This document shows positions 1 through 45,376 of a DNA stretch of 45,376 nt, in pieces. Source of the DNA: Candidatus Gastranaerophilales bacterium (GTDB lineage Bacteria; Cyanobacteriota; Vampirovibrionia; Gastranaerophilales; Gastranaerophilaceae); assembly GCA_944322615.1 (NCBI GenBank), contig CALUPH010000015.1, positions 1 through 45,376 on the forward strand. Reading direction: 5' to 3'. The position numbers and the translations under genes are program-made. The notes under the pieces were generated by a model, which did not search any database, had not been told where the DNA came from, and saw only the letters and a program-made list of their open reading frames with translations. Position 1 is the first letter of the stretch; the number at the start of each line of letters is the position of its first letter.

Positions 1-930
1 TTGAAGGATTTGAGTTTGCTTCTTGAACAGACAAAAGATAAGGGTGTAAATATTTATACGCATGGTGAAATGCTTCGTTGTCATGCATATCCTGAGCTAA
101 ATAAATATCCTCATTTGAAAGGGAATTTTGGTACGGCTTGGCAAAATCAACAAAAAGAATTTGATAATGTACCTGCTGCAATTTTATTTACTACGAATTG
201 TATTATGCCGGTAAAAGACAGTTACAAAGATAGAGTATTTACAACATCTGTTGTTGAATATCCTGATATGGTACATATCGGTGAAGATAAGGATTTTACT
301 CCTGTAATTGAAAAAGCAATTGAACTTGGAGGATATAAAGAAGCTAAAAAAATGACAGGTATAAATGGCGGTGATACTTTAACTGTTGGATTTGGACATG
401 GAACGGTTCTTTCTGTTGCTGATAAAGTTATAGAGGCTGTAAAATCAGGTGATATAAAGCATATTTTCTTGGTCGGTGGGTGTGACGGTGCAAGACCGGG
501 AAGAAATTATTATACTGATTTTGTAAAACAAGCGCCAAAGGATTCTATTATCTTGACTTTAGCTTGTGGAAAATACAGATTTAACGACTTAGATTTAGGC
601 GAAATAAGTGGTATTCCAAGATTGTTGGATATGGGACAGTGTAATGATGCATATTCTGCAATAAAAGTTGCTTTAGAATTGTCAAAAGCTTTTAATTGTT
701 CTGTAAATGATTTACCATTATCATTGGTTCTTTCTTGGTATGAGCAAAAGGCTGTTTGTATTTTATTGACTCTTTTATATTTGGGCATTGAAAATATAAA
801 GCTTGGACCGACTCTACCTGCATTTTTGTCTTCAAATGTTTTGAATATATTAGTCGATAAATATAAAATAAAACCAGTTAAAACACCAGAAGAAGATCTT
901 GTGGAACTTTTGAGTGAACGTGGGCGATAA
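1..930 (+). CDS. hcp: Hydroxylamine reductase / hybrid cluster protein, C-terminal part (5' end outside window)
   Basis: This is the last 309 codons of hybrid cluster protein, a cytoplasmic Fe-S-O enzyme active on NO/hydroxylamine in anaerobes. The frame is open at base 1 and full-length Hcp is about 540-550 residues, so the TTG at base 1 is not the true start. Ligands of the hybrid cluster are recognisable in family order: Glu in GEMLRCHAYPEL (near residue 23), Cys in TTNCIMP, Cys in VGGCDGARPGRNYYTDF, Cys in LACGKYRFN, Cys in DMGQCNDAY, and the Glu/Lys pair in SWYEQKA. The His ligand that precedes the GEML motif should lie just upstream of the window. The gene ends at TAA and is followed by a hairpin terminator, so it closes its transcription unit. 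Likely role: nitrosative stress defence in an anaerobe. Confidence 0.95.
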   Translation: MKDLSLLLEQTKDKGVNIYTHGEMLRCHAYPELNKYPHLKGNFGTAWQNQQKEFDNVPAAILFTTNCIMPVKDSYKDRVFTTSVVEYPDMVHIGEDKDFTPVIEKAIELGGYKEAKKMTGINGGDTLTVGFGHGTVLSVADKVIEAVKSGDIKHIFLVGGCDGARPGRNYYTDFVKQAPKDSIILTLACGKYRFNDLDLGEISGIPRLLDMGQCNDAYSAIKVALELSKAFNCSVNDLPLSLVLSWYEQKAVCILLTLLYLGIENIKLGPTLPAFLSSNVLNILVDKYKIKPVKTPEEDLVELLSERGR

Positions 931-951
931 TTAAAAAATCTATTTGATATT

Positions 952-980
952 GAGCAGAGTAAAAAACTCTGCTCTTATTA
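952..980. terminator. Hairpin terminator between convergent hcp and gdx
   Basis: A perfect 9-bp stem (GAGCAGAGT at 952-960, ACTCTGCTC at 966-974) has a 5-base A loop and is followed by a T-rich stretch. It lies between two convergent genes and could serve both strands. Confidence 0.75.
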
Positions 981-997
981 AAAATAGTAGTTTTACT

Positions 998-1318
998 CTA
1001 AGCGTTGGTTAGAATTTTCAACCCGGCTATTCCGCTTATTATAAGGAAAATACATAAAAATTTCATTGCAGTTATGGGTTCTTTAAATAAAAATATGCCC
1101 ATTAATACTGTTCCAACGGTTCCTATCCCTGTCCATATTGCATAAGCTGTACCAAGTGGTAAATTTTTTAGTGCTAAAGCTAAGAAATAAAAGCTTGTTA
1201 TCATACAAATTATTGTTATTGAAGATGGTAAAATCTTTGTGAATCCTTGTGTGTATTTTAGTCCAACTGCCCAGCTGATTTCAAATAAGCCTGCAATTAC
1301 TAAAAATATCCAATGCAT
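998..1318 (-). CDS. gdx: SMR-family guanidinium exporter (Gdx/SugE type)
   Basis: A 106-residue protein with four predicted membrane helices, the standard length of small multidrug resistance transporters. The N-terminus, with GLFEISWAVGLKYTQGF and the essential Glu at position 13, matches the SugE/Gdx subgroup rather than EmrE. Gdx proteins are dual-topology homodimers that exchange guanidinium for protons across the inner membrane. The start ATG follows a GAAAGGA ribosome binding site. The function is strongly supported by context: the 5' leader carries a guanidine-I riboswitch, so expression should rise when guanidine accumulates. No guanidine carboxylase or kinase genes lie beside it. Confidence 0.93.
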   Translation of the reverse strand: MHWIFLVIAGLFEISWAVGLKYTQGFTKILPSSITIICMITSFYFLALALKNLPLGTAYAIWTGIGTVGTVLMGIFLFKEPITAMKFLCIFLIISGIAGLKILTNA

Positions 1319-1345
1319 TTTGTTTTCCTTTCATTTATATATAAA

Positions 1346-1447
1346 TAAGCCTGAGAGAATATCTTTCCTCCCAGGCTTTTATCCTTCCGTGTACACTTTT
1401 GTGAATTTTCTCTCGGACCAGCCGGTATTGCCGCGGAACCCTAGAAA
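1346..1447 (-). promoter_or_regulatory. Guanidine-I riboswitch (ykkC class)
   Basis: Read on the minus strand, the leader contains the conserved blocks of the ykkC/guanidine-I aptamer in order: CTAGGGTTCCGCGG, CTGGTCCGAGAGA, ACACGGAAGGATAAAA and GCCTGGGAGG. A GCCTG...CAGGC pairing at the 3' end (1349-1376) lies close to the gdx ribosome binding site and may form part of the expression platform. The aptamer lies directly upstream of a Gdx-type exporter, the classic genetic partner of this riboswitch. Confidence 0.95.
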
Positions 1448-1479
1448 ATATTTTGTATTTAATTTTTTATTATATTTTT

Positions 1480-1507
1480 ATTATCTATATAAAAACTAAT
1501 TAATCAA
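1480..1507 (-). promoter_or_regulatory. Candidate promoter for riboswitch-gdx transcript
   Basis: On the minus strand TTGATT (1502-1507) and GATAAT (1480-1485) are spaced by 16 bases. They lie about 35 bases upstream of the riboswitch 5' end. Sigma-70-like; the region is very AT-rich, so chance matches are possible. Confidence 0.5.
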
Positions 1508-1572
1508 TATTTTCAATTTTATTAGCAAAAAAAATCATTTTAATATTTTTAAACTCAAAAAAGGAGAGAATA

Positions 1573-1929
1573 ATGAATATTAGTAAAATTTCATCAGCTC
1601 AAAATTTGCCTTTTAAAGCAAAAGTTACTGTTAATGCACCTGATAAATTATTAAGTAATGAAGATAAAAAATATTTTGAATCTTTAGGTCCTTCTATTGG
1701 TAATGAATCAGATTCTTTTGAGGTTTCTATTAGTGATTTAAAACCTAGTGCTATAAATCCATCTGTTTTAGTTTATCAATGTACACAAAGATATGTATCT
1801 CCATCTAATCCTTTATATACAAAATCTCAAAGTATTCCTGTTCCTTATGTAAAAGATGGAAAAACTATGGAAGATAAATCTCCTAAAGTATATCTTCAGA
1901 AAATTTTTGACAGATTAATAAAAAAATAA
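1573..1929 (+). CDS. Small protein with N-terminal PFKA (FKG-like) motif
   Basis: A 118-residue protein of unknown function, preceded by a clear AAGGAGAG ribosome binding site. The N-terminus starts MNISKISSAQN and is followed within 16 residues by LPFKAKVTV. This resembles the short leader plus SFKG motif found at the start of three larger proteins in this window. No signal peptide, membrane segment or catalytic motif is visible. The middle contains a serine-rich, mildly acidic stretch (GPSIGNESDSFEVSISDLKP). It appears to be a stand-alone gene between the divergent gdx leader and the ktrB promoter. Confidence 0.75.
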   Translation: MNISKISSAQNLPFKAKVTVNAPDKLLSNEDKKYFESLGPSIGNESDSFEVSISDLKPSAINPSVLVYQCTQRYVSPSNPLYTKSQSIPVPYVKDGKTMEDKSPKVYLQKIFDRLIKK

Positions 1930-1992
1930 ATGTTTTCTGTTATTACAATCAATACTCTTTTTCAGATTATTAATGACTTGTTTATAGGCTAA

Positions 1993-2001
1993 TGTTATAA
2001 T
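1993..2001 (+). promoter_or_regulatory. Extended -10 promoter of ktrB operon
   Basis: TGT-TATAAT (1993-2001) is a full extended -10 element 21 bases before the ktrB start. No good -35 is seen. A 9-base inverted repeat flanks it (AATACTCTT 1951-1959, AAGAGTATT 2009-2017), the second arm overlapping the likely ribosome binding region. This could be an operator or an mRNA structure. Confidence 0.55.
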
Positions 2002-2021
2002 CGAGAAGAAGAGTATTTTTC

Positions 2022-3365
2022 ATGAGTAATAATTTAAATCTTAATAGCAAAAAATATGATTTTATATTTAGGTCACCCGAAAAAATTCTTCCTATAACTT
2101 TTTTTATCTTATGTTTTATAGGTAGTTTATTATTAGCTATTCCTTTTTCAAATGTAGGAAAAATAAATTTTTTAGATTCTGTTTTTACCGCTGTAAGTGC
2201 TGTTTGTGTTACAGGCTTATCTGTTTTTGATGTTGGCAGTAAGTTGTCTTTGTTTGGACAATTATTTTTAATAATTCTAATTCAACTTGGCGGTTTAGGT
2301 ATAATGAGTATTTCTTCTATCGTTTTTTTACTCCTTGGTAAAAGAATGTCATTATCATATGCGAAAACGGCAAGAAATATTTTTGATGTTGAAAGTAATC
2401 TTGAAATAAAAAATAGTTTGTTTTTGATTTTTAAATTTACTTTCTGGACTGAATTTATTGGCGCATTAATCTTATCATTTTGCTTTATTATTGAAGAGAA
2501 TAATCTTTTTTATGGATTAAAACTTGGTATCTTTACTGCTATTTCAGCTTTTTGTAATGCCGGTTTCTTTTTGAAGTCTACAAATTTAATTTCTTATAAT
2601 ACAAGTCCGATTATTCTTTATACGATTTCTTTTCTAATAATATTAGGAGGAATTTCTCCTGCTATTTGTGCTTATTTGCCAAACCTTTTAAAGAAAAAGA
2701 AAATACCTGCAATGGGCGTTATCGTTTTTTATACTACAATTGTTTTATTATTTGTAGGGACAATTTTCTTTTTAATTTCTGAATACAATGGTGCTTTACA
2801 AGGTCTTAATTTTATTGATAAATTCAACAATGCTTGGTTCCAGTCTGTAACAACAAGAACTGCAGGTTTTAATTCGGTTGATTTATCTAATATTAATACT
2901 GTTTCATATATTTTATTTATCTTTTTAATGATAGTAGGCGGTTCTCCCGGTGGAACTGCAGGCGGTATTAAGACTGTCGCTTTAGGGATTTCTTATATTA
3001 CTTTATATAATGTTATTACAGGTAAAAAAAATATTGTAAGAAACAGACTTATACCTAGTGATGTTTTACAAAAAATTGTTACTTTGATTGTATTTTATCT
3101 AAGTATTTTATTATTAATTATATTAATGCTTTTAACAACTCAAAGTCTTTCTAACAGAAGTTTGATATTTGAAGCAGTTTCAGCAATGGGTACAGTGGGC
3201 TTATCTTTGGGAATTACTTCAAGTTTGGATGAGGTAGGCAAAGTTATTATAATAATTGCAATGTTTTTGGGACGTGTGTTCCCGGTTACATTATTATGTT
3301 ATATTAATTCAAAATCAGTTGATAGTAATATTGAATATCCAGATGCAAAAATTTCTTTAACTTAA
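2022..3365 (+). CDS. ktrB: Ktr/Trk-type potassium uptake channel subunit
   Basis: A 447-residue polytopic inner-membrane protein of the TrkH/KtrB family. The four pore-loop glycine motifs of this superfamily are visible in order: AVCVTGLSVFD, AFCNAGFF, TRTAGFNS and AMGTVGLS, and a glycine-rich GGSPGGTAGGIKT segment precedes the last repeat. Length and layout fit KtrB (Na+-linked K+ uptake) better than the longer TrkH. The regulatory subunit gene ktrA follows 11 bases later in the same operon, which is the normal pairing. The N-terminus is cytoplasmic with no signal peptide. Confidence 0.95.
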   Translation: MSNNLNLNSKKYDFIFRSPEKILPITFFILCFIGSLLLAIPFSNVGKINFLDSVFTAVSAVCVTGLSVFDVGSKLSLFGQLFLIILIQLGGLGIMSISSIVFLLLGKRMSLSYAKTARNIFDVESNLEIKNSLFLIFKFTFWTEFIGALILSFCFIIEENNLFYGLKLGIFTAISAFCNAGFFLKSTNLISYNTSPIILYTISFLIILGGISPAICAYLPNLLKKKKIPAMGVIVFYTTIVLLFVGTIFFLISEYNGALQGLNFIDKFNNAWFQSVTTRTAGFNSVDLSNINTVSYILFIFLMIVGGSPGGTAGGIKTVALGISYITLYNVITGKKNIVRNRLIPSDVLQKIVTLIVFYLSILLLIILMLLTTQSLSNRSLIFEAVSAMGTVGLSLGITSSLDEVGKVIIIIAMFLGRVFPVTLLCYINSKSVDSNIEYPDAKISLT

Positions 3366-3376
3366 TAGGAGTAAAT

Positions 3377-4024
3377 ATGTCAAAACAAGTTTTAATAATA
3401 GGATTGGGACAATTAGGTTCATCATTGGCAAAAACATTATCTGAAAAAGGAATGGAAGTTGTGGCTGTTGATATAAATAAGGATATTGTTGATAAAACTG
3501 CCGTATTTATTGATGATGCAGTTTGTTTAGATGCAACTGATGAAACATCTCTTGAAAAATTGTCACCCAGAGAAAAAGATATAATAATTTGTGCTATAGG
3601 TTCAAAAGAACCATCTATATTGGCTACTGCACTTCTAAGACAGATGGGATGCTCAAATATTATTTCAAGAGCTACTGATAAAACTCATGAAAGAATTTTA
3701 AAAGCGGTTGGTGCTAAAATGGTTATTAATCCCGATGAAGAGTATGGTAAAAAATTTGCTTATAGAATTCTTTTCCAAAATGAAATCGCTGACGGCAATG
3801 ATGATGATATACAATTACTTGATATTAATGTTCAACCTTTTATGGTTGGAAAATCCTTAATAGAACTTGCTTTGCCAAATAAATATGGGATTATAGTTGC
3901 TGCTATAAAAAAAGGCAATAAACTGACTAAGCCTTTACCTACGGGGATTTTAGAAAAAGATGATGTATTATTACTTGTTTGTACTGAAGCATCTATAGAA
4001 AAAATGCTCAAGGAGAATTCATAA
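3377..4024 (+). CDS. ktrA: Ktr/Trk potassium uptake regulatory subunit (RCK)
   Basis: A 215-residue cytosolic protein with an N-terminal Rossmann RCK_N domain (GLGQLGSSLAKTL, then the acidic VVAVDIN end of the second strand) that binds nucleotide. A C-terminal RCK_C domain starts around residue 135. It forms the octameric gating ring for KtrB, whose gene is immediately upstream. Ribosome binding site AGGAG. The stop codon overlaps the ATG of the following gene (TAATG), implying translational coupling. Confidence 0.95.
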   Translation: MSKQVLIIGLGQLGSSLAKTLSEKGMEVVAVDINKDIVDKTAVFIDDAVCLDATDETSLEKLSPREKDIIICAIGSKEPSILATALLRQMGCSNIISRATDKTHERILKAVGAKMVINPDEEYGKKFAYRILFQNEIADGNDDDIQLLDINVQPFMVGKSLIELALPNKYGIIVAAIKKGNKLTKPLPTGILEKDDVLLLVCTEASIEKMLKENS

Positions 4025-4653
4025 TGCACTTTTCAAAAAAGATACATTTTTATTTTCTTATATTATTGATTTTTTCAACTGTTATGGCAATAGCAGGGAT
4101 TAGAGGTTTTTTGCGCTTGGCACCTGCAATAGATGAAATTAATCTTCATAATACTCGTTCATTGTATTATGCGGAACAGATGTTATCAGAACTTGTTGTC
4201 AATCGGAATATGAAAAACTTTGAAAATGCAATGCATCTGGAAAAAGCTAATATTACTGAGGTTGGAGAAGCTGATTTGATAAAAAAAATTGAAAAGAATT
4301 ATAAATCTGCTTTCTCTGGTAATATTAAAAAAGAAGAAGAAATAGTTGATTATATTATTGATTTATCTACAATTAATCGTAATGCAATGAAAAGGGCAAC
4401 TATTGAAGCTAATCAACTAAGTTCAGTTGGCGCGTGGGTAATTGTATTTTTAACTATATTTATTTGGTTTTTGGGATTTATGCTTATGAAATCTATAGAG
4501 AAAGGATTTATTAAGCCTTTGGATGAGCTTAATGATGTTTTGGCAAAATATAATCAAGGCAATAAATTAAGACGTTGTCCAAAACAAGCGCCTAATAAAG
4601 ATTTTCAAAAAATATATGATTCTGTAAATGTTTTGTTAGATAAATTGAATTAG
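4024..4653 (+). CDS. Two-TM membrane protein with HAMP-like segment and no output domain
   Basis: A 209-residue protein. A first membrane helix (about residues 9-29) is followed by roughly 110 residues of extracytoplasmic alpha-helix, a second helix (about 139-158), then a HAMP-like linker with a conserved Pro (FIKPLDELNDVL) and a short helix ending the protein. This is the sensor half of a chemoreceptor or histidine kinase, but no kinase, methyl-accepting or cyclase domain follows. Its ATG overlaps the ktrA stop by one base, so it is probably co-translated with the K+ transporter and may modulate it. That role is inference; no family name is assigned. Confidence 0.8.
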   Translation: MHFSKKIHFYFLILLIFSTVMAIAGIRGFLRLAPAIDEINLHNTRSLYYAEQMLSELVVNRNMKNFENAMHLEKANITEVGEADLIKKIEKNYKSAFSGNIKKEEEIVDYIIDLSTINRNAMKRATIEANQLSSVGAWVIVFLTIFIWFLGFMLMKSIEKGFIKPLDELNDVLAKYNQGNKLRRCPKQAPNKDFQKIYDSVNVLLDKLN

Positions 4654-4661
4654 TTATTATA

Positions 4662-4696
4662 AAAAGAGGCACTTAATTTAATTAAGTGCCTCTTTT
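4662..4696. terminator. Bidirectional terminator between ktr operon and glgA
   Basis: A near-perfect 35-base palindrome with AAAAGAGGCACTTAA (4662-4676) and TTAAGTGCCTCTTTT (4682-4696) as arms. A and T tracts lie at both ends, between convergent genes. Confidence 0.9.
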
Positions 4697-4701
4697 ATTA
4701 T

Positions 4702-7572
4702 CTATGATACATATTGATTAAAATTAGAAAATGGATTTTGTTTTGTATCCGTCGTTTTTTCTTGTTTTATTGGTTCATCTTTTTCTTTTTGTGGGTTCGT
4801 ACTTTTGATTGGTTCCGTTTTAACTTGTTTATCTGACTTTTTATTTGTTAGTTTCTTTGTTCCTGCATAAGTTAAAATACCGGCACCGATTGCTGAAAGT
4901 ACACCTACTATTGCCATATTCTTTTTATTAGCTTTTGTTATTTGAACAATTTTTTTCTTGAGATTTTCATCTTGATTTAGAAGTTGTTGTTGCAGTTCTG
5001 CAATTTTGGCATTTAATTTATCTTCTTGACCTTTGAAATCCGCATTTTTTGTTCTTGCAAATAACAATCCGCTAAGACCGGTTAAAGCACCAATGAAGTA
5101 TGCGCCTATACGACTTTTCATATCTTCATGTTGTCTTTCTTCAATTTCATTTCTTATAAAAGAATCGTCTTTCGCAATTACATCAGCCCGGACAGGTTTT
5201 GAATAATCCGGCATCATATGTCTTTCTTTATAAAGTTCATAACTTGATTTATTTGTCGGATGAAGTATTGCATTACCTTTCCAGCCTGTATCCAATAGTT
5301 TTAAGTTGTTGAACATTTTTATTTTTGTTTCTTCAGGAGTGTTTACATATGCACTTATTGCGGCTGCTGTTTCTCTTGAAAGGATTGCGTCTTTTAAATC
5401 TCTTGCAAAACCTGTGTATTTAAACGCATAATTTTTTGATAGTTCGTCCCAATCATTCCATCCGGTCGGAAAATCTTCTTCTTTCGGATAACTAAATGAT
5501 AATTCTTGTTTCTTTGCTTCAATAAATTCTTTATATTCTTCTGCAAATTTTATAAAAGCTGAATCGTCATATGTCTCTTCGCCATCTTTTACTGATTTAA
5601 ATATTGGAAATTCTGCTTTTACTTTTTCTTTTGCATCTTCATCTCCATTTACATATCCATCTATAATCAAATCTACTTGCGATTTTAAAAGATCAAATTC
5701 ATGTTGAGTTTTAAACGATGTAGCTTTATCTGCTTCATCAGATCTTCTCGGATCAAAGTTCTTTTGCTTGAATCCTTGGGTATTTGTTACTATAGGTGTA
5801 CAGTAATATTTCATTGCTTCTATATCTGTTAATCCGCAAGGCTCAAATCTGGATGTAAAAACTGCTGCGTCTGCTGCGCTCGCCATTGCATATGCTGGTG
5901 CCCATCCGTCAATGTGTACTATTCTTCCTTGTAAGTCAGGATCTTTTAATAATTCTTTTACTTTACTTTCTATTTTTGCTGATTCAGCTCCCTTATCCAG
6001 TCCTGCTCCAAGTATGAATATAGCGTTTTTACCTTCTTCTGTTTTGGCAAATTTCTCAAATGCAGTTAATGAAATATCGTGACCTTTTTGTGTATCTATT
6101 CTTCCCCAACTTACAAATAACGGTACTTTGTCGCCTTCGCCGTTTTTTATCATTTCTATTAAATCAGGACGAATTACAGGACCATCATATATGCCTTTTG
6201 CTTCCGGATTTATTTTTGCTGGTCTGTTTTTATCTCCTGTTGCTATTGTTGTATCTTCCGCAGACAAACGTTCTAAAAGTTTTTGCTTGTTTGAATTTTT
6301 GATTCTTCTCATTTCATCAAAAGATACATTTTCAGGATATCTTTCAAATGCAGGATATATGGTTCCGTCTTTATCTGTGCAGTCTTCATTATATCTTGGG
6401 TTTGGTAATTTCTTTGTTGCATCTATTGAGTTATCTTCCAACGGATTTAAAATACCGTTAAATATTCCATCTCGATATAATCTCTGTACACTGTGATGAA
6501 TATTATATGCTGCTTGAGGATTGGTAGCTAAGCTATCTGCGTAATCTTCTGCTACAACACTAAATGATTTTACAAAGCCTTTCCCTTCTGCTCTCTTTTT
6601 ATCAGCGTGATGCAGTGCTATTTGTGTTGCACTTGCTGTTCCTGTTTCATCCAAAGTTTCTGCTACGAATGGTTTAAAGTAGTTGTCTCCTAACATTCCT
6701 TGTTTGTACATTGGATCATTTTCAATCATTTCTATTTGTTTTGGTGTTGCACCTAAGTTGACGAACATATTTTGCATTGAAGTTTCTCCGCAATAGCCAG
6801 GTCCTAGGTTATGTCCTACATGTGTTGTTTTTATTTCATCGTAGTCTTTATCTTTTATTGCTTTTTGAACAATGTATTCATGTGTATATGCTGTTTGCGA
6901 GTCTGAACAAACTACTGTTGCCGGATTAAAATCTTTTTTGCTTGCGATTAATTCCGGAAGAAGTTCTACAAATGCTTTTGAATTTTTTGCATATGGGTCG
7001 CCATTCCATTCATTTGTTTGGCTTTTTGCCCCTGAAGCATATACTGTTCCGCCTTCATATGGCTTTGTATAATGCGCTGTTGCATCATCAAATACAAAAT
7101 AGTGTACTTTTTCTGCTTCATCTCTTAAATTAAACAGCATAATTTTACTATTTTCATTTTTCCCCCATTGCATACTTTTTTCTGCTATAAGGTCAAGTTT
7201 TAAATCTCCGCTGTTTGTATGCAGAATGTAGTCTCCGTCTTCATCTTTTGCAGGGGTTACCTTCCCTGTCTTTTTATCTACATCAGCTCTGTAATATGGT
7301 GAAACTACTACTTCATTTTGTGGTTCAAGAAGAAATCCATAGTCTTTCATTACTACGCCAACACCACCTGCTTTTGAGTATGGTGCGACTTCTGCTCCAT
7401 AAAATATTGCTTGTTCTTTGTTTCTTCCTTTAAAACTTATCGGGGAACGCATGTATTCCGATAATGATACGACTTTCAAATTATTGTTTGTTTTAACTTC
7501 ATTTGAATCGATTTTACTAACCCACGCACTTCTTTGCATAGGTAATGCAGAATTAATTGAATTTACTCTCAT
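4702..7572 (-). CDS. glgA: Glycogen/starch synthase (GT5) with SFKG leader and C-terminal membrane tail
   Basis: A 956-residue protein. The core (about residues 54-800) is a GT5 ADP/UDP-glucose-dependent glucan synthase: SKAGGVG (the KxGG nucleotide-sugar loop, residues 67-70), SWGRIDTQKGHD, and SRFEPCGLTDIEAMKYYCTP near the active site. Normal GlgA is about 480-530 residues, so this one is far larger. Extra parts are a 46-residue leader ending in SPISFKG (FKG at 47-49), insertions in the core, and a C-terminal region. That region has two hydrophobic helices (about 823-840 and 885-905) separated by a coiled coil (LNAKIAELQQQLLNQDENL), then a Lys/Glu/Pro-rich tail. A second FKG (NADFKGQED) follows the first helix. 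It may be anchored in the membrane. No other glycogen genes are adjacent. Confidence 0.88.
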   Translation of the reverse strand: MRVNSINSALPMQRSAWVSKIDSNEVKTNNNLKVVSLSEYMRSPISFKGRNKEQAIFYGAEVAPYSKAGGVGVVMKDYGFLLEPQNEVVVSPYYRADVDKKTGKVTPAKDEDGDYILHTNSGDLKLDLIAEKSMQWGKNENSKIMLFNLRDEAEKVHYFVFDDATAHYTKPYEGGTVYASGAKSQTNEWNGDPYAKNSKAFVELLPELIASKKDFNPATVVCSDSQTAYTHEYIVQKAIKDKDYDEIKTTHVGHNLGPGYCGETSMQNMFVNLGATPKQIEMIENDPMYKQGMLGDNYFKPFVAETLDETGTASATQIALHHADKKRAEGKGFVKSFSVVAEDYADSLATNPQAAYNIHHSVQRLYRDGIFNGILNPLEDNSIDATKKLPNPRYNEDCTDKDGTIYPAFERYPENVSFDEMRRIKNSNKQKLLERLSAEDTTIATGDKNRPAKINPEAKGIYDGPVIRPDLIEMIKNGEGDKVPLFVSWGRIDTQKGHDISLTAFEKFAKTEEGKNAIFILGAGLDKGAESAKIESKVKELLKDPDLQGRIVHIDGWAPAYAMASAADAAVFTSRFEPCGLTDIEAMKYYCTPIVTNTQGFKQKNFDPRRSDEADKATSFKTQHEFDLLKSQVDLIIDGYVNGDEDAKEKVKAEFPIFKSVKDGEETYDDSAFIKFAEEYKEFIEAKKQELSFSYPKEEDFPTGWNDWDELSKNYAFKYTGFARDLKDAILSRETAAAISAYVNTPEETKIKMFNNLKLLDTGWKGNAILHPTNKSSYELYKERHMMPDYSKPVRADVIAKDDSFIRNEIEERQHEDMKSRIGAYFIGALTGLSGLLFARTKNADFKGQEDKLNAKIAELQQQLLNQDENLKKKIVQITKANKKNMAIVGVLSAIGAGILTYAGTKKLTNKKSDKQVKTEPIKSTNPQKEKDEPIKQEKTTDTKQNPFSNFNQYVS

Positions 7573-7607
7573 AAAACACCCTATTTAATAAACACACTAC
7601 AACCTAT

Positions 7608-7622
7608 AAAAACATGTAAAAC
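7608..7622. promoter_or_regulatory. Candidate operator, copy 1 (upstream of glgA)
   Basis: AAAAACATGTAAAAC lies 36 bases upstream of the glgA start. Twelve bases (AACATGTAAAAC) are identical to a site at 16138-16149 upstream of pflB, and both have near-dyad symmetry around ACATGT. A shared regulator site is possible but unproven. Confidence 0.3.
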
Positions 7623-7747
7623 AAATATTTTGCTAGTGCAAGATTGTAACTTGTAAATAATTATTAAGATTAAGATATCCATAATTTTTGAACTTATTTT
7701 TTTGATGAATCGTTATAAAAATTGGAAGCAGAAAAGGTGAGGTTATT

Positions 7748-8104
7748 ATGAAAAAGATAGTTATTTTAGCAATGTTATGTTTCTTCTCTTTTGCAAGTAT
7801 TCAAAGTGTTGAAGCGAAATCAATTGATTCTCATCATAGAACTAAAGATGCAGGTAAAATTGAAAGAAAAGCCGATTTTAAAAAGCATGATAAGCAAATA
7901 AATAATAGACATCATAATTTTGATAAGAAAGATAAACATAAACAATCTATTCATAAAAATAATAAAAAGATAGGTCAATATAATCATAAAAAGCATGAAA
8001 AAGTTCATAAACAAAGTCGTCATAAAAAAATGAATCATAATAAAAAACATAATAATTTTCAGAATATGAAAAAACACGATAGAAAAAAATCTTTCCGTAA
8101 GTAA
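7748..8104 (+). CDS. Secreted Lys/His-rich basic protein
   Basis: A 118-residue protein with a clear signal peptide (MKKIVILAMLCFFSFASIQS, predicted cleavage after VEA near residue 23). The mature ~95 residues are almost purely hydrophilic, with about 27 Lys and 14 His spread in KH, KKH and RHH clusters and Asn/Asp between them. There are few hydrophobic residues and no cysteine. Such composition suggests a disordered, strongly cationic exported protein that could bind metal ions, nucleic acid or anionic cell-wall or glycan polymers; none of these is shown. Strong ribosome binding site (AAGGTGAGG). Expressed alone, divergent from glgA. Confidence 0.8.
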   Translation: MKKIVILAMLCFFSFASIQSVEAKSIDSHHRTKDAGKIERKADFKKHDKQINNRHHNFDKKDKHKQSIHKNNKKIGQYNHKKHEKVHKQSRHKKMNHNKKHNNFQNMKKHDRKKSFRK

Positions 8105-8133
8105 TTTGTTCCTAAACCCTAATCCTGAGTACT

Positions 8134-8155
8134 ACCCTGCGATTTTTCGCAGGGT
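8134..8155 (+). terminator. Hairpin after the Lys/His-rich gene
   Basis: ACCCTGCG (8134-8141) pairs with CGCAGGGT (8148-8155) around a loop that is mostly T. GC-rich compared with the surroundings, but the downstream tract is not a clean T run, so it is either a weak terminator or an mRNA 3' stabiliser. Confidence 0.5.
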
Positions 8156-8226
8156 ATGTTGTAAAAAAATTTATAAAACTATTTTCTATTGATGTTATTA
8201 TTTTTTTTTTATCATATTATTTAGTT

Positions 8227-8607
8227 ATGAAATATATTAGCCGTTTAATATTAATAATATTTTTATTTTTAATTACAATTAGCGCAAATGCTTTTTGGAA
8301 AGATTCATCATCTTTAGAAATAAAAACGGTTGATTCTATTTCTTCAATTAATGTTTTACATCAAGATTATATATGTGCGAAAAACGGTGAGTCATATATA
8401 TTATCTGACCAACGTAATGATGGTCTGTTTGTAACAGGCAGGAAAACTGATAATTCATTTGGCAATTCTATTAATAGTTTTCTTTTGGGTAATACTGAAC
8501 AATTTGAAAACTTGTTATCTTATTTGTATAACCAATCATTTTTACATAACAAATCCAAAGTTCATTTCTCTGTTAGTTTATCCGAAATACAGCCGAATGC
8601 TCCATAA
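8227..8607 (+). CDS. Small exported hypothetical protein
   Basis: A 126-residue protein with a signal peptide (MKYISRLILIIFLFLITISA, probable cleavage after ANA near residue 23). The mature part is of mixed composition, with one Cys (DYICAKNGES), no metal motif and no membrane helix. No Shine-Dalgarno sequence is seen. The bases before the ATG are a T run and TATCATATTAT, so the transcript may have a very short leader. Family not recognised. Confidence 0.65.
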   Translation: MKYISRLILIIFLFLITISANAFWKDSSSLEIKTVDSISSINVLHQDYICAKNGESYILSDQRNDGLFVTGRKTDNSFGNSINSFLLGNTEQFENLLSYLYNQSFLHNKSKVHFSVSLSEIQPNAP

Positions 8608-8697
8608 CACTTGTGCTTTAATGGGATTTATTTCCCTTTGCCGTTGTAAATATACGGTGTTTCGATTAGTACAAAAAATTTAGAAATTGGAGATTTT

Positions 8698-8955
8698 ATG
8701 AATACAGAATTTTTAATTCAAACTTTGCATGCCGGTTTGATGATTTCTATCATTGGTATGGGAGTTGTTATGTTGTTTTTAACTCTAATGATGGGAGTTA
8801 TGAGAATTACTGAAAAAGTTATGGCTATTCTTGCAGTTTGGTTCCCAGAAGAAGTTAAAGAAGAACCAAAGAAGAGTGTTAAGTCAAGTTCAGATAATGA
8901 ATTGGCTATTGCTATTGCTGCAGCCAGAAACTTTCTTATAAAAGGAGGAAATTAA
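8698..8955 (+). CDS. OadG-like sodium-pump decarboxylase gamma subunit
   Basis: An 85-residue protein with one N-terminal membrane helix (GLMISIIGMGVVMLFLTLMM, residues 13-32), a Lys/Glu/Ser-rich linker and a C-terminal amphipathic segment DNELAIAIAAARNFL. This layout is that of the OadG/MmdD-type gamma subunit, which anchors and assembles biotin-dependent Na+-pumping decarboxylases. The usual alpha (carboxyltransferase) and beta (membrane pump) genes are not in this window. Instead it is translationally coupled to an NhaD/ArsB-type transporter: the stop overlaps the next ATG and the SD AAAGGAGG lies inside its last codons. It may partner that transporter or a decarboxylase encoded elsewhere. 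Confidence 0.75.
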   Translation: MNTEFLIQTLHAGLMISIIGMGVVMLFLTLMMGVMRITEKVMAILAVWFPEEVKEEPKKSVKSSSDNELAIAIAAARNFLIKGGN

Positions 8956-10280
8956 TGGAAATGCTTCATTCTTTTGTTGCGGCTCATAATGTTATGATAT
9001 CTGCAATTTTATTAATTTTTGCATATATCTTCATTGCTACGGAAAAAATACCGAAAGTAACAATAGCGTTATTAGGTGGTGCTATCACAATTATTTTAGG
9101 CTTGGTAAGTCAATCTAAAATGGTTGATGGAAATGTAAATCCATTGTATTTCGCTAATTTTGTTGATTTTAATGTAATCTTTTTACTTGTATCAATGATG
9201 ATAATTGTTTCAATAACTACAAGAAGTGGTGTATTTAGCTGGCTTGCAAATGAGCTTTTAAAACTAACAAAGGGACATCCTGTAAGTGTACTTGTTGTTC
9301 TTGGTCTATTTACAGCAGTCGTTAGTGCTTTTTTAGATAATGTAACTACAGTTATTTTAATTATGCCTATTACATTTTCTATTGCAAAAAAATTGGATAT
9401 TAATCCTATACCATTCTTATTAACAGAAATTGTAGCATCTAACATTGGTGGTACTGCTACTTTAATTGGTGATCCGCCAAATATTATTATTGGTAGCGCT
9501 GCAGGATTTACATTTATGGATTTTATAAAAGAACTTACAGGTATTGTAGCTGTTATATTGGTTTGTGTTATTGCTATGTTGGCAATTTGTTTTAGAAAGT
9601 CTCTTAAAGCTGATCCTGAAAAGATGAATGAAATTACTAAAATAGACAATACTCATACTATTACGGATAAAAAATTAATGATTCGTTCTTTGATTGTTTT
9701 ATCGTTTGTAATACTTGGATTTGTTCTTCATGATATGATTCATATTGAAACTTGTATTGTTGCTATGTTAGGCGCAAGTATATTACTTCTATTCGAAAAA
9801 CCCACCGAGATATTGCGTGATGTTGAATGGAATACAATATTCTTCTTTATTGGTTTATTCATTATCATTGGCGGTTTGGAAGCATCAGGCGGTATTAAAT
9901 TAATGGCTGAGTGGGTTTTAAATGTTACAAAAGGCTCTGAAAGTGCTACAGCTATGATTATTCTTTGGGCTTCCGGTATTATTTCAGGTGTTATTGATAA
10001 TATACCTTATACTGCTACTATGGCCCCAATGATTGCTGAAATTCAAAAAGTTATGGGGCAGTCTTATGCTTATCCATTGTGGTGGTGCTTATCATTAGGT
10101 GCTTGTCTTGGCGGTAATATGACTATTATCGGTGCTGCTGCTAACGTAATTGTTTCTGAAAATGCAGCCAAAGAAGGTCACCCGATAAGCTTTATGGGAT
10201 TTCTCAAATATGGTATTCCTATAGTATTTATTTCTCTTGCTATAAGTACTGCATATATTTATATAAGATTTCTAAGATAA
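8955..10280 (+). CDS. NhaD/ArsB-type ion transporter (IT superfamily)
   Basis: A 441-residue polytopic inner-membrane protein with about 11-12 helices. Two inverted halves carry the family's conserved signatures: FLDNVTTVILIMPIT followed by NIGGTATLIGDPPNIIIG in the first half, and GVIDNIPYTATMAPMI followed by GACLGGNMTIIGAAANVIV in the second. These are typical of the ArsB/NhaD/citrate-transporter superfamily and closest to NhaD-type Na+/H+ antiporters and YbiR-like permeases. No arsenic genes are nearby, so Na+/H+ or anion transport is more likely than arsenite export. The first ATG is chosen because AAAGGAGG is 6 bases upstream; a second ATG is two codons in. Confidence 0.88.
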   Translation: MEMLHSFVAAHNVMISAILLIFAYIFIATEKIPKVTIALLGGAITIILGLVSQSKMVDGNVNPLYFANFVDFNVIFLLVSMMIIVSITTRSGVFSWLANELLKLTKGHPVSVLVVLGLFTAVVSAFLDNVTTVILIMPITFSIAKKLDINPIPFLLTEIVASNIGGTATLIGDPPNIIIGSAAGFTFMDFIKELTGIVAVILVCVIAMLAICFRKSLKADPEKMNEITKIDNTHTITDKKLMIRSLIVLSFVILGFVLHDMIHIETCIVAMLGASILLLFEKPTEILRDVEWNTIFFFIGLFIIIGGLEASGGIKLMAEWVLNVTKGSESATAMIILWASGIISGVIDNIPYTATMAPMIAEIQKVMGQSYAYPLWWCLSLGACLGGNMTIIGAAANVIVSENAAKEGHPISFMGFLKYGIPIVFISLAISTAYIYIRFLR

Positions 10281-10290
10281 GGATTTAAAT

Positions 10291-10416
10291 ATGGAAAGGG
10301 AAAATAATAAAAACACCAAATATAAAGACTCCCACGGTTCAGAAATATTAGGTGCAATAATATTTACTATAGTATTGATATTGTTGATGTGGGGTGCATC
10401 TGTTTGGTTACTCTAA
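10291..10416 (+). CDS. 41-residue single-helix membrane peptide
   Basis: ATG at 10291 (SD TAAGGAT) encodes 41 residues ending TAA at 10416. The first 18 are polar and charged (MERENNKNTKYKDSHGSE). The rest form one hydrophobic helix, LGAIIFTIVLILLMWGASVW, ending LL. The helix with its WGxxVWLL end resembles the tiny subunit-2A-type peptides of oxidases, but no oxidase is present and the match is only general. It starts 10 bases after the transporter and precedes a strong terminator, so it is probably a third product of the operon and perhaps an accessory subunit. Confidence 0.65.
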   Translation: MERENNKNTKYKDSHGSEILGAIIFTIVLILLMWGASVWLL

Positions 10417-10424
10417 TTTGATAT

Positions 10425-10454
10425 AAAAAAGCCACCTATTTAGGTGGCTTTTTT
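10425..10454. terminator. Bidirectional terminator
   Basis: A near-perfect hairpin with arms AAAAAAGCCACCTA (10425-10438) and TAGGTGGCTTTTTT (10441-10454), between the transporter operon and the convergent CoA-transferase genes. Confidence 0.93.
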
Positions 10455-10458
10455 ATTA

Positions 10459-11139
10459 TTATATTTCCATCTCTTTTAGATATTTACTCACTCTGAAATC
10501 TGCTTCTGTTGATGCTTTAATATCATCTATTGTAAATAGCGGATTTATTTCAGTTAAAACTAATCCTTCCGGAGTTACTTGAAAAACGCATCTTTCTGTA
10601 ACAATCATATTTACTTCTTTATATGCGGTTAAAGGTAATGTGCATCTTTTCATAATTTTAATTTCATCTTTTGATGTATGTGTCATTGCAACAATAACTC
10701 GCTTTGAACCTATGATTAAGTCCATTGAACCGCCAATACCCGGAACAAATTTGCCCGGAATTTGCCATGATGCAATACTCCCTTCTTCATCTACCTGCAA
10801 AGCACCAAGTACTGTTGCATCGATGTGTCCGCCTCTCATAATTGTAAAAGCCATTTGTGAGTCATAAAAACTTGCACCTTTGTTTAATTCTACACAGACA
10901 CCGCCGGCATTTATTATTTTATTATTATAATTAGGACCTTTTTGGTCTTTTCCCAGTCCTAAAATTCCGTTTTCTGACTGAAAAATGATATTCATATTTT
11001 CATCAACATAATTTGCAGCTTCGGTTGGTAAACCTATTCCTAAAGTTACAATATCATTTTCCTTGAATTCTTTTGCTATTCTTTTTGCAATAATTTCTTT
11101 GATTTTTTCTTTTGTTAAATTTTGCATTGTTAAGGTCAT
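10459..11139 (-). CDS. 3-oxoacid/acetate CoA-transferase subunit B
   Basis: A 226-residue protein with the catalytic SENG motif (Glu56 in FQSENGILGLG), which forms the covalent glutamyl-CoA intermediate in family I CoA-transferases. Glycine-rich segments GIGLPTEAANYV and PGIGGSMDLI are typical of ScoB/AtoA/CtfB. With the A subunit it moves CoA between acyl-CoA and a free acid, for instance acetoacetate, butyrate or acetate. The exact substrate cannot be read from sequence. Start ATG overlaps the end of the A gene with SD GAGGAAA, so the two are coupled. Likely part of fermentation end-product metabolism. Confidence 0.92.
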   Translation of the reverse strand: MTLTMQNLTKEKIKEIIAKRIAKEFKENDIVTLGIGLPTEAANYVDENMNIIFQSENGILGLGKDQKGPNYNNKIINAGGVCVELNKGASFYDSQMAFTIMRGGHIDATVLGALQVDEEGSIASWQIPGKFVPGIGGSMDLIIGSKRVIVAMTHTSKDEIKIMKRCTLPLTAYKEVNMIVTERCVFQVTPEGLVLTEINPLFTIDDIKASTEADFRVSKYLKEMEI

Positions 11140-11792
11140 TAGTTTTCCTCGCTATTAACAATGTAGTCAATAAATATTCCCGGGATTACAACTTCATTTG
11201 GGTCTATTGTCTCAACAATTTTTTCTGCTTGCACAATAACAACGTCTGCAGCTGTTGCCATTGATGTATTAAAGTTTCTTGTTGTTCCTTCATATTTTAC
11301 ATTGCCATATTTATCAACAATTGTTCCATAAATAATTGCTATATCTGCACCTAACGGCTCTTCAAAAATATATTTCTTTCCGTCTATTTCTATTGTTTTT
11401 TTACCGTTCTCTAAGATTGTGCCAACACCTGTCGGAGTCAAAACACCACCTAACCCAGAGCCTTTTGCATGGATTTTTTCAACTAATGTTCCCATAGGGT
11501 AAAATTCTACTTCGATTTCTCCGGAGTGCATTTTTTTCCCTGTTGTTGGATTTGTTCCGATGTGTGTTGTAATAACTTTTTTTATCATTCCGTCTTTTTG
11601 TATTAATAAACCTTTGTCTTTATCGGGGAATGATGTATCATTACAGATTAATGTTAGACCCTTGATATCTTCATCTACTATAGCATTGATAATTTTATCA
11701 GGAGTACCGCAGCTTAAAAAACCTCCAACCATAATTGTTGAATTATTTTTTACCAATTTTGCCGCTTCTTTTGCTGTGATTATTTTTTTCAA
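11139..11792 (-). CDS. 3-oxoacid/acetate CoA-transferase subunit A
   Basis: Family I CoA-transferase alpha subunit: MVGGFLSCGTPDKIINAI near the N-terminus, then GSGLGGVLTPTGVGT and EEPLGADIAIIYG. The frame is open to 11870 (TTG), but the extra 26 residues are not family-like. The TTG at 11792 gives LKKIITAKEAAKLV, the usual N-terminus, a 217-residue product of normal length, and an AGGGTGG ribosome binding site 8 bases upstream. A GTG at 11804 is an alternative. The upstream extension probably contains the promoter. The stop overlaps the start of subunit B. Confidence 0.88.
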   Translation of the reverse strand: MKKIITAKEAAKLVKNNSTIMVGGFLSCGTPDKIINAIVDEDIKGLTLICNDTSFPDKDKGLLIQKDGMIKKVITTHIGTNPTTGKKMHSGEIEVEFYPMGTLVEKIHAKGSGLGGVLTPTGVGTILENGKKTIEIDGKKYIFEEPLGADIAIIYGTIVDKYGNVKYEGTTRNFNTSMATAADVVIVQAEKIVETIDPNEVVIPGIFIDYIVNSEEN

Positions 11793-11961
11793 AGAATATT
11801 CCACCCTAAATCGACTTTCTTCCTTGTTAATACTAACATAAACTTTTATGCATTTTTTATTTATTAACAATTTGTAATGTCTTATTTCGCTAAATTAAAG
11901 AATATTATCTATTTAACGATAATAATATTTAAAGAATATTTGAATTTCGGAATTGTTAATA

Positions 11962-14900
11962 ATGGATTTTCAGAGTGTAAATGGTAAAGAACTAAGTTTT
12001 GATTTGAATCTTAATTCTCCTGAAAAAGAAGAAAATATAGTTCCAAATATAGAACAATCTAATATTGAAAATGTGCAAAAAACGCCCAATAATCCTGTTT
12101 ATTGGCAAAATTCCGTTGGCATAAAAAATAAAGTAAGTTTTAAGGGTAATAAACATAATTCGAATATTGAAGATAAAACAAAAGAACTTATAGAACGTGG
12201 GGTTCCTGAAGAATATGCCAAATTGCTCGCAGAAAGTTGTATAGATCCTCAAAGTGGTTTATTTAGTCCGATTTCAGACGATTTAATTGATTTCTTTTAT
12301 CCTGTTCAAATGGAAAAGGGAATTAAAGGGAAGTTTAGTTACTTTAAGAATAATTTAAAAAATAAAATGGTTACTCGTTCAAAAGTTGAAATTTTTATTG
12401 ATTGTAATCCTGTAAGTATTATGGATTCAGTTAAAGATGGCAACGGAAATTTTAATGAGACTAATCTTGATTATTTATACAAAGTTATAAAAATGATAAG
12501 AGATAATTGTAGTTATTGTTCGCTTTCTTTTTTGGATATTAAACAAATTATAGATATGATAAAAGATAAGGATGGAGTTGTTTCTCCTGCAAAATTTAAA
12601 AGATTTGAGTCTATGTATAAGAAAAATTCTGAAGATGAAATAGAAAAAGTGCTAAATTCTTTGGACTCTTTTCCTGATGATAAGCAGGATGTTATATTTA
12701 GCACTTGTATGAATTTTTTTGAAAATGAAGGGGTTGGAATAGCTAATTTCTCCGCTTTTTCACATTATTGTTTTGATGAAAACGGCAATAGAATACCTGA
12801 AAATATAGAGTTTGCAAAGAATTTGACTCACTTAAATGAAAATTTAGTGTTCGAAAAAGAGTTCTTTGATTTATGTAGAAAATACCCAGAGCTTAAATCT
12901 TTTATTATAGAAATTATTGAAAATATTGAATATCAGGACTCATTAGATATTATGGTATCTTTTATAAATTCGCAGATTGAAACAGAAGGCGCATTATCTG
13001 ATCTTGCAAAACAAAAAATGATTGCCTATTCTTCATCGGGTAATGATTTGGATGGGTTTTCTTATGTATTTGATTTTTGTTCAAATGATAAATCAAGGGG
13101 AAAAGAAGGGTTTGATAGTGAAATGTTTGAAAAAGTAATTCAGTTAAGAAAAATTATAAATGATTTAGATGCAACTGATAGCCATAAACGTGGTAAAGAC
13201 TATATAGGTATAATAAATGGGGATATAAAACCAAATGAAATTAATTTTAAGAATAAAGTTAATTTGTTGAAAGACTTAGAAAAAATTAATTCTTACATTG
13301 TACATAACAATATTGATGGGTTCCAAAATATAGATTCTGTTATAGCTGCGATTGATTCAAGTTTAAAACTTGAAGATATTTCACTGCCTATAAAGGAGGA
13401 AAGTAGGGTTGAATTTGATAAAAGAATATTATATTCAAATAGTAATTATACAAAATTTGAAAATGTAATTATATCTTCTATTCCAATGTTAGAAAAAATG
13501 GTACAAGGTGAAGGTCTTCCTCTTTTGTATTCAAGAGCTGATTTTTTGGAAGCTTTATCTTCAATATGTCAAAGTGATGAAGATAAAGCAATATTAACTC
13601 AAAAGGTTGGAATAACTCCAATTATCGAAGATAATGGAGTTGATAAGCAAATTACAGGATATGATGGTTTAATACAGCTTGATAATTTAGATTTGAGTAA
13701 TCCAAAAGAAAAACAGATATACACTTTATTGCGCAAATTTATTTATGAAAATAAGGTTATAACAGGAAATAAAGAGTTTGATGAACAGCTAAATACTATT
13801 ATTAATGCTTTTCCTGAATTTATAAATATAATAGGAAAAAAACAACACGGTACTCATAATTATACTCTTGATGTACATTCTTTATTAGTTTTAGCATATT
13901 CAATTAATAATCCGGATTATTTGTCTAAACTTAATTCATTAGATAGATCTTTATTAAAGGTTACTTCATTATTTCATGACATTATGAAAAACGAAAATGT
14001 TGTTGATAAAGGACATCAAAATTTATCATCTTTATATACCAGAAGTATTTTAAGCAAAATATTTACATCATCAGAAATTTTAGATAGAGTATTTGGTTTG
14101 ATTGATAATCATCATTGGTTACAAGAGTATTCACAATCAAATAAAAAGGAAAATACGGCACAAGAACTTGCCTTTAAGTTTAGACGTCCTAATGATTTTG
14201 ATATAGCTAAAATAATGGCAGAGTCTGATTTGAAAGCTGTTAGTTCTTCTTTTTATGATCTTCATAAATCAATGCTTTCAGATGAAAAACTTGGATTAAT
14301 TAATAAAAATATTAATTATATTTATTCTAATGGGAACGCAATATTTTCAGATTATATTATTAAACCATCTTGTTTGGATAATTGTATTGTTAATAAAAAT
14401 GGTAAAGAATTCAGATTGATAAATATGCATGAAATTCCTGAAGGAACAGACATGGGACAATATGGTTTTATGAAAGGATTAAAAAAGGAAAATCTTACTT
14501 TTCTTGTCCATATGGTAGATGAAAACAGTATTTATAATAGTTTATCTACTGTAAAACTTCTTACTTCTCCGTTTAATGGCGGTGTATTATCTGAATCGAT
14601 TATCACTCCAAAATATAAACGAACTTATCAAAACAGAAAATATGGTGTTTTATTATCTCAAGAAAATGTGAATCTTGTTAATGAGGCTAATTCTAATCAG
14701 GGTTCGGGAATTCAAAAGGATTTTTCTAATGTAATGTCGCTAATATTCGATGATTGTTCTTCTAAAAAAAGAAATAATTTCAGAATAGAATTATTAAAAA
14801 ATTTAGGAATACCATATTCTGATGTATCTGATGAAGAATATGCAGAATTTTTCAAAAATGTTTTGGCATATAGAACTTCTCTTGCTCAAATAAGACCAAA

Positions 14901-15129
14901 TGAAAAATACAAAATCGGAAATATTATTATTACAGGAGAACAATTGAGTTCTGCTTTGTATGATTATCAAATGAGTTTAATTAACGTAAATGAAAAAATT
15001 CATAATGAAATTGTTGGTTATTTGCCAAAAATTCAAGCTGTTGTTGCAAAAGCTCAAAATATTGATGAACTTCCGGATGAATTATTGAAATTTGCAAACG
15101 AAAACAACTATCCAATTCTTTTGATATAG
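11962..15129 (+). CDS. Large SFKG protein with EF-hand-like loops and an HD phosphohydrolase-like domain
   Basis: A 1055-residue cytosol-type protein of unknown function. Layout: a polar N-terminal leader ending NKVSFKGNK (about residues 57-63). A helical region follows with recurring acidic loops that resemble EF-hands or their degenerate relatives (DPQSGLFS ~94, KDGNGNFNETNLD ~157, KDKDGVVS ~201, FDENGNRIPENIE ~271, NDLDGFS ~361). Next is an HD-type domain (about 620-760): H in HNYTLDVH, the HD pair in SLFHDIMKN, then GLIDNHHWL, followed by FDIAKIMAESDLKAV as in GlnD/CCA-adding-type HD proteins. The C-terminal 300 residues are unassigned. The ATG at 11962 is chosen over the in-frame TTG at 11953; the ribosome binding site is weak. 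The following GT8 gene lies 40 bases downstream. Confidence 0.8.
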   Translation: MDFQSVNGKELSFDLNLNSPEKEENIVPNIEQSNIENVQKTPNNPVYWQNSVGIKNKVSFKGNKHNSNIEDKTKELIERGVPEEYAKLLAESCIDPQSGLFSPISDDLIDFFYPVQMEKGIKGKFSYFKNNLKNKMVTRSKVEIFIDCNPVSIMDSVKDGNGNFNETNLDYLYKVIKMIRDNCSYCSLSFLDIKQIIDMIKDKDGVVSPAKFKRFESMYKKNSEDEIEKVLNSLDSFPDDKQDVIFSTCMNFFENEGVGIANFSAFSHYCFDENGNRIPENIEFAKNLTHLNENLVFEKEFFDLCRKYPELKSFIIEIIENIEYQDSLDIMVSFINSQIETEGALSDLAKQKMIAYSSSGNDLDGFSYVFDFCSNDKSRGKEGFDSEMFEKVIQLRKIINDLDATDSHKRGKDYIGIINGDIKPNEINFKNKVNLLKDLEKINSYIVHNNIDGFQNIDSVIAAIDSSLKLEDISLPIKEESRVEFDKRILYSNSNYTKFENVIISSIPMLEKMVQGEGLPLLYSRADFLEALSSICQSDEDKAILTQKVGITPIIEDNGVDKQITGYDGLIQLDNLDLSNPKEKQIYTLLRKFIYENKVITGNKEFDEQLNTIINAFPEFINIIGKKQHGTHNYTLDVHSLLVLAYSINNPDYLSKLNSLDRSLLKVTSLFHDIMKNENVVDKGHQNLSSLYTRSILSKIFTSSEILDRVFGLIDNHHWLQEYSQSNKKENTAQELAFKFRRPNDFDIAKIMAESDLKAVSSSFYDLHKSMLSDEKLGLINKNINYIYSNGNAIFSDYIIKPSCLDNCIVNKNGKEFRLINMHEIPEGTDMGQYGFMKGLKKENLTFLVHMVDENSIYNSLSTVKLLTSPFNGGVLSESIITPKYKRTYQNRKYGVLLSQENVNLVNEANSNQGSGIQKDFSNVMSLIFDDCSSKKRNNFRIELLKNLGIPYSDVSDEEYAEFFKNVLAYRTSLAQIRPNEKYKIGNIIITGEQLSSALYDYQMSLINVNEKIHNEIVGYLPKIQAVVAKAQNIDELPDELLKFANENNYPILLI

Positions 15130-15169
15130 TTTATAGTATTATTTGAATGTAGTTTTAAGAGGTTGATAA

Positions 15170-16081
15170 ATGTCCAGAATAAGCTTGTGTATTACTTGTG
15201 ATAATAATTATGCAAAATATGCAGGGGTAACTATTGCTTCTATCTTATCTAATGCTTTAGAATCTGATTCTTATAAGTTTTATATTGTTGCAAGTGATAT
15301 TTCAAATGAAAGTAAAGAAAATATATTACAACTCATAAAAATAAAAAACTTTGAAATAGAGTTTATTTCTCCAGAAAAAGACTTATTTCGAGAATATACA
15401 AACACTAAAACTACAGATTATTTAACTTTGGCATCGTTTTACAGACTAAAATTGGCCACTTTAATTCCAAATGAAGATAAAATTATATATTTGGATTGCG
15501 ATACCGTTGTGAATACAAGTTTATCTTCATTATTTAATACAAATATTGATAATTATTTTTGTGCCGGTATAAAAGATGTAGGTTATAAAAGACTTGGTAA
15601 AAGACTGGGATTGACACAAGAACAAACATATATAAATTCCGGTGTTTTGCTTATAAACTTAAAAAAATGGCGTGAAGATAATGCTGAATTAAAATTATCT
15701 GACTTTGCAAAAGAACATCCTGAAAAATTATCCTTGGGCGATCAGGATTTGATTAATATATGTTTTGCAAATGAGATATTGTTGTTAGATGGTAAATGGA
15801 ATGTTCAAGTTGTGAATTTTTGTTCACGTTCTGATTATTCTAATGATTTTAAAATATTGCACTATATGGGCGGTTCAAAGCCTTGGAAAATGGGATCTTA
15901 TATTCCGCTTAAAAAATATTATTTTAAATATTTGAAAATGACACAATGGGAAAGTCCTGATATTATTTGGCATTTAAAATCTAATATACTTGGTGCGTTA
16001 TTGTATTTTAAGCATAGACCTTTATTTATGTTTCGCCCAGGGTTCTATAAATCTTTGTTCTATTTATTAATAAGAAAATAA
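15170..16081 (+). CDS. Family 8 glycosyltransferase (LgtC/GspA-like)
   Basis: A 303-residue retaining glycosyltransferase. It has the GT8 opening (ISLCITCDNNYAKYAGVTI), the metal-binding DxD in IYLDCDTVV (Asp109/Asp111), NSGVLLINLKKWR, and the C-terminal HYMGGSKPW motif. The family uses UDP-glucose or UDP-galactose on surface glycans such as LOS, or primes glycans. No signal peptide; the C-terminal end is basic and aromatic, consistent with membrane association. SD AAGAGG. It follows the large SFKG/HD gene by 40 bases, so the two are probably cotranscribed. Confidence 0.9.
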   Translation: MSRISLCITCDNNYAKYAGVTIASILSNALESDSYKFYIVASDISNESKENILQLIKIKNFEIEFISPEKDLFREYTNTKTTDYLTLASFYRLKLATLIPNEDKIIYLDCDTVVNTSLSSLFNTNIDNYFCAGIKDVGYKRLGKRLGLTQEQTYINSGVLLINLKKWREDNAELKLSDFAKEHPEKLSLGDQDLINICFANEILLLDGKWNVQVVNFCSRSDYSNDFKILHYMGGSKPWKMGSYIPLKKYYFKYLKMTQWESPDIIWHLKSNILGALLYFKHRPLFMFRPGFYKSLFYLLIRK

Positions 16082-16103
16082 TTATATATTTTCTCTGGTC
16101 CAT

Positions 16104-16137
16104 AAAGGGTATTATCTATAAATACTACCCTTGTTTT
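16104..16137 (+). terminator. Imperfect hairpin after GT8 gene
   Basis: AAGGGTA and TACCCTT pair around an AT-rich loop and are followed by GTTTT. Weak but correctly placed terminator. Confidence 0.45.
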
Positions 16138-16149
16138 AACATGTAAAAC
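16133..16149. promoter_or_regulatory. Candidate operator, copy 2 (upstream of pflB)
   Basis: GTTTTAACATGTAAAAC, a near-palindrome about 45 bases upstream of the pflB -10. It shares 12 identical bases with the site at 7611-7622 upstream of glgA. Position and symmetry would suit an activator of the CRP/FNR type, but it matches no consensus known to me. Confidence 0.35.
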
Positions 16150-16193
16150 TTATATAAAGATTTTAATAAAACGATGATTCTATTTGTTGTTTA

Positions 16194-16202
16194 TGTTATA
16201 CT
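16194..16202 (+). promoter_or_regulatory. Extended -10 promoter of pflB
   Basis: TGT-TATACT is an extended -10 element. The predicted start of transcription is near 16209, giving a 60-base leader that begins with the hairpin at 16213-16235. Confidence 0.6.
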
Positions 16203-16212
16203 ATTTTAAGAT

Positions 16213-16235
16213 AAAGTGATATTTATTATCACTTT
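16213..16235 (+). promoter_or_regulatory. Hairpin in the pflB 5' leader
   Basis: A perfect 9-bp stem AAAGTGATA / TATCACTTT with a 5-base loop lies at the very 5' end of the predicted mRNA. It could stabilise the transcript or be an operator. It is not followed by a T tract that would make it a terminator. Confidence 0.5.
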
Positions 16236-16270
16236 TGTTCATTATAAATAAAAGATTATGGGAGATAAAA

Positions 16271-18352
16271 ATGGCTATTGCAACGTTAAGTGAAATTTCG
16301 GATAAAGTAGAATTTAAACCTGGAAAATGGCAGCACGAAATTAATGTAAGAGATTTTATTCAAAAAAACTATACATTATATGAAGGTGATGCAAGCTTCC
16401 TCGCTGATCCTACAAAGGCTACAGTTCAATTGTGGGAAGAGTGTTGTGAACTTTTCAAAAAAGAACGTGAAAATGGCGGTGTCCTTGATATGGATACTAA
16501 AGTTGTATCAACAATTACTTCGCACAGAGCAGGTTATATTGATAAAAATTTAGAAAAAATTGTAGGACTTCAGACAGATAAACCTTTAAAACGTTCAATG
16601 CAGCCTTTTGGCGGTATCAGAATGGCAGAAGGTGCTTGTAAATCATATGGTTATGAAGTTGATCCTGAAGTAACTGAAATATTTACAAAATATAGAAAAA
16701 CACATAACCAAGGTGTTTTTGATTGTTATACTCCTGAAATGAAAGCTGCAAGACACGCTGCTATTCTTACAGGACTACCTGATGCATATGGTCGCGGAAG
16801 AATTATAGGTGACTATAGAAGAGTTGCTTTATATGGTATTGATAGATTAATTGAAGACAAAAGAGAACAGCATGCTTCATTAGATGGCGAAATGAATGCT
16901 GAAAAAATTCAATTAAAAGAAGAAATTGCAGAACAAATAAGAGCACTTCAAGAAATAGCTGAATTAGGCAGAATATATGGTTTTGATATTACAAAACCGG
17001 CTCAAAACGCTAAAGAAGCAATTCAATGGTTGTATTTTGGTTATTTGGCAGCTGTAAAAGAGCAAAATGGTGCTGCTATGAGTATCGGCAGAACTTCTAC
17101 TTTCTTAGATATTTATATCGAAAGAGATTTAAAACGTGGTCTTATAACAGAAGAAGAAGCTCAAGAAATGATTGACCATTTTATTATGAAATTAAGATTG
17201 GTTAAATTTGCAAGAACACCTGAATATAATTCTTTATTCTCGGGAGATCCTACTTGGGTTACTGAATCAATTGGCGGTGTTGGTATTGACGGTCGTCCTT
17301 TAGTTACAAAAAATTCTTTCAGATATTTACATACACTTGAAAATTTAGGCACAGCACCTGAACCAAACCTTACTGTACTTTGGTCTACCAGATTGCCTAA
17401 AGCTTTTAAAGAATATTGTGCAAGAATTTCTATTGCTACTTCATCTATTCAATATGAAAACGATGATTTAATGAGGGTTACTCATGGTGATGATTATGCA
17501 ATAGCTTGCTGTGTATCATCAATGGTTGTTGGTAAAGAAATGCAGTTCTTCGGAGCTCGTGCTAATTTAGCAAAATGTTTATTATATGCAATTAATGGCG
17601 GTGTTGATGAAAGATTAAAAAAGCAAATCGGACCTAAATATCGTCCTATTACTTCTGAATACTTAGATTTTGATGAAGTTATGGAAAAATATGATGATAT
17701 GATGGAGTGGTTAGCAGGTCTATATGTTAATACTTTAAACGTAATTCACTATATGCATGACAAATATTGTTATGAAAGAGCACAAATGGCATTGCATGAT
17801 AGAGATGTAAAACGTTACTTCGCAACAGGTATAGCTGGACTTTCTGTTGTTGCTGATTCTTTATCTGCTATTAAATATGCAAAAGTAAGAACAATAAGAG
17901 ATGAAGACGGCATTGTTGTTGACTATGAAGTAGAAGGTGATTTCCCTAAATATGGTAATGATGATGACAGAGTTGACCAATTAGCTGTTGATCTTGTAAA
18001 AAGATTTATGGCTAAGATAAGAAAACACCATACTTATAGAAATTCTATTCCTACAATGTCAATTTTGACAATTACATCAAATGTTGTATATGGTAAAAAG
18101 ACAGGTAATACACCGGATGGCAGAAAAGCAGGTATTCCATTGGCTCCGGGTGCTAACCCAATGCACAGACGTGATACAAACGGTGCTGTTGCTTCTTTAG
18201 CTTCAGTTGCTAAATTACCTTTTAATGATGCTCAAGATGGTATTTCAAATACATTCTCTATTATTCCTAATGCTTTAGGAAAAGATGAAGTATTTATGGG
18301 TGACCTTGCAATTGATTTGGATTGCGGTTGCTGTGAAGATAATATTAGATAA
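16271..18352 (+). CDS. pflB: Pyruvate formate-lyase, large catalytic subunit (lacks the glycyl radical domain)
   Basis: A 693-residue protein that matches PflB from the N-terminus through the barrel. It has the adjacent active-site cysteines (Cys413-Cys414 in IACCVSSM), then [20 protein letters not shown] and [18 protein letters not shown]. Normal PflB is about 740-760 residues and ends with the RVSGYAV radical loop. Here the chain stops at the interdomain linker and ends in a Cys-rich tail, [12 protein letters not shown] (Cys685, 687, 688). The missing domain is encoded by the next gene. The reaction of the complex is pyruvate + CoA to formate + acetyl-CoA in the cytoplasm. ATG 16271 is chosen over an upstream in-frame TTG because GGGAG lies 7 bases before it and the family N-terminus starts there. 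Confidence 0.95.
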
Positions 18353-18375
18353 TTAATAGAAAGAGGTTTTATAAA

Positions 18376-18624
18376 ATGGCTACAATGCAAGAAGAAAACT
18401 TAATTAATCTTTTAGATGGTTATGTTGAAAAAGGCGGTCATCATTTAAACGTTAATGTTTTTAATCGTGAAACATTATTAGATGCTCAAAAACATCCTGA
18501 AAAGTATCCTCAATTAACTGTTAGAGTTTCAGGTTACGCTGTTAACTTTATTAAATTAACAAAAGAGCAGCAAGATGATGTTATTTCAAGAACTTTCCAC
18601 TCAGATTTGAGTTGTGGATGTTAA
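18376..18624 (+). CDS. Pyruvate formate-lyase, separate glycyl radical subunit
   Basis: An 82-residue protein equal to the C-terminal domain of PflB. It contains [38 protein letters not shown], the radical loop RVSGYAVNF with the radical-bearing Gly53, and the closing [16 protein letters not shown]. It ends in its own Cys tail, DLSCGC (Cys80, Cys82), absent from ordinary PflB. It starts 23 bases after the large subunit with its own AAGAGG ribosome binding site. Length resembles the stand-alone GrcA/YfiD spare-part protein (~127 residues), but here it is the only radical domain in the locus, because the large subunit lacks one. It must dock to the large subunit and be activated by PflA (20825). 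Confidence 0.95.
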
Positions 18625-18635
18625 TTAATTCTTAT

Positions 18636-18667
18636 AAAAAAGAGACTGTTTAAACAGTCTCTTTTTT
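18636..18667. terminator. Terminator after the split PFL operon
   Basis: A perfect hairpin with arms AAAAAAGAGACTGTT and AACAGTCTCTTTTTT. It ends the two-gene pfl unit and can also serve the convergent membrane-protein gene. Confidence 0.93.
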
Positions 18668-18679
18668 ATTATTTCTAAG

Positions 18680-19369
18680 TTAATATGGTATTGATATATA
18701 CACCATAACACCAATAATTATTAACATGCTAAGTATAAAAAATATAAAAAAGAATATAACATAAGGTGGTTGTGAACTATATGCGTATAGAAGTTGCTCT
18801 TTTGCATTAAGACCCTTGCCATATTGTATATAGTTTTCTATGTCTTTTTTTGCAAAATAATAGTTTCCAAGTATTTCATATTTAAAATTTGGAATTTCTC
18901 TTGAAAATTTTATCAAATCTAAAATAAACTGGTACGGGCATCCATAAAGTCGATTTGTTGAGTCTACTAAAAATTTAATGCACTTTTTATCAGTTAAATT
19001 AATTTTTATGAGTGTATTACTTTTTATCTCATTTCTTCTGCTTATTATATTTTTATTAATATTTGCGATTGCTTCAAATGAAACTATATCATTCTTGAAA
19101 ATTATTTCTCTTTTTGACTCTATTAACCCTTTTTTGTATATTATTTCGATGTGACTATGTGATATTCTTATTTCAGATACATATTCTGAACTGTTAATAA
19201 GATTGAAAATAATAACAAGTATAAAAATGGCTATGAATATACAATTCTCTATTTGAAAATTTTTGCCATGTATTTGGCATAGAAATATGTATATCCCTGC
19301 CAATATCGTGATTAAAATAACGTATAGTAATAATGTAATATATTTTTGTTCAGCTTTTATTTTTATCAT
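18680..19369 (-). CDS. Membrane protein, short paralogue of the 439-residue neighbour
   Basis: A 229-residue protein. A short cytoplasmic MIKIKAEQKY start is followed by two membrane helices (about 9-31 and 40-62), a soluble beta-rich domain that looks PH-like (EYVSEIRISHSHIEIIYKKG), a helix (YQFILDLIKFSREIPNFKYE), and one or more C-terminal membrane helices (about 200-226). It aligns over its whole length with the first ~235 residues of the neighbour at 19432-20751: both have PY.FILDLIK, EIPNFKY and FAKKDIENY. No known family is assigned. The gene lies between the pfl operon and pflA on the opposite strand. Confidence 0.8.
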   Translation of the reverse strand: MIKIKAEQKYITLLLYVILITILAGIYIFLCQIHGKNFQIENCIFIAIFILVIIFNLINSSEYVSEIRISHSHIEIIYKKGLIESKREIIFKNDIVSFEAIANINKNIISRRNEIKSNTLIKINLTDKKCIKFLVDSTNRLYGCPYQFILDLIKFSREIPNFKYEILGNYYFAKKDIENYIQYGKGLNAKEQLLYAYSSQPPYVIFFFIFFILSMLIIIGVMVYISIPY

Positions 19370-19398
19370 TTTACAATAATACCTTGTTGAAAAAAATT

Positions 19399-19420
19399 AT
19401 AAACATCTGAATTATTGATG
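19399..19420 (-). repeat. Duplicated leader element, copy 1
   Basis: A 22-base element (plus strand begins ATAAACATCTGAATTATTG) lies exactly 29 bases before the start codon. 19 of 22 bases match the element at 20781-20802, also 29 bases before its gene. The tandem duplication therefore included upstream control DNA. Confidence 0.7.
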
Positions 19421-19431
19421 TTCTCCAATAA

Positions 19432-20751
19432 TTATTTGTATTTTTTGCAGGCGGTAATCCACTTTTCTATATTAATTAAATCGTTTTTATCATATGTAGG
19501 ATTTGTATGCCTGAATTCAGGAGTCTCTTCTGCTTGATCTTGTATGTATTGTAGTATTATTTCTTTATGTTTATAAAAATCTTGAAGTGCGGAGTTAAAA
19601 TCTGATAAATAATATTGGGCATAACCTCTTTGAAAATATGCGTTGGTATATTTGTATTTTATGTGCGTGATTACATAGTCATAACATAATTTCATTTCTT
19701 CATAGTTCTTTGTCTTTTTGTATAATCTGCCAAGCAGAGAGTATAATTCGATATCTCTTTTGCCTATAAATTTAAAATTATGATATTTCCTGTATATAGA
19801 TTTTGAATCAATATATTTTAACCCTTCTTTTGCAACTGTTATAGCTTTATCATATTCTTTTAACTTGTTATAACAGTATGCTTTATCTAAATAAGTTTCT
19901 GCTGTGTTAGAAAAGTAATCTTCTGCTTTATTTAATTCATTGATTGCTTCTTGATACTGATTCTTCTTTGTTCTCAATTCGTAAGCTTGATTATAATGTT
20001 TCATATATGCTTGTTCTTCTTTTGTCAGTTTCCCAGCAGGCATGGACAGATAACCCATGAAGCATAAATTTCCTATTAAAATAAATATCAAAATAAGGTA
20101 TATAATTTTGATAATTTTGGGCTGACTTTTATAGTCATATTTTAATTGTTCACTAAAAGGAAGTTGCTTTTTATATATACTGTAGTTTTCTATATCCTTT
20201 TTTGCAAACTCATAATTACCATTTATTTGATATTTAAAGTTAGGAATTTCTATTGAATTTTTTATTAGATCTAAGATAAATTTATATGGACTTCCCCATA
20301 ATTGGTTTGAAGAGTTCTGTAAAAATTGGACTTGACTTCTATTTTTAAGCTCAATTGTAACTACCGAATTGCAATAGATGTAACTGGTTTTTCCTGAATT
20401 TACTTTATTAATAGTTACTATTGCTTCGAATATTTCTATATCATCTTTTAATATTCTTGTTCTTTTTGTTTCTTTCTGCTTTTTTTTGTATATTAATTCA
20501 ATGTAATCTGCTGATATTATTATGTCAGATACATATTCAGTTTTATTCTTTATTGACGTGAAAATAAATGGAACAATAACGAATAAAAATATTCCTATTA
20601 GCGCATAAATATCAGAACGGGTTTTGCTGCTAATATCGGTTTCTGTCATAAACATGAAATATCCTATACAAACGGATATTACCAATATTGCAATAAGAGC
20701 AAGAATTGATATAAAAACTGAAAACTGATGCTGAACTTTTATTTTTATCAT
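19432..20751 (-). CDS. Membrane protein with PH-like domain and C-terminal TPR repeats
   Basis: A 439-residue protein. Residues 1-235 are paralogous to the neighbouring 229-residue protein: MIKIKVQHQF start, two membrane helices, a PH-like domain around EYVSDIIISADYIELIYKK, and a further membrane segment near 212-234. From about 245 the chain adds a helical TPR array (YQEAINELNKAEDYF, AETYLDKAYCYNKLKEYDKA, YFQRGYAQYYLSDFNSALQD). TPRs usually mediate protein contacts. The N-terminal half may be the membrane sensor or anchor. No function is known, but position next to pfl and pflA is notable. Confidence 0.8.
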   Translation of the reverse strand: MIKIKVQHQFSVFISILALIAILVISVCIGYFMFMTETDISSKTRSDIYALIGIFLFVIVPFIFTSIKNKTEYVSDIIISADYIELIYKKKQKETKRTRILKDDIEIFEAIVTINKVNSGKTSYIYCNSVVTIELKNRSQVQFLQNSSNQLWGSPYKFILDLIKNSIEIPNFKYQINGNYEFAKKDIENYSIYKKQLPFSEQLKYDYKSQPKIIKIIYLILIFILIGNLCFMGYLSMPAGKLTKEEQAYMKHYNQAYELRTKKNQYQEAINELNKAEDYFSNTAETYLDKAYCYNKLKEYDKAITVAKEGLKYIDSKSIYRKYHNFKFIGKRDIELYSLLGRLYKKTKNYEEMKLCYDYVITHIKYKYTNAYFQRGYAQYYLSDFNSALQDFYKHKEIILQYIQDQAEETPEFRHTNPTYDKNDLINIEKWITACKKYK

Positions 20752-20780
20752 TTTACTATAGTACCCTATTTTTAAATATG

Positions 20781-20802
20781 ATAAACAGCTAAATTATTGA
20801 TA
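20781..20802 (-). repeat. Duplicated leader element, copy 2
   Basis: Partner of the element at 19399-19420 (19 of 22 bases identical, same 29-base distance to the start codon). It lies in the divergent region shared with pflA. Confidence 0.7.
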
Positions 20803-20824
20803 TTTTTTTTATATAATAAAGATT

Positions 20825-21574
20825 ATGACAGGACAAATATTTGGAAACGTTCATTCTATAGAATCTTTTGGGACTGTTGACGGTCCTGGTATTAGGCTTG
20901 TTGTTTTTTTACAAGGTTGTCCTATGAGATGTTTATATTGCCATAATCCTGATACTTGGTCTTATGAGGAAAATAAAAAAGTTTTTGTATCTGAAATTCT
21001 TGATAAATATGACAGTATAAAAGAATTTCTAAAAAATGGCGGGATAACTGTAACAGGCGGAGAACCTTTATCTCAAATAGATTTTGTTACAGAACTTTTT
21101 AAACAGGCAAAACAGAAGAATATTCATACTGCTCTTGATACTTCGGGTGTTCTATTTAACAGAAAAAATTTAGCTCAGTTTGATAGGCTTTTAAAATATA
21201 CTGATTTAGTATTGTTAGATATTAAGCATATTAATGATGAAGAACATAAAAAGCTTACGGGGTTCTCTAATAAGAATATTTTAGATTTTGCGATGTATCT
21301 TTCAGAAAAAAATATTCCGATATGGGTAAGGCATGTTGTTGTTCCAACTATTACAGATGATGAAAAATATTTAAAAGCGCTTGGAAAATTTCTTGCAAAT
21401 ATAAAATCTTTAAAAGCTTTAGATGTTTTACCTTATCATAATATGGCAATTTCAAAGTATGAAAATTTAAATATTGATTATCCTTTAAAAAATATTTCTC
21501 CATTAACAAAAGAAGAAGCAATGAAAGCACGTCAAATTATTATCAATTCTTATAAACAAGCTAAACAAAATTGA
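20825..21574 (+). CDS. pflA: Pyruvate formate-lyase activating enzyme (radical SAM)
   Basis: A 249-residue radical SAM activase. It has the family opening GTVDGPGIR, the Fe4S4 motif CxxxCxxC in GCPMRCLYCH (Cys32, 36, 39), the SAM-binding TVTGGEPL, and DVLPYHNMA near the end. It abstracts hydrogen from the radical glycine, here located on the separate 82-residue subunit, so its substrate may be a small free protein or a two-subunit complex. No Shine-Dalgarno sequence is visible. TATAAT at 20812-20817 lies only 7 bases before the ATG, so the transcript may be leaderless. Unusually, two opposite-strand genes separate it from pflB. Confidence 0.95.
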   Translation: MTGQIFGNVHSIESFGTVDGPGIRLVVFLQGCPMRCLYCHNPDTWSYEENKKVFVSEILDKYDSIKEFLKNGGITVTGGEPLSQIDFVTELFKQAKQKNIHTALDTSGVLFNRKNLAQFDRLLKYTDLVLLDIKHINDEEHKKLTGFSNKNILDFAMYLSEKNIPIWVRHVVVPTITDDEKYLKALGKFLANIKSLKALDVLPYHNMAISKYENLNIDYPLKNISPLTKEEAMKARQIIINSYKQAKQN

Positions 21575-21634
21575 TTTTTGTATATTAAACAAAATGGTAA
21601 TGATTTTAATGTAATTAGTGTTTAAAATGGAAAT

Positions 21635-22024
21635 ATGCAAAACTTTGAATGGTTTGATAGTTTGAATAAACCCTACTTAAGTCCGCCAGATTGGGTATTT
21701 ATGCCGGTGTGGACAATCCTTTATGCAATGATTATTCTTTCTTTGTTTTTATTTTTGAAAGGCGGTCTTTATAAAGGGAAACGGTTACCTTTATTCTTTT
21801 TTATTGTTCAAATTCTTCTTAATTTTTCTTGGTCACCTGTATTTTTTGGTTTGCAAAATATATTAGCAGCTTTTCTTATTATCTTTTTAATGTATATATT
21901 TATTATTCTGACAATAATTACGTTTTATAAATATTCTAAAATATCGGCATTATTGTTAATTCCATATTTAATATGGGTAAGTTTTGCTGCATATTTAAAT
22001 TTTGCTTATTTAGTGTTAAATTAA
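21635..22024 (+). CDS. tspO: TspO/MBR family membrane protein
   Basis: A 129-residue protein with five predicted membrane helices. It has the family's signatures: KPYLSPPDWVFMPVWTILY in the first loop/helix, NFSWSPVFFGL in the middle and PYLIWVSFAAYLNFAYLVLN at the C-terminus. TspO proteins bind porphyrins, cholesterol-like ligands and tryptophan derivatives, with roles in stress and tetrapyrrole handling. In an anaerobe the ligand is uncertain. It starts 60 bases after pflA and may be cotranscribed. Slightly short compared with the usual 150-160 residues because the first helix is trimmed. Confidence 0.92.
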   Translation: MQNFEWFDSLNKPYLSPPDWVFMPVWTILYAMIILSLFLFLKGGLYKGKRLPLFFFIVQILLNFSWSPVFFGLQNILAAFLIIFLMYIFIILTIITFYKYSKISALLLIPYLIWVSFAAYLNFAYLVLN

Positions 22025-22064
22025 AACTTGTTATTAAATATAGTAAACAAGAAAGGTAAGATAT

Positions 22065-22313
22065 ATGAACACTAAGCCGATAGGATGCAATACTCCTACT
22101 TTAATTAAAATAAGAACTAAAGATGATAAAAAAGAACATTTTATTAATTCTTCAATGATTGTTGCATTTGAACCTTCAAAAAAAGATGAAGATACAGATA
22201 TTGTTTTGTTAAACGGAAAAACATATACAATAAAGGGAACACCCGCTCATCATGCTGAATCATACAGACAAGATTATAATCAGGGAAATTCTATATTGAA
22301 TTTACTTCGTTAA
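22065..22313 (+). CDS. Conserved-looking small protein of unknown function
   Basis: An 82-residue protein with SD AAGAAAGG. Most of it reads as a small beta barrel: TLIKIRTKDDKKEHFINSSM, then IVAFEPSKKDED and TDIVLLNGKTYTIKG, ending in a polar helix (HHAESYRQDYNQG). The pattern 'residue list - ligand position - LxNGKxYxIK' loosely resembles FlbD/SwrD-like small proteins, but this is only a pattern likeness. No membrane segment. Confidence 0.65.
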   Translation: MNTKPIGCNTPTLIKIRTKDDKKEHFINSSMIVAFEPSKKDEDTDIVLLNGKTYTIKGTPAHHAESYRQDYNQGNSILNLLR

Positions 22314-22314
22314 T

Positions 22315-22989
22315 CTATAATATATTTCTTAATTCATTAAGGCTGGCTATTTCGTAGTCAGCTTTATATTCTGTTTTGTTTATTTTTCTGTTTGGATTAA
22401 ACCAACAAGTCTTTATGCCTGCGTTGCAACCGCCTTTTATATCTGAAGAAAGAGAATCTCCTATTATAATTGTATTTTTATTATCAAAGCCGGGTATTTG
22501 TTCAAAACAACAATTGAAAAATTCTTTTGTTGGTTTTTGATAGCCGATTATGTCTGATACAAATAAATCTTTGAAATATTCAATTATTCCGGCAGCAGTG
22601 AGTCTTTTTCTTTGAGTATCAATTAAAGAATTTGATACTATATATAAATCATATTTTTCACTAAGATATTTGATAATTTCAACTGCACCCTCTATTAATT
22701 TATATTCTGTCTTAAAATATTTTTGGAACGCTTCTTCAAATTCAATTCCGTCAATATCTATACCATATTCTTTAAATAATTCGGGAAATCTTTTTCTGAA
22801 GATATCCTCACGGGTAATAACTTTTTTCTCAAATTGTCCCCATAAAAATTCATTCTGCTCCATATAATGAGCTATCATTTTATCTGTAAATTCAATGTTG
22901 AAATCTTTACAACATTTTAGTATTGTTGCTTTTGCACTTTCGTAAAAATCAAAAATGGTATCGTCAATATCAAGCAAAACTATTTTCAT
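22315..22989 (-). CDS. HAD-superfamily hydrolase, YjjG/YfnB-type nucleotidase
   Basis: A 224-residue HAD phosphatase. Motif I is LLDIDDTIFD (Asp7 nucleophile, Asp9 acid/base), motif II is IVSNS, motif III Lys lies in GYQKPTKEFF, and motif IV is IIIGDSLSSDIKGG. The cap region (FLWGQFEKKVITREDIFRKR) fits the YjjG subgroup, which dephosphorylates (non-canonical) pyrimidine nucleotides. It begins next to yqeK in a run of minus-strand nucleotide genes (YqeK, NadD, uridine-kinase-like). Confidence 0.88.
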   Translation of the reverse strand: MKIVLLDIDDTIFDFYESAKATILKCCKDFNIEFTDKMIAHYMEQNEFLWGQFEKKVITREDIFRKRFPELFKEYGIDIDGIEFEEAFQKYFKTEYKLIEGAVEIIKYLSEKYDLYIVSNSLIDTQRKRLTAAGIIEYFKDLFVSDIIGYQKPTKEFFNCCFEQIPGFDNKNTIIIGDSLSSDIKGGCNAGIKTCWFNPNRKINKTEYKADYEIASLNELRNIL

Positions 22990-22990
22990 A

Positions 22991-23569
22991 TTATTTTAAC
23001 GTTTTTTCTAATAGGTCATTATATACTTCAATCGTTTGAAAACAAATCGGAAGTTTCCTTTTTAAAAGACTTTTTATTGTGATTTTAAAGCTTTTTAGCA
23101 TAGCATCATCTAAATTATTTCTTTTGTTTAATGCTTTTTCTATCTTTTCTCTAAAATCTGCTTCTCTTGTTCTTTGTTCAATTTTGTCTGCAATAAATAT
23201 GATTTCTTCAAAATCTGTCATATTTATTCTTCCTATAGTATGCCATCTGATAGAAGAAAGTATTTCTTTATCAGTTACACCATAGTCTCTTTTGGCTATA
23301 ATTTCTCCAACAGGCGCATGCCAAGTTTTGTAGCTTAATTTTTCACATTCTTCAAAAGATTCTTTGTATTTTTCCAGTTCTTCATTAGTAAGACATTTTG
23401 CACAATCGTGCAAAAGCCCTGCCACTTGTGCTTTTTCTATATCCAGATTAAATCTTTCTGCAAGCTCCATTGCTTTTTCCATTGTTCCAATGGAGTGAAT
23501 ATATCTTTCATAGGAAAGACAAAGTTTTAGTTTTTCTTTTATTTCTTCAATGCTATATGTTGTATACAT
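22991..23569 (-). CDS. yqeK: HD-domain Ap4A hydrolase YqeK
   Basis: A 192-residue HD-domain protein with the YqeK pattern: His25 in YIHSIGTM, the HD pair in GLLHDCAKCL (His54-Asp55), TWHAPVGE, SSIRWHTIGR, and IADKIE. YqeK symmetrically cleaves diadenosine tetraphosphate to two ADP, clearing the alarmone-like by-product of tRNA synthetases. It overlaps nadD by 17 bases, the classical nadD-yqeK arrangement, so the two are cotranslated. No rsfS gene follows; a HAD phosphatase does. Confidence 0.93.
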   Translation of the reverse strand: MYTTYSIEEIKEKLKLCLSYERYIHSIGTMEKAMELAERFNLDIEKAQVAGLLHDCAKCLTNEELEKYKESFEECEKLSYKTWHAPVGEIIAKRDYGVTDKEILSSIRWHTIGRINMTDFEEIIFIADKIEQRTREADFREKIEKALNKRNNLDDAMLKSFKITIKSLLKRKLPICFQTIEVYNDLLEKTLK

Positions 23570-24152
23570 TATTTCGTTTTATATATTCTGCTACCTTCTT
23601 TGGTACTATATCACAAATATCCTTGCCTTGCTTAATTCTTTCCCTTATTTCACTTGATGATATATTAATATATGGCATTTTCATTAATTGATATTCGTAC
23701 CCTTTTTCCTTTAGCTGTAAGTATGGGGTTTCATCAAAATTATCTTCTCTTACAAAAAGAATAAATTTTATTAAATCTTTCAATTTTTGAGATTGGTTCC
23801 AAGATTCAATCTTTCTAAAGGCATCTGTACCGATAATAAAGTTTATTTTCTCTTTCGGTTTTACAACTTGATATATCTGCAGAATTGTATCATAAGTATA
23901 TGATGGTCCGTTTCTTGTATATTCTATTGCTGAAACCTCAAAATAAGGGTAGTCTTCCAATGCTAGTTCTACCATGTTTAATCTGTGTATTGCATTATCT
24001 GTATCAAAATTTTTTAAATCTTTATGTGGTGGTTTGAATGCAGGTATGAATACAATTCGCTTGAATCCAAATTGTTCGATTGCATATTTCGCTACTTCTA
24101 TATGGGCATTATGAATTGGATTAAAACTGCCTTGATATAAACACTCACTCAT
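23553..24152 (-). CDS. nadD: Nicotinate-nucleotide adenylyltransferase
   Basis: A 199-residue nucleotidyltransferase of the HIGH superfamily. GSFNPIHNAH (residues 8-17) carries the family's (H)xxH nucleotide-binding pair, followed by IPAFKPPHK, and ISSSEIRERI near the C-terminus closes the ATP site. It converts nicotinate mononucleotide and ATP to deamido-NAD in NAD biosynthesis. Starts 8 bases after the uridine-kinase-like gene and overlaps yqeK. Confidence 0.95.
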   Translation of the reverse strand: MSECLYQGSFNPIHNAHIEVAKYAIEQFGFKRIVFIPAFKPPHKDLKNFDTDNAIHRLNMVELALEDYPYFEVSAIEYTRNGPSYTYDTILQIYQVVKPKEKINFIIGTDAFRKIESWNQSQKLKDLIKFILFVREDNFDETPYLQLKEKGYEYQLMKMPYINISSSEIRERIKQGKDICDIVPKKVAEYIKRNNVYNI

Positions 24153-24160
24153 TTTTTTCC

Positions 24161-25027
24161 CTATTTCGAAAAATGTAATTCTTCAACTATTGCCAATATC
24201 TTATTTAAAAAGATTTTATATCCGCTTCTATTTGCTTCACCGGAAAGAACAATATCTGCATCTTTTCTGCAAGGTCTTATATATATTTGAGCTTTTTCTG
24301 AAGCATTTTCATATATTTTATGAGCAGATTCCCCAAGTCCTCTTTCTTCTGCTCTTATATAAAATCTTTCTTTTTGTATTTCGCTGTCAATATCAACATA
24401 TATTTTAAAGTCAAAAGCATCTTTGATTTTTTCTGTAAGTGTAAATAAACCTTCAGAAATAATAATTCTTGAAGGTTCAGCTAAAGTATAATTATCCCAT
24501 CTGATTGTAGTTCCTGACATGTCATATTTGGGAAGCATTACAGATTTACCAGACAATAATTCATTAATATGTTTATACATTAAATCTAATTCAAGCGCTT
24601 CAGGAACATCAAAGTCATAATTCTTTGCAAATTCTGCCATTCCTCCGGCTTTTTTAACTTCTTCTGAACGGTCATAATAATAATCGTCAGTATTAACTCT
24701 TGTTATTACATTTTCTGAGTTAAATAATTTAGAAAAAATTTCGATAGTATCAATAATATCCAAGGTAATAGTCGATTTCCCGCTTGCTGTTTCGCCTGCA
24801 ATACCAATAGATGCTGAACGTTTTATTTCTCCGGTTATAAATCTTGCAAGCTTTCTTATTGCAAAAGGTTTATATGATAATAATACTGAATTTTTTGAAT
24901 TTAGTTCATCTTCAAATATTTTAAATAATCGACTTTCTATATCATCAGTCTTATTAATTGGGGAAGAAACATACTTATTATAAAATTGTTCTTGTATTTC
25001 AATTTCTCGACTAAGTGTATCTGTCAC
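24161..25027 (-). CDS. Uridine kinase/phosphoribulokinase-family P-loop kinase
   Basis: A 288-residue kinase. The Walker A GIAGETASGKST sits near residue 85-96, the substrate region is NTDDYYYDRSEE, then YDFDVPEALELDLM, YDMSGTT and IISEGLFTL, all as in uridine kinases and related PRK-family enzymes. An N-terminal ~80-residue helical extension is longer than in Udk. The frame stays open to 25210, but that extra part is hydrophobic and not family-like. GTG at 25027 has AAAGGAAC 6 bases upstream and is chosen. Substrate (uridine, or another nucleoside or sugar) is not resolved. Confidence 0.82.
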   Translation of the reverse strand: MTDTLSREIEIQEQFYNKYVSSPINKTDDIESRLFKIFEDELNSKNSVLLSYKPFAIRKLARFITGEIKRSASIGIAGETASGKSTITLDIIDTIEIFSKLFNSENVITRVNTDDYYYDRSEEVKKAGGMAEFAKNYDFDVPEALELDLMYKHINELLSGKSVMLPKYDMSGTTIRWDNYTLAEPSRIIISEGLFTLTEKIKDAFDFKIYVDIDSEIQKERFYIRAEERGLGESAHKIYENASEKAQIYIRPCRKDADIVLSGEANRSGYKIFLNKILAIVEELHFSK

Positions 25028-25153
25028 GATTAAGTTCCTTTTTTGTTTACTTAGTTTTTCATGAATATACCAAAACAAAATATAAAACAAAATAATTTTA
25101 TTTATTTTGTAACGATAAATGTATGTAAAATTTACAAAAACTGTTAATGAAAA

Positions 25154-25182
25154 TTGACTTGTTATAAAAAAATAATTATCAT
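25154..25182 (+). promoter_or_regulatory. Promoter of the 88-residue gene
   Basis: TTGACT (25154-25159), 17-base spacer, TATCAT (25177-25182), a good sigma-70 layout 34 bases before the ATG. Confidence 0.6.
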
Positions 25183-25215
25183 TATAGAATAGGTTACACG
25201 GAGTAAACATTAATT

Positions 25216-25482
25216 ATGAGATTGGTAGATAAACTCAAATTATTTGAAAGACAGCTTGTATTTATGAAGTGGGGTTCAAGTGAAGGTTATGGCAGAATCA
25301 ACTACGTAGGTCATGATTTTCTTGAGTTTGAGGTTTTTGATACTGATGAGCTTGAGTATACTGATAAAATATTAATTAATGCTCAATTAATATTAGAAGT
25401 AGTTGTTAAAGGTTCTGATATTGCAAGAATTCTTGCTGAGTATGCCGCTTCTTTGCCTGACCATAATAAAGATAATGTATAA
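25216..25482 (+). CDS. Small conserved-looking protein of unknown function
   Basis: An 88-residue soluble protein with no signal peptide. It reads as a small beta-rich unit (MKWGSSEGYGRINYVGHDF, EFEVFDTDELEYTDKILI, AQLILEVVVKGSDIARIL) with a helix at the end. The ribosome binding site (CGGAG) is rather far from the ATG. It stands alone between two minus-strand genes and has its own promoter. Family not recognised. Confidence 0.7.
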   Translation: MRLVDKLKLFERQLVFMKWGSSEGYGRINYVGHDFLEFEVFDTDELEYTDKILINAQLILEVVVKGSDIARILAEYAASLPDHNKDNV

Positions 25483-25484
25483 TA

Positions 25485-26522
25485 TTAAGCAACACCTTGT
25501 TCTGACAAAAATTGCCATTTTGCTCTATCATCAGTAGTTTTACAATAGAATGAAAAAGGCATGCTGCTTATAAAGTTGAAAAATTCATATGAGCATTCTT
25601 CTCTATTGAATTTTTCGCCTTTGTTTTTCATTGCTTGTATAAATTTATCTGTTATTTCCATTGTATCTTCAATTGCTTTGCCTATTTCTTCATTTCCCAT
25701 TGGATAAGAATCATATTGGCTTGCAAATGTAGAGAAATAATTGATGTTTGTTAATGCATACAATACATTACCTAAATTTGCCGGTACTTTATTTTTGTCC
25801 ATATCTATAAGATTTATTGAACCTTGTTCTTCATCTAATAATAAATTATTAGAGTTTAAATGATCAAAGTGATATCCTGCTTTTTCTGCTGCCTTGATAT
25901 CATCGATAAGCTTTTCGTATGCCGAAACAGGAAGTTGTGCTGTTTTGTGAATTGTTGAAGCATATTGTTCTTTTCTTTCTATTGCTTCGTATGGTATTTC
26001 ACCTTCTCTGAGTTTTCCGGTTTCTTCTATATATATTGCCTGAGAAGGTGGAACTCCTATTGGTTTTCCTGTCTGTTTCTTTAGTACTTCTATTCTAATT
26101 GGGAAACCATCATCTGTTTCAAGCTCTATATTTGCTACTTCTTGACCTATATTTACATTTAGATTCTTATCTTCTGTATCTTTTATCTTCGCATTTTCAA
26201 AATCATAATTTCTTTGAGCTTTCATATTAGATGTTCTAAGAATATAATCTTCGTTCCCAGGTATAATATAAGCACTATGAGAAAAACCTGAACCTAATTT
26301 GCAATCGGGATTTGTTAAAATATCAGGTAGTTGGGTTTTTATAAAATCTGTTTCTTGTGCCCATTTTATAAAAGAATTATTGTTTGCAGATTCACTGCCT
26401 TTAAAACTTACATTATTGCTTGAACGTACAAATGTATCTGATTTCAAACCAATTTGTTTTTGTGGATTTCTATTTTGTATATTATTAATGCTTACAAATT
26501 TTATCGGATTTATGTTTAGCAT
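25485..26522 (-). CDS. SFKG protein with a protein-kinase-like fold
   Basis: A 345-residue protein. The N-terminal leader of 38 polar residues ends with NNVSFKGSE (FKG at 40-42). The rest resembles the kinase/aminoglycoside-phosphotransferase fold: a glycine-loop-like LGSGFSHSAY (76-85), YILRTS where kinases have the ATP-binding Lys (Arg96 here), the catalytic loop HFDHLNSNNLLL (218-229, giving HxDxxxxN with Asp220 and Asn225), and INLIDMD (Asp240) in place of DFG. It could be an active atypical kinase or a pseudokinase; the Arg in place of Lys leaves this open. The ribosome binding site AGGAG supports the start. Confidence 0.8.
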   Translation of the reverse strand: MLNINPIKFVSINNIQNRNPQKQIGLKSDTFVRSSNNVSFKGSESANNNSFIKWAQETDFIKTQLPDILTNPDCKLGSGFSHSAYIIPGNEDYILRTSNMKAQRNYDFENAKIKDTEDKNLNVNIGQEVANIELETDDGFPIRIEVLKKQTGKPIGVPPSQAIYIEETGKLREGEIPYEAIERKEQYASTIHKTAQLPVSAYEKLIDDIKAAEKAGYHFDHLNSNNLLLDEEQGSINLIDMDKNKVPANLGNVLYALTNINYFSTFASQYDSYPMGNEEIGKAIEDTMEITDKFIQAMKNKGEKFNREECSYEFFNFISSMPFSFYCKTTDDRAKWQFLSEQGVA

Positions 26523-26612
26523 ATTTTTCTCCTGTTAATTTATTATGTCTTTTTAAATTAACTGAAGAATTGAAATTGCTTAAATGAAGCGGATATTTTT
26601 ATAAAGTTTACA

Positions 26613-27275
26613 TTAATCTTTAAAATTAGGGAACATATTTAGTGTTCCATCATCATTACGCCAATTGAACCAGCCTACTTTTGCCTGTTTTGACATATCA
26701 TTAACAGAGGCTAAAAGCCAGTTGCCTCTTATTACTGTGAAACTTATGTATTTGGGATAAGTTAATTCTTCTAATACTTGAGAATTTGTTGATTCTGAAG
26801 CATATAAGACTTTCTCTTCTTTTGGTAAATCATTAAATATTCTTATTCCGTATTTCTTGCCGTATTTATAAAAAAGTTCTTTATAAGTCATAAAAGAATT
26901 TGGTGTTTCGTTATATACCCAGCCTGTTTCACCTGTTTCTTGATTTAGATATACATTATACCAGTTATTACCAGGGTTTTGATCAACCGTTAATAAAGCA
27001 ACATTATTAGATGGAACATGTGCTATATATGAAACTTTTCTCATATCAATAGAATTTACTATTGCTGATTTTTTTAGATCGTCATAATTTACTTCTCTTA
27101 TAACATCAGATTCCGCATCAGGATATTTATATACTGTATAACTTTTAGGCATATTTAATGTGCCTATTCCGTAATATTTTATGCTTTTTGTGCTTGATGG
27201 TATTATATCGGCAAATGCTGATGTCGAAAATATAAATAATATTAGTAATATTAATAACGAAAAAATCTTTTTCAT
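26613..27275 (-). CDS. Exported protein with SH3-like region
   Basis: A 220-residue protein with a signal peptide (MKKIFSLLILLILFIFSTSA, cleavage after AFA near residue 22). The mature protein looks all-beta. ETGETGWVYNETPN and KVGWFNWRNDDG have the look of bacterial SH3 domains, which bind cell-wall peptides; NNWYNVYLNQ fits the same fold. No catalytic motif. Likely periplasmic or envelope; a cell-wall role is inference. Confidence 0.7.
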   Translation of the reverse strand: MKKIFSLLILLILFIFSTSAFADIIPSSTKSIKYYGIGTLNMPKSYTVYKYPDAESDVIREVNYDDLKKSAIVNSIDMRKVSYIAHVPSNNVALLTVDQNPGNNWYNVYLNQETGETGWVYNETPNSFMTYKELFYKYGKKYGIRIFNDLPKEEKVLYASESTNSQVLEELTYPKYISFTVIRGNWLLASVNDMSKQAKVGWFNWRNDDGTLNMFPNFKD

Positions 27276-27311
27276 AGTTCTATTATATCAAAACTTAAAG
27301 AATAAAGTCTA

Positions 27312-27851
27312 TTATAATTCTTTTCCTAATTTAATTTGTATATCGTTTATAAGTTCTTGGGTATTTTTTAAAAGTTCTTCATAGGTTCCGTTATTATAAA
27401 TGACATAATCCCAATCTTTAATATTATCAAGAGCTGTCTCTGTAGTATCATTTTTAGATGATAAAGTACCTCTTTTGCTTCTTGTTTCTTCACTTGCTTC
27501 GACACGTACAGAATAAGCTCCATGTTGTTTGAATAAATTCAATTCGTGCTCTACTCTTATATCTGTAACTATAGTATTACCTTCATACGCTATAATTGAG
27601 TTTAGCCAATAATCAGGATTTTGAGCCCTTCCCCAATCTCCAAGTTCAATTAAATCTTGTCTGTATTGTGATTTGTTTTGTTCTATTTCTTCTAAAGTCA
27701 GACCGGTTCTTTCGGCATATTGCATTTTTATAGCATCAGCAATGCCAATTCTTTTGAAAGATTTGAACTTCTCTAATAAAATTTTTGCAACAGTATCTTT
27801 TCCGGAAAATTGTTTTCCGGAAAAGACTATAATTTTTCTATTATTCTTCAT
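27312..27851 (-). CDS. P-loop nucleotide kinase (dNMP-kinase-like)
   Basis: A 179-residue P-loop kinase. FSGKQFSGKDTVAKIL (residues 10-25) is the Walker A, then IADAIKMQYAERTG, LIELGDWGRAQNPDYW and IVTDIRVEHELN. The arrangement resembles phage-type deoxynucleoside monophosphate kinases and dephospho-CoA kinase. The acceptor is uncertain. The ATG overlaps the 3' end of rpsA by 11 bases, so it is probably translationally coupled to S1, a link reminiscent of the cmk-rpsA pairing in other bacteria. Confidence 0.78.
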   Translation of the reverse strand: MKNNRKIIVFSGKQFSGKDTVAKILLEKFKSFKRIGIADAIKMQYAERTGLTLEEIEQNKSQYRQDLIELGDWGRAQNPDYWLNSIIAYEGNTIVTDIRVEHELNLFKQHGAYSVRVEASEETRSKRGTLSSKNDTTETALDNIKDWDYVIYNNGTYEELLKNTQELINDIQIKLGKEL

Positions 27852-28899
27852 TCTTAATACTTAGACTGATTCTTCTGTCATCAGGGTTGAATTTTAGAAT
27901 TGTAGTTTGAATTTTATCACCGACTTTTAGGATTAAATTCTTTTGATTTTGATATTCTATAAGTTCGTTGTTAGGAAGTAAAGCTTCAACACCGGGGAAT
28001 ACTTCTACAAAAGCACCGAAATGTTTGATTCTTGTAATAGTACCTTCAATTTTATCACCGTCTTTTATTTTGTCTTTTGCTTCCAGCCAAGGATCTTTTT
28101 CCAAATTCTTTAAGCTTAAACTAATACGTTGTTTATCTTGATCAATAACTATAACTTCAACATCAACCATATCGCCGACTTTAAGAATATCTGAAGGATG
28201 ATCTACCCATCTCCAAGAAATTTGAGATAACGGTAACAATGCATCTACTCCGCCAATATCAATAAATGCGCCGAAATCGGTAATTCTTACAACTTCGCCT
28301 TTTACTATTTGTCCGATTTTTACAGTTTCAAATAAATCTTTTTTAGTTTCTTCTTTATCTTCAGCATATACTTTTCTGTTTGAAAGAATAAAGTTGCCTT
28401 GTTGAATATCCATAGTAAGGATTTTCAACTCTAATTTCTCACCAACAACATTTTCTGTTGATTTTAATTTTAAATGACTTGAAGGAACAAATCCTCTTAC
28501 GCCTTTTACTTCAACAAGTACTCCGCCTTTGACTATAGAAACAATAACACCTTCAACTGTTGCATCTTCTGCTTTTAGCTGTTCAAGTTCTCTCCAGCTG
28601 TATGCCATTGCAACTTTCTTATAAGATAGTGTAAATCTTCCGTCTTCATCTTCTTCGCGGATGATTAAAAATTCATATTCTTGATTTTTCTTTAATGTAT
28701 CTTCTAAACTTACTGTTGTATCAACTATTGCTTCTTTTACTGGAACATATGCTGCTGTTTTAGCACCAATATCTACAATAACTCCGGTAGAATCGTACGA
28801 ACAAACTATACCTTTTACCAAATCACCCTTCTGAAAACTATAATCATATTTGTTAAGTAGCGCTTCAAATTCAGCATCTGTATACTTTTGTTCTGACAT
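27841..28899 (-). CDS. rpsA: 30S ribosomal protein S1 (four S1 domains)
   Basis: A 352-residue RNA-binding protein with four S1 repeats: GDLVKGIVCSYDSTGVIVDI, VEGVIVSIVKGGVLVEV, GQIVKGEVVRITDFGAFIDI and KIEGTITRIKHFGAFVEVF. E. coli S1 has six and cyanobacterial S1 has three, so this short form suits the cyanobacterial side or Gram-positive-like S1. S1 binds mRNA leaders and helps initiation, which may matter here because several genes lack a clear Shine-Dalgarno sequence. It has a good promoter immediately upstream. Confidence 0.92.
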   Translation of the reverse strand: MSEQKYTDAEFEALLNKYDYSFQKGDLVKGIVCSYDSTGVIVDIGAKTAAYVPVKEAIVDTTVSLEDTLKKNQEYEFLIIREEDEDGRFTLSYKKVAMAYSWRELEQLKAEDATVEGVIVSIVKGGVLVEVKGVRGFVPSSHLKLKSTENVVGEKLELKILTMDIQQGNFILSNRKVYAEDKEETKKDLFETVKIGQIVKGEVVRITDFGAFIDIGGVDALLPLSQISWRWVDHPSDILKVGDMVDVEVIVIDQDKQRISLSLKNLEKDPWLEAKDKIKDGDKIEGTITRIKHFGAFVEVFPGVEALLPNNELIEYQNQKNLILKVGDKIQTTILKFNPDDRRISLSIKNEE

Positions 28900-28944
28900 C
28901 TCTTTTACCTCATAAATCTGCAGACATATTTTTATATATGCCCT

Positions 28945-28973
28945 ATTATACAGTTTTTTCTACATATTGTAAA
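28945..28973 (-). promoter_or_regulatory. Promoter of rpsA
   Basis: On the minus strand TTTACA (28968-28973), 17-base spacer, TATAAT (28945-28950). A near-consensus sigma-70 promoter that ends about 45 bases before the rpsA start. Confidence 0.8.
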
Positions 28974-28998
28974 TAATTTGACAAAATTGTTCTTCTAA

Positions 28999-29015
28999 AC
29001 GCTTGTTACAAGCGT
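28999..29015 (-). terminator. Hairpin downstream of the sigma factor gene
   Basis: ACGCTTG-TTA-CAAGCGT, a 7-bp stem with a 3-base loop, in the 194-base gap between the sigma gene and rpsA. The following bases are not a T run, so it may be a weak terminator or an operator. Next to it TTGCCTTGAA occurs twice in tandem (29022-29041). Confidence 0.45.
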
Positions 29016-29093
29016 GTTAGGTTGCCTTGAATTGCCTTGAATGCAATGAATACGACTTGATTAACTGTTTGTAAATTATACTTGTGTGACTTT

Positions 29094-29984
29094 TTAGCAT
29101 ACGTAGTCTTGATACAAATTTATTGAAATATTATTATCTTTTAGCTTATTTAATGCTCTGGCTTCTGTTTGTCTTATACATTCTTTTGTTACACCATATA
29201 TTTTACCGATTTCTTCCAATGTTTGTCTTTTGCTGCCTCCAATACCAAATCGCATCGTGATTACTTTTTGTTCTCTTTCTTTTAAATTTTTAAGCAACAA
29301 CATAATATCTTTTTTTAGCGATTCACTTTCAATTTCTTTTGAAATTGAACTTTTTTTATCTTCGATGATGTCTATTAATTTGACTTCGGAACCATTTTGC
29401 ATTTCATAGTCGCCTTCAAGTGATAATGTCTTTTTGTAAGCGTTCAAATAATTATTGATTTTACCGGAATCAGTTTTCATTTTTTTTGCAACTTCGTCAA
29501 TACTTATTTCTTTTTGACATTCTTTTTCCATTTCTGATTTTATTTTTGAATATTTGGAAAGAGTTTCTTGTATATATACAGGGATTTTTACGCTGTGTGA
29601 TTGTTCTGATATTGCTTTAAATATTGCTTGTTTAATCCACCAGCTTGCATATGTTGCAAATCTGTAGCCGAATTTCCAATTGAACTTATCTATTGCAACC
29701 ATTAGTCCTATATTGCCTTCTTGTATTAAATCCGTCATTGGTAATTTGCTTGTGTGAATGACTTTTCTTGCAATCATTACTACTAATTTTAGGTTTGCTT
29801 TTGTGAGCTTCTCTTTTGCTTCTTTTGAACCGTTTTGTATTTGTCTTGCAAGTTCTTGTTCTTCTTCAATTGTTAATGATTTATATTTAGAAATTTCTTT
29901 AACATAATTTACCAAATTTGTTTCTGAAAAAAGACTTGTTGAGAAATTTTCGGAATCTAATGTTGATACACAATTTAATACCAT
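29094..29984 (-). CDS. RNA polymerase sigma-70 family factor
   Basis: A 296-residue sigma factor. Region 1.2 is NYVKEISKYKSLTIEEEQEL, region 2 is KANLKLVVMIARK and DLIQEGNIGLMVAIDKF plus the -10-reading helix FATYASWWIKQAI, region 3 is HSVKIPVYIQETL, and region 4 is EREQKVITMRFGI with the helix-turn-helix QTLEEIGKIYGVTKECIRQ. Region 1.1 is absent, so this is a group 2 or 3 factor rather than the long RpoD form. SD CAGGAG. A perfect 19-base palindrome sits upstream and may control it. Confidence 0.92.
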   Translation of the reverse strand: MVLNCVSTLDSENFSTSLFSETNLVNYVKEISKYKSLTIEEEQELARQIQNGSKEAKEKLTKANLKLVVMIARKVIHTSKLPMTDLIQEGNIGLMVAIDKFNWKFGYRFATYASWWIKQAIFKAISEQSHSVKIPVYIQETLSKYSKIKSEMEKECQKEISIDEVAKKMKTDSGKINNYLNAYKKTLSLEGDYEMQNGSEVKLIDIIEDKKSSISKEIESESLKKDIMLLLKNLKEREQKVITMRFGIGGSKRQTLEEIGKIYGVTKECIRQTEARALNKLKDNNISINLYQDYVC

Positions 29985-30046
29985 ATTATTTTACTCCTGA
30001 TTTTTTTTAGTAACACACACTTTGTTTTTATAATTGCAGAACACAT

Positions 30047-30065
30047 TTTGCCTATAATAGGCAAA
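30047..30065. promoter_or_regulatory. 19-base perfect palindrome between sigma factor and helicase genes
   Basis: TTTGCCTAT-A-ATAGGCAAA, a perfect 9+1+9 dyad with an embedded TATAAT on the plus strand and TATTAT on the minus strand. It looks like an operator overlapping a divergent promoter. Confidence 0.6.
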
Positions 30066-30273
30066 GAACACTGTTATTAACGCAAACGACACACTTAAAT
30101 ATCGCATTAATTTTTATATTGTATATAATTTGTATATCTTTAATATATCACTTTGTAATTTTTATTTCAATCCATGTATGAAGACATGTTAAGTGAAATT
30201 TAAAAAACGCCATTTTTTCTTAATATCTTGTAATATTTATACTTTAAACTGTCTTTTTAATTACAATCTAATT

Positions 30274-33200
30274 ATGTTAGTAGAAAGCTCAGTAAATAGT
30301 AAAAGAACAGATTTTCTTGCTGAAAGGTATGTGGAATTAATCAAGCAGGGAAATAGTCCTGAGGATATTTTAGTTATTCTTTTAAATTCATATAAAAAAG
30401 CAAATTTTATAAATAAAGTTTGTGCTTTAAATCCTCAGTTACGACAAGAAAAATATCAGGTATATACTTTTTGGGGGCTTTGCTATAATTCGATTAATGA
30501 TAATTGGGAATATATTTCAAGTTTAATAAATAGGTCAGAAAGTACTTCAAGACCAAATTTATGCGGATTGGAAGTTTCTCAATTTATTTTTAAACAGAGT
30601 ATAAAAGAGGCAGATTTCTCTGACTATATATCTAAGGTTAATCTTCTTCATCAGCTTTTTAGAAGATATTCTTTAATTGTTCAAAATGGACTTACTACTG
30701 ATGAAATAAAAGAACGTTCGGAATTGCTAAGAGAAAGTTTTTATATTGATGCTCAAAAGGCGATTGACGATTATAAATTGAAAACTATTAAATATACCAG
30801 TTTTGATTATTTAAGACAGCTTGCTATATTGCCCTTTGTTTATAAAAATACTGATTACTTTAAGAAGATAAAATTTCTTTTGGTTGATGATGCAGATGAG
30901 TTTTCATTTGCGTTTTGGTCTTTTATTCATCATTTAGTCCCTCAATTAAATGAATATTATATAGCCTATGACCAAAACGGTTCATCAAGATGCGGATATT
31001 TATGTGCTTATAAATCGGGTGTTTTAGAATTTTCAAAAAAATATAATCCTGAAATTATTCATTTAAAAGATGATAATATTTTGCTAAAAACAGCTGAAGA
31101 TTTCTTTATCAATATTCAACAAGGTAAAAAAATAAAAATTGCTGATATAAAATACACTATTCAGCCAAAACGTTTGGATATGTTTGATGCTGCAATTTGT
31201 GAAATAAATAAACTCATAAGAAAAGGGATAAAACTATCTGATATTTCTGTAATTACCCCGGTTGTAGATGAAGTATTAATGCAATATTTTAAAGAACAAA
31301 AGTGGGGTATAAAATTTCAGGTAATATCCGGTAGTGAAAAACTTGTTCAAAATAATATCGTTAAGTATATTCTAATATTACTTAAACTTATTAATGGTTT
31401 TGATGTACAAGATTATGAGTTAAAAAGTTTATTAATTAATCTTTTGAAAATACCATATCGTAAATGTATTGAAATTATTAGGGAATATTCTTCTTCTTAT
31501 AGATTAAAGGATTATATTTTTTCAGAAGATATAAATAATTACAGATATAAAAAATTGTGTTCTGTAATTGCTTCTGAATTAAAAAGTAAAAATAGTATTT
31601 CCAATCAAATAAAAATAATTTTTTATAATATTATTCAAGAATTTGAAACAGAAGCAGATAAAGAAAAGTATGATTTTCTTCTGAAAGAAGCAGAAAATTT
31701 TGAAAAAGCATTCTCTGAAACCGTATCTGATATTGCTAAAGAATTTATTTCACAAATAGAAAATAGTGTAATAAGTGAAAATCCTATAGATTCTTTTGCT
31801 TTGCCCAAAGATGCAATTATAGTTTCAAGTCCTCAAAAAATAATTGATTTTTCGATAAGAACAAAGTATCAACTTTGGCTTGATGTATCTAATTGTGAAT
31901 GGTTAAAACAAGATACAGGTACTTTATATAATGCTTGGGTTTTAAGTAAAGATTGGAATAAAAAAGAATATACTTTGGAAGATAATATTTTGTTAACGAG
32001 AGAAAAAACGGCAAGAATTGCCAGAAAACTAATTTTGTGTGCTCAAGAAAACATTATGTTTTTTGCAAGTATATATGATAATACAGGCAATGAAAATTTT
32101 GGCGGTTTGTCTGATTTTCTTGAAATAAAAGAAGAAAAGAAACAAGAATTTAAGATAATTCCTAGGGATGATCAAAAAAAAGTTCTAGAATATAAAAAAG
32201 GGAAAATGGGTGTAATGGCGGTTCCCGGTGCAGGAAAAACCACTATATTGTTAGCTTTAATCATAAAATTGTTAAATGAAAAAGTTGCTCCTGAAAATAT
32301 ATTTGTTTTGACATATATGGAATCTGCGGCTAAGAACTTTAAAGAAAGAATAAAATCTGCCGTTTCAGATGATTCTGATCTTCCTAATATATCAACTATT
32401 CATGGGCTTGCATTAAGAATAATAAAAGAGAATGCAAACTATAATAAAATAGGGTTAGATGAAAATTTTGAAATATGTGATGATACTTTAAAAGAAAGAA
32501 TAATAAAGGAATTACTTTATAAACTGAAAATTGATGATGAAAAATATGATAATTTTTTAAGATGTATATCTATAGTCAAATTATCCTCTTATAATGGCGA
32601 GCTTTATTCAAAATATAAAGATATTCAAGAGTTTTACAGGTTTTATGAAGAATATAATAAAATTCTCAAACAAAGTAATTTGCTCGATTATGATGATATG
32701 CTTTGTTATGCAGTTAAAATACTTGAAAATAATCGTGAAATATTAAATTACTATCAAAATATTTGTAAATACATAATAGAAGATGAAGCTCAAGATTCAA
32801 CCGAAATACAACAGAAATTAATTGCTTTATTGAATGGGAAATATAATAACTATGTTCGCTGTGGTGATATTAATCAGGCAATTACTTCTACTTTTACAAA
32901 TAGCGATTTGGAAAGTTTTAGAAACTTTATCGGAATAAATAATAAAGTAGAGATGGTATCTTCTCAAAGATGTGCAAAACCAATATATTCTTTTGCTAAT
33001 TCTTTTATAAATGAAGTTTCTCAAAATGAAGAGACAAAAAATGCTTTTTATAATATTCAAATAAAAGGAACAGATAAAAACCCTATAAATAATAAAAAAC
33101 CTGAATATATATTGTTTCAAGACGAAAAGGAAGAAAAAACTTTTATAATAAACAAGATAAAAGAAATTTATAACTTTGATTCTTATGCATCAATTGCAGT

Positions 33201-34092
33201 TTTGTTGAGGTTGAATTCTCAAGTTAATGAATATAATGAATTATTATTGTCACAAGGTATAAAAACTTCAATAAGGTCTGATTGCTTAGCACAGAAAAAT
33301 ATATACAGACTTATACATTCTGTTTTAAATGTTATTAATAATCCGGTAAGTAACATTAGTGTATATGAGTTGGCTCAAGAATATAATAAAAGTAATATTT
33401 ATGAATTTGGTGAAGATATAATTAATTTTTTAAGAAATTTGAAAACACCATTTATGAAAATGAATCCTGATGAAATTAATGATGAAGGACTTTTGCAACT
33501 ATTTTGGGATATTGATTATTGGCTTAATAATTCTTCTATCGAAACTGATATTTTGGTTTTGAATATAGGTTTATTTTATTCAAAAAATTCTGTTGATAAA
33601 TCTAATTCATATATGATTTCTGCAATGGTAAAAAGGATGTTCGCGGAAAACGAAAGCTTAGAAAATATAATAAAAAAACTTGAATATTCCGCTCAAAAAT
33701 CTTTGAGTGCATATAGATTCTTTGAAAATGAACTTGTTGAGACGAATGATATTCCTATAGAAATAATGACAATGCATAAATCCAAAGGTGATGAATTCGA
33801 TTATGTGTTTATTCCGGAACTAAATGAAGAAAATTATCCGACATCAATAAAAAATGTAAAACTCAAAAGCGGCGGGCATTTTGTTCAGATAATAAAAAAT
33901 TCAATTGATAATAAAGGAATTAAATCTCCTGATGAATTAAAACTGGAACAGATTGAAGAAACACTAAGGCTTTTATATGTTGGATTTACTCGTGCAAAAA
34001 AAGAACTTTATTTGACTAATTCATTGAATTATAAAAAAAGAAAGAATACTAAATCTGTTGAAATAATTAATAAAATATTACTTGAAACTTGA
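30274..34092 (+). CDS. Two-headed UvrD/AddA-like helicase with a degenerate N-terminal half
   Basis: A 1272-residue protein. The C-terminal half (from about residue 640) is an SF1A helicase: Walker A AVPGAGKTT (~650-658), motif Ia TYMESAAKNFKER, STIHGLALRII, Walker B IIEDEAQDSTEIQQ, motif V TMHKSKGDEFDYVFIPELNE and motif VI LLYVGFTRAKKELYL. The N-terminal half follows the same helicase plan but lacks a P-loop (SSVNSKRTD where GxxxxGKT is expected). LLVDDADEFSFAFW takes the place of motif II. This recalls inactivated helicase subunits such as AddB and RecC, here fused to the motor. No C-terminal nuclease is seen. ATG 30274 is preferred to GTG 30193; neither has a good ribosome binding site. 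Confidence 0.83.
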   Translation: MLVESSVNSKRTDFLAERYVELIKQGNSPEDILVILLNSYKKANFINKVCALNPQLRQEKYQVYTFWGLCYNSINDNWEYISSLINRSESTSRPNLCGLEVSQFIFKQSIKEADFSDYISKVNLLHQLFRRYSLIVQNGLTTDEIKERSELLRESFYIDAQKAIDDYKLKTIKYTSFDYLRQLAILPFVYKNTDYFKKIKFLLVDDADEFSFAFWSFIHHLVPQLNEYYIAYDQNGSSRCGYLCAYKSGVLEFSKKYNPEIIHLKDDNILLKTAEDFFINIQQGKKIKIADIKYTIQPKRLDMFDAAICEINKLIRKGIKLSDISVITPVVDEVLMQYFKEQKWGIKFQVISGSEKLVQNNIVKYILILLKLINGFDVQDYELKSLLINLLKIPYRKCIEIIREYSSSYRLKDYIFSEDINNYRYKKLCSVIASELKSKNSISNQIKIIFYNIIQEFETEADKEKYDFLLKEAENFEKAFSETVSDIAKEFISQIENSVISENPIDSFALPKDAIIVSSPQKIIDFSIRTKYQLWLDVSNCEWLKQDTGTLYNAWVLSKDWNKKEYTLEDNILLTREKTARIARKLILCAQENIMFFASIYDNTGNENFGGLSDFLEIKEEKKQEFKIIPRDDQKKVLEYKKGKMGVMAVPGAGKTTILLALIIKLLNEKVAPENIFVLTYMESAAKNFKERIKSAVSDDSDLPNISTIHGLALRIIKENANYNKIGLDENFEICDDTLKERIIKELLYKLKIDDEKYDNFLRCISIVKLSSYNGELYSKYKDIQEFYRFYEEYNKILKQSNLLDYDDMLCYAVKILENNREILNYYQNICKYIIEDEAQDSTEIQQKLIALLNGKYNNYVRCGDINQAITSTFTNSDLESFRNFIGINNKVEMVSSQRCAKPIYSFANSFINEVSQNEETKNAFYNIQIKGTDKNPINNKKPEYILFQDEKEEKTFIINKIKEIYNFDSYASIAVLLRLNSQVNEYNELLLSQGIKTSIRSDCLAQKNIYRLIHSVLNVINNPVSNISVYELAQEYNKSNIYEFGEDIINFLRNLKTPFMKMNPDEINDEGLLQLFWDIDYWLNNSSIETDILVLNIGLFYSKNSVDKSNSYMISAMVKRMFAENESLENIIKKLEYSAQKSLSAYRFFENELVETNDIPIEIMTMHKSKGDEFDYVFIPELNEENYPTSIKNVKLKSGGHFVQIIKNSIDNKGIKSPDELKLEQIEETLRLLYVGFTRAKKELYLTNSLNYKKRKNTKSVEIINKILLET

Positions 34093-34144
34093 TAAAGTTT
34101 ATATTAATAATATTTCATATACTAGTGTTTTTTTGGAAAACAAG

Positions 34145-34153
34145 TGCTATAAT
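34145..34153 (+). promoter_or_regulatory. Extended -10 promoter of the BlaI-like gene
   Basis: TGC-TATAAT, an extended -10 about 80 bases before the ATG. The leader contains AATCTATTAAAGATT, an inverted repeat (34164-34178) that could be the repressor's own operator. Confidence 0.55.
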
Positions 34154-34233
34154 GGTAGTAATTAATCTATTAAAGATTAAACGGGTTGTAGTAATTTAAA
34201 ATATTTAAGATATAAAAATAAAAGGATGGATTA

Positions 34234-34584
34234 ATGGCATTTACACACGGAACTCTTGAAAATGAGATATTGAATGCAGTTTGGACAATGGAAGAAAATG
34301 GTGTTTCAACAAAAAATATCTCTGTTAGTGAAGTATTATCGGCAATAAATGATAACGGAAATATCAGAGCTTATACTACTGTTAAAACAGTTATGGATAG
34401 GCTTGTTGATAAGAATCTGTTAAGAAGACAAAAGAGCGGAAAAAAGTTCTGTTATAAATCTGTTGAATCAAGAGAAAAAATGGCTGCAAGTGCTATATCT
34501 AAATTGGCAGGTCAATATTTCAATAATGATGTCCGTTCTTTAATGAAAGCACTTGAAAAGCAATGTCTGAGCATAAAAGCGTAG
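34234..34584 (+). CDS. BlaI/MecI-family winged-helix repressor
   Basis: A 116-residue DNA-binding protein with the penicillinase-repressor pattern: LENEILNAVWTMEENGVST at the start, VSEVLSAINDN, AYTTVKTVMDRLVDKNLLRR (recognition and wing), and a short C-terminal dimer helix. In other bacteria BlaI is cleaved by the BlaR1 metalloprotease in response to beta-lactam. No blaR1, beta-lactamase or copper ATPase is nearby. It overlaps the next gene by 22 bases, so its physiological partner may be that protein. Confidence 0.88.
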   Translation: MAFTHGTLENEILNAVWTMEENGVSTKNISVSEVLSAINDNGNIRAYTTVKTVMDRLVDKNLLRRQKSGKKFCYKSVESREKMAASAISKLAGQYFNNDVRSLMKALEKQCLSIKA

Positions 34585-34943
34585 ATTATTCAGGAATAAG
34601 GAAAAAAGTTTCAAGATTGTTCTTTGGAGTTTTAACTAAAAAACTTCCTGTTCGTGAGGCACTTGTTCGTTTCCCGAGAGATTGTGAAGATAAAACTCTT
34701 ATAGCAAGCTGGCATGCTTTATGTCATCTTGAAGCTGATGAAGATATTAGAAAAAGAGATTTAATGTATAAACAAGAACAAGATGAATACATTGAGTTTA
34801 TTGCTTATACTTTGCAAAAAGGTGAAGCTTTGCCTGAAAATATAATAAAATCATATTTCCCATATCATAATGAAGCTTTGATTCCTAATACAAATACTTT
34901 TAAAGGTATTATTAGTCAGTTAAAAAAATTTCTGTGTTGTTAG
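34563..34943 (+). CDS. Small protein overlapping the BlaI-like gene
   Basis: A 126-residue, largely helical soluble protein with no signal peptide or membrane segment. VSRLFFGVLTKKLPVREAL is followed by a helix-rich region with LIASWHALCHLEADEDIRKR, and it ends KKFLCC, a C-terminal Cys pair. The start ATG lies inside the 3' end of the regulator gene, so coupled translation is likely. Family not recognised; a cofactor or antagonist of the repressor is a guess. Confidence 0.75.
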   Translation: MSEHKSVDYSGIRKKVSRLFFGVLTKKLPVREALVRFPRDCEDKTLIASWHALCHLEADEDIRKRDLMYKQEQDEYIEFIAYTLQKGEALPENIIKSYFPYHNEALIPNTNTFKGIISQLKKFLCC

Positions 34944-35022
34944 TAATTACCATAATTGCAATATTTAGAGTATTCCTTTCAACTTTCAAATTTGTTAAAA
35001 TTTAAAAAAAGAGGAGAAGAGT

Positions 35023-35700
35023 ATGAGAAAACTGACTTATTTGGGACATAGTGCTTTCTTTATTGAAAAAGATTGGGATGGTATTCTTATTGATCCTTTT
35101 ATAACAGGAAATCCATCGGCTAACTTTGATTATAAGACTAAACGAATTACTCATATTATTGTTACTCATGCACATCTTGATCATTTGGGAGATGCAATTG
35201 CAATATCTAAACATTCAGGAGCACCTATTATAGCTGTATTTGAACTTGCTAATTATTGTATAGAAAAAGGTGCAAAAGCAATTGGGGTGAATATAGGCGG
35301 AAAATTAAAGTTTAATTGGGGAAGTGTTAAGTTTTTACCTGCAGTTCATTCCAGTTCAAATCCTGATTTGCCTTATGGTGGTTTAGCTGCAAGTTTATTA
35401 TTTGATATAGATGGAACTACAATCTACCACGCAGGTGATACTGCCTTAATGCCAGATTTTTCTTTGATTGGAGAATTATATAATCCGTATTATGCACTGT
35501 TACCAGTAGGCGGATATTATACTATGGATATGAATGATGCAGCTATTGCTGCAAAAATGTTATATGCAATGGAGGTTATTCCAATGCATTATAATACATT
35601 CCCTAATATAAAGGTGGATATTCAAAAGTTTGTTGATATGTTAGAAGCGCAAGGGCAAAAATGCTTGCCTTTAAAGGCAAATGAATATGTTGAGTTATAA
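35023..35700 (+). CDS. UPF0173 metal-dependent hydrolase (metallo-beta-lactamase fold)
   Basis: A 225-residue protein with the metallo-beta-lactamase signature THAHLDHLGD (His49, His51, Asp53, His54), preceded by LGHSAFFI and LIDPFITGNP. Metal ligands further on are in FLPAVHSSS and YHAGDTALM, with PMHYNTFP at the C-terminus. It corresponds to UPF0173 (YtkL-type) proteins of unknown substrate. SD GAGGAG. Its 3' end overlaps the DUF3326 start. Confidence 0.92.
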   Translation: MRKLTYLGHSAFFIEKDWDGILIDPFITGNPSANFDYKTKRITHIIVTHAHLDHLGDAIAISKHSGAPIIAVFELANYCIEKGAKAIGVNIGGKLKFNWGSVKFLPAVHSSSNPDLPYGGLAASLLFDIDGTTIYHAGDTALMPDFSLIGELYNPYYALLPVGGYYTMDMNDAAIAAKMLYAMEVIPMHYNTFPNIKVDIQKFVDMLEAQGQKCLPLKANEYVEL

Positions 35701-36673
35701 TAAAGAAAAACCATTAATTGCTTTTGTTGTTCCGACAGGAATTGGTGCAAGTATTGGCGGTTTTGCCGGTGATGCGTCTATAGTTGCGAGAAATTTTGCG
35801 AAAGATTTTAATGTTATAGTCAATCCAAATGTAGTTAATGCTGCTTGTTTTTCAGGTATTACCGATAATATGCTGTATGTTGAAGGTTGGACATTGTCTC
35901 AATTTATCAAAGGAAATTTGGGCTTGATTCCTTCAGCAAATAATAAAGTCGGAGTAATCTTTGATAAAGGAATTTCTCAAGGTGTTATTAATGTACATAT
36001 AAATACTATTAATGCTGTAAAAACTGTTTATGGTGTCGATATAATAGGCTGCGAAATAACAGAAGAACCTTGCAAAGTGGAATTTTATAATACTGAATCT
36101 GGTATATCATCGGGCAGTATTTTAAACAACAAAACACTTTTAAAAGCGGGGCAGAAATTATTAAAAAGAGGTGCTGAAACAATTGCTGTTGTATGTAAGT
36201 TTGAAGAGCCTCCTGAGGATAATTATCAAAATGGAGAGGGGGTAGATATTGTAGGAGGTGTGGAAGCTGTTATTTCTCACTATTTAACTCGTGAGTTGAA
36301 AGTGCCTGTTGCTCATTCTCCTGCTTTTGAAGATATTACAATCTCAAAAGAAATTGTTGATTCAAAAGCTGCAGCGGAATATATAACTCCTACTTTTTTA
36401 CCTTGTATATTGTTAGGATTAAGTAATGCTCCGTTATTTTCATATGAAAAAGTGGAACATTATATAGGTATAGAGTCATTAAAAGCTTTAGTTATGCCTT
36501 ATAATTCTTTAGGTTCATCTATTGTTTTGGATGCAATTTCTAAAAATATAAAAGTATATGCTGTTAAAGAAAATAATTCAGTGTTAAATATAACGAAAAA
36601 TATTATAAATAAGAATGATATAATAGAAGTAAATACTTACAATGAATGTTTTAATAAGTTAAAGGAAGTCTAA
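35687..36673 (+). CDS. DUF3326 protein
   Basis: A 328-residue soluble protein. FVVPTGIGASIGGFAGDAS, then VNPNVVNAACFSGITDNML and VEGWTLSQFI, are the signature of DUF3326, found mainly in Cyanobacteria and plants and of unknown function. The ATG at 35687 is chosen because AAAGG is 9 bases upstream; the ATG at 35681 is closer than expected. It overlaps the UPF0173 gene and touches the prepilin gene. Its presence supports a cyanobacterial-relative origin. Confidence 0.88.
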   Translation: MLSYNKEKPLIAFVVPTGIGASIGGFAGDASIVARNFAKDFNVIVNPNVVNAACFSGITDNMLYVEGWTLSQFIKGNLGLIPSANNKVGVIFDKGISQGVINVHINTINAVKTVYGVDIIGCEITEEPCKVEFYNTESGISSGSILNNKTLLKAGQKLLKRGAETIAVVCKFEEPPEDNYQNGEGVDIVGGVEAVISHYLTRELKVPVAHSPAFEDITISKEIVDSKAAAEYITPTFLPCILLGLSNAPLFSYEKVEHYIGIESLKALVMPYNSLGSSIVLDAISKNIKVYAVKENNSVLNITKNIINKNDIIEVNTYNECFNKLKEV

Positions 36674-37759
36674 ATGAATAGAAATAAATTTGGTTTTACA
36701 TTGGCAGAGGTTCTTGTTTCTGTAGCTATAATAGGTGTAATAATGGCAATTTCTGTTCATTCTATAAAAATAGTAAAATCATCATATACCTCTTTGGCAT
36801 ATTTTGCGCATAAAAATGTAGTAAATATGGTTGGGGTGCTAAATGCCGGAGATTCTCCGGATGATAGTATTAAAGATAGTGAAGGAAATTCTTTGCCTTC
36901 TATGATTGCTCAATGTAAAAATTCAAACGGAGCTATTGTTCAGGTCTTAAAATCAGATAGAGAATATGAAAACGATTTTGGTACACCTGATTGCTCTCAA
37001 AGAGTTAATTCAAATGAAGAAGTTAAGAATCTTTTTTGTCATAGTATGGTTTCTATTGCGAATACAGCGGGCAGAACAAGATGTGATACTTTATTTCAGA
37101 CAAACCTTTCAACAAATAATGATTCAACAGCTGCTTTTGAAGAACCTTATATTTCTAATTTAGATTATGATAGTCCAACATTTATTGCAACAAACGGTCA
37201 GAGATACTATATTTCTGAATGGGCATATAATCCTGTTATATCAGATACCTATGGGTATAGATTAATAGCTGTTGATTTAAATGGTACAGCCAGACCAAAT
37301 AAAACAGAAAGAGACGGTTTAACTCCACCACCTGATATAATTACATTTATGGTATTGGATAATGGTGAAGTTTATCCTTTGGGTGTTGCAGCAACAAACA
37401 TAAAATTAAATACAGGAAGAATTATACAGTATTTGAACTCTAAAGTTAAAGGGTATTATTATACATATGACCCTAATAGGACTGTTAATGTCGCTCCTGA
37501 ATGTACAAAAGTTATCAAAGGAGAAAAAAAACAAACCTGCAATTATGCTATTGTTTATCTTCAAAATGATGAGGGTAAGTCATTCTTTAATTATAGAGAA
37601 GCATATTGTAAGTCTTTGGGTGGAAAAGAAAATGCTTACGCTGAATATTGTAATGGTATTACGCCAAGTGAATATTGTCCCCCATCTACAAGTGATAAGG
37701 TTTTTGATTTGTGTACTATGACAAATGTTAAACCAATGTTCAGATATAATTTTAATTAG
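36674..37759 (+). CDS. Type IV prepilin-like protein
   Basis: A 361-residue prepilin. A short basic leader MNRNKFG is followed by the type III signal FTLAEVLVSVAIIGVIMAIS, with Gly before the Phe that becomes the methylated N-terminus and Glu5 conserved. The C-terminal part is a large globular region with many Cys (CKNSNG, DCSQRV, CHSM, RCDT, NCTK-like pairs near the end), suggesting disulfides in an exported pilin or pseudopilin. It starts directly after DUF3326, with SD AAGGAAG inside that gene's end. No pilus assembly genes are in the window. Confidence 0.88.
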   Translation: MNRNKFGFTLAEVLVSVAIIGVIMAISVHSIKIVKSSYTSLAYFAHKNVVNMVGVLNAGDSPDDSIKDSEGNSLPSMIAQCKNSNGAIVQVLKSDREYENDFGTPDCSQRVNSNEEVKNLFCHSMVSIANTAGRTRCDTLFQTNLSTNNDSTAAFEEPYISNLDYDSPTFIATNGQRYYISEWAYNPVISDTYGYRLIAVDLNGTARPNKTERDGLTPPPDIITFMVLDNGEVYPLGVAATNIKLNTGRIIQYLNSKVKGYYYTYDPNRTVNVAPECTKVIKGEKKQTCNYAIVYLQNDEGKSFFNYREAYCKSLGGKENAYAEYCNGITPSEYCPPSTSDKVFDLCTMTNVKPMFRYNFN

Positions 37760-37776
37760 TATAATTAATTCTATAT

Positions 37777-37810
37777 AATAAAAGCTGCTATTATAATAGC
37801 AGCTTTTATT
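37777..37810. terminator. Bidirectional terminator between prepilin and ileS
   Basis: A perfect 34-base palindrome with arms AAAAGCTGCTAT and ATAGCAGCTTTT and A/T tracts on both sides, between convergent genes. Confidence 0.93.
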
Positions 37811-37824
37811 ATTATTTTTTGTTA

Positions 37825-40662
37825 TTAATCTTTATTGGTAACTGCGTTGTAACAGTCTTCGCATATGGTTTCATAGCCCTCAAATTTGCCTAAAGGTCTA
37901 TATTTCCAGCAACGTTCACATTTTTCTCCTATTGCTTTTGTAACATATATGCTATAACCGTCTTCTGTATATTCATTCATAACGTCAGCAGGCTTTTCAC
38001 TAACTACAAACGCTTGAGAAGTGATGAATATATTGCATAATTCTTTTTCATATTTTTTCAATAGATTTGCATTATCAGAAACAATATAAACAGCAGTTTC
38101 TAAAGAACTTCCTATTTCCTTTTCCGCTCTTAAAGGTTCAATAGCTTTTGTTACTATTTCACGTACTTTTAGTATTTGTGTAAATTCTTGTTCTAAAGCT
38201 TCATTATGCCATTCTTCTTTAACAGTCGGCCAATCAGAAAGAAGAATACTTTCTAACCCGTCTTTTTGAGCTTCAGGTGTATTCATCCAAATATCTTCAG
38301 CTTGATGAGGCATAACAGGAACTAAGATTCTTGTTAGGGCTTGTGCTATTTCATAAAGTACGGTTTGACAAGCTCTTCTTGATAGTGATTTCTTACCGCT
38401 TGTATATAATCTGTCTTTTACAATATCAAGATAGAATGAACTTAAATCTACAGCTGCAAAATTTTGAAGATATTGGAAATATCTGTAAAATTCATAATCA
38501 TCAAATGCTTCAGTTACATTCGCAATTAATGTATTTAGTTTGTGAAGTGCAAACTTATCTATTTCTTTCAAATCTTCATATTCTACATAATCTGCTTTCG
38601 GATCAAAATCATATAAATTTCCAAGTAAAAATCTTGCAGTATTTCTTGTCTTTTTAAATATTTCTACAAGTTGTTTAATAATTGTATCACCGATTTTAAC
38701 GTCATTCCTGTAGTCGATAGATGCCGCCCAAAGTCTTAATACATCAGTACCATATACTTTGATTACTTCTTGAGGTAAAACAACATTGCCTAAAGATTTA
38801 CTCATTTTTCTGCCTTCCCCGTCAAGAACAAAACCGTGAGTTAATACTGTTTTGTATGGGGCTTTACCTGTTGTAGCAACAGAAGTTAATAATGATGATT
38901 GGAACCAGCCTCTGTGTTGGTCAGAACCTTCTAAATACATTTCAACAGGAAGATCACCAAGTTCTTCGCTTCTTTTTTGAACAACTGCTCTATGTGTACA
39001 TCCTGAATCAAACCAAACATCCATAATGTCTGTTTCTTTTCTGAAATGTACGCTGCCGCATTTCGGACACTTATAGCCTTTTGGCATAAGTTCTTCAGTT
39101 GTATGGTTTACCCAAGCATCTGAACTTTCTTTTTCGAATAAATCTGCAACATGATTGATTGTTTCATCATTAACAATAACTTCACCGCAGTCTTTGCAGT
39201 AGAATACAGGAATAGGTACACCCCAGGCACGTTGACGAGAAATACACCAGTCAGAACGGTTTTCAACCATGTTTGTTATTCTTGTTTCGCCTGCAGCTGG
39301 AATCCATTTTACATTTCTTATTGCTTCCAAAGTTTGTTCTTTGAACATATCAACTTTAACGAACCATTGGTCTGTAGCTCTATAAATAACAGGCTTTTTG
39401 CATCTCCAGCAGTGAGGATAACTGTGAGTTATATCTTGTTTTGCCAAGAGTGCTGTTTTTTCTTCAAGTTTGTTTATAACAATTTCATTACCCTTATAAT
39501 AAGGAACGCCTTCTAAATCAGGGTCTTCAAATTTATCACTTTTTCTCCAAATACCTTTTGAATCAAGTGGAGAAAGTGTTTCTATACCATATTTTTGACA
39601 AACTTCCCAGTCTTCAAGACCGTGTCCCGGTGCTGTATGTACACAACCTGTACCAGCATCTAATGTAACGTGGTCTCCAAGAATTATACGGCTTAGTCTG
39701 TTATATAAAGGATGGAATACATTTAGGTTTTCAATTTCTGCACCTTTTAATGTTCCTATAGTTTTTATATCTGTTTCTTCCCAAGTTACATCTTTTAAGA
39801 AAGTATTTAATAATTCCGTAGCTACAATATATCTGTCATTTTTATATTCAAATACAGTATATTCAAGTCTTGCATTTAAACAAACAGCTAAGTTTGATGG
39901 GATTGTCCAAGGAGTTGTTGTCCAAATAACAACATATAAATCTTTTTCTGATTTTTCATTGATAAGAGAATAAACTTTTTCTTGGTCTTTATCATCAAAT
40001 TTGAAACGAACATAAATACTAGTAGATGTATGATCAGCATATTCAACTTCTGCTTCTGCTAAAGCTGTTTCGCAAGATGCACACCAATAAACCGGTTTTA
40101 AACCTTTTTGAATATAGCCTTTTTTATACATTTCGCCAAAGACTCTGATTTGTTCAGCTTCAAAATCAGGTGCTATAGTTAAATAAGGTTTTTCCCAGTT
40201 GCCCCATACACCAAGTCTTTTAAAGTTTTCTTCTTGTCCTTTAAGATTCTTTAGTGCAAATTCTCTGCATTTTGCTCTTAATTCACCCGGGGTAAGTGCT
40301 TCTCTGCCGCCTTTTATATTTTTTACAACGGCATTTTCGATTGGAAGCCCGTGTGCATCATAACCGGGAACATATGGTGCATAATAACCTCTTTGTGCTT
40401 TATATTTAAGTATTATATCTTTTAAAATTTTATTTAAAGCAGTACCGATATGAATTTTATCTGAACTTAAATATGGCGGACCATCATGAAGAATAAATTT
40501 ATTTTTTTTGTCTCTTTGATTAATACTTTTTTCATAAATTTTGTTATCTTCCCAAAACTTTTGAGTCAAAGGCTCTTTTTGAGCTGCATTTGCTCTCATC
40601 TCTAATGAAGTTTTAGGTAAATTTATACTGTCCTTATAATCCTTTTTTGTAGCTTCTGTCAT
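37825..40662 (-). CDS. ileS: Isoleucyl-tRNA synthetase
   Basis: A 945-residue class I aminoacyl-tRNA synthetase. The HIGH motif is HIGT near residue 71, followed by PGYDAHGLPIE, GTGCVHTAPGHG in the editing domain and GSDQHRGWFQSSLL. KMSKS is in GRKMSKSLGN (~620), and a C-terminal zinc finger is CERCWKYRPLGKFEGYETIC. Length and zinc finger fit the bacterial form. ATG 40662 follows an AGGTGG ribosome binding site, while the in-frame GTG at 40671 lies within that site. No T-box leader is seen. Confidence 0.97.
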   Translation of the reverse strand: MTEATKKDYKDSINLPKTSLEMRANAAQKEPLTQKFWEDNKIYEKSINQRDKKNKFILHDGPPYLSSDKIHIGTALNKILKDIILKYKAQRGYYAPYVPGYDAHGLPIENAVVKNIKGGREALTPGELRAKCREFALKNLKGQEENFKRLGVWGNWEKPYLTIAPDFEAEQIRVFGEMYKKGYIQKGLKPVYWCASCETALAEAEVEYADHTSTSIYVRFKFDDKDQEKVYSLINEKSEKDLYVVIWTTTPWTIPSNLAVCLNARLEYTVFEYKNDRYIVATELLNTFLKDVTWEETDIKTIGTLKGAEIENLNVFHPLYNRLSRIILGDHVTLDAGTGCVHTAPGHGLEDWEVCQKYGIETLSPLDSKGIWRKSDKFEDPDLEGVPYYKGNEIVINKLEEKTALLAKQDITHSYPHCWRCKKPVIYRATDQWFVKVDMFKEQTLEAIRNVKWIPAAGETRITNMVENRSDWCISRQRAWGVPIPVFYCKDCGEVIVNDETINHVADLFEKESSDAWVNHTTEELMPKGYKCPKCGSVHFRKETDIMDVWFDSGCTHRAVVQKRSEELGDLPVEMYLEGSDQHRGWFQSSLLTSVATTGKAPYKTVLTHGFVLDGEGRKMSKSLGNVVLPQEVIKVYGTDVLRLWAASIDYRNDVKIGDTIIKQLVEIFKKTRNTARFLLGNLYDFDPKADYVEYEDLKEIDKFALHKLNTLIANVTEAFDDYEFYRYFQYLQNFAAVDLSSFYLDIVKDRLYTSGKKSLSRRACQTVLYEIAQALTRILVPVMPHQAEDIWMNTPEAQKDGLESILLSDWPTVKEEWHNEALEQEFTQILKVREIVTKAIEPLRAEKEIGSSLETAVYIVSDNANLLKKYEKELCNIFITSQAFVVSEKPADVMNEYTEDGYSIYVTKAIGEKCERCWKYRPLGKFEGYETICEDCYNAVTNKD

Positions 40663-40788
40663 AATATCCACCTATTACATATTTACCGATTAATATTTTA
40701 ATATAAACACATATAATAGTAAAAATATCTTATAATTATTTGTATATCTTTACTAATTTTATTGATTAATTACTTTGTGCATTTAATA

Positions 40789-40797
40789 TGATATAAT
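40789..40797 (+). promoter_or_regulatory. Extended -10 promoter of the AI-2E permease operon
   Basis: TGA-TATAAT, 22 bases before the ATG at 40820. The -35 is poor. Confidence 0.55.
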
Positions 40798-40819
40798 CTT
40801 TGCAAAAAAGGAGACTCAA

Positions 40820-41869
40820 ATGTTTTGGAACAAGCCTGTTTATCTCAAAAATACTATGTTTGTTGTGGCTGCTATATTAATAATATTACTAATTATGCAA
40901 ATGAAAGAAATAGCACTTCTTATTTTTGCATCTTTTGTACTGGCTTGTTCATTAAATCCGGCAGTTGATAAATTAAGCACTAAAATGCCGCGTTCTTTGG
41001 CTTCTACAATTGTTATTACAGGTGCGATTTTAGTTGCTGTGCTTTTTTTAATTCCGATTGTTTCAATTTCCATAAAAGAAATTCAGCAGGTTTTTAATAA
41101 TATACCGCTTTTCATAAAAAATATTATAGATTTTATTAGTAATAAAACAATTATGGGGAAACCGATAATTGAATATGTTGACATTAATGCATTGACAAAT
41201 ACATCTTCTCAAATGGCATCAGGAATTGTAAATAAGTCAATAAACTTTACTGTTGCTTTTATGGAAGCAATAACAATTGTAATAACAATGGGTGTTATTG
41301 TTTTTTATATGGTTAATGAAAAAAATCTTGTAAGAGATGCAATTGTTCTTATTTTCCCTCCAAAGATGAAAAAAAGAGCAAAAGAAGTTTATGAAAATAT
41401 TGAACATAAAGTAGGCGGCTATGTGATAGCACAGGTCTTATCAATGTCAACAGTTGCAATATTTACAGCTATCGGTTTGATGATTTTAAAAGTTCAATAT
41501 GCAGTATTATTGGGCTTAATTGCCGGTATTTTAGATATTGTTCCGATAGTTGGTCCAACGGTTGCTTTCATTTTGGGGGTTCTTTGTGCTTCTCAACAAG
41601 GTTGGCTGATAGTTATTCTAACTGTAGTTGTTTATCTTGCCGCACAATGGGTATCAAATAATTTTGTAAGACCATTAGTATTTGGTAAATTTTTAGATTT
41701 GCATCCTTTAATAATTATTTTTGCGTTTTTAATTGCCGCACAATTCATTGGTGTATGGGGTGTTATACTATCGCCTGCTATTGCTGCTTTATTGTTAACA
41801 TTGTTTGATGAATTATATCTTAAAACAATTAACGGAAAGCAAGAAAAGATGGAAGAAGAAGAAAAATAA
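40820..41869 (+). CDS. AI-2E family (PerM-like) membrane permease
   Basis: A 349-residue inner-membrane protein. Helices at the N-terminus (ASFVLACSLNPAVDKL) are followed by a cytoplasmic amphipathic region, then GILDIVPIVGPTVAFILG and FVRPLVFGKFLDLHPLIIIF, the hallmarks of PF01594. Members export AI-2 or act as Na+/H+ antiporters or general exporters, so the function is not fixed. SD AAAGGAGA. Its stop overlaps the next start by one base. Confidence 0.9.
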   Translation: MFWNKPVYLKNTMFVVAAILIILLIMQMKEIALLIFASFVLACSLNPAVDKLSTKMPRSLASTIVITGAILVAVLFLIPIVSISIKEIQQVFNNIPLFIKNIIDFISNKTIMGKPIIEYVDINALTNTSSQMASGIVNKSINFTVAFMEAITIVITMGVIVFYMVNEKNLVRDAIVLIFPPKMKKRAKEVYENIEHKVGGYVIAQVLSMSTVAIFTAIGLMILKVQYAVLLGLIAGILDIVPIVGPTVAFILGVLCASQQGWLIVILTVVVYLAAQWVSNNFVRPLVFGKFLDLHPLIIIFAFLIAAQFIGVWGVILSPAIAALLLTLFDELYLKTINGKQEKMEEEEK

Positions 41870-43425
41870 TGACTGAAACATATTTATATTCTGAAAATAA
41901 AGAGAGTAATACAAGGTTAAATGTTTGGTGTTGTTTTCCGGCTGTTTATAATTTTGGGATGTCTGCTTTAGGGTATCTTACTGTTTTTAAGCAAATAAGT
42001 ACACAGGAAGGTATTTTTGCTGAAAGAATATTTACAGATACACAAAAAACACAAATAAGACCTTCAAGTGTTGATGTTATGGCTTTTTCGTTTTCTTTTG
42101 AACTTGATTATCTTGGTATTTTAAGTATATTAAAAACTTATGATATTCCTTTTCTTGCTAAAGACCGAGATGAATCATATCCGTTAATTTCGGCGGGCGG
42201 TCCTGTTGTAAGTGCTAATCCTGAACCATTTGCAGAATTTTTTGATTTCATTACCATTGGTGATTCTGAAAATAATATAAATCAAATATATAAAATACTT
42301 AAAGATAATAAAGAAAAATCAAAGTCAGAAAAACTTGAACTATTGTCAAAAGTAGAAGGGGTTTATATTCCGACTTTTAAAAAAGACGGATATTTTGTTA
42401 AAAAGTCTTCTGCTTGTTTGGGTTGTTGTGTATCAACACCGATTTTAACTGAAAAAAGTTTCTTCCCTGATACTTTTATAGTAGAAGTGGAAAGGGGTTG
42501 CCCTCAAAGCTGTGCTTTTTGTTTGACTTCGTTCATCAATAATCCTGTTAGATTTGCGCCATATGAAGAAATTATTAAACAAATTGGTTTGGGGTTAAAG
42601 TATACAAATAAAATAGCCTTGCTCGGAGCTTTAATATGCTCCCATCCAAAAATTGATGATATTTGTCAGTATATTATTGATAAAGTAGATTCAGGCATGG
42701 AGCTTGAAGTAACAGTGTCATCTTTAAGGGCTGATTATGTTTCAGATACTGTTCTTGAAATGCTTCATAAATGCGGACAAAAATCTGCAACAATAGCTGT
42801 TGAAGCAGGAAGTGAAAGATTAAGGAAAGTAATTAATAAACACCTTAATAAAGAAGATATATTATGTATTATAAATAAAATGGTAAAGCACGGTTTTACC
42901 GGAGTCAAAATGTATGGAATTATAGGACTTCCTACAGAAACTTATGACGATTTGGATGAGTTTGTAAATCTGTGTAAGGAAATAAAACAGAAGTATAAGG
43001 GTTTTATAATAACTCCAAGTTTTTCAACATTTGTTCAAAAAGCTCATACTCCGTTTCAATTCGCAAGTCGAGAAGATATAAAAACTCTTGAAAAGAAAAA
43101 CGAATATATAAAAAAAGAATTTGCGAAAATAGGCATAAAAGCAAGAACAAGCAGTGTAAAATGGGATTATATACAGTCTCTTCTTTCAAGAGGAGACAGA
43201 AGCCTTACTCCTTATTTAATCGAAGTATTTAATCAAGGCGGAAATATTGGTGCCTTTAAGTCTGTATATAAAGATTTTGAAAAAAATAATAAATTAAAAC
43301 CTTCAGATGAATTTGTTTTAAAAGAAATAAGTTTAGATGATGAATTGCCTTGGGATTTTATTTTATATCCTAAAAATAAAGAAGCCTTAAAGTCCGAATA
43401 TAAAAGACTTTTGGCGTTGCAATAA
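41869..43425 (+). CDS. Radical SAM protein with B12-binding-like N-terminus
   Basis: A 518-residue protein. The N-terminal ~190 residues resemble a cobalamin-binding-like domain (FNYGMSALGYL-type start, DVMAFSFSFELDYLGI, ISAGGPVVSANPEPFAEFFD). The Fe4S4 motif is CxxxCxxC at Cys211, 215 and 218 (GCPQSCAFC), followed by a radical SAM barrel (VEAGSERLRKVINKHL, KMYGIIGLPTETYDDL). It matches the YgiQ-like/TIGR03960-type group common in cyanobacteria and clostridia, of unknown substrate. It is translationally coupled to the AI-2E permease. Confidence 0.88.
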   Translation: MTETYLYSENKESNTRLNVWCCFPAVYNFGMSALGYLTVFKQISTQEGIFAERIFTDTQKTQIRPSSVDVMAFSFSFELDYLGILSILKTYDIPFLAKDRDESYPLISAGGPVVSANPEPFAEFFDFITIGDSENNINQIYKILKDNKEKSKSEKLELLSKVEGVYIPTFKKDGYFVKKSSACLGCCVSTPILTEKSFFPDTFIVEVERGCPQSCAFCLTSFINNPVRFAPYEEIIKQIGLGLKYTNKIALLGALICSHPKIDDICQYIIDKVDSGMELEVTVSSLRADYVSDTVLEMLHKCGQKSATIAVEAGSERLRKVINKHLNKEDILCIINKMVKHGFTGVKMYGIIGLPTETYDDLDEFVNLCKEIKQKYKGFIITPSFSTFVQKAHTPFQFASREDIKTLEKKNEYIKKEFAKIGIKARTSSVKWDYIQSLLSRGDRSLTPYLIEVFNQGGNIGAFKSVYKDFEKNNKLKPSDEFVLKEISLDDELPWDFILYPKNKEALKSEYKRLLALQ

Positions 43426-43465
43426 ATTTGTATTTACAATTTGTAATATTATAAAAAAATAACAC

Positions 43466-43494
43466 TTGACATAAAAGTTATATGTGTCATAATG
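43466..43494 (+). promoter_or_regulatory. Strong sigma-70 promoter of the small RNA
   Basis: TTGACA (43466-43471) is a perfect -35. CATAAT or ATAATG at 43488-43494 gives a 16-17 base spacer. This is the closest match to consensus in the window. Confidence 0.75.
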
Positions 43495-43499
43495 ATAAT

Positions 43500-43630
43500 G
43501 TAAGATTTAAGTGTAAGCAATACACTAAACGAAACATTACAACCCCGAACACATATAAACTCCTAAATAATAAACACAAAAGAGACCATTAGGATGCAGA
43601 AATAGACCACTTTATAAGTGGCTTTTTTTT
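43500..43630 (+). ncRNA. Putative small RNA or regulatory leader upstream of purA
   Basis: Starts about 6 bases after the strong promoter and ends at an intrinsic terminator (CCACTT-TAT-AAGTGG, 43607-43621, followed by 8 T). It contains a hairpin AGTGTA-AGCAA-TACACT (43510-43526) and an unpaired A/C-rich stretch in the middle. It has no usable ORF. It does not match tmRNA, SRP RNA, RNase P or a purine riboswitch as far as I can see. It could be a free sRNA or a terminated purA leader. Confidence 0.55.
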
Positions 43631-43678
43631 GCGTAAAAATAGGTTTTTATCTCAGAAAAAGACAAGCAAAATGTTTTT

Positions 43679-43725
43679 AAGTGTTTGAAGTACAATTTAA
43701 ACACTTATTTGAAAAACACTTATTT
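43679..43725. repeat. Repeats upstream of purA
   Basis: AAACACTTATTT occurs twice (43699-43710 and 43714-43725), 15 bases apart. AAGTGTTT (43679-43686) forms an inverted repeat with the first copy. This pattern suits a transcription-factor binding region. Confidence 0.5.
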
Positions 43726-43829
43726 TAGATTACTGATTTTATAATCGTTAAATAATTAAATATTTTAGTTTTTGCTACCTCTTAATACATATCTTTACAC
43801 TTTGTTTCTATAAACATTAGCTTTTGGTT

Positions 43830-43835
43830 TATAAT
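43830..43835 (+). promoter_or_regulatory. -10 element of purA promoter
   Basis: TATAAT, 36 bases before the purA ATG. The -35 is weak, so it may need an activator. Confidence 0.4.
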
Positions 43836-43871
43836 AAACAGGTAAGAGCCATGTCTAAGAAAGGACATAAT

Positions 43872-45167
43872 ATGAAAAATACTGTAGTAGTCGGTGCTCA
43901 ATGGGGTGATGAGGGAAAAGCTAAAATTACTGACCTTTTGGCAGAGTATGCTGATGTTATTATTCGTTATCAAGGCGGTTGTAATGCAGGTCATACTGTT
44001 GTAGCAAATAACGAAACTTACAAATTCCATTTGATACCATCGGGTGTTTTATATGATAATAAGTTCTGTTTTATTGGTGCAGGTACTGTTATTCATCCTG
44101 AAACTTTTTTGAAAGAAACTCAAGAACTTATTGAAAGAGGTGTGAACCTTTCTACACTTAAAATAAGTCCTTTAGCTACTATTACCCTTCCTTATCATAT
44201 TGATATAGATGGGATTAGTGAAAATACTTCCGGAAAAAATAAAATCGGAACTACAAAAAAAGGAATAGGTCCTACTTATTCAGATAAAATAGGTCGATAT
44301 GGTTTAAAAATACAAGATTTATACGATGAAGAACTTTTAAATATTCGTTTAGATGCAATACTTCCATTAAAAAATAAAATGCTAGAAAAAGTTTACGGAA
44401 CAAAAACATATTCGAAAGAAGAAATGCTTGAATATTGTAGAAAATATGCCGAAATATTCAAGCCTTATGTTTGTGAAAATTGGGTTGATAAATTAACAGG
44501 AGCATTAAAAGAAGACAAAAAAATTCTTTTTGAAGGTGCACAAGGAATAATGCTTGATATTGATTACGGAACTTATCCATATGTAACAAGCTCAAGCCCT
44601 ATTGGCGGCGGTGCTGCAACCGGTTCCGGTATTGGACCTACTAATATAAAAAATGTAATCGGTGTTACAAAAGCATATATTACAAGAGTTGGCGAAGGTC
44701 CTTTTGTTACTGAACTATTAGATGAAACAGGCGAAAAAATAAGAACAATCGGCGGAGAATTTGGTACAACTACAGGCAGACCGAGACGCTGTGGTTGGTT
44801 CGATGCTGTTCTTTCAAGATATTGTGTTCTTGTTGGCGGTTTAACAGAAATGGCAATAACTAAGCTTGATGTTTTTGATACGTTTGATGAATTAAAAGTT
44901 TGTGTTGCTTATAAAGATAAACGAGACGGAAAAATATACAAAGATTATCCGACTAATATAAATATGCATAAATACTTAGAGCCTGTCTATGAAACTTATA
45001 AAGGCTGGAAGACTGATATTACAAAATCTAAAAAAATGGAAGATTTACCCGAAAATGCTAAAGCTTATTTGAAAAAGCTTGAAGAATTGGTCGGTATTCC
45101 AATAAAAATTGTGAGTGTCGGTCCGGATAGAGAACAAACCATAATGTTGGAAAATCCGTTTAAATAA
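43872..45167 (+). CDS. purA: Adenylosuccinate synthetase
   Basis: A 431-residue enzyme of the AMP branch of purine synthesis (IMP + Asp + GTP to adenylosuccinate). Motifs include VVGAQWGDEGKAK (Asp13), GGCNAGHTVV (His41), IGTTKKGIGPTYSDK, LFEGAQGIMLDIDYGTYPYVT, and the C-terminal VGPDREQT. The ATG at 43872 has AAAGGA 6 bases upstream and gives the family N-terminus; earlier in-frame starts add 16 foreign residues. Followed by a strong terminator, so it is a single-gene unit. Confidence 0.97.
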   Translation: MKNTVVVGAQWGDEGKAKITDLLAEYADVIIRYQGGCNAGHTVVANNETYKFHLIPSGVLYDNKFCFIGAGTVIHPETFLKETQELIERGVNLSTLKISPLATITLPYHIDIDGISENTSGKNKIGTTKKGIGPTYSDKIGRYGLKIQDLYDEELLNIRLDAILPLKNKMLEKVYGTKTYSKEEMLEYCRKYAEIFKPYVCENWVDKLTGALKEDKKILFEGAQGIMLDIDYGTYPYVTSSSPIGGGAATGSGIGPTNIKNVIGVTKAYITRVGEGPFVTELLDETGEKIRTIGGEFGTTTGRPRRCGWFDAVLSRYCVLVGGLTEMAITKLDVFDTFDELKVCVAYKDKRDGKIYKDYPTNINMHKYLEPVYETYKGWKTDITKSKKMEDLPENAKAYLKKLEELVGIPIKIVSVGPDREQTIMLENPFK

Positions 45168-45180
45168 TTTTAATTAGTGT

Positions 45181-45210
45181 AAAGAGTGCGATTATAAAGC
45201 ACTCTTTTTT
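45181..45210 (+). terminator. purA terminator
   Basis: Hairpin with arms AAAGAGTGC and GCACTCTTT and a run of T, 14 bases after the purA stop. Confidence 0.92.
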
Positions 45211-45226
45211 ATAACATGAAAAAATT

Positions 45227-45259
45227 AGTTCAAATTTAAAATAAATTTGAACTTTTTTA
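45227..45259. terminator. Second hairpin beyond purA
   Basis: Perfect 12-bp arms AGTTCAAATTTA (45227-45238) and TAAATTTGAACT (45242-45253) followed by T6. It probably ends a minus-strand gene outside the window or backs up the purA terminator. Nothing else is recognisable up to the window edge. Confidence 0.75.
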
Positions 45260-45376
45260 TTTTTACATCGTTTTAAATGGTACGAGGAATTGAAATCTAT
45301 TTTATTCTTTCGACATCGAACAACTCTAAATACTACTTATTTATTCCATAACAGAACTCTCTGTGACTTTTTTTAA

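Follow-up and report, generated by a model that had tools for sequence, protein, structure and literature searches.

The 134-nt segment upstream of purA very likely represents a genuine, free-standing small-RNA gene, as judged from the sequence, from which the RNA itself was deduced. It belongs to Gastranaerophilales (Melainabacteria), common gut bacteria that are known almost only from metagenomes and form a non-photosynthetic sister group of Cyanobacteria.

Promoter, terminator and extent of the gene

The window, that is the whole stretch of 45,376 nt that was analysed, carries the gene on its plus strand (Table 1), and transcription probably starts near position 43500, as deduced from the position of the −10 box. 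The initial annotation had described the best promoter of the window, followed by an intrinsic terminator upstream of purA with no ORF between them. Promoter and terminator were both recovered at the positions it had claimed. Calling the promoter the best in the window is fair, because it is the only site on the plus strand with 11 of 12 matches and has a single equal on the minus strand (at 28973). That no ORF lies between the two signals is true in substance, since a lone 36-codon ORF (43482–43592) begins within the promoter and the longest ORFs in the homologous RNAs, mostly of 1 to 15 codons, are not conserved. The same observations, together with 1-nt indels, make a small mRNA for a short peptide very improbable, although the 36-codon ORF does overlap the RNA in the window.

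Table 1. Features of the small-RNA locus (positions refer to the window)
Feature	Position	Strand	Remark
Sigma70-type promoter: TTGACA (43466–43471), 16 nt, TG-extended CATAAT (43488–43493)	43466–43493	+	11/12 matches
Small RNA gene (very likely)	43497–43630	+	Covariance-model match; about 134 nt
Dyad AGTGT-N7-ACACT, 5′ end of the RNA	43510–43526	+	Invariant arms, fixed spacing
A-rich segment, mostly unpaired, containing CCCC and CATATAAACTCCTAAATAATAAACAC	43539–43579	+	Kept in most of family f1
UCCUAA, predicted partner of UUAGGA at 43589–43594	43561–43566	+	97.7% of cells paired
Invariant core AAGAGACCATTAGGATGCAGAAA, directly 5′ of the terminator	43580–43602	+	Alignment across families
Intrinsic terminator: 6-bp stem and U8 tract	43607–43630	+	Both-sided changes preserve pairing
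Second dyad with one mismatch, AGTGTTTGAAGTACAAT, beyond the terminator	43680–43696		25/104 loci similar

The terminator stem spans positions 43607–43621 and is followed by CTTTTTTTT. Folding of the plus strand between 43500 and 43632 was more stable than that of shuffled sequences (z = −3.0). By chance, 1.0 ± 0.8 terminator-like sites are expected in the 3.4 kb that were scanned, so that the evidence from this single genome is modest and conservation decides. A sigma70-like promoter was present at all 113 homologous loci with enough upstream sequence to be tested, the spacer measuring 16 or 17 nt in 108 of them, and in homologues the pairing of the terminator stem survives substitutions on both sides.

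Conservation and genomic neighbours

Homologues were searched with a 231-bp query and with a covariance model built from 15 sequences. The query matched nearly all genomes of the same genus at 88–98% identity. Of the 286 Gastranaerophilales genomes searched with the model, 220 contained a full-length homologue, mostly as one copy per genome; they represent 34 of 50 genera. Within the genus, mean column identity was 0.981 over positions 43494–43606 compared to 0.631 in the upstream and 0.614 in the downstream flank, and it reached 0.865 for the promoter and 0.896 for the terminator; the alignment of the RNA thus shows a sharp fall of identity at both ends. At less close loci of this genus with unchanged neighbours, identity was 65–75% for the adjoining radical-SAM protein and 86–90% for PurA. 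The initial annotation had suggested a covariance search and an alignment with related genomes as a check, and had named missing sequence or structure conservation as the outcome that would speak against the candidate. Both sequence and structure turned out to be conserved across the order, and the candidate stood.

Among 386 genomes sampled from the phylum, 142 contained the 19-nt core (allowing up to one mismatch), every one within Gastranaerophilales and none among the other Cyanobacteria sampled, while the reversed core as a control matched none of the 386. Ten genomes of the same class but outside the order yielded nothing convincing, and the RNA was not found in viral contigs. Named records matched by a pattern scan were assigned to Candidatus Gastranaerophilales, Melainabacteria or 'Cyanobacteria', or were bacterial metagenome-assembled genomes (MAGs), mostly from the gut. 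A broader covariance model detected diverged copies in family f2, in which the core reads AGAACATTAGATTGCAGAG; its matches in families f3 and f4 are doubtful. The first model matched nothing in the whole genera g34, g35 and g38 of the family (G124, G126, G149 and others), where the scores of the broader model were low and doubtful, and the RNA has apparently been lost there or has strongly diverged.

MAG contigs often end on the RNA (G259:C2:1–139 and C4:1–141, G063:C17/C18, G031:C10/C21, L122, L124, L139), probably because the assembly graph branches where co-occurring species share this almost identical sequence.

The initial annotation had considered either an attenuated purA leader sensing a purine-related signal or an independent sRNA. 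In favour of a leader, the RNA has a terminator and, here and in some relatives, precedes purA in the same orientation. However, the 106 distinct loci showed 81 different neighbour-family pairs, the downstream gene was on the same strand at 50 and on the opposite strand at 56 of them, and the purA family followed at only 6. A general role as purA leader is thereby ruled out; a cis-acting leader or attenuator should always be followed by the same gene in the same orientation, which was not seen. Many relatives of the same genus have the RNA without purA behind it. In addition, about 240 nt separate the terminator from the start of purA, and no riboswitch family matched at the site. We therefore regard the leader as extremely improbable, and of the two readings it is the independent sRNA that stood, in view of the order-wide conservation, the RNA's own promoter and terminator and its independence of neighbours. 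Taken together, this neighbour independence, the promoter at all loci tested and the lack of a conserved reading frame make an independent RNA gene very likely.

RNA anatomy, probable operator and proposed action

From 5′ to 3′ the RNA consists of the dyad AGTGT-N7-ACACT, a CCCC stretch, the A-rich CATATAAACTCCTAAATAATAAACAC, the core AAGAGACCATTAGGATGCAGAAA and the terminator. Nineteen nucleotides of the core are identical in f1 and in the families f5, f6 and f7 of the order, and AGACCATTAGGATGCAGAA is constant over at least four families. The structure was analysed for 36 diverse sequences. In the proposed structure 92% of the cells were paired, and changes on both sides were seen for 8 pairs, most of which belong to the terminator or the upper 5′ stem; the covariation score exceeded that of all 500 shuffles. 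The 5′ arms GUGU/ACAC did not vary and thus give no information on RNA pairing at this position. For the helix between UCCUAA and UUAGGA only one-sided changes to G-U pairs were seen, since the core side hardly varies, and a rare variant, UUAAGA, loses one pair. Formation of this helix in the RNA is plausible but not proven.

The two arms of the 5′ dyad are constant and always separated by 7 bases, which are themselves variable. At 100 of 104 loci the RNA carries the exact dyad near its 5′ end. At 49 of the 104 loci a second exact dyad is located upstream, at a distance of 106–110 bp in 45 of the 46 cases with measured spacing, and at 25 loci a copy with one mismatch (mostly AAGTGT-N7-ACAAT) lies beyond the terminator, 50–140 bp past the core; two control intervals contained no such site (0 of 104 loci each). 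Outside the RNA, in 1.09 Mb of loci, about 57 pairs AGTGT-Nk-ACACT with k up to 24 were counted; 40 of these have k = 7, all of them near the RNA gene. In the distant families, dyad and −35 box overlap. These data suggest that the dyad is probably a DNA operator, the two sites of a dimeric regulator bracketing the promoter or the gene. In the RNA, the dyad may in addition fold into a hairpin.

The same dyad also occurs directly before typA/bipA, which encodes a translational GTPase (7 genomes from 6 genera), before an ORF of 94–101 aa (MKVN...) of no known family and, in one genome, before pckA; examples of dyads outside the RNA are L361 988–1004, L368 1041–1057, L369, L370, L373, L376, L378 and L379, among others. 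The genes following them are candidates for a regulon of a dimeric regulator in Gastranaerophilales.

An element that acts at the level of DNA, such as a repeat or a recombination site, and is conserved without RNA function could account for the operator-like behaviour of the 5′ dyad and for the contigs that often end on the sequence. It is nevertheless improbable, considering the promoter at 113 of 113 loci, the terminator pairing that is kept by compensatory changes, the mostly single copy per genome and the absence from viral contigs.

For the RNA itself we see about an even chance, from its sequence features, that it acts in trans and independently of Hfq by pairing with the start regions of mRNAs, UUAGGA serving as an internal gate. 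In a first step, which is well supported as far as the DNA motif is concerned, a dimeric regulator would bind both the AGTGT-N7-ACACT at the gene start and the second copy upstream or downstream, and would thereby set expression. The further steps are hypothetical. The complement of the A-rich segment 43539–43579 reads AGGAG, 5 nt, ATG, so that the RNA could cover ribosome-binding sites: when exposed, the CUCCU segment would mask Shine-Dalgarno sequences of target mRNAs without Hfq, and translation would be blocked. UUAGGA of the core, which finds its complement, UCCUAA, within the RNA itself, would hold the CUCCU segment closed; alternatively, the core itself would be the contact to a partner that keeps its sequence constant. 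Families f5–f7 lack the CUCCU segment, which therefore cannot represent the function common to the order. Hfq (PF17209) was detected in 0 of 98 Gastranaerophilales genomes, while 5 control bacteria were positive, and this rules out an Hfq-dependent sRNA.

Searches with the complements of the core and of the CUCCU segment revealed no conserved mRNA target. In 13 genomes, long complements to the core were limited to the RNA itself and three unrelated sites with two mismatches. The complement of CATATAAACTCCTAAA repeatedly identified the start region of an HNH-endonuclease gene in the same genus, and this conserved region pairs with the RNA over up to 14 contiguous positions (in G004). Start-region-like sites for this complement were not in excess over the reversed pattern, and the HNH match is not conserved across genera. 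The HNH-endonuclease gene may thus be considered a weak candidate for a target. The gene encodes 167–170 aa in this genus (L281–L285, L294). Its leader, GGGAATACTACAATTGTAGGAGTTWATATG, is strongly conserved and includes a perfect palindrome, CTACAATTGTAG, which adjoins the Shine-Dalgarno sequence.

The lack of a conserved complementary mRNA site and of Hfq would also fit a protein-binding or housekeeping RNA, in which the core would touch a protein or ribonucleoprotein, mRNA pairing being secondary. A core that is constant over an entire order is expected of protein contact, and the 5′ two thirds of the RNA are highly and uniformly conserved within the genus. On the other hand, large A-rich segments are unpaired and the fold is weak in several genera, 6S and SRP RNA proper have their own genes elsewhere, and the apparently regulated promoter is less typical of a housekeeping RNA. 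We consider this reading possible without favouring it; it ranks a close second to base pairing.

Comparison with known RNAs

In Rfam 15 no family scored above its gathering cut-off at the site, in the window or for distant homologues; weak listings (mir-970, the rimP leader, and sraA elsewhere) remained far below the gathering scores. A literature search retrieved no matching RNA and no described regulatory RNA of Gastranaerophilales. In another part of the window (1366–1455, minus strand) a Guanidine-I riboswitch (RF00442, 73 bits) is located upstream of a 106-aa ORF (998–1318, minus strand), which by eye encodes a putative transporter of the small-multidrug-resistance type; riboswitch and ORF together would form the textbook arrangement of a guanidine exporter.

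6S RNA (RF00013) binds RNA polymerase. Like the 134-nt RNA it is a widely conserved, single-copy non-coding RNA with its own gene, but the 134-nt RNA is devoid of the long bulged hairpin. The RF00013 match of G000 lies at C1:7243–7415 and not at the pre-purA site, and SRP RNA is likewise encoded elsewhere in the genome. SR1 of Bacillus subtilis is an sRNA repressed by CcpN, whose operators are shared with pckA and other genes. The likeness to SR1 lies in this arrangement, as the dyad of the 134-nt RNA is found before pckA as well, in one genome; the host of SR1 belongs to a different phylum.

The closest system in working style is, by analogy, Yfr1, a near-universal RNA of photosynthetic Cyanobacteria composed of a stem-loop, an unpaired ACUCCU motif and a terminator, with the ultraconserved 11-mer ACUCCUCACAC in the unpaired region (PMC2190773). 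UCCU is essential for target contact, and a motif that is nearly its complement is present in a partner RNA, Yfr2 (PMC6778093). Both Yfr1 and the 134-nt RNA are lineage-wide, have their own gene, and combine a 5′ stem-loop and an unpaired middle part containing ACUCCU with a 3′ terminator. Whereas the near-complement of Yfr1 is found in the partner RNA Yfr2, UUAGGA is part of the same molecule in the 134-nt RNA. The latter is also longer than Yfr1 (54–69 nt), shows ACUCCUAAAUAAUAAACAC at the position of the 11-mer, has a longer unpaired stretch and an extra predicted helix compared to the two stem-loops around 16–20 unpaired nt of Yfr1, contains the additional invariant core and lacks guaB/trxA synteny. 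Since the defining 11-mer is absent, and size and layout differ, it does not represent a canonical Yfr1. ACTCCTCACAC was found in most photosynthetic Cyanobacteria sampled; it is absent from G000 and only sporadic in Gastranaerophilales.

The 134-nt RNA offers a comparison point for how control of the Yfr1 type fared outside photosynthetic Cyanobacteria, where it may have been retained, altered or replaced. A more speculative and less likely reading is that of an order-defining non-coding RNA whose invariant core of about 20 nt would bind a protein or RNA partner without Hfq, under a new regulator whose dyad is also found before typA/bipA; such an RNA may replace Yfr1 in this lineage. Being nearly constant over tens of genera, the RNA with its 19-nt core and operator provides a handle on regulation in this lineage and a ready probe for metatranscriptomes. 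In having its own promoter and terminator, in being non-coding and in its independence of neighbours, it agrees with a trans-encoded intergenic sRNA, whose transcript and pairing with mRNAs are presumed here. This kind of RNA, the trans-encoded bacterial sRNA, is already known, but the family of the 134-nt RNA appears to be new.
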